DNA from: a virus
IMG/VR virus record: IMGVR_UViG_3300020146_000025
Span: 1-23,909 of that record
Length of the DNA: 23,909 bases
Reading direction: 5' to 3' (one strand)
Position numbers and translations under genes: made by a program. The notes below the pieces were generated by a model. The model ran no database searches. It was given only the letters and a program-made list of their open reading frames with translations, and had not been told where the DNA came from. This document shows positions 1 to 23,909 of this stretch, piece by piece; the stretch's first letter is position 1; each line of letters opens with the position of its first letter.

Positions 1-1422
1 CTTGCCGCTGACGGTCTCACCAACTTTGACATATCCGGAACCGGTAGCCAGCATAGGCTGCGCGAACGGGCCTCCGAACGGCCGCTTGCCTCGAGCAAGC
101 CGGATCTCATCGATGGCCAGGATGCCATTCCTGACGTACCGGTCGTCGATCTTGGAGAGGGTGTCCGGATCCTGCTCCCTGTCGTCGATGAACACGAACT
201 CCAGGTCGCCCCATCCCATCAGCTCCAGTTCCTCGTCTACCATCCCCTTGATCCAGAGCTGGAAGGGAAGCATGCCCTCCTCAAGGGCACGGGAGCGAGA
301 AGAGGTCGAAGCCTGACGGTTGACGTGAGTGATGAAGGGCTCAGGTGAGACCGACATGACGAAGCAGATGATTCTGGCTAGCCACTCGTCATAGAGGTCC
401 TTCAGATCCATGCTCTTGACCTCTTCATACTTGAAGTTGCCTGGCATGAACCGAGCACGGCGCCTCTGAGAGGAGTTGCCCAACATCAGCTTGTCGAAGT
501 AGTCCTGGAACTCAGCTACTTGCTTCATTGTCCAGGACTCTGGAAGTCCTACGAACGCGTCAGGAGTCGATCCTGAGCGGTAGTACTCCAGCTGGTGCAG
601 AGCACGACGGATAGCGGTATTGATGGTGATGACGATCTGTTCCACCGGCGAGAAGCCATACACCCGATTGGTGCGTGGATTACGCACGATATAGTTCAGC
701 TCGTCCAGCGTAAAGTCCGCTGCAGGGACACCATGGAGCACCTGCTGAAAGGCAGGATCACCGGGATTTTTCGGTCGGCGTCCTGAGGCGTCGAGGAGGG
801 GGAGGATGGTGGCTCCGTCGATTGGCTCGAGGGAGTAGGGCTGCCCTCCAAGGGTCTTGCGTCTCCAGTAGCAAGCAGCGTCGATGACAAGCGAGTCCTC
901 GATGAGGAGCCGGATCCATTGCGCCCAGTTGTGTTCCCTATCGGGGCGCTTAAAGAGCTTGACGGCTGCGGTAATCTTGGCCTCGTCGCTTTCGCTGATC
1001 TCGATGCCATCAGGATTTGCATCCTTCCGCTTTACTTGGACGCCTTCCTTGAGCGGCGATGCAGCACGCACCATCCGAGGACGGATCGTCCAGTCGAGAG
1101 CCGCAATCTGCTCCTTGCGGGCTTCGATTACGGCGCGGAGAACATCGCAGCTATCAGCCAGAGCGCGAAGTTCGGCGAACCCGATAGCCTCGGCCGATCG
1201 GGGGTTGTAGTTGAGGTTCCAGCCTGTCTGGTAGTCAAACGCGCGCCCTTTGACGTCAGGAGGCGCGAAAGGCTCAAGAGGTTGCAGCGGACCAAACCAA
1301 GTAGTCTGGTCAATGCCTGAAATGGTGAACCTGGTGCGAACAGATCCGACTCGAGCGCGCTGCGAAACCAGGGCAGCCTGGCCGCTAAGAGAAGTCAGTC
1401 GTCCCTGTGTGGTATCGGGCAT
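1..1422 (-). CDS. HK97-type phage portal protein (partial, 3' end outside window)
   Basis: The 474 visible residues run without a stop to the window edge, so the C-terminus is missing. The portal forms the ring at the head vertex through which DNA is packaged and ejected. Family-type sequence includes HNWAQWIRLLIEDSLVID near residues 160-177, a segment with NRVYGFSPVEQIV in the middle, then FKYEEVKSMDLKDLYDEW and an ITHVNRQASTSS stretch. I read these as the usual order of an HK97/lambda-type portal. The ATG at 1422 starts one base beyond the stop of the upstream 75-residue gene, and its ribosome binding site is weak (GGTGG), which suggests translational coupling. Its position just downstream of the large terminase is the usual packaging gene order. 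The family call is confident; the exact subfamily was not tested. Confidence 0.85.
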   Translation of the reverse strand, partial: MPDTTQGRLTSLSGQAALVSQRARVGSVRTRFTISGIDQTTWFGPLQPLEPFAPPDVKGRAFDYQTGWNLNYNPRSAEAIGFAELRALADSCDVLRAVIEARKEQIAALDWTIRPRMVRAASPLKEGVQVKRKDANPDGIEISESDEAKITAAVKLFKRPDREHNWAQWIRLLIEDSLVIDAACYWRRKTLGGQPYSLEPIDGATILPLLDASGRRPKNPGDPAFQQVLHGVPAADFTLDELNYIVRNPRTNRVYGFSPVEQIVITINTAIRRALHQLEYYRSGSTPDAFVGLPESWTMKQVAEFQDYFDKLMLGNSSQRRRARFMPGNFKYEEVKSMDLKDLYDEWLARIICFVMSVSPEPFITHVNRQASTSSRSRALEEGMLPFQLWIKGMVDEELELMGWGDLEFVFIDDREQDPDTLSKIDDRYVRNGILAIDEIRLARGKRPFGGPFAQPMLATGSGYVKVGETVSGK

Positions 1423-1423
1423 G

Positions 1424-1651
1424 CTATGCCACCATCCGCAAATCGACGACTAGCTCGTCGGATTCCAGCTCAAGGAGGCGCATGCACTCCTCAAACTTGG
1501 AGATTTCGTCCAAGGTCATGGGCCTACTAGCCAAAAGAGCATCACGGACAGTGCCGTAAGCCTCAATTCCGGCCTGAGAGCCCAAAAATGCGGCGTCAAC
1601 CGCGCGAATTACCGAGGAAAGTGGCACAGAGCACGTCTCAGGCTGCGGCAT
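1424..1651 (-). CDS. Small hypothetical protein between terminase and portal
   Basis: This is a 75-residue protein starting MPQPETCS and ending DLRMVA. The ATG at 1651 has a strong AGGAGG about 7 bases upstream. That start lies inside the last codons of the terminase gene (a 14-base overlap), so the two are probably translationally coupled. The C-terminal half (TLDEISKFEECMRLLELESDELVVDL) looks helical and acidic. No family is recognised. Its place between large terminase and portal suggests a packaging or head accessory role, but this is inference from position only. An upstream extension to 1768 in the same frame is rejected because it would lie entirely within terminase coding sequence and has no ribosome binding site. 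Confidence 0.7.
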   Translation of the reverse strand: MPQPETCSVPLSSVIRAVDAAFLGSQAGIEAYGTVRDALLASRPMTLDEISKFEECMRLLELESDELVVDLRMVA

Positions 1652-3665
1652 TTGGCGCCTCCTGATCCTGTTTTGCCTTATTCCGCGCCTCCAACTCAGC
1701 TCTCTGGCGGTCAACTTCCGACTTGTAGTACTGCAGGAAGCCCTCACCTGCGAGGTAGGGGACAGCAAATGCGCAGATCAGCGAGTCACCCTTGTCAGGA
1801 GAGCGACCGATCCGCTTCTTGATGTCGCGTTTGTCCTCGATCTGGATGCCTCTCCTGGTCAATTTCCAGCGGGCACTCGTCAGATCGGCAAGCAATTCAG
1901 GATCGGGAGGAATCGCAAGGTCGAAACCATGGTCAGGATCTAGCGCTTCCCGGAGCTTCCACATGTGTTCCGAGCGAGCATTTGCGAACCCGAGCTTGCC
2001 TGACCGGTCCTTAGCAATGGAAGCCTCAGCCGGATTGATGGCAACGATGTTCAGACCTTCCATGCGACCGATGTCAACCGGCGAGGACCCGATAGTCGAC
2101 ACGTCCATATGGATGGGCCAAGCTTCGTAACCCAGCTGGATCAGCGTCTGCACGACGGCTACGCCCGTGGGGGTTTGCTTACCGGGCAAGCAAATCTGTG
2201 GGGCGAACCAGTTACCTCGGCGCTCGGTGAACACCGTGAAGTCGCGCCCGCCGCGCGAGATGTCAGCACCTACCGCACGGGCACCCGGCTCGTTTGCGCG
2301 CGCATCTGAGCCCAAATCCACACGTTCGCGCCGGAAATTCTCCAGATCCTTGACGAACAGAGGCAATCCCTCACGGGACGAACCCATGTCGATGGAAGCC
2401 AGGATCTCCTGCGGTGTCCTGTTGTCCAGTTCGGTCAGGTCGATGTGCACGTTTGGCTCTGTCACCAAAGATCGTGCGGCATCTATGCCTGCCGCGTTCG
2501 TCGGGGCCGAGGGTCCCAGTGTTGGTTGGGGGTTGCTTTGGTTGCTTTGGTTGGATCCGTTCCCGCTGGTCACGGCATCGCGGAGGGCTTTCGCGAGATC
2601 TTGTGCCTTTTTGATCTCCTGGGTCAGCTCCCACTTGCGGACGTAGGCCTCATATGTGGGGGCCCAGCGCGCCTGAGCTTTCTGTACCCAGGCAGTCGGG
2701 ATCACTTGCCACTCATTGTCGTCCTCACCCACGCCGAAATCACCCTTGAGCATGCGCGAGCGCAAGGGCTCAGGCAGCTGCTGCAGGGTGGCTCGGTAAC
2801 CGGCTTCCATCAGATACCGGTTGTTCTCCACGAAGGAACGGATGAAGGTGCGCGATTTGGCCGTGCAATACTCCGGCTTGCCCTCGTTATCCATGATGGG
2901 GTTGCCATCATAGTCGGTCAGCGGATAGTCACCTGGGCCAGGAACTTCCTCATCCTCACCTGCTCCGTTGACGATATACCATCGGAGCTCGCCAGGCTTT
3001 GCAGGGTTTGGATGAGTTGGGTCGATCCAAGGGGCCCACCGCTTGACGACCCAGTAGCCCTCAGCGTCCGTAGGCGGGTTTCCAGCAGCCACAACGCGCG
3101 TGCGCTGGTTCCTCTTGGCGGCTGAGGAGGGCCGATTCCATCCGATGAGGAACCGGTACTGAGTCTCGGTGAAGTGGGTGATCTCGTCAAACCCGCAGAG
3201 GTCATGAGGGCGCCCCTGATACTTCTGCTTGTCCTCCTCGTGCTGGCAGGCACCAAACTCTACCACCTGGCCCGAGGGGAACTGCTCCGTGGGGTATATC
3301 CGCCAGAGCTCATCGCCTCCGTTGTACTTGCCGAGCTTTCCGTAGATCTGGTTCGCCCGCTCGCGGATGCCCTTGAGCTGCGGGTACTCACGGCGGAAGA
3401 TGATCGAGGTGTGGTGCTCTCCGATGGCGAGCCCTAGGATGAGGTCCGTTTTGCCTCCGCCGGCGGCTCCTCCGTAGAAGAGCTCGTCTGCTTGGCAGTA
3501 GTATGCCTCGGTTTGAGGCCCTTCCTGCGGGATCCACGCACCGATAGGCATGGAGAGCAGCAGGGAATCGATCTCAGCCAGCTCTTGGGGCGTCATCCAA
3601 GCCTGGAGCGAAGCCACGTTCTTGAGAACGTCAAGCTGGGAGTGAGCGTGCATGGGGAGGCTCAT
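1638..3665 (-). CDS. terL: Phage terminase large subunit (ATPase plus nuclease) with a long interdomain insertion
   Basis: This 675-residue protein is the packaging motor that cuts concatemeric DNA and pumps it into the prohead. The ATPase domain shows Walker A GGAAGGGKT (residues 65-73), Walker B with the catalytic Glu in LCGFDEITHF (156-165) and a coupling motif VAAGNP (192-197). The RNase H-like nuclease shows acidic residues at GADISRGG (D468), HMDVST (D521) and SPDKGDSL (D624/D627). Between WVQKAQARW (about 326-334) and D468 lie about 130 residues, far more than the short linker usual in the family. That stretch contains a low-complexity NQSNQSNPQPT tract (372-382). The ATG overlaps the upstream stop codon as TAATG, indicating translational coupling with the 533-residue gene. 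Function is secure; the role of the insertion is unknown. Confidence 0.96.
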   Translation of the reverse strand: MSLPMHAHSQLDVLKNVASLQAWMTPQELAEIDSLLLSMPIGAWIPQEGPQTEAYYCQADELFYGGAAGGGKTDLILGLAIGEHHTSIIFRREYPQLKGIRERANQIYGKLGKYNGGDELWRIYPTEQFPSGQVVEFGACQHEEDKQKYQGRPHDLCGFDEITHFTETQYRFLIGWNRPSSAAKRNQRTRVVAAGNPPTDAEGYWVVKRWAPWIDPTHPNPAKPGELRWYIVNGAGEDEEVPGPGDYPLTDYDGNPIMDNEGKPEYCTAKSRTFIRSFVENNRYLMEAGYRATLQQLPEPLRSRMLKGDFGVGEDDNEWQVIPTAWVQKAQARWAPTYEAYVRKWELTQEIKKAQDLAKALRDAVTSGNGSNQSNQSNPQPTLGPSAPTNAAGIDAARSLVTEPNVHIDLTELDNRTPQEILASIDMGSSREGLPLFVKDLENFRRERVDLGSDARANEPGARAVGADISRGGRDFTVFTERRGNWFAPQICLPGKQTPTGVAVVQTLIQLGYEAWPIHMDVSTIGSSPVDIGRMEGLNIVAINPAEASIAKDRSGKLGFANARSEHMWKLREALDPDHGFDLAIPPDPELLADLTSARWKLTRRGIQIEDKRDIKKRIGRSPDKGDSLICAFAVPYLAGEGFLQYYKSEVDRQRAELEARNKAKQDQEAPNAAA

Positions 3666-5266
3666 TAGGCCGCCCCTGCTTGACGCGCGCGAGCCGTGTC
3701 GATGATCTTGGCAATACGCTCGATCCGATCCTGCTCACTCATGAGTGGCTTGCCGTTCGGCCCAACTGCCCCACCGCTGGCGGACGCGGATGGTACGGTT
3801 CCTGCCTGGGATCCGCGCTTGCTTGTTGGATCCGGGTTGGTAAGGGCTGCCATCAAGGCCGGCAGATCGCCTAGGCTTGCTCCCTCGTTGGTACCTGCCG
3901 GGGAGTCCACTAAGGATCCCAGTAGCTTCGGGATGTTGAACTCGGCAGGCGCAGCGGCCTGACGCCCGACAGACACACGTTGCAAGCCGGTGACGAGTTT
4001 CAGGAGGTCGATCAACGCCTTCGGCGTCATGTCCTTCCAGAACCGCGCATTCCCGTGTGCGTCCGCGCCATCACCGCGGCCACCGATGAACTCCATCACC
4101 TTGGCATAGAGCCGGTTGGAGTCCAGCAGGTGCTGGTTCTCTATCTGGATGGCTGCGATCTCACGGGCTCGAGAGGCGTCCTCGAGGTGGTACAGATCGT
4201 ACGCTCGCGCCCGTGCGTGCCAGCAATACAGGTGGTACCAGTCCTGGATCTCCTGGCGGGTCGCTCCGAGCCCTTCCTTCTGCAGCTGCCGCACGCGGAA
4301 GAGATCACTCGGGTCTGCAGCCGTCGTGCGTAGGAACCCGCCGTTGGTGATCGATCCTAGCTGGTTCGAGTCCTCGCCAAACTGCTGGGGGTTACTAGCG
4401 ACAGGAACCTGAGCATCAGAGGAGCTACGACGGCCATCACCCGCACTTGTCCCTGCCCGTGCTCCTGTCGCCGTAACAGCAGACTTAGGATCACCTCCTC
4501 CCGCTATGACAGTGAAGCCATGCGAACGGTAGTTCGCGTTGAGGGGAGAGTCCAGAGGGATCCCGGACCCCTCTGGGTTGGACTGAGTTGGGTCGGCAGA
4601 CTCTGCTTCAGCCTCGGCTGCTGCCCTTAGGGACAGTCGAGCCTTAGCGATCTTGGTCTGTGTGGGAAGGCTCTCAGCAAGACGGTACGTGTGTCGCTGC
4701 CCTGAGGCACCTTGATCCAGATAGGCTTGGAACGCAAGGTAGGCATCCAGCGGTTCGTAGTCCAGCTGAGCCCAAATAGGAGTCCCATCAGGAAGGACAG
4801 GGTACCCGAGATCCCAAGTGAGGTGCAGAGCTGCGTGATGTAGCGCGTCTTGATGGATCACCATGATCCAGTCAAGTCCGCCTGGCTGCTCGAACAGCTT
4901 TGGCGTGGGGTTGGTTGGGTTGGTTGGATTGGCTGGGGGGCTCCCAACACTTTCGGACGCGGGCAGTACGGATGCGTCTTCGCCGACTCCTTCCCGGCTC
5001 CTCGCCAGGTCTAGTTTAAGACCTGGTTTGGGTTCAGGTTCAGTTGTCTTTGCTTGCGCACTGCCTTGGCTACCGGAAGTCGCCGAGGTAGGAGTGGATG
5101 GTTGGGGCTGATTGGGAGCCGCGCCCCCTACTGGAGTACCCAGTTTGGTCGGCGGGAGCCATCCACGAACCGCCGACGTAGCGTCAATCAGGTCTGCTCG
5201 ATAGAGAAGAGTCGGAAGCCCGAGGGAGTTACGCGGAGCCCGCCTCATCGCCTCACGGACGACCAT
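3665..5266 (-). CDS. Large multidomain protein upstream of terminase; possible small-terminase-like or packaging accessory
   Basis: This 533-residue protein is built of short ordered blocks joined by Pro/Thr/Ser/Asn/Gly-rich linkers. Block 1 (about 1-45) contains SLGLPTLLYRADLIDA. Block 2 (about 125-225) contains DWIMVIHQDALHHAALHLTW and ends in an Ala/Glu-rich helix. Block 3 (about 320-435) contains RQLQKEGLGATRQEIQDWYH, a helical middle and WKDMTPKALIDLLKLV. Linkers include PANPTNPTNPTPK (111-123). Position directly before terL, and the HTH-like look of QLQKEGLGATRQEIQDW, would fit a terminase small subunit or DNA-recognition factor, but no known family was recognised and it is much longer than usual small terminases. 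The start at 5266 has only a weak ribosome binding site; the ATG at 5248 is an alternative. Confidence 0.75.
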   Translation of the reverse strand: MVVREAMRRAPRNSLGLPTLLYRADLIDATSAVRGWLPPTKLGTPVGGAAPNQPQPSTPTSATSGSQGSAQAKTTEPEPKPGLKLDLARSREGVGEDASVLPASESVGSPPANPTNPTNPTPKLFEQPGGLDWIMVIHQDALHHAALHLTWDLGYPVLPDGTPIWAQLDYEPLDAYLAFQAYLDQGASGQRHTYRLAESLPTQTKIAKARLSLRAAAEAEAESADPTQSNPEGSGIPLDSPLNANYRSHGFTVIAGGGDPKSAVTATGARAGTSAGDGRRSSSDAQVPVASNPQQFGEDSNQLGSITNGGFLRTTAADPSDLFRVRQLQKEGLGATRQEIQDWYHLYCWHARARAYDLYHLEDASRAREIAAIQIENQHLLDSNRLYAKVMEFIGGRGDGADAHGNARFWKDMTPKALIDLLKLVTGLQRVSVGRQAAAPAEFNIPKLLGSLVDSPAGTNEGASLGDLPALMAALTNPDPTSKRGSQAGTVPSASASGGAVGPNGKPLMSEQDRIERIAKIIDTARARQAGAA

Positions 5267-5282
5267 CGCCCGCGTGACTTTG

Positions 5283-5300
5283 AAGCCCGCAGACGGGCTT
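5283..5300. other. Perfect inverted repeat between two leftward genes
   Basis: AAGCCCG and CGGGCTT (7-bp arms) flank a CAGA loop in the gap between the 91-residue gene and the 533-residue gene. It would form a GC-rich hairpin in the leftward transcript just upstream of the start at 5266. There is no following T-tract on either strand, so it is more likely an mRNA-stabilising or attenuating hairpin than an intrinsic terminator. Confidence 0.5.
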
Positions 5301-5337
5301 GAGCTAGGTGTGGAGCCCTCGGGGGTGGAGATGGGAG

Positions 5338-5613
5338 TTACTCCGCCTCTTGTGCGAACTTCTTGGGGAAGACCTTGATGTCCACCTGAGAGTACTCGTA
5401 GTTCCCGCCGCCTGGGCCGTCGACGCAGAGGTGCCCCTGTGCGAAGACGTAGATCCCCTGCTGGTGAGGCGCCAAGGATTCGTCGCGCACGCCTGTGATG
5501 GCCTGGCGGATGACATCCTTGATCAAGGCCGGAGCAGTCACCTTGGTGGCGTCATCCAGGTACTTGATAGCCGCTTCCTTCGTGCGGGCGAAGTACTCGA
5601 AGCTGAATGACAT
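5338..5613 (-). CDS. Hypothetical protein, first gene of the leftward operon
   Basis: This 91-residue protein starts MSFSFEYFARTKEAAIKYLDD and ends FPKKFAQEAE. The ATG at 5613 is chosen over the upstream in-frame ATG at 5661 because AAGAGG lies about 9 bases before it and because the -10 box of the leftward promoter (5652-5657) overlaps the longer start. An N-terminal helical half (KEAAIKYLDDATKVTAPALIKDVIRQAI) is followed by a Gly-rich segment and a beta-like end with YVFAQGHLCVDGPGGGNYEY. No family is recognised. As the first gene after the leftward promoter it precedes all packaging genes. Function unknown. Confidence 0.75.
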   Translation of the reverse strand: MSFSFEYFARTKEAAIKYLDDATKVTAPALIKDVIRQAITGVRDESLAPHQQGIYVFAQGHLCVDGPGGGNYEYSQVDIKVFPKKFAQEAE

Positions 5614-5651
5614 GTGATCGAGCCTCTTGTGGTCTTCTGAGCTTAGACCAT

Positions 5652-5680
5652 ATTGTACCATAGAATCTTGGGGAAATCAA
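5652..5680 (-). promoter_or_regulatory. Leftward promoter for packaging/structural genes
   Basis: On the minus strand TTGATT (5680-5675) and TACAAT (5657-5652) are 17 bp apart. The sequence after the -10 box, GGTCTAAGCTCAGAAG, resembles the motif following the rightward promoters (GGTGTAAGCTGAGAG), so I place it in the same promoter family. It sits about 40 bases before the start of the first leftward gene. Confidence 0.75.
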
Positions 5681-5723
5681 GGAAATTCTTGTAGGTCCTC
5701 AAAGAATTTCCTGTAGGGCGGCT

Positions 5724-5823
5724 AATGTGCCCCATAGACTGGGGAATGTGTGTTTTGTTAATTGCCGCCAGGCAAATGTGCCCATACGCTGGGAGAATAC
5801 GTGTTTTGTCGAGTGCCTCCAGG
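5724..5823. repeat. Two imperfect direct repeats, 51-bp period, each with a small dyad
   Basis: Copy 1 begins at 5724 and copy 2 at 5775, both with AATGTG. Shared blocks are AATGTG, CCCATA, CTGGG, GTGTTTTGT and the end CCAGG. Each copy contains a short inverted repeat: CCCCA-tagac-TGGGG in copy 1 (5730-5744) and CCCA-tacgc-TGGG in copy 2. The pair lies between the divergent leftward and rightward promoters, which suggests binding sites for a regulator or replication initiator. No protein is identified as the binder. Confidence 0.7.
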
Positions 5824-5841
5824 TCCTGGGACATCCTTACA

Positions 5842-5861
5842 ACATGAACTTTTTTTCATGT
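5842..5861. promoter_or_regulatory. Perfect 7-bp dyad next to the first rightward promoter (candidate operator)
   Basis: ACATGAA (5842-5848) and TTCATGT (5855-5861) are perfect inverted arms separated by CTTTTT. The dyad ends about 24 bases upstream of the -10 box at 5885, covering or abutting where the -35 box would sit. This is the typical location of a repressor or activator site. The binder is unknown. Confidence 0.5.
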
Positions 5862-5905
5862 GTGGCTGTTTGCGTGTTGCGCTATATTATAGTTGTAAGT
5901 TGATG
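5861..5905 (+). promoter_or_regulatory. First rightward early promoter
   Basis: TATTAT at 5885-5890 within GCTATATTATAG aligns with GCTATATAATAT of the 6814 promoter. It is followed by GTTGTAAGTTGATGAGA, matching the motif that follows the other promoters. There is no good -35 box 18 bp upstream (TGTGGC), unlike the other copies, so this promoter may need an activator or be tuned by the adjacent dyad. Confidence 0.65.
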
Positions 5906-5940
5906 AGATGGTTCATCAACAAGAGCGAGAGGAACACATC

Positions 5941-6177
5941 ATGACCACCACTGCGAAGTCTGAGATCGTCGTCGATGCACTGTCTGAGTTCGGTCCGGAG
6001 GTCATCAAGACTGAGGCCACGATCGATCTCTCCAAGTACGCCCACCTCAACACCAGCGGTAAGATTCGCGCGATGGCTGCTGATGGGTACCAGCGGAACG
6101 CGATCGCCAAGGCGCTGGGCAAGCGCTACCAGCACGTCCGGAACGTCCTCCTGACCCCACTGAAGCGCGCCCAGTAA
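5941..6177 (+). CDS. Small HTH-like protein, early paralog 1
   Basis: This 78-residue protein contains DLSKYAHLNTSGKIRAMAAD, then GYQRNAIAKALGKRYQHVRN and a basic end. The segment KIRAMAADGYQRNAIAKALGKRYQHVRNV reads as a helix-turn-helix, with ADGYQRNAIAKALG as the turn region. It is clearly homologous to the protein at 7522-7899 and more distantly to that at 20822-21238. The start at 5941 follows GAGAGGAA at good spacing; an in-frame ATG at 5908 lacks one and lies too near the promoter. It is the first gene after the rightward early promoter and is followed directly by hammerhead ribozyme 1. A DNA-binding regulatory role is likely but not shown. Confidence 0.85.
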   Translation: MTTTAKSEIVVDALSEFGPEVIKTEATIDLSKYAHLNTSGKIRAMAADGYQRNAIAKALGKRYQHVRNVLLTPLKRAQ

Positions 6178-6181
6178 GACA

Positions 6182-6240
6182 GGTCGAAACAGGGATCCGT
6201 GCGATCCCTGTCTGCCCGTCAGGCGGGCACTGAGGAGACC
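6182..6240 (+). ncRNA. Type II hammerhead ribozyme 1
   Basis: Stem II is open to the flanks: GGTC (6182-6185) pairs with GACC (6237-6240). The core GAA (6186-6188) is followed by A6189, which pairs with T6211. Stem III is CAGGGATC/GATCCCTG (6190-6197/6203-6210, loop CGTGC). Predicted cleavage follows C6212. Stem I is TGCCCG/CGGGCA (6213-6218/6224-6229, loop TCAGG), then core CTGAGGA (6230-6236). Every conserved hammerhead position (CUGANGA, GAAA, UH) is present. It lies between the genes at 5941 and 6244, and GAGGAG at 6232-6237 is also the ribosome binding site of the latter. Cleavage would leave the upstream mRNA ending in the stem III hairpin and the downstream mRNA starting in the stem I hairpin. 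Confidence 0.93.
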
Positions 6241-6243
6241 AAG

Positions 6244-6420
6244 ATGCTTGAGGCGATCCAAAACCACTCCAACCCGGAGGGCCTATTCTGGCACCTCATG
6301 CTGGCGGCCTCGGTCGTCGTCACGGTCGTCCTGTTCTACGGGTACCTGATCTATGATGTCGTGTCACGCCGGATGGCCAAGCGGAACCGCCGCAACCGCC
6401 GCCGGACCAATCGGAGGTAA
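6244..6420 (+). CDS. Small membrane protein downstream of hammerhead 1
   Basis: This 58-residue protein has one predicted transmembrane helix, residues about 14-40 (LFWHLMLAASVVVTVVLFYG onward), and a very basic tail (KRNRRNRRRTNRR). By the positive-inside rule the tail should be cytoplasmic. Its ribosome binding site GAGGAG (6232-6237) is part of the catalytic core of hammerhead ribozyme 1. The next gene starts 2 bases after its stop. Function unknown; a small early membrane protein with an RNA- or lipid-interacting tail is possible. Confidence 0.8.
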   Translation: MLEAIQNHSNPEGLFWHLMLAASVVVTVVLFYGYLIYDVVSRRMAKRNRRNRRRTNRR

Positions 6421-6422
6421 CC

Positions 6423-6749
6423 ATGTCCTACAATCGTGCTATGACTAAGGTCCTGGAGGCCCTAGGGCTTAACCCGGACCGCCACCTCCCCCGGGAGGGC
6501 CATCCCCGGACGACCATCCTGGACTTCCCGGACTGGAGGGGGAAGCCCATGTTCTACGCCGCCTCTACCTCCCAGGCGAGGTCCGTCATGGTCTGGGTCT
6601 CCCCGGCCAAGGTGGGACGTACCTACAAGTCCTCCCAACACCGGGTCATGTGCGAATGCCCGCACTGCGGGGACGTCCTATCCGCCGGGCGGCTCCACCA
6701 GCACGTAGGGACCGACCGGTGCTACCAGAACTGGAGGCGCAGCCCCTGA
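6423..6749 (+). CDS. Hypothetical protein with C-terminal zinc-finger-like motif
   Basis: This 108-residue protein carries CECPHCGDVLSAGRLHQHVG followed by TDRC near its C-terminus. C79, C82, H92 or H94, and C100 look like a zinc site of C2H2/C2HC type. The N-terminal part (ILDFPDWRGKPMFYAASTSQ) looks beta-rich. GGAGG lies 4 bases before the ATG; an internal ATG at 6441 is an alternative but has no better site. It is coupled to the membrane protein gene upstream and ends the first early transcription unit. Possibly nucleic-acid binding; family not recognised. Confidence 0.78.
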   Translation: MSYNRAMTKVLEALGLNPDRHLPREGHPRTTILDFPDWRGKPMFYAASTSQARSVMVWVSPAKVGRTYKSSQHRVMCECPHCGDVLSAGRLHQHVGTDRCYQNWRRSP

Positions 6750-6767
6750 CGCCCGCAATAAACGCCT

Positions 6768-6802
6768 AGCTGGACCGCGAAAAGACTACTTGCGGTCCAG
6801 CT
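6768..6802. other. Perfect 11-bp inverted repeat overlapping a promoter -35 box
   Basis: AGCTGGACCGC (6768-6778) and GCGGTCCAGCT (6792-6802) are perfect complements with a 13-nt loop. The 3' arm contains most of the -35 box TTGCGG (6790-6795) of the next promoter. It could act as a hairpin ending the upstream transcript (no T-tract follows) and as a dyad operator for the promoter. Confidence 0.65.
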
Positions 6803-6840
6803 GGGACCTGCTATATAATATTGGCATAAGTTGAGAGGAG
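6790..6840 (+). promoter_or_regulatory. Early rightward promoter, member of repeated family
   Basis: TTGCGG (6790-6795) and TATAAT (6814-6819) are exactly 18 bp apart. The downstream sequence CATAAGTTGAGAGGAG matches the family motif and supplies the AGAGGAGG ribosome binding site for the gene at 6847. Confidence 0.85.
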
Positions 6841-6846
6841 GTCCAA

Positions 6847-7110
6847 ATGTCGATCGTGGTCCCAGTATTCGATCCTACCGAGGACGATGCGAAGCAGGTC
6901 GAACGCCTGACTGAGTACGTCACTGAGCTGCTTGGGGACGAGCCCCTCCAAGACGCCCTCCACCAGATGGCCTGCCGGAAGTTAGGCATCGATCCTGACA
7001 AGATCGACCAGAACGATGACGCGACGTGGTGTAAGCTCAACGTCGAGGCCACCAAGTACTTCAAGGCCATCATGGTAGGCGTCAACAAGTGGGCCGAGGC
7101 CCTAGAATAG
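6847..7110 (+). CDS. Hypothetical early protein preceding hammerhead 2
   Basis: This 87-residue acidic protein reads as mostly helical (EDDAKQVERLTEYVTELLGD; later EATKYFKAIMVGVNKWAEAL). A strong GAGAGGAGG precedes the ATG. It is the only gene between this promoter and hammerhead ribozyme 2, the same arrangement as promoter, gene at 5941, hammerhead 1. It shows no clear similarity to the HTH paralogs, so the shared layout is not simply a duplicated gene. Family and function not recognised. Confidence 0.8.
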   Translation: MSIVVPVFDPTEDDAKQVERLTEYVTELLGDEPLQDALHQMACRKLGIDPDKIDQNDDATWCKLNVEATKYFKAIMVGVNKWAEALE

Positions 7111-7113
7111 TCA

Positions 7114-7166
7114 GGACGAAACCCCACCTAGTGGGGTCTGTGGGTTGTGCCCACACTGAGGAGTCC
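7114..7166 (+). ncRNA. Type II hammerhead ribozyme 2
   Basis: Stem II is GGAC (7114-7117) with GTCC (7163-7166). Core GAA (7118-7120) is followed by A7121, pairing with T7137. Stem III is CCCCAC/GTGGGG (7122-7127/7131-7136, loop CTA). Predicted cleavage follows C7138. Stem I is TGTGGG/CCCACA (7139-7144/7150-7155, loop TTGTG), then core CTGAGGA (7156-7162). Core positions are identical to ribozyme 1 while stem sequences differ with compensatory changes: stem II GGTC/GACC versus GGAC/GTCC, and stems I and III almost wholly changed. It lies between the genes at 6847 and 7174; GAGGAG (7158-7163) is the ribosome binding site of the latter. Confidence 0.93.
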
Positions 7167-7173
7167 AACTACC

Positions 7174-7398
7174 ATGACCTATATCGAGATCGCCCTCAAC
7201 CGCGTGCGGTCGGGTGTGTACGTCCAGATCCGTGAGCTGCCTAACGGCAAGCCCTACTGGCACGTCTCGCGGCCAGACGGTACCGGCTGGAACTTCGGGT
7301 CCGCCGGTCTGGCCTTCCGGTACTACCTCAAGTCGGTCCGCGAGTACGCCCCTGTATTAGGGCGGGGAGCCGTGATCGACCTGAATAAGGCCACATAA
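7174..7398 (+). CDS. Hypothetical protein downstream of hammerhead 2
   Basis: This 74-residue basic protein starts MTYIEIALNRVRSGVYVQ. The start at 7174 is chosen because GAGGAG (7158-7163), part of the ribozyme core, lies 10 bases upstream; an in-frame start at 7147 would fall inside the ribozyme. The pattern of short alternating segments (YVQIRELPNGKPYWHVSRPD) suggests a small beta-sheet fold with a final helix. No family recognised. It ends shortly before the promoter at 7428. Confidence 0.8.
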   Translation: MTYIEIALNRVRSGVYVQIRELPNGKPYWHVSRPDGTGWNFGSAGLAFRYYLKSVREYAPVLGRGAVIDLNKAT

Positions 7399-7413
7399 AA
7401 GCACCTCATTCGA

Positions 7414-7434
7414 CCATCAAATTCCAGTTGATGG
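7414..7434. promoter_or_regulatory. Dyad CCATCAA-N7-TTGATGG overlapping a -35 box; candidate operator copy 1
   Basis: Perfect 7-bp arms (7414-7420 and 7428-7434) surround ATTCCAG. The right arm includes the -35 box TTGATG of the following promoter. The left arm plus spacer (CCATCAAATTCCAG) is nearly identical to elements at 20717 and, inverted, at 23100, both also beside promoters of this family. A repressor binding here would block the -35 box. Confidence 0.65.
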
Positions 7435-7475
7435 TTCTGTGAGTCCTGCGTTATAATAGTTGTGTAAGATGGAGA
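7428..7475 (+). promoter_or_regulatory. Early rightward promoter, member of repeated family
   Basis: TTGATG (7428-7433) and TATAAT (7452-7457) are 18 bp apart. AGTTGTGTAAGATGGAGAG follows and matches the family motif. It precedes the second HTH paralog, with a leader of about 60 bases. Confidence 0.88.
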
Positions 7476-7521
7476 GAGGGCAATGGTGCTCTCGATCCTA
7501 CCACGCCAAAGGGAGTCCAAC

Positions 7522-7899
7522 ATGGCTAAGAACACTGCCCAGAAGATCGCCGAGCAGGTCGGCGTCGAAGTCCTCGAGAAGGTTGAGACCCAGGTCGAGG
7601 AGGCCGTGAAGACCGGCGTCGAGACCGCCCTGCAGAACGTGCAGCCCGGTGCTCCGATGGCGCGTCCCGGCAACCAGCTCAAGCAGGCGCCGAACGTCGA
7701 CATGTCGAAGTACGCGCACCTCGCCACGAAGTCCGACAAGATTCGGGCGATGCATGCCGATGGGATCGCGAAGGCCGATATCGGTCGACTGCTCGACATC
7801 CGCTACCAGCACGTGCGGAACGTGCTGACCCAGCCGATGAAGAAGCAGATGAACCAGCCCGCGGCGTCCTCGTCGACTGATACCACCAAGGCGGCCTAA
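7522..7899 (+). CDS. HTH-like protein, early paralog 2, with N-terminal helical extension
   Basis: This 125-residue protein has an N-terminal amphipathic helical region (VEVLEKVETQVEEAVKTGVE) likely to form a coiled coil. A linker follows, then the domain shared with the gene at 5941: DMSKYAHLATKSDKIRAMHA, then DGIAKADIGRLLDIRYQHVR and NVL. The C-terminal tail is low complexity. The start at 7522 follows AAGGGAG; the in-frame codon at 7483 has no site. Paralogy with 5941-6177 is clear by eye over about 45 residues. Probably an oligomeric DNA-binding regulator; its target might be the repeated promoter or operator elements, which is inference. Confidence 0.88.
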   Translation: MAKNTAQKIAEQVGVEVLEKVETQVEEAVKTGVETALQNVQPGAPMARPGNQLKQAPNVDMSKYAHLATKSDKIRAMHADGIAKADIGRLLDIRYQHVRNVLTQPMKKQMNQPAASSSTDTTKAA

Positions 7900-7922
7900 T
7901 CCCCCCGCGGGGCGCCTACTGG

Positions 7923-7959
7923 ATGGGGTGCATGGAGAGATCTGTGCACCCCATTCTTT
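7923..7959 (+). terminator. Intrinsic terminator after the early HTH gene
   Basis: ATGGGGTGCA (7923-7932) and TGCACCCCAT (7945-7954) form a perfect 10-bp stem with a 12-nt loop, followed by TCTTTA. A smaller palindrome CCCCGCGGGG (7903-7912) lies just before it. It ends the early block that begins at 5941. Confidence 0.75.
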
Positions 7960-8433
7960 ACATCCGGGACCGCCTAAAAGATGTTAGGGCGGTGGGCCGA
8001 GGGCAGCACCGGGCGTCCAGGAGGTAGTTGTGGGTAGCGGTCACATTAGGGTCAAAACTAGGTTTCGTAGGCTAACAACAGTTCCTGGTGAGATCAAGGC
8101 GATCATTGAAATCATTGGGCAAACTCAGTTTACACCCAGTTTGAACAGAAATGCAGTATTCTACCCTATATATATCAATATTACACCTTACTACATTCCT
8201 GACTAGGTATGGTATGGCCCAGGATCATAGACCTATAGCCTTATTGCCTTTATCCCATTCCTTTATCGGTCTTCTTGTCTTTAAGTTTAACATTAGTCTT
8301 TTTATTGACAATAATGCAATATTGTTCAAATTGACTATAAATTGAGTATGCTCAATAAAATCAATAGGTTAAGATCAAACCTGGTACAGTATCTTGAGTA
8401 GTTTGCGTCCCACATCACAGGAAGGAGCAAGCC
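7960..8433. other. Gene-free region with an AT-rich core; possible origin or control region
   Basis: No convincing gene is seen. The part from about 8080 to 8400 is strikingly AT-rich compared with the rest of the window. It holds several dyads: CAAACT-N12-AGTTTG near 8120, an imperfect palindrome around 8305-8329 (TTGACAATA to TATTGTTCAA), and ATTGAG-TATG-CTCAAT near 8341-8356. Promoter-like boxes (TTGACT at 8331 with TAAAAT at 8356, 19 bp apart) may serve the gene at 8434, but they do not match the family seen elsewhere. A near hairpin CCGCCTAA...TTAGGGCGG lies near 7968-7990. Base composition and dyads would fit a replication origin, but no iteron set was found. Confidence 0.5.
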
Positions 8434-8742
8434 ATGCCCACGTACATGAAGAACATGTCCTTCGCGCATACCAAGCGCACCTACGACAAGTACCCTGCAG
8501 CAGAGGGCGGTGGTTGGAACACTTGCCTCTTGGGCTTAAAGGCCAAGTACTCCGGGATCTCCTGGCGGGACCTGAAGCGGAAGTACGATGCCCTCCAGGC
8601 GGTAAAGGCTATGGACCACCTGACCCCAATGGAACGGGAGCTCCTAACGGCTCTGAGATTGGACCTTGAAGAGAACCTGGAATTCGCCGAGAAGGCAGGG
8701 TTCGATGGCATCGAGGGCAAAGACTCCAACGAGACCCTGTAA
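8434..8742 (+). CDS. Hypothetical protein
   Basis: This 102-residue protein starts MPTYMKNMSFAHTKRTYDKY. GGAAGGAG lies 6 to 7 bases before the ATG. The second half is helical and charged (DLKRKYDALQAVKAMDHLTP, then ERELLTALRLDLEENLEFAE). It is the first gene after the AT-rich region and opens the long rightward run of small genes. No family recognised. Confidence 0.8.
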   Translation: MPTYMKNMSFAHTKRTYDKYPAAEGGGWNTCLLGLKAKYSGISWRDLKRKYDALQAVKAMDHLTPMERELLTALRLDLEENLEFAEKAGFDGIEGKDSNETL

Positions 8743-8780
8743 CCAAATCGGACTGCGACTGCAACACAAGGAGCACCAGC

Positions 8781-9035
8781 ATGGAACCACAATTCCTGAC
8801 TCTTGACTGCCCTCCGGGCGGCATACGCCCAGGTGATCTACTCCCGGGCGTCCTGAAGGATACGGGGCTATCGCCAGAAGACTTCACGGTAGTCTCGAAG
8901 CTCTTCGGGAGCTGGCAGTTCAACCTGACCAACCAGGATAAGAGCCCCTGTTTTGAACAGGTGAGGTACACCCTGATCAAGGATCGGATCACCAAGCTGT
9001 ACAACGACGGCCTGATCCGTTACGGCGACTGGTAA
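8781..9035 (+). CDS. Hypothetical protein
   Basis: This 84-residue protein starts MEPQFLTLDCPPGGIRPGDL. AAGGAG precedes the ATG. The middle contains LSPEDFTVVSKLFGSWQFNL and the end KDRITKLYNDGLIRYGDW. The final helix-strand arrangement (RITKLYNDGLIRYGDW) resembles the wing of a winged-helix fold, which could suggest nucleic-acid binding, but this is weak. It lies between genes with short gaps and is probably cotranscribed. Confidence 0.75.
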   Translation: MEPQFLTLDCPPGGIRPGDLLPGVLKDTGLSPEDFTVVSKLFGSWQFNLTNQDKSPCFEQVRYTLIKDRITKLYNDGLIRYGDW

Positions 9036-9048
9036 AAGGAGCCCTAAC

Positions 9049-9816
9049 ATGAACATGCGCGATCAGGATCACAAACCTATGCCAGTAGAGGACGCCCTCA
9101 TCACCAGGGAACGAGAGGAGCAGGCGGAACTCAACGCCCTATACTCGGGCATCCTGGCGATCAAGAACGCTCACCCCGACCCCTTGCAGCGCCCTATGTT
9201 CCGGACGGACTTCTGGAACAAGCGAGGGACGTTCTTCATAACGGGGGTCCGATTCAGGCGTCCTGCCATGAATCACCCTCCGACCACCCTCGCAAGGATC
9301 CAAAGCGCCCAACTGGCAGCCCTTAGTGCTGTCGCCCGATCGACGGCGACACCTGAGGCCAACATCCTCAATCTGCGTATGTTCCCGCGCTGGGTGATCA
9401 ATGCCCGCTTAGAGGTGTGGGGCGAGATCAAGCAAGCAAGCAACTCGGTTTGGGATGACAAGAAGCACCGTGATCCTAAGTGGGTCCTCGCGTACCGTAA
9501 GCACCTGCTCCGCCTGTTGGATCACGAGTGCCAGGTCGAACCTAGGTGGCCACACTCTCGCCAGACTGAGGTCGAGCTCTACACGAGCATGTCGCTTAGC
9601 TCGCACCGTGAGCTCCAGAAGCGGGGCTGGGTCGAGCCGCAGCTTTGGGACCACTTAGCTTCCTGCCCAATCCGCTGGGCAGACATCGCACACCCCAACA
9701 CAGACACCAACACCGCAGGCGATCGCGGTCACATGGGCGATCAGGGTCCGAGTCAGGGTGGGGTGACATGGGACCTGAATGAGCTCAGGAGCGCACTTGC
9801 CCTCAAAAAGCCCTAA
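9049..9816 (+). CDS. Hypothetical protein, 255 residues
   Basis: This is one of the larger early proteins. AAAGGAG lies before the ATG, 13 bases after the preceding stop. The N-terminal part is helical (ITREREEQAELNALYSGILA), with a central segment RTDFWNKRGTFFITGVRF and a His/Trp/Arg-rich region (KWVLAYRKHLLRLLDHECQV). A Gly/Gln/Asn-rich spacer near the end precedes a short helix. No catalytic motif or family was recognised. It is followed directly by a promoter of the repeated family, so it ends a transcription unit without an obvious terminator. Confidence 0.75.
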   Translation: MNMRDQDHKPMPVEDALITREREEQAELNALYSGILAIKNAHPDPLQRPMFRTDFWNKRGTFFITGVRFRRPAMNHPPTTLARIQSAQLAALSAVARSTATPEANILNLRMFPRWVINARLEVWGEIKQASNSVWDDKKHRDPKWVLAYRKHLLRLLDHECQVEPRWPHSRQTEVELYTSMSLSSHRELQKRGWVEPQLWDHLASCPIRWADIAHPNTDTNTAGDRGHMGDQGPSQGGVTWDLNELRSALALKKP

Positions 9817-9826
9817 AAAAGACCTC

Positions 9827-9875
9827 TTGATTTCCCCATGAGTCCTGTGTTATAATATTGTGTAAAGTGAGAGGA
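9827..9875 (+). promoter_or_regulatory. Rightward promoter, member of repeated family
   Basis: TTGATT (9827-9832) and TATAAT (9851-9856) are 18 bp apart. ATTGTGTAAAGTGAGAGGAG follows, and its GAGAGGAG also serves as the ribosome binding site for 9887. CCCTAAAAAAG lies just upstream of the -35 box, as at other family members. Confidence 0.9.
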
Positions 9876-9886
9876 GCCCGAGTCGG

Positions 9887-10180
9887 ATGTACTTCTACAC
9901 GGACAATGACGACGCTGCTAGCCAGTACAACAGGAGCGGGGGCGGGTTCAACCTCCAACATATCGACGCAACCAGGATTTACTTGACACATTACTCCAAC
10001 ATGCTCATGCTGGATTTCCTAGCCCGGCACGAGACCGATTTCCGCCTTAAGCGTCAGGCCGAGCGTGAGCTCGACATTGCTCGGCGCAAGATGAAATACT
10101 GGGAGCACCATCAGAACTTCAGCCAAGCTCGGGCCCTCAAGGGCATCGAGCAGCTCAAGCGGAACTGGACCCCCAAATGA
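9887..10180 (+). CDS. Hypothetical protein, helical and basic
   Basis: This 97-residue protein contains RIYLTHYSNMLMLDFLARHE followed by a long charged helical stretch (RLKRQAERELDIARRKMKYW) ending in QLKRNWTPK. The Arg/Lys-Glu pattern suggests a coiled coil. It starts about 28 bases after the -10 box, giving a very short leader whose conserved motif is its ribosome binding site. Its stop overlaps the next start by 4 bases (ATGA). Family not recognised; function unknown. Confidence 0.8.
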   Translation: MYFYTDNDDAASQYNRSGGGFNLQHIDATRIYLTHYSNMLMLDFLARHETDFRLKRQAERELDIARRKMKYWEHHQNFSQARALKGIEQLKRNWTPK

Positions 10181-10539
10181 CCCCAAACGTGACTCCAACT
10201 GCAAGGCACTCGCGATCCTCCCCCGAGGCGGAGTGGCGCGTCATGATAGGCCAGCTGATCGGAGAGCGGGGGATCCGGAACTCCCTGGAGTACCGAGTGA
10301 AGGGAGCAGAGCCTAACATCCGCGCATGGGCGCAAGCGATGTGCGACCACAAGTCCAACACCTCGTGCGACATCCGGTTCGCACGCAACCAGCTCTTCCT
10401 AGTGTGCCAACGGTGGGGGTACACGATGGATCACCTGAACCCACCTAAACACCGCACCAAAAGCAGACACACTAAGACAAGGGAGTCCAAACATGTCAAT
10501 GCACGAAACCAAGCAGATCCCGCCGTTGGAGACCCGTAG
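10177..10539 (+). CDS. Hypothetical protein, 120 residues
   Basis: It begins MTPNVTPTARHSRSSPEAEW and is coupled to the preceding gene by an ATGA overlap. A central helical region (EWRVMIGQLIGERGIRNSLE, then NIRAWAQAMCDHKS) is followed by a basic tail. The last 47 bases overlap the start of the next gene in another frame, and the tail (KSRHTKTRESKHVNARNQAD) looks like unstructured read-through. No family recognised. Confidence 0.68.
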   Translation: MTPNVTPTARHSRSSPEAEWRVMIGQLIGERGIRNSLEYRVKGAEPNIRAWAQAMCDHKSNTSCDIRFARNQLFLVCQRWGYTMDHLNPPKHRTKSRHTKTRESKHVNARNQADPAVGDP

Positions 10540-10783
10540 CATCCCGAACGTCGTAGCGGAGACCTTCTTCGTCCACGAGCGCGAGACAAAGGGCACTCAC
10601 CTGTACGTGGAGTGCGACGCCTTCGGCGAGAAGCTCATACACCCCTACCAGATGCGGGTGGGGAACCTGTACGTGAAGAAGCCCACCCTCAAAGAGGTCG
10701 CTACCTCGAAGGAGGGCGGCTCCGCAGGCTTCCCCAAGTACCTGCGGGTGACCATCCAAGAATGTGTCAAGGGTCAGGAGTAA
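10493..10783 (+). CDS. Hypothetical protein, 96 residues
   Basis: It starts MSMHETKQIPPLETRSIPNV after a good AAGGGAG ribosome binding site within the end of the preceding gene. Alternating short segments (AETFFVHERETKGTHLYVEC, then MRVGNLYVKKPTLKEV) suggest a small beta-rich fold. The leader GGGAGTCCAAAC matches leaders of several other genes here (7522, 13418) and the 3' end of hammerhead 2. No family recognised. Confidence 0.78.
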   Translation: MSMHETKQIPPLETRSIPNVVAETFFVHERETKGTHLYVECDAFGEKLIHPYQMRVGNLYVKKPTLKEVATSKEGGSAGFPKYLRVTIQECVKGQE

Positions 10784-10817
10784 CTGCCGGCGCACTGGCA
10801 GGAGGCATAGTATCGAC

Positions 10818-10964
10818 ATGAGGCAGAGATTCACGATCACCGAGGACGAGTACCAGAGCAGTCTCAGAGAGGTCTTCATCTCGGGTGTCATCGTGGGTCT
10901 CTTCCTCGCCCTCCTGTTGGTGGGCTGCTGTTTCTGGCTAGGCTGGCTGGAGATTCCATCATGA
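10818..10964 (+). CDS. Small single-pass membrane protein
   Basis: This is a 48-residue protein. After a charged N-terminus (MRQRFTITEDEYQSSLREVF), residues 20-44 are strongly hydrophobic (ISGVIVGLFLALLLVGCCFW) and would span the membrane. The start at 10818 follows AGGAGG; an in-frame codon at 10764 is rejected because it lies inside the previous gene. A short inverted repeat CTGCC/GGCAG overlaps the ribosome binding region. The stop overlaps the next start (ATGA). A small phage membrane protein; holin or signalling roles cannot be distinguished. Confidence 0.75.
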   Translation: MRQRFTITEDEYQSSLREVFISGVIVGLFLALLLVGCCFWLGWLEIPS

Positions 10965-11539
10965 TGGACACACTGTACGTCCTCCAGGATGAGCTCACAG
11001 TAGGGCGATATACGCTCAAGAAGCCGCATTGGTTCTTCGATTTACCTACGGATACATACTTTGGTGCACACCTGATCCCCAAAGGGTCAGAGGGGTTCTT
11101 TTACGAACACCAGTCGGATGGCCTGCTAGGTTACAGGCAGGCTGGTGGCGCACCAGACGCGCTGTACAAGATGGTACGTGCGCCGCTGAGACACCTAGCA
11201 CAACTCCCAGGTGACCACCAATCCAACTCAAACAACCACCTGAGACCTTCCCCCGTCGAAAGCGCCCCGGAAAACAACGTTAAGACCGTTGAAAGTAAGA
11301 CACCAGATGAGGTCTTGCGGGACTTCCTGGGGCACAAGACGTTGGATCAGGAAGCTCAGGAGATGGATAAGGATCCTCTCGTGCAGCGCTTCCTGCAGAG
11401 AGTGGGAGGCAAGCCTGGGTTCAAAGCTCCAACTGAGATAGAGCAGAAGCGTAAGGCCTGGTGGGATCTTACCCTCCTGACCGAACGCATGGAGCGCCGG
11501 AGGATCGAGAAGCGCCAACGCAAAGGAGGTCTAAGGTAA
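10961..11539 (+). CDS. Hypothetical protein, 192 residues
   Basis: It begins MMDTLYVLQDELTVGRYTLK and is coupled to the membrane protein gene by an ATGA overlap. The N-terminal half looks like a compact mixed domain (HWFFDLPTDTYFGAHLIPKG). An Asn/Ser/Pro-rich linker near residues 85-105 precedes a highly charged helical C-terminus rich in Arg/Lys (RMERRRIEKRQRKGGLR), which suggests nucleic-acid or membrane contact. No family recognised. Confidence 0.75.
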   Translation: MMDTLYVLQDELTVGRYTLKKPHWFFDLPTDTYFGAHLIPKGSEGFFYEHQSDGLLGYRQAGGAPDALYKMVRAPLRHLAQLPGDHQSNSNNHLRPSPVESAPENNVKTVESKTPDEVLRDFLGHKTLDQEAQEMDKDPLVQRFLQRVGGKPGFKAPTEIEQKRKAWWDLTLLTERMERRRIEKRQRKGGLR

Positions 11540-11545
11540 TACGAC

Positions 11546-11908
11546 ATGCCCAGTCAAATCGGAATCACAGTCACGGTCGTGATGCACGCTCCGGAGGCTG
11601 ACAACTCCACCCTAGCATTGGTGGGAGACGCTCACGACATCCAGGACATCCTAGACATCCTAGGGAGGATGGGGCGCTCAAACCTCAGCGGGGAGAACGG
11701 GAACGACACGGCATTCGCTCTGACCAACAAGCTGCAGATCGAGCCGAATGCTATGATCTGCCTCGACGCAGTCCGAGAGCGCTTGCGCCTCCATGCTGAG
11801 GTCGTAAAGGACGACAAGGGTGTCTGCCCAGACCCTGACTGCAATGGAACAGTCCTGGTCTACAGCAGCTCGGGAGTATCCTGCGTCAAGTGCGGCGCCG
11901 GTTGGTAA
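11546..11908 (+). CDS. Hypothetical protein with C-terminal zinc ribbon
   Basis: This 120-residue protein ends in a four-cysteine zinc ribbon: C94 and C99 (CPDPDC) and C113 and C116 (CVKCGAGW). The N-terminal portion (GITVTVVMHAPEADNSTLAL, then DAHDIQDILDILGRMGR) reads as strand, loop and helix. AAAGGAGG lies 20 or more bases upstream at the end of the previous gene, so coupling may be used. Zinc ribbons of this type often contact nucleic acid. Family not recognised. Confidence 0.75.
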   Translation: MPSQIGITVTVVMHAPEADNSTLALVGDAHDIQDILDILGRMGRSNLSGENGNDTAFALTNKLQIEPNAMICLDAVRERLRLHAEVVKDDKGVCPDPDCNGTVLVYSSSGVSCVKCGAGW

Positions 11909-11934
11909 CTACAGGATGAGGAGGACTAACTAAC

Positions 11935-12252
11935 ATGGCTGACCTTGTATGGACTTTCCACCACCCCCTGATGACCTCAGAAATGCTGGGGTACATCCCT
12001 GACTTCCTGTCAGCGCATAACCCCAAGCCAGCAGTCCAGCAGCTGCACGAAGCCTACCGCCACGGAGGTGGTTGGCACAAATTCGAGGGGTTCAAGATGC
12101 TCCCGAACAAGGACCTGAGCTATCCTGACGATCCTCCGGTCCGACTGTTGGCGTCCTGCACGCTCCGAGACGAGGAGATCCGGTTCTACCAGCACTCCTG
12201 GGTAGCTGTTGTCCAGAAGGACGGCTCGTTTGAAGTCGCGAGGATGGACTAA
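11935..12252 (+). CDS. Conserved-looking phage hypothetical protein
   Basis: This 105-residue protein starts MADLVWTFHHPLMTSEMLGY. The segments IPDFLSAHNPKPAVQQLHEA, HGGGWHKFEGFKM and FYQHSWVAVVQKDGSFEVAR resemble a hypothetical family I have seen in actinobacteriophages, but I cannot confirm this without a search. A strong GAGGAGG precedes the ATG. Its stop overlaps the next start by one base (TAATG). Function unknown. Confidence 0.8.
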   Translation: MADLVWTFHHPLMTSEMLGYIPDFLSAHNPKPAVQQLHEAYRHGGGWHKFEGFKMLPNKDLSYPDDPPVRLLASCTLRDEEIRFYQHSWVAVVQKDGSFEVARMD

Positions 12253-12497
12253 TGGCGCTAGACTGCATTGACTGTGGAGAGGAAATTGACCCTAATCGTG
12301 CTTGTCTTGGATACCGGCGATGTCTCTCCTGCGGAGAGACAGTCGCTCAACAGGTAGCTCAGGAAAGAGCCAGTAGGTGTGTTCCGTCTTACAACAAGGG
12401 ACCGCTACAACCCCTCTCTAGCGACCCTAGGACTGCCAGACGGCAACTCCTGGATGCTGGACTCAAAACCGGGAAGTCCCTTGAAGGGGAGGACTAG
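12252..12497 (+). CDS. Small zinc-binding protein, TraR/DksA-like finger
   Basis: This 81-residue protein has C5 and C8 (CIDCG), then LGYRRCLSCGE with C24 and C27. This spacing resembles the C4 zinc finger of TraR/DksA-type proteins, where CxxC, LGYRxC and xxC recur; the rest of a DksA fold (coiled coil) is absent. The tail is Ser/Pro-rich. It is translationally coupled (TAATG) to the previous gene. A transcription-modulating role is possible from the finger type but not shown. Confidence 0.75.
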   Translation: MALDCIDCGEEIDPNRACLGYRRCLSCGETVAQQVAQERASRCVPSYNKGPLQPLSSDPRTARRQLLDAGLKTGKSLEGED

Positions 12498-12500
12498 GTG

Positions 12501-12674
12501 ATGCCCGTACGACGTATGACGATCGAGGCGCGCCTAGAGAGGCTGGAGAAGATGCACGGCATCTGCTTCCACGTCTACAAGGATATCGGCCGCAAGGATG
12601 AGAAGGGAGTCTGCACCAAGTGCGGCGCTGTATATGGAGAGGAGGAGCTCGGAGATGAGCATCCCGTACGATAG
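12501..12674 (+). CDS. Very small zinc-finger-like protein (57 residues)
   Basis: This short gene starts MPVRRMTIEARLERLEKMHG and contains CFHVY, then CTKCGAVYGEEELGDE. C22, H24, C38 and C41 could bind one zinc ion. GGGGAGGA lies at good distance upstream, and the gene starts 4 bases after the previous stop. It overlaps the next start (12655) by 20 bases. G/C-rich third positions support coding. It adds to the cluster of tiny zinc proteins in this region. Confidence 0.75.
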   Translation: MPVRRMTIEARLERLEKMHGICFHVYKDIGRKDEKGVCTKCGAVYGEEELGDEHPVR

Positions 12675-13095
12675 CTTGCCCGCTGACTACAAGCTGTTCA
12701 CCCACGTCGACAAGGAGGGGAACAACCTGAACGTAGACATAGGTCGTCTGCTTCGTGACCCCAAGTACACAAGGCTTGAGGTGGTGGCTTTAGTCATTAC
12801 CACTCAAATGGTCATGGATACCTTAAGGAATAATGCGGTCAATCGCGACAAGGTTCGGAGCATACTTCGGAACCCCCGGCATATTCCGCCGATCACCTTG
12901 CTCCTCGACACCAACGACAACCCTCCGACCTACATGTTGGGGGACGGTCACCACAGGACGGTCGCATTTGCTGCGGCTCAGATCGAAACCATCCCCGCAC
13001 GCATTGTCCCTCGGGCGTTGTGGGCTAAGTACATAGTCACAGGGGCCCCACAGATCACCCAGCGAGAGCTGACGGATCTACCACCACGGAGGTAA
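12655..13095 (+). CDS. ParB-like nuclease-fold protein
   Basis: This 146-residue protein carries a ParB/sulfiredoxin-type motif: LLLDTNDNPPTYMLGDGHHR at residues 82-101, followed by TVAFAAAQIETIPARIV. The GDGHHR motif is the phosphate-binding box of the ParB N-terminal domain. In the chromosome-partition family this domain binds CTP; in phages, stand-alone versions are common with varied or unknown roles. No HTH DNA-binding domain follows, so it is not a full ParB. GAGGAG lies upstream of the ATG. Fold call is good; role unknown. Confidence 0.8.
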   Translation: MSIPYDSLPADYKLFTHVDKEGNNLNVDIGRLLRDPKYTRLEVVALVITTQMVMDTLRNNAVNRDKVRSILRNPRHIPPITLLLDTNDNPPTYMLGDGHHRTVAFAAAQIETIPARIVPRALWAKYIVTGAPQITQRELTDLPPRR

Positions 13096-13106
13096 CCACA
13101 TCCAAC

Positions 13107-13373
13107 ATGGCACAAGTAGAAGCTACAAGCCTAGACCCTCGGATCCAGAGGGTCCAGGGGGAACTCGTGAACGTCACGATCGCCAAAGCGCAGGTCCTTG
13201 CTATGCTGCGCGAGCACGTGCTTGGGTTGGTGAACCACGAGCCCATCCTCACCACCAACCGAATTGCTACTCCGGTCGAGTTCGTCAGACTCGACAATGG
13301 CGACTACGAGGTGTTAGTCGCTATCACTCCAACCTCTCTCGCCATGGATCGTATAGCTCGAGGAGCGAGGTAG
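13107..13373 (+). CDS. Hypothetical protein
   Basis: This 88-residue protein starts MAQVEATSLDPRIQRVQGEL. A helical N-terminal half (VTIAKAQVLAMLREHVLGLV) is followed by a beta-like second half (ATPVEFVRLDNGDYEVLVAI). GGAGG lies about 14 bases upstream, which is long, so initiation may be coupled to the ParB-like gene 11 bases earlier. No family recognised. Confidence 0.72.
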   Translation: MAQVEATSLDPRIQRVQGELVNVTIAKAQVLAMLREHVLGLVNHEPILTTNRIATPVEFVRLDNGDYEVLVAITPTSLAMDRIARGAR

Positions 13374-13417
13374 CCCTACCCCCCACCACCTCAGCACACC
13401 AAGGGAGTCCAGATCTC

Positions 13418-13669
13418 ATGTCCACACAGCACGACAGGCAGCGAGAGTTCCTGAAGGCAGAGCGCCTCAGGTTCTGCTCGATGGTCCTCAAGCGTACCCT
13501 CACCTTGATGGATCGGTCCAAGATACCATACGCCAAGATTGCTCGCGACTCGGGCGTGAGCGTTAGTTGCCTCAACTCCTGGGATCGCGGGAGGGTCAGG
13601 CAGCCCACGCTGGGAGCAATCCGGATGGTCCTTCGGGCCATCGGGAGGAATATGGGAGACGTGCTATGA
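13418..13669 (+). CDS. Cro/CI-type (XRE) helix-turn-helix regulator
   Basis: This 83-residue protein is the size of a Cro repressor. The HTH is PYAKIARDSGVSVSCLNSWD (residues 37-56), with the typical AxxSGVSxSxLxxW recognition pattern, followed by PTLGAIRMVLRAIG, the usual fourth helix. AAGGGAG precedes the ATG. It may be the regulator that binds the repeated operator-like elements near the promoters, but this is inference. Its stop overlaps the next start by 4 bases (ATGA). Confidence 0.85.
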   Translation: MSTQHDRQREFLKAERLRFCSMVLKRTLTLMDRSKIPYAKIARDSGVSVSCLNSWDRGRVRQPTLGAIRMVLRAIGRNMGDVL

Positions 13670-14301
13670 TCAAGAGCCTCGACGAGCGGCAGAAGGCCCT
13701 CTTCACAGCCCTGTTCGGGCAGGAGGAGCTCAACAAGTCGGGCCTACCTTGGGCCAAGGACATCATCGACATGCACCTGAAGGACTTCGAAGTCGCCGCG
13801 CGTGCGGACGGCCGAGAGATGGTGCTGTACCTGATCTCGGAGTCCCAACTTGGAGAGGACACAGACCTCGACTCGAACGACAACCCCAGGACAGACGTTC
13901 GCATTACAGTCAGGCGGGAGATACTTGAGGAGTTCCTTGAGCATTTCAAGATCCGCATCCCCTGGGATGCAAGCATTGTCGACGAACTGAACCATCTAGC
14001 CAGCCTAACACCAGCAGAGGAGACACAGCATGACCAAGCGCAAAGGCAAGTCGCAGTTCCAGGCCCACTCGAAGATCCCCACACGGAAGGCCGACAAGAA
14101 GATCAACGGGAAGCCTCTCCCGACCCCACCCAAGGCCAAGAAGCCCAAGAAGCCCAAGCAGAGCCCTATGAAGAAGCCTTCGCACGCTCCCAAGCCTTCC
14201 AAGACGCCCAAGACGTCGTGGGCGGGGACGGGGTCGGGAGCGGGGGTGCGGATACACAGCGTAACGACGGGGAGGATGACGAGCAAGTCCCCCAATTTTG
14301 A
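13666..14301 (+). CDS. Hypothetical protein with a long C-terminal overlap into the next gene
   Basis: This 211-residue frame starts MIKSLDERQKALFTALFGQE, coupled by ATGA to the repressor gene. The first 120 or so residues have normal composition (EILEEFLEHFKIRIPWDASI). From about 14030 the frame becomes an acidic Gln/Glu/Ala tail (EAQEAQAEPYEEAFARSQAF) made from the same bases that encode the Lys/Pro-rich start of the next gene. The next gene's frame has the G/C-rich third positions typical of this genome and this tail does not, so the tail may be a by-product of a lost stop codon or a truly dual-coded segment. Function unknown. Confidence 0.65.
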   Translation: MIKSLDERQKALFTALFGQEELNKSGLPWAKDIIDMHLKDFEVAARADGREMVLYLISESQLGEDTDLDSNDNPRTDVRITVRREILEEFLEHFKIRIPWDASIVDELNHLASLTPAEETQHDQAQRQVAVPGPLEDPHTEGRQEDQREASPDPTQGQEAQEAQAEPYEEAFARSQAFQDAQDVVGGDGVGSGGADTQRNDGEDDEQVPQF

Positions 14302-14761
14302 GCATCGGCAGAAGCAGCCCCTGATGGTGCCCGACATAGTCGAGAAGCTCGAAACGGTAACGTCGAAGGTGCTGCAGGATATGATCGCAGCATACGGGTG
14401 GTACGACAAGCGCAATCCTGACCACCGCTCGTCCGATAACAACTCCTGGGATGTAGAAGATGGTCCTGCTCACAAGACTGTCTTCCTCGTAGTCGGGGAG
14501 TATGTTGACCCTAGAGGCAACCGAATCGATTACTCCGGGACTGGATCCATCAAGTACTACCCCGAGTCACGCTGGGCTCTGTGCCTGCACAAGCCGCAGC
14601 TGATGGGGCTCGTGTACCGAAGGATACTGCCGACGCGCAACCTTAAGGCACATCTGCTCGACATGGATCAGGATGACAGCAAGGCGTGCCCTCACTGCTA
14701 TCCTAGACCTCTCTGGTCGGGTACTCCCAAGGTGGACAATCGGAAAGCGCCGGGAGCATAA
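14030..14761 (+). CDS. Hypothetical protein with Lys/Pro-rich histone-H1-like N-terminus
   Basis: This is a 243-residue protein. Residues 1-65 are extremely basic and proline-rich (KPKKPKQSPMKKPSHAPKPS), like histone H1 tails and able to bind nucleic acid nonspecifically. The remainder is a folded-looking domain (DIVEKLETVTSKVLQDMIAA; later YYPESRWALCLHKPQLMGLV) with a possible zinc pair CPHC near residue 228. AGAGGAG lies 7 bases before the ATG. The first 272 bases overlap the preceding frame. G/C-rich third positions through the overlap support this frame as the real one there. Family not recognised. Confidence 0.78.
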   Translation: MTKRKGKSQFQAHSKIPTRKADKKINGKPLPTPPKAKKPKKPKQSPMKKPSHAPKPSKTPKTSWAGTGSGAGVRIHSVTTGRMTSKSPNFEHRQKQPLMVPDIVEKLETVTSKVLQDMIAAYGWYDKRNPDHRSSDNNSWDVEDGPAHKTVFLVVGEYVDPRGNRIDYSGTGSIKYYPESRWALCLHKPQLMGLVYRRILPTRNLKAHLLDMDQDDSKACPHCYPRPLWSGTPKVDNRKAPGA

Positions 14762-14845
14762 CCAACGCCAACTCCAATCCAACGACACCACAACTTCCAC
14801 CGGGTCGCCCGACGAACGCCTCGGGCATACATGCGGCAGGAGCCA

Positions 14846-15040
14846 ATGGCAAAGCACAAGATCAGCAAGAGGCGCCGCAAGCTCATAGATGAGCTATGCG
14901 AGGCGGCTAAGCATTGGGGGTGGCAGGAAGATCGTGGCAATGGTGCATCTGTCGACGGGGCGAAGAAGGACTTCGAAACCTGTCGGCAGGCGCTCATCAA
15001 CTCGATCATTAACCTGGAGGTCAAAGCGAAGAATGGCTAA
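14846..15040 (+). CDS. Small basic helical protein
   Basis: This 64-residue protein reads MAKHKISKRRRKLIDELCEA and continues helical to EVKAKNG. GCAGGAG lies only 3 bases before the ATG at 14846; the upstream in-frame ATG at 14831 has no site and is less likely. The 85 bases before it hold CCAAC-type repeats and no gene. It overlaps the next start by 8 bases. Function unknown. Confidence 0.7.
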   Translation: MAKHKISKRRRKLIDELCEAAKHWGWQEDRGNGASVDGAKKDFETCRQALINSIINLEVKAKNG

Positions 15041-15407
15041 GGAGTACCAGTACTACTTCCGCCCTCTTGCTGAGGGGGCCGCTCAAGACGAGCGTCCCCG
15101 TTGGCAGATCTCTAAGTTTCTGGACGGCGAAGATGCCCCAGAGAACACCTACACGGTTGAGCTGGCAGGGCTTAAGACGCAAAACAGGTACTGGAGGTGT
15201 AACTGCCCAGCTTGGGGTCGCAAGGGAGACTTCAAGTGCAAGCACACCAACTGGCTGCAGCGCTACCTCAAGATACGGGAGGAACATCCGAATCTGGCCA
15301 ACACCCCAATCTACTATGACCCAGGAGACGACGGCTTCTTCCCCGAAGAGGGGATGGACATGTCAAGCATCGTCAACCTAAGCAACACCCCCGACTCGGA
15401 GGGCTAA
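15033..15407 (+). CDS. SWIM zinc-finger protein
   Basis: This 124-residue protein has the SWIM pattern CxCx(n)CxH: C56 and C58 in WRCNCPAW, then C69 and H71 in FKCKHTNW. SWIM fingers bind nucleic acid or proteins and occur with recombination and transposition factors; in phages they often stand alone. An N-terminal beta-rich segment ends in TYTVELAGLKTQNRYWRCNC. An acidic tail follows. The ATG at 15033, preceded by GGAGG, is chosen over an upstream codon at 14889 that lies inside the previous gene. Confidence 0.8.
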   Translation: MAKEYQYYFRPLAEGAAQDERPRWQISKFLDGEDAPENTYTVELAGLKTQNRYWRCNCPAWGRKGDFKCKHTNWLQRYLKIREEHPNLANTPIYYDPGDDGFFPEEGMDMSSIVNLSNTPDSEG

Positions 15408-15608
15408 ATGAGGCGACGTGAAGAACTCGATCCCCCTCCAGGATTGGAGGGAGCAGACCTAAGGCCGAGAGACCTTCCCTGCGGAGGTAAGGCCTTCTTC
15501 GATCGGGAGTCGTCTATAGGAGGATTCCGCTGCGACACCTGCAATGCTGTCGTGGGCAGTGTAGGCATGCCTAGGAGATGCCGAGAGCTGCTAGATGCGA
15601 AACATTGA
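15408..15608 (+). CDS. Small zinc-ribbon protein
   Basis: This 66-residue protein has four cysteines suited to bind zinc: C25 (LPCGGKAFFDRE), C42 and C45 (FRCDTCNAVVGS) and C58 (PRRCREL). The pattern CGGKAFFDRESS...RCDTCNAVVGS resembles small zinc proteins seen in many phages. The ATG directly follows the previous stop (TAAATG), so it is translationally coupled. It overlaps the next gene by 14 bases. Role unknown. Confidence 0.75.
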   Translation: MRRREELDPPPGLEGADLRPRDLPCGGKAFFDRESSIGGFRCDTCNAVVGSVGMPRRCRELLDAKH

Positions 15609-15810
15609 CCGGAAGCTCGAGCAGATACGGGCCAAGCTTGCATTCGGGACTGTCTCGGATGAGGACGTGATCTGGTTGATGGATACCTGTGAACTCCTAG
15701 ACAGCGTACTGGTACGCACACTTGACGCTCTATGCAAATCCGAACCTAGTGCATCCACTTTGCTAAGGAGCCTGCCTGACGACAGTCACAGTCCGAGTAC
15801 GGACCACTAG
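15595..15810 (+). CDS. Small hypothetical protein
   Basis: This 71-residue protein starts MRNIDRKLEQIRAKLAFGTV and is helical through DEDVIWLMDTCELLDSVLVR. The ribosome binding site is weak, but the start overlaps the preceding zinc-ribbon gene by 14 bases, so coupling is likely. It is the last gene before the promoter at 15841. No family recognised. Confidence 0.65.
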   Translation: MRNIDRKLEQIRAKLAFGTVSDEDVIWLMDTCELLDSVLVRTLDALCKSEPSASTLLRSLPDDSHSPSTDH

Positions 15811-15840
15811 GAATTTCTTTTGGGACCCTTAAAAGCCCTC

Positions 15841-15888
15841 TTGATTATTCCTATGTTCCTGCGATATAATAAGGTGTAAACTGGAGAG
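15841..15888 (+). promoter_or_regulatory. Rightward promoter, member of repeated family
   Basis: TTGATT (15841-15846) and TATAAT (15865-15870) are 18 bp apart. AAGGTGTAAACTGGAGAG follows, supplying GGAGAG as ribosome binding site for 15898. CCCTTAAAAGCCCTC precedes the -35 box, matching the sequence before 9827. A partial relative of the operator element (AGGAATTTC) lies near 15809. Confidence 0.9.
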
Positions 15889-15897
15889 CTGCCCACG

Positions 15898-16410
15898 ATG
15901 GCCGAGATCAAGACACTGAGCCTGGACTTACCGGTAGACGAGAAAGGCAAGGCTGTGAAGCCTAACCTCTCGAATCTCACCCCTCAAGCGCTGTGCGATG
16001 AGGTAGGCGACCTGCGGAAGTTCAAGAAGGTCCTGGAGGACCGGCTAGGCTATCTCGAGACGGCCTTCAAGGCTCGGATAGGGAGCGAAGACAAGTTCGA
16101 GGGCGAGAAGTACCTCATGAACCGCATCTCCACCTCTCAGGTGCGAGTACATGCTGACGGCGTACGCTCCTTCTCTGCGTGGTGCTGGGAGCACATCATC
16201 CCCCTCCTGCAGGTTACGGATGAGCTCCCCAAGAGGGTTAACGACCAGGAGGTGCAGGACTCCTTCATCATGATAATCCCCGAGCACTGGACGCACGAGC
16301 AGGCTCTGACGTACATCCAGTTTGTCGAGGGACTGCAGGCACTCTTCAAGGAGACATCCATGGAGCAGATGCGCTTTGCTCCCCGCCCTACGGAGGAGGC
16401 CAAAGGGTGA
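15898..16410 (+). CDS. Hypothetical protein, first gene of the replication-side operon
   Basis: This 170-residue protein starts MAEIKTLSLDLPVDEKGKAV. It has a helical region with LCDEVGDLRKFKKVLEDRLG and YLETAFKARIGSEDKFEGEK, then a more globular C-terminal half (SFSAWCWEHIIPLLQVTDEL; QALTYIQFVEGLQALF). The coiled-coil N-terminus followed by KARIGSEDKFEGEK recalls phage proteins that pair with recombination or replication factors, but no family is confirmed. It follows the 15841 promoter with a 28-base leader. Confidence 0.8.
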   Translation: MAEIKTLSLDLPVDEKGKAVKPNLSNLTPQALCDEVGDLRKFKKVLEDRLGYLETAFKARIGSEDKFEGEKYLMNRISTSQVRVHADGVRSFSAWCWEHIIPLLQVTDELPKRVNDQEVQDSFIMIIPEHWTHEQALTYIQFVEGLQALFKETSMEQMRFAPRPTEEAKG

Positions 16411-16411
16411 C

Positions 16412-16594
16412 ATGAGTCTTTGGTCCCGCCTGATGCGTTGGGTATTCCCTGGTAGTCAGGACGAGGATAGAAGGCTGCAACAGGAACTCGTGAGATCTCA
16501 ACGGCAGATGGATAAAGACAAGTGGACGAAACGCCTCAAAAGACTCTACCAGATGCCCTCGAGTCGGAACAAATCACCTTCCGGCGGTGGCTGA
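16412..16594 (+). CDS. Small basic hypothetical protein
   Basis: This 60-residue protein starts MSLWSRLMRWVFPGSQDEDR, an amphipathic hydrophobic start that could sit on a membrane, followed by a charged helix (LQQELVRSQRQMDKDKWTKR). GGAGGAGG lies upstream, at the end of the previous gene. The last 73 bases overlap the next gene in another frame. Function unknown. Confidence 0.65.
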   Translation: MSLWSRLMRWVFPGSQDEDRRLQQELVRSQRQMDKDKWTKRLKRLYQMPSSRNKSPSGGG

Positions 16595-16878
16595 TAGGAG
16601 CTGTTGACAGGCTGATCCTAGCCGTCTGGCTTCCATTCAACCGCAAGAAGGTCGAGGCGTATCAAAGGCATGTAGAGGAAGAGGCCAGGAAAGCGCTGCT
16701 CCGAGCTCATCTGGAGCTGGACGAGGCTTGCAGGCGGATAGCAGACAGGAGTGGCGTCCAGCTAACCGAGGTGCGCCGCTGGGCAGTCGCTAATATGAAG
16801 CCGGAGGCTCGGGAGAAGTACTTCCAGATCCAGGCCTATCTAGACAAGCTAGCCAAGGAGAACCGCGTCGATGGCTGA
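16522..16878 (+). CDS. Hypothetical protein, GTG start inside the preceding gene
   Basis: This 118-residue protein is assigned a GTG start at 16522, since no ATG precedes MKPEAREK deep in the frame. A hydrophobic segment ITFRRWLIGAVDRLILAVWL (residues 18-37) could be membrane-associated, followed by a long helical region (VEAYQRHVEEEARKALLRAH). The organisation, hydrophobic Trp/Arg start then charged helix, echoes the preceding 60-residue protein. The 73-base overlap could hide a frameshifted single protein. Its end overlaps the next gene by 8 bases. Confidence 0.65.
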   Translation: MDETPQKTLPDALESEQITFRRWLIGAVDRLILAVWLPFNRKKVEAYQRHVEEEARKALLRAHLELDEACRRIADRSGVQLTEVRRWAVANMKPEAREKYFQIQAYLDKLAKENRVDG

Positions 16879-17290
16879 GAAGTTCACGAAGCTAACCATC
16901 ACCTGGGATCAGCCTGTCGACATCCCAAGTGAGTCCTTCCGCATCATTGGCGAGGAGGCTCAGAGGATCTGCAAGGCCTGGGAGAAGGACAACCCTACCC
17001 AGATCATGTGGGCGGCTCACCATGGAGCAGAGATCGCCTCTATGCAGGGTGACAACATCACGTACGTCCCGGGAGCGCTGCACATTGGATGCGTCTCTCG
17101 AGACCGAAGCTTATCCGAACCTTCGCCGGATGAGCAACGGCGGCTGAACCTGCGAAGGGCTCAGATGAGGGCACTGAGTGACATGTTCTTCGAGTTGACG
17201 GGGGAGATGCCCGAAGACAAGACGCCCGATCAGATCCGTGGGGTCATCGAGCGTCTGCGACCCAACCCCGGAGGTAACAATGGTAAGTAG
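16871..17290 (+). CDS. Hypothetical protein
   Basis: This 139-residue protein starts MAEKFTKLTITWDQPVDIPS. It has a mixed N-terminal domain (RIICKAW-like helix, IMWAAHHGAEIASMQGDNIT strand region) and a helical C-terminus (RRLNLRRAQMRALSDMFFEL). It overlaps the neighbours at both ends by about 10 bases, marking a tightly coupled operon. No family recognised. Confidence 0.72.
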   Translation: MAEKFTKLTITWDQPVDIPSESFRIIGEEAQRICKAWEKDNPTQIMWAAHHGAEIASMQGDNITYVPGALHIGCVSRDRSLSEPSPDEQRRLNLRRAQMRALSDMFFELTGEMPEDKTPDQIRGVIERLRPNPGGNNGK

Positions 17291-17633
17291 TCAAGTGTTC
17301 TCAGACCCGCAGGAGCACGAAAGCACTGCAGGGCCTCCCTCAGAGCAAATGATCCGTGATAGGATCCTGTTCACTCTGAGTCACTACCCAATGATCACCA
17401 TGAGCATGCTCACGGTGGGGATTGGGCCGGCTGTGATCCCGTCACGCGAGTGGCGCCCTGTTCTGGATCGGATGCTCGAGGAGGGCCTGGTCAAGAAGAT
17501 CAACACCCAGGTCAAGACTATCGGCGGCAGGTACCTTACCATCCAGCGTCTGGTGTTACCCACCAACATGGACATTGCCGACGAGATCATTCAGCGGTCT
17601 GCTGCGGCTGAGAGCGTACGCGTACAGCAGTAA
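17280..17633 (+). CDS. Hypothetical winged-helix-like protein
   Basis: This 117-residue protein starts at 17280 after GGAGG (an earlier in-frame codon at 17238 lacks one). The segment MIRDRILFTLSHYPMITMSM, then VIPSREWRPVLDRMLEEGLV and KKINTQVKTIGGRYLTIQRL, reads as three helices followed by a beta wing with the GGRYLT turn, typical of winged-helix DNA-binding folds. It directly precedes the primase-helicase gene, so a role in replication control is possible. Fold call is by eye. Confidence 0.7.
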   Translation: MVSSQVFSDPQEHESTAGPPSEQMIRDRILFTLSHYPMITMSMLTVGIGPAVIPSREWRPVLDRMLEEGLVKKINTQVKTIGGRYLTIQRLVLPTNMDIADEIIQRSAAAESVRVQQ

Positions 17634-17679
17634 GCCTGCACTTCTGGTACAGGTGGATCAGTAAGGGCGAGGGATCATA

Positions 17680-20559
17680 GTGGCAGAAGCGACAATCCCT
17701 GCAACCGGTATTCCTACAATTGGCCCTGCCTCTCCGGTGTACTCACCTGAGGAGCAGGAGATTGTAGACGACTTGCTGGTGTCAGGCCTCAAGCCTCGGG
17801 ACTTGAGGATCCAGCAGGTAGACGTCTCGCATCGCGCGGCCTGCAATGCGGCGTTCACTGCTCGCGGGTACATCATCCCGTACTTCTCAGCGACCGGGAC
17901 GAGGATCCCATTCTACCGGATCAAGATCCTCAACTCCCATGAGCAGGGGGGCATCAAGTACCGGCAGCCGAAGAAGTCGCAGAACCACATCTACTTCCCG
18001 CCAGGATTCAAGGCTGCCTTGGATAAGATGCTGCTGGCAGTCCCGGCAGGATCACGTGAGCGGGTAATCCTGATCACAGAGGGCGAGAAGAAGGCAGCAG
18101 CCGCCACAGTCCTCTCAGGATTCCCTTGCGTAGGTCTAGCGGGCGTAGACAGCTGGAGGTCACGCACCATCGTACTCCCGACGGGCACCGAGCTCTACCA
18201 AGGGAAAGAGAATGCCAAGAATGCAGTGCGGGCCAAGCTTCCTGCGTCGGACATGTCGATACCCGAGCTTATGCAGCTCGCGCAGGGATTTGGCGAGCTT
18301 ATCGACCTCATCATGCAACACCAGCTCACCCCCGTTCTGGTTTATGACACCGACGAGATTGGGGGCCTCAAGGCGGAGGTACAACGCGCAGCCACCATGC
18401 TCGCTTATGAGCTACGCTACCTTGGAGTTGGTGCTGCGCGTATTAAGCAAGTCATCCTTCCGAACATCTCCCGGCTGGAAGAAGAGGCGTGGCTGACGAC
18501 GAGAGCCCCACTAGACGTAGTGCAAGCCTTCAGACGCCGGAGCTCCAACGCCTACCAACAGCCGAAGGACATCGTCGACCAGATCGTCGAGACCCCCTCT
18601 ACCGGCTCAGGGCCTACAGCGGTAGCTGGAAGCCAGGCGGACCTGGAGGCCTTTCGGAAGACGGCGATCGATGACTTCCTCCTGATCCGTGGAGCTGGCC
18701 CGTTTCGCGAGCTCGTGCTACACGCCGTGCATGATCAGAAGGCGTTCCCGCGGCACCCCAATCCAAAGGGGTTCCTGAATGTCCAGCTTCAAGGCGCAGT
18801 CTCCCGCAAGGACGGTCTACAGATTGGAGCGATCGTCATTTCCGAACTCGATGCTCGAGGACTGAGACTCAGAGACGTCAATACTCGTCAGCCCTACTAC
18901 TATGACGGGGATACGCATAAGCTCATGCCGGCGCAGTTGCTTTCACGGTCTGGAGAGCCGCTACATGAGACTGCCTTCGGGACTCTGCTCTACAAGGAAT
19001 ACGGGCTGAGTGTATGGGACATTAAAGTCATTGGCTGGATTGCGAGCCAGTTCACCGGCGAAGAGCCCGTGCATGACGTTCTTCCCAGGCGTATCGTTGC
19101 CTGCCTCACCGAACGAGAGGACCCACTCAATCCGGACGGGATCGCGCTCCAGCTGTCCGACTCTCAGTTTGTCGTTGTGTCGCCGGATCCTGAGCATCCT
19201 ATCCAGGTCCTCACCAACGGCTCCCTAGGTCTACTCTTTGAGCAGGATCAGGTCGAGCCGTTGGACATCGAGCGGATGCTGGAGTTCTTCGACGAGTTCA
19301 TGGCTGCCGCGAACGATCGTCCCGCGGACAATGCAGGCATGCCTGCGTGGTGGTTGGAAGTCCTGGAGGACTCCAACGTAGGTAGGCAGCTGATCCCGGA
19401 AGATGCTCCGCCCGAGCAGGTAGCTGAGGCTGAAGCAATAGGTAAGCGCCAGCGATTACTGTCGGGCCTTCTATGCTATGTATCGCCCTTCCTGCATAGG
19501 TGGCGCAACACGCAGCTGCCTATCGAAATGATGATTGGCGAGGCGGGTAGCGGCAAATCCTCCCTCTACTCCCTGCGGCTGCAGATCCTTACTGGACGTC
19601 CTCACCTCCGTAACATGGCGAGAGACCTTCGCGACTGGCAAGCCTCACTTGCGAACAGTGGAGGTCTACACGTCACGGATAACGTCAACATACCGGATAA
19701 GTCTTTCCGGCAAATGATCTCCGACGAGATCTGCCGCATCATTACTGAGCCGAAGCCGTTCGTGGAAATGAGAAGGCTGTACACCAATGCAGACCTCATC
19801 CGAATCCCAGTCACTACAACGTTTGCTATCACGGCGATTTCTCAGCCCTTCACGAACGCTGACATCATGCAGCGCGCTGTTGTCTCTGAAACACGACGCT
19901 CTCCGGGTCGCAATCCCGAGGGTGAGTGGGTCGGCAATCAGCTTTCCAGTAGAGGAGGTCGTGAAGCCTGGTATGCCCACCACCTCCTATTTCTCCATCG
20001 TTTCCTCCTTGCAGCCCAGAGCCGATGGGATCCTGATTTCCGGACGAATCACCGTCTGATCAACTTCGAGCAGGTCCTGAAGTTGGCGATGGAGGTATTA
20101 GGGCTGAAACCTAACTACTTCAGGACATCGGATATTGCTGGGATCAATCCGGAGCAGCCGATCGATCACTCCCCGCAACAGCCTAAGTCCATAATCCCGG
20201 GGGGCCCGACAGATCCTTCCATGGCTGTATCCCTCAAGGCTGCCCTAGCCGAAGGTCATAAGAGGGCAGTATCCGAAGCAGACTGGGTGCTAGAGGGCAT
20301 CAGGGAGTACATGAAGGAGATCGAGGCAGGTGACGCCAACACCAGATTCACCGCCGGAGACATTGCAGCCTGGGCTCAGGGCAATGACTACAACGAGAAC
20401 TACGTCCTGAACAACAGCCGCAGGCTGGGCCGCTACATAGCGCAGCACTTCTCCGAGCTGAGCGACACTCTAGGGCTGAAGTACGCAGGCAAGGATGGCA
20501 ACCGACCTGCCTACTGTACCTCCTCCAGCAGGCATAAACGTCCCCACCCACCGAAGTGA
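17680..20559 (+). CDS. TOPRIM (DUF3854-like) primase fused to a P-loop helicase domain
   Basis: This 959-residue protein has a GTG start after AAGGGCGAGGG. The N-terminal part has a TOPRIM-like domain: ILITEGEKKAAAA (129-141), VGLAGVDSWRS (151-161) and acidic VYDTDE (221-226), as in DUF3854 proteins linked to phage primases. The C-terminal part has Walker A MIGEAGSGKSS (618-628) and a Walker B-like GLHVTDNVN (662-670), then NADLIRIPVTTTFAITAISQ with downstream arginines as possible sensor/finger elements. This fits a primase-helicase that opens and primes the phage fork. No zinc-binding domain was seen at the start. The family name rests on motif reading, so the helicase superfamily is uncertain. 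Confidence 0.85.
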   Translation: MAEATIPATGIPTIGPASPVYSPEEQEIVDDLLVSGLKPRDLRIQQVDVSHRAACNAAFTARGYIIPYFSATGTRIPFYRIKILNSHEQGGIKYRQPKKSQNHIYFPPGFKAALDKMLLAVPAGSRERVILITEGEKKAAAATVLSGFPCVGLAGVDSWRSRTIVLPTGTELYQGKENAKNAVRAKLPASDMSIPELMQLAQGFGELIDLIMQHQLTPVLVYDTDEIGGLKAEVQRAATMLAYELRYLGVGAARIKQVILPNISRLEEEAWLTTRAPLDVVQAFRRRSSNAYQQPKDIVDQIVETPSTGSGPTAVAGSQADLEAFRKTAIDDFLLIRGAGPFRELVLHAVHDQKAFPRHPNPKGFLNVQLQGAVSRKDGLQIGAIVISELDARGLRLRDVNTRQPYYYDGDTHKLMPAQLLSRSGEPLHETAFGTLLYKEYGLSVWDIKVIGWIASQFTGEEPVHDVLPRRIVACLTEREDPLNPDGIALQLSDSQFVVVSPDPEHPIQVLTNGSLGLLFEQDQVEPLDIERMLEFFDEFMAAANDRPADNAGMPAWWLEVLEDSNVGRQLIPEDAPPEQVAEAEAIGKRQRLLSGLLCYVSPFLHRWRNTQLPIEMMIGEAGSGKSSLYSLRLQILTGRPHLRNMARDLRDWQASLANSGGLHVTDNVNIPDKSFRQMISDEICRIITEPKPFVEMRRLYTNADLIRIPVTTTFAITAISQPFTNADIMQRAVVSETRRSPGRNPEGEWVGNQLSSRGGREAWYAHHLLFLHRFLLAAQSRWDPDFRTNHRLINFEQVLKLAMEVLGLKPNYFRTSDIAGINPEQPIDHSPQQPKSIIPGGPTDPSMAVSLKAALAEGHKRAVSEADWVLEGIREYMKEIEAGDANTRFTAGDIAAWAQGNDYNENYVLNNSRRLGRYIAQHFSELSDTLGLKYAGKDGNRPAYCTSSSRHKRPHPPK

Positions 20560-20700
20560 GCAGCAAGATGAGAAAGGAACATGCGTGCTCTCGCCGCCGC
20601 CATCCGGAGTCGCCAGCCATGAGTAGCGCCATTAACATTATGAGGGTTTAGCATACTGGCGTTTGGGGTGACTATATATAACCTCGTAGGCGGCCTAAAA
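20560..20700. other. Gene-free stretch before the 20731 promoter
   Basis: Only very short frames (27 residues or fewer) with weak starts are present, so I call no gene. It contains a short AT-rich tract TATATATAACC near 20676 and GCCTAAAAG near 20694, a sequence like that before other promoters of the family. No terminator with a T-tract is seen after the primase-helicase gene. Confidence 0.5.
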
Positions 20701-20716
20701 GAAAATCTCAGTTGGA

Positions 20717-20730
20717 CCATCAAATTCCTG
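20717..20730 (+). promoter_or_regulatory. Candidate operator element, copy 2
   Basis: CCATCAAATTCCTG lies directly upstream of the -35 box TTGAAA (20731-20736). It differs in one base from the copy at 7414-7427 and is exactly repeated in inverted orientation at 23100-23113. Here the right arm of the dyad is broken (TTGAAAG instead of TTGATGG). Confidence 0.6.
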
Positions 20731-20780
20731 TTGAAAGCCAATCATGAGGTCATATATAATGGAGGAGTAAGCTGAGAACA
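20731..20780 (+). promoter_or_regulatory. Rightward promoter, member of repeated family
   Basis: TTGAAA (20731-20736) and TATAAT (20755-20760) are 18 bp apart. GGAGGAGTAAGCTGAGAAC follows and retains the TAAGCTGAGA part of the family motif. The leader to the gene at 20822 is about 55 bases. Confidence 0.87.
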
Positions 20781-20821
20781 AGAGGGTTGAGTACAAGCGG
20801 GATCAATGAGGAGACGACGTT

Positions 20822-21238
20822 ATGTCGAAGCGCAACCGTGACCGTAGCAAGCCAATCTCGGAGGGCAACCAAACCTCCGAGGTGACCGAAGCTCCGGTCC
20901 AAACTGCCCCAGAGGAGGGCCAACAGACGATGACCGATACCAATACTGCCGAGACTCAGGCTGCACCGGCTACTCCGGCGGCTCCTGCCGCTGTGAAGGA
21001 CGGCTCCAAGGTGATTCTCACCAACGGCGAGCCGCGCGTCGACTTCATCCGCCGACTGTGGGCCGAGGGGAAGACTCGCTCCGAGATCACCAAGGCGGTG
21101 AACGAGCTGAGCGGCGGCATCAAGGTACCGTATCAGGTGATCTTCGGCGTCACCAAGAAGGAGAAGGACAAGGCCGCGGCGGCGGCTGCCAAGGCCGCCG
21201 GCGGTGGTGATGCTCCGGCTCCGGCTCCGGCTAGCTGA
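20822..21238 (+). CDS. HTH-like protein with disordered tails, distant paralog 3
   Basis: This 138-residue protein follows GAGGAG. Residues 1-60 are low complexity (Thr/Ala/Glu/Pro-rich), and the end is Ala/Pro-rich (APAPAPAS). The central domain, GEPRVDFIRRLWAEGKTRSE then ITKAVNELSGGIKVPYQVIF, resembles the domain of the proteins at 5941 and 7522: R/K-hydrophobic start, xAxGxxRxxI, then PYQV versus RYQHV and a basic segment. I regard it as a distant relative. It lies under the same kind of promoter. A DNA-binding regulatory function is likely by analogy only. Confidence 0.8.
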   Translation: MSKRNRDRSKPISEGNQTSEVTEAPVQTAPEEGQQTMTDTNTAETQAAPATPAAPAAVKDGSKVILTNGEPRVDFIRRLWAEGKTRSEITKAVNELSGGIKVPYQVIFGVTKKEKDKAAAAAAKAAGGGDAPAPAPAS

Positions 21239-21636
21239 TCGATCGACCGACTGAATCGTTGCAGCGGCTTGGACTCCCTGCGGCGTGTGGTGGGGGCGGC
21301 CTGTGGGGGGACTCGCAGGCCGTCCTTGTCTCCAGGCGGTTTCGGACGCGTGCAGTACGACGAGGGCGGGAGCAGTACGGTGAGGGCGAGACGAGACAAG
21401 GCAATACATGGTCGCGTCTACTGCGGTTGGATCACATGGTGTCGATATGTACGCTCGGCATCCCGACCGTAGTAGTGGCAACCGTGATAATAGGCAAGAG
21501 GATCGGGAAGTCCTCGGGGATCGGTCTACGGCCCCAGCCGATACAGGTTCACGGGCGGGGGATTACTGGTGTCTTCCCCACTAAGTACCCCCGCAGCCAT
21601 TGCTGTACTGAGCTAAATCAGGAGCAGGAGGACAAT
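21239..21636. other. Gene-poor, G-rich stretch
   Basis: No convincing gene. A G-rich segment near 21290-21320 (GTGTGGTGGGGGCGGCCTG) includes a hairpin with CGGCCTG and CAGGCCG arms around GTGGGGGGACTCG-type sequence, without a T-tract. One frame (21408-21584, 58 residues) has a possible AAGG site but poor third-position composition and is not called. A longer frame from 21259 into the next gene is judged spurious upstream of 21637. Confidence 0.5.
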
Positions 21637-21846
21637 GTGGATCCAGCATTGATCATCAACGAACCTCTGCTGCAGCTGTTCAAGTGGGAGCACCTCCCTG
21701 AGAACCTGCAGAAGATCTCCAAGCCGTTCGGCGAGCTGGCGATCCAGATCGTCGAGACCTTACCACGCAACCCGGAGCGTTCGACAAGCTTGCGCAAGCT
21801 CCGCGAGGCGAAGGATGCTGCCGTCACCGCCTACCTCTGGAAGTAA
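21637..21846 (+). CDS. Acb2/Tad1-like small helical protein (candidate anti-CBASS nucleotide sponge)
   Basis: This 69-residue protein begins VDPALIINEPLLQLFKWEHL and contains LPENLQKISKPFGELAIQIV, then PRNPERSTSLRKLREAKDAA. The helical hairpin pattern, LPxxLQxxSxPF...LPxxxER...LRKLxEAKDAAV, matches proteins annotated in phages as Acb2/Tad1 hairpin domain. Acb2 proteins sequester cyclic oligonucleotides of CBASS immunity. The GTG start at 21637 follows GGAGG at good spacing; the longer frame back to 21259 is rejected for lack of composition or site. Many family members are uncharacterised, so anti-CBASS activity is only a prediction. Confidence 0.7.
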   Translation: MDPALIINEPLLQLFKWEHLPENLQKISKPFGELAIQIVETLPRNPERSTSLRKLREAKDAAVTAYLWK

Positions 21847-21876
21847 CCTAGTCGACCGAGGCAGTGGGTACATCTA

Positions 21877-21938
21877 GGGCGCTGTAACGCCCGAAAAGAG
21901 GTAGTCAGGGTGTTACAGCAGTCTGGCGTTGTAACCCT
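21877..21938 (+). promoter_or_regulatory. Leader with mutually exclusive hairpins before the RuvC-like gene
   Basis: Hairpin 1 is GGGCG/CGCCC (21877-21881/21888-21892). Its loop region CTGTAAC (21882-21888) can instead pair with GTTACAG (21912-21918). That same segment can also pair with TGTAAC (21930-21935), extended by GGG/CCC with one bulged base. The following gene (ATG 21957) has no clear ribosome binding site. This looks like a switchable leader; ligand or protein unknown. Confidence 0.5.
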
Positions 21939-21956
21939 CCTGGTGTACCTCCTACC

Positions 21957-22472
21957 ATGGTTGACTTAGAGACCTTAGCCAAACAACTCCTAGGTGGTGA
22001 GCAGTACGAAGCTCGCTGCAACCTCCGTGTGCTCTCCTTCGATCCGGGCGAGACTACAGGAGTGGCCTACTTCCGGGGGTTCCGGCTGGCCTCAACTGAG
22101 CAGCTAAACACTTCACATCCTGACATAGCGCTGAAGGCTATCACGAACTACTGTGACGGCTGTCCGTGTGATGTGGTGGTTATGGAGGACTACCGAGTCT
22201 ACCAGTGGAAGCTGAAGCAGCACTCGTTCTCCAACCTGTACACGCCTCGCATCATCGGCATGCTGGAGACCCTCTGCCTACAACGGGAGTGGCCATATCA
22301 TAAGCAGTCTGCACAGCAAGGCAAGGGCTTTGTTACGGACGCCAAGCTCGAGTCCTGGGGGTTCTACAAGAAGGGGCAGAGGCACGCACGTGACGCGATG
22401 CGGCATGGGTTGTACTTCTTGCTCTTCCCACCCCAGACGATCACCTCACAAGCAATAACCCGGGGGACATAA
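21957..22472 (+). CDS. RuvC-like Holliday junction resolvase / RNase H-fold nuclease
   Basis: This 171-residue protein has the RuvC/RNase H pattern: VLSFDPGETTGVAYFRG (D29), VVVMEDYRVY (E77) and GQRHARDAMRHGLYFL (D146), in order and spacing of a RuvC-type fold with catalytic acidic residues. It would cleave branched DNA during phage recombination or before packaging. The start at 21957 lacks a purine-rich ribosome binding site, an oddity shared with the structured leader just upstream. It ends 1 base before the next gene. Confidence 0.88.
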   Translation: MVDLETLAKQLLGGEQYEARCNLRVLSFDPGETTGVAYFRGFRLASTEQLNTSHPDIALKAITNYCDGCPCDVVVMEDYRVYQWKLKQHSFSNLYTPRIIGMLETLCLQREWPYHKQSAQQGKGFVTDAKLESWGFYKKGQRHARDAMRHGLYFLLFPPQTITSQAITRGT

Positions 22473-22473
22473 C

Positions 22474-23094
22474 ATGGGGCTGCTCATCGGATTCTGTGGC
22501 GCCGGCGGAGTCGGTAAGTCGACTCTAGCAACTGCCTGCCAGAAGGCACTAGGAGACGCCTGGAAGGTAGCTCCCTCGATCACCCGGGAAGTCTTCGCGG
22601 ACTTCTCCATCGACTCCGAGCCTGAATTCCGCGCTATGCCAGTTGACGACCGCCGGGTCGTGCAGCGCGCCCTGGCGGATGCTAAGCGGCAGCGCGATCG
22701 GGAGCTTGCAGCTCAGCCTGGGCAGAACTGGATCCTAGATCGCACCCCTCTGGACAACTTCTGCTACGAGATCATGTCCTCAGGAGACCTGATGGAGCAG
22801 GACGAGTACAACTTCCTGCTGTCCGAGATCTCCCAGGACCTGTTCAACACCTACCAGTTTACCTGGCTGATTCCTTTCCATACCTTCCCTGGCTCGCCTG
22901 ACGGCTTCCGTACTGGCTACGGAGCACGCGTTGCCGTGTCGCATATCATGCTGTCGCTCTGGCGGCAAGTCTCGAGACAGCCTATCGCCAACCCTCGGAT
23001 GGGAGTGATCTACTCGCTGGACCTGAACAAGCGAGTGCAGGAGGTCGTCGAGACTGTCATGGCGGCCCGCATGCCGATGGAGGCACGTCCTTAG
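22474..23094 (+). CDS. P-loop ATPase/kinase-like protein (NadR/AAA_28 or nucleotide-kinase type)
   Basis: This 206-residue protein has Walker A FCGAGGVGKSTLA (7-19) at its start and ILDRTPLDNFCY (87-98), the DR-containing motif of P-loop kinases. An Arg-rich stretch (RRVVQRALADAKRQRDRELA) could form a lid. This composition fits the NadR-like or deoxynucleoside-kinase-like P-loop proteins common in phages, which phosphorylate nucleosides or related substrates. The substrate cannot be told. GGGGGA precedes the ATG, and coupling with the nuclease gene is likely (one-base gap). Confidence 0.82.
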   Translation: MGLLIGFCGAGGVGKSTLATACQKALGDAWKVAPSITREVFADFSIDSEPEFRAMPVDDRRVVQRALADAKRQRDRELAAQPGQNWILDRTPLDNFCYEIMSSGDLMEQDEYNFLLSEISQDLFNTYQFTWLIPFHTFPGSPDGFRTGYGARVAVSHIMLSLWRQVSRQPIANPRMGVIYSLDLNKRVQEVVETVMAARMPMEARP

Positions 23095-23099
23095 GCCCG

Positions 23100-23113
23100 C
23101 AGGAATTTGATGG
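23100..23113 (-). promoter_or_regulatory. Candidate operator element, copy 3 (inverted)
   Basis: On the minus strand this reads CCATCAAATTCCTG, identical to the copy at 20717-20730 over 14 bases. It ends about 19 bases before the -35 box at 23133. The inverted orientation relative to the promoter argues for a protein-binding site rather than simple duplication of promoter sequence. Confidence 0.6.
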
Positions 23114-23132
23114 GCGACTATTATTTGCCCTC

Positions 23133-23182
23133 TTGAGTGCCCCGATGGTTTTCATCTATAATAAGGTGTAAGCTGAGAGAGG
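23133..23182 (+). promoter_or_regulatory. Rightward promoter, member of repeated family
   Basis: TTGAGT (23133-23138) and TATAAT (23157-23162) are 18 bp apart. AAGGTGTAAGCTGAGAGAGG follows and is one of the best matches to the family motif. GAGAGAGG is the ribosome binding site of the gene at 23193. Confidence 0.9.
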
Positions 23183-23192
23183 CGCCGTCACC

Positions 23193-23582
23193 ATGAACCT
23201 TAGGGCTATCACCCACGCTTCGTACGACCTGCAAGAGGGACTAATGCCCTTCTGGTCTGCTTGGGCAATGAATGCACGAGACGAGGCGCAGTTCGCCGGA
23301 GGCAACAAGCTTCTGACCGCCAGCATCGCCAAGGGTAGATGGCCATACAGGGTAGGGTACTGCTTGCGCGGAGACATACTGCAGGCCATTGAGGACGATA
23401 AGTGGCAGACTCTCCGCCGCTCCTTGAAGGGCAAACCTACTCAGCATAAGCTTGAGCTCCTTGAAGCCTGGCTGCTCGACGGCCCTATCAACGACGAGGA
23501 GCGGCGCATCCAGGTAGACAACTACATCAACAGCCTCAAGCGGGGAGGCCAACTCGATCTCGACTTGAACATCATCCGTTAA
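23193..23582 (+). CDS. Hypothetical protein, 129 residues
   Basis: It starts MNLRAITHASYDLQEGLMPF. Short helical segments (FWSAWAMNARDEAQFAGGNK; KWQTLRRSLKGKPTQHKLEL) and a C-terminal DNYINSLKRGGQLDLDLN are seen, with no recognised motif. GAGAGAGG, part of the promoter-family leader motif, lies upstream of the ATG. It is the first gene of a new transcription unit that continues past the window edge. Confidence 0.78.
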   Translation: MNLRAITHASYDLQEGLMPFWSAWAMNARDEAQFAGGNKLLTASIAKGRWPYRVGYCLRGDILQAIEDDKWQTLRRSLKGKPTQHKLELLEAWLLDGPINDEERRIQVDNYINSLKRGGQLDLDLNIIR

Positions 23583-23631
23583 CACCAACGGTAGCGGGGG
23601 TATCATGGGCATATACAACGAGAGGTTTGTT

Positions 23632-23909
23632 ATGAGCATTCCAAGCGTTGACCCGGAAGTCGCCAAGTGGTGGTACCACTTCGACTTGCACAGCAAGAAG
23701 ATCCGCAGCTGCATCGAGCAGTTCCTTGTGGATCCGAACCTCAAGTCGATGGCTGGCGACATCAACGTCGGCGTGAAGTACAAGATAGCCGACTTCGACG
23801 TAGCTACCACTAAGCGGGATGGCGAAGCACTCATCCACATCATGAACGACGCCTGGCTGAGAGCTCCGGAAGATCGTGGGGTCTATCAGCTGGAGGGCTT
23901 CACCGAGAT
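23632..23909 (+). CDS. Hypothetical protein (partial, runs off window end)
   Basis: The visible 92 residues read MSIPSVDPEVAKWWYHFDLH and continue open to the window edge. GAGAGG lies 7 bases before the ATG at 23632; an in-frame ATG at 23605 after GGGGG is an alternative. Features include KKIRSCIEQFLVDPNLKSMA and ADFDVATTKRDGEALIHIMN. No family recognised from this part. It follows the previous gene by about 50 bases and is probably cotranscribed. Confidence 0.7.
   Translation, partial: MSIPSVDPEVAKWWYHFDLHSKKIRSCIEQFLVDPNLKSMAGDINVGVKYKIADFDVATTKRDGEALIHIMNDAWLRAPEDRGVYQLEGFTE

Follow-up and report, generated by a model that had tools for sequence, protein, structure and literature searches.

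Background

Type II hammerhead ribozymes occur in bacteria and phages, with several at one locus, and cleave in vitro and in E. coli (Perreault et al. 2011, PMC3088659). They are a circular permutation of the hammerhead fold in which stems I and III are closed and stem II is open (PMC3088659; RF02276). In the published consensus, loop I forms a pseudoknot with the tail that follows stem II. The HHphage ribozyme of the archaeal haloviruses HF1 and HF2 is a core variant located 13 nt before a start codon in an early operon, and the mRNA 5' end maps to within three nt of its cleavage site; an overlap with a Shine-Dalgarno sequence is not mentioned, and the terms "Shine-Dalgarno" and "ribosome binding" are absent from the text of that paper (PMC3088659). 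The role of hammerheads in bacteria and phages has been described as an open question (PMC6155905), and the reason for their gene associations has been called still unknown (PMC10085705). In engineered hammerhead and twister platforms cleavage controls access to the Shine-Dalgarno sequence, which the twister constructs pair with an anti-Shine-Dalgarno strand in a stem (PMC5052635; Wieland and Hartig 2008, cited there).

The two elements described here have the circular permutation and the conserved core of type II hammerheads, and share with those of bacteria and phages the intergenic position and the presence of more than one copy at a locus (PMC3088659). They resemble HHphage in lying shortly before a start codon. 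They differ from the published consensus in that no pseudoknot is evident and loop I is a short UNNNG, and their subgroup differs in the A before stem II and in a core that appears to double as a Shine-Dalgarno sequence. Unlike the artificial platforms, it is a natural catalytic core that would supply the Shine-Dalgarno sequence. RiboJ-type ribozyme insulators consist of an engineered hammerhead and a hairpin that trim the mRNA 5' leader, and their ribosome-binding site is downstream of the ribozyme, not inside it. The elements belong to a known ribozyme class, as a variant with an apparently undescribed second use. A search of the open literature, to which subscription journals and supplements do not belong, found no natural hammerhead core described as a Shine-Dalgarno sequence, and this absence is weak evidence.

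Results

Location and anatomy of the two elements

The window, i.e., the whole stretch of DNA that was analysed, is the IMG/VR virus record IMGVR_UViG_3300020146_000025 (23,909 bases) from an uncultured phage. The genes for portal- and terminase-like proteins lie on the minus strand of its lower part. The terminase has 42–48% identity, across about 70% of its length, to those of Acidovorax phage AP1 and Bordetella phage BPP-1; a search of IMG/VR for terminase relatives gave one distant contig. A comparison of the region and of the ribozyme DNA with GenBank phages gave no relatives carrying the element. The plus strand displays a series of small genes from 5.9 kb onward, and both hammerheads are in gaps between them. 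The features are as follows.

5908–6177, plus strand: gene 5' of copy 1, 89 aa, or 78 aa from the ATG at 5941; TAA stop
6182–6240, plus strand: type II hammerhead ribozyme, copy 1; predicted cut after C6212; GAGGAG at 6232–6237
6244–6420, plus strand: gene 3' of copy 1, 58 aa; third-position GC 0.86
6847–7110, plus strand: gene 5' of copy 2, 87 aa; third-position GC 0.80; TAG stop
7114–7166, plus strand: type II hammerhead ribozyme, copy 2, from pattern and stem scan, folding, family covariation and covariance model
7114–7117, plus strand: copy 2, stem II upstream strand GGAC, which pairs with GTCC at 7163–7166
7118–7121, plus strand: copy 2, invariant core GAAA (G12 A13 A14 A15.1)
7122–7136, plus strand: copy 2, stem III hairpin CCCCAC(CTA)GTGGGG; 3' end of the upstream mRNA if cleaved
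7137–7138, plus strand: copy 2, UC cleavage site; predicted cut after C7138
7139–7155, plus strand: copy 2, stem I hairpin TGTGGGT(TGT)GCCCACA of the UNNNG pentaloop subgroup; 5'-OH end of the downstream mRNA if cleaved
7156–7162, plus strand: copy 2, core CUGAGGA (CTGAGGA in the DNA), with G at N7 (G7160)
7158–7163, plus strand: copy 2, GAGGAG, putative Shine-Dalgarno sequence of gene 7174, which takes in core bases and the first stem II base
7174–7398, plus strand: gene 3' of copy 2, 74 aa; third-position GC 0.81

The window element has the core CUGANGA, GAAA and NUH in type II order. In copy 2, stem II has 4 bp, stem III has 6 bp and the A15.1-U16.1 pair, and stem I has six Watson-Crick pairs and a terminal U.G. 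The NUH rule is the established basis for predicting where hammerheads cut, and together with the sequence it agrees with the predicted cleavage after C7138 that was given in the initial annotation. Each copy fills the space between two genes: the upstream stop ends 4 nt (copy 1) or 3 nt (copy 2) before stem II, and the ATG starts 3 nt (copy 1) or 7 nt (copy 2) past it. Stems I and III are unrelated between the copies, yet both copies fold as a hammerhead, as had been claimed from the window alone. Chance, repeat and mobile-element readings of the two copies were rejected because of these unrelated stems.

The ORFs flanking both ribozymes have a third-position GC of 0.77–0.86 vs a GC of 0.58 for the window, and look genuine by this measure. 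In the searches made, the genes flanking the ribozymes have no detectable relatives; a similarity search gave none for the upstream 87-aa protein, and no PHROGs or Pfam family matched gene 7174–7398. The proteins of 5908–6177 and 7522–7899 (plus strand), which are about 1.5 kb apart, have in common the stretch IRAM.ADG...RYQHVRNVL. This suggests a possible duplicated family of DNA-binding-like proteins around the ribozymes. The gaps 6755–6846 and 7399–7480 (plus strand) each contain a strong hairpin with a TATAAT-like box after it, and the box in the latter scores as a promoter; the ribozyme-bearing genes may therefore form short transcription units. Elsewhere in this otherwise GC-rich and gene-dense record, positions 8030–8400 are AT-rich with little coding signal. 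Positions 21867–21963 (plus strand) give a sub-threshold int-alpA match (RF02996, 29.9 bits, cut-off 35.8, E=0.014), directly 5' of an ATG at 21957 and overlapping that ATG.

Conservation of the hammerhead structure

A strict scan of the window for pattern plus stems gives exactly two matches. Dinucleotide shuffles (300, both strands) give three loose matches, none with stems of comparable length. Folded by itself, each segment has exactly the hammerhead as its minimum free energy structure (-23.7 and -28.5 kcal/mol, z -2.0 and -3.0), and the hammerhead is retained in the minimum free energy fold with longer flanks.

Relatives were sought in IMG/VR with a DNA pattern that fixes only the core and the bases at the stem ends; the N7=G form gives 52 stretches, which is complete, and the form with any base at N7 gives at least 120. 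Of the distinct matches listed, which are unselected for folding, 152/174 form stems I and III, vs 32/3480 with shuffled inserts. The stem II pair that the pattern leaves unspecified is formed in 173 of these 174. Changing GAAA to GAGA in the pattern reduces the matches to seven, none with both stems, vs at least 120 for GAAA.

An alignment of 28 relatives with the window left out shows 99.8% of stem cells paired, a percentage that is inflated because these relatives came from a scan demanding stems, and double-sided changes are present in 13 of the 16 pairs. None of 500 shuffles is comparable, and registers slid along the alignment have 31–42% of cells paired. Covariation supports all three helices, stems I and III closed and stem II open, in type II order. 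A covariance model trained on the 28 relatives, window excluded, finds copy 1 with 60.7 bits (E=1.5e-19) and copy 2 with 58.2 bits (E=1.3e-18); the next match has an E of 0.019.

The reading of 7114–7166 as a type II hammerhead is supported, and the coordinates and core given in the initial annotation are confirmed by the sequence, the shuffles and the independent covariance model. That annotation had also taken the differences between the two copies as covariation evidence within one window. The comparison of two copies is thin evidence by itself, since any two unrelated hammerheads would differ likewise, but the alignment of 28 relatives is the proper test, and the structure passes it.

Absence from Rfam matches

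A search of the window against Rfam at gathering thresholds, and at E up to 5, gives no hammerhead match, and RF02276 (Hammerhead_II) run on the record matches neither copy and does not reach its gathering score. The same model gives nothing for the N7=G copy of a related contig (L028). It recovers pseudoknot members in the same contigs, and several N7=U members score 35–48 bits; those N7=U members that are pseudoknot-less have 35–37 bits, with a cut-off of 37. The recovery of pseudoknot members and the scores close to the cut-off indicate that the miss reflects the emphasis of the model. It is a limit of RF02276 and not of the structural definition.

Both copies belong to a subgroup in which stem II is 4 bp long, stem I is 17 nt long and has a UNNNG loop, and a pseudoknot is not evident. 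A pseudoknot of at least four pairs between loop I and the 3' tail, a majority feature of type II that is not universal, is absent in copy 2 by eye; the subgroup has a loop I of 5 nt, and the tail of copy 2 could pair UUG with CAA at most. An A is directly 5' of stem II in 207 of 211 subgroup members, a base that is specified by no search pattern. This A probably contacts the UNNNG loop in the tertiary structure.

The catalytic core as a putative Shine-Dalgarno sequence

N7 tolerates any base for catalysis. Where it is G, as in both window copies, CUGAGGA and the first stem II base, G, contain GAGGAG, a Shine-Dalgarno motif. The GAGGAG is 10 nt from the ATG in copy 2 and 6 nt in copy 1, with anti-Shine-Dalgarno duplexes of -6.7 and -7.2 kcal/mol, respectively. 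Both copies thus have a purine-rich match to the anti-Shine-Dalgarno sequence 4–12 nt before the start of an apparently genuine gene. A GAGGAG 6–10 nt from the ATG is also an ordinary leader of ribozyme-free genes in this phage, e.g., those at 20822 and 14030.

The base at N7 tracks the distance to the start codon. Starts were assigned as the first ATG of an ORF of at least 30 codons, ignoring Shine-Dalgarno strength; a rule that used this strength (25/30 vs 1/153) was set aside as circular. By the first-ATG rule an ATG is 3–13 nt away in 25 of 30 N7=G members vs 17 of 153 with another base, and with the window left out in 23/28 vs 17/153. Phylogenetic tests on sequences of 52 nt were considered too weak, so members were grouped by blastn into clusters of similar DNA context, and one member was counted per cluster and N7 class. 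The close ATG is then present in 18/20 N7=G cases vs 4/73 otherwise (p=1.7e-13). A test blind to ORFs, which accepts any ATG up to 9 nt past stem II, gives 20/24 vs 8/87 clusters. In a test blind to starts, the 30 nt past stem II pair more weakly with the anti-Shine-Dalgarno sequence when N7 is G (p=0.0003). Loci fetched later as a replicate contain no N7=G members, since the first pattern had already gathered those matching it, and they enlarge the non-G group only.

Where N7 is not G, a separate Shine-Dalgarno sequence usually comes next. The contrast is present within single contigs: L028 has one N7=G copy with AACATG after it, and two N7=U copies with AACCCAAGGAG and a later ATG after them; L004 is similar. 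Several of the 17 non-G exceptions read ATGGAG...ATG, and the second ATG has its own Shine-Dalgarno sequence. Of the N7=G members that do not fit, one (L024) has its own Shine-Dalgarno sequence and two (L022 and L033) are without a nearby start. The fusion is rare in the pseudoknot class, where the pseudoknot takes up the 3' tail; three of its nine N7=G members are near an ATG. N7=G alone does not imply Shine-Dalgarno use, since about half of the N7=G cases of that class have a separate Shine-Dalgarno sequence.

The association points to selection on the base composition at N7 for Shine-Dalgarno use. The catalytic core appears to double as the ribosome-binding site of the downstream gene, and this appears to recur across unrelated phages. 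The earlier statement that structure and not sequence is selected holds for the stems, which covary, but constraint also falls on N7 and on the distance to the start codon, apparently as a result of Shine-Dalgarno use.

Position between genes in related phages

In the fetched loci, 284/349 hammerheads have a same-strand stop codon that ends from -10 to +2 nt relative to the first ribozyme base. The controls are 309/4000 random positions (7.7%) and 53/349 on the other strand (15%). Among the 75 subgroup members that have an ORF upstream, 19 have a stop that shares one nt with the ribozyme, at its first base. Flush upstream stops are as common in N7=U/C members.

Some relatives have hammerheads in long series. 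In contig IMGVR_UViG_3300033551_000003 (loci L025 and L051; G005:C1, 42.6–60.7 kb) a stretch of about 18 kb contains 25 hammerhead matches, which precede many successive genes. This series also holds two sub-threshold matches to the HDV-F-prausnitzii ribozyme (L025, 1907–1971 and 2269–2333). A second phage (G008; L063, 2.6–7.6 kb) has 11 pseudoknot-less type II hammerheads over 5 kb, one per intergenic gap for most genes. The position flush with stops and the series are properties that would be expected of dividers of polycistronic mRNA.

Discussion

Proposed mechanism

The element is probably a self-cleaving mRNA divider that occupies the full spacer from stop to start in a polycistronic phage mRNA and provides, in its 3' arm, the Shine-Dalgarno sequence of the downstream gene, with the cleavage and any effect on translation deduced from the sequence. 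The RNA would fold as a hammerhead, as covariation supports, and the intact consensus core predicts that it cuts itself after C7138. The two halves, joined by the 4-bp stem II alone, would then separate. By the chemistry of hammerhead cleavage the upstream mRNA would terminate with the stem III hairpin and carry a 2',3'-cyclic phosphate there. Its downstream counterpart would start with the stem I hairpin and a 5'-OH, followed directly by GAGGAG and the ATG. The ribosome would use GAGGAG (G5 A6 G7 G8 A9 and the first stem II base) as its Shine-Dalgarno sequence, a step to which the close ATG of N7=G members and their lack of another Shine-Dalgarno sequence lend support.

Residues G5–A9 could not pair with the 16S anti-Shine-Dalgarno sequence while they form part of the catalytic fold. 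Cleavage and initiation would therefore be mutually exclusive on one molecule, and cutting may in this way license translation. It is suggested tentatively, with the chances somewhat against it, that this is a natural ribozyme class whose core serves as the Shine-Dalgarno sequence, so that cleavage excludes ribosome recruitment and each phage gene so equipped has a built-in licence or timer for its translation. The coupling of cleavage to translation is the weakest step of this reading. In the secondary structure calculation a freeing of GAGGAG by cleavage is not supported; the cost of opening it goes from 2.8 to 1.9 kcal/mol in copy 1 and from 2.0 to 2.5 kcal/mol in copy 2. Any occlusion before the cut would thus have to arise from the tertiary structure of the core.

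Alternative explanations

The element may instead be a pure divider or insulator that cuts the polycistron and leaves hairpin-protected ends, its core having become a Shine-Dalgarno sequence from scarcity of intergenic space, with no coupling of cutting to translation. This has nearly an even chance of being correct. Most relatives keep the spacer position with a separate Shine-Dalgarno sequence, which argues that the common function is to cut between genes, with the fusion optional. The many copies ahead of successive genes in some phages (25 in G005, 11 in G008) and the absence of Shine-Dalgarno opening upon cleavage in the calculation are also in its favor. A divider is compatible with a dual-use sequence, and the dispute is confined to the coupling; there, the mutual exclusion of core fold and anti-Shine-Dalgarno pairing would seem physically hard to avoid. 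Coupling in the reverse direction, where a ribosome ending at the upstream stop or initiating at GAGGAG unfolds the core, so that heavily translated mRNA escapes cutting and untranslated mRNA does not, is unlikely. It would accommodate both a core that is a Shine-Dalgarno sequence and stops that are flush with or overlap the ribozyme in most relatives, but such stops are equally common in N7=U/C members and are expected from the compact packing of phage genes.

The two same-strand copies flank a block of genes (6244, 6423 and 6847), and such flanking arrangements have been reported for bacterial hammerheads (PMC3088659). The copies might excise an RNA of about 0.93 kb (6213–7138), which could be circularised via its 5'-OH and 2',3'-cyclic phosphate as in retrozymes. 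This is quite improbable in view of the single ribozyme detected in many loci (which are partial), the long serial arrays in other phages, and the copies themselves, whose stems I and III differ and which have no repeated flanks that could be seen. That the sequence is an inactive hammerhead-like relic or a product of chance is scarcely credible. RF02276 matches neither copy and self-cleavage is predicted from sequence only, but the shuffles, the family covariation, the independent covariance model, the stems of the unselected matches and the GAGA control all argue against it, and Rfam does find pseudoknot members and places pseudoknot-less N7=U ones near its cut-off.

Significance

A core that is also a ribosome-binding site would tie the ribozyme to mRNA processing and to the translation of a specific gene. 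If the dual use is true, N7, which is neutral for catalysis, should matter for translation. For synthetic biology, the element would be a natural 53-nt combination of an RNA cutter and a ribosome-binding site. The dual use suggests a testable purpose for phage hammerheads, and if cutting does license translation, this would be a physiological role for at least one branch of the hammerheads of bacterial viruses.
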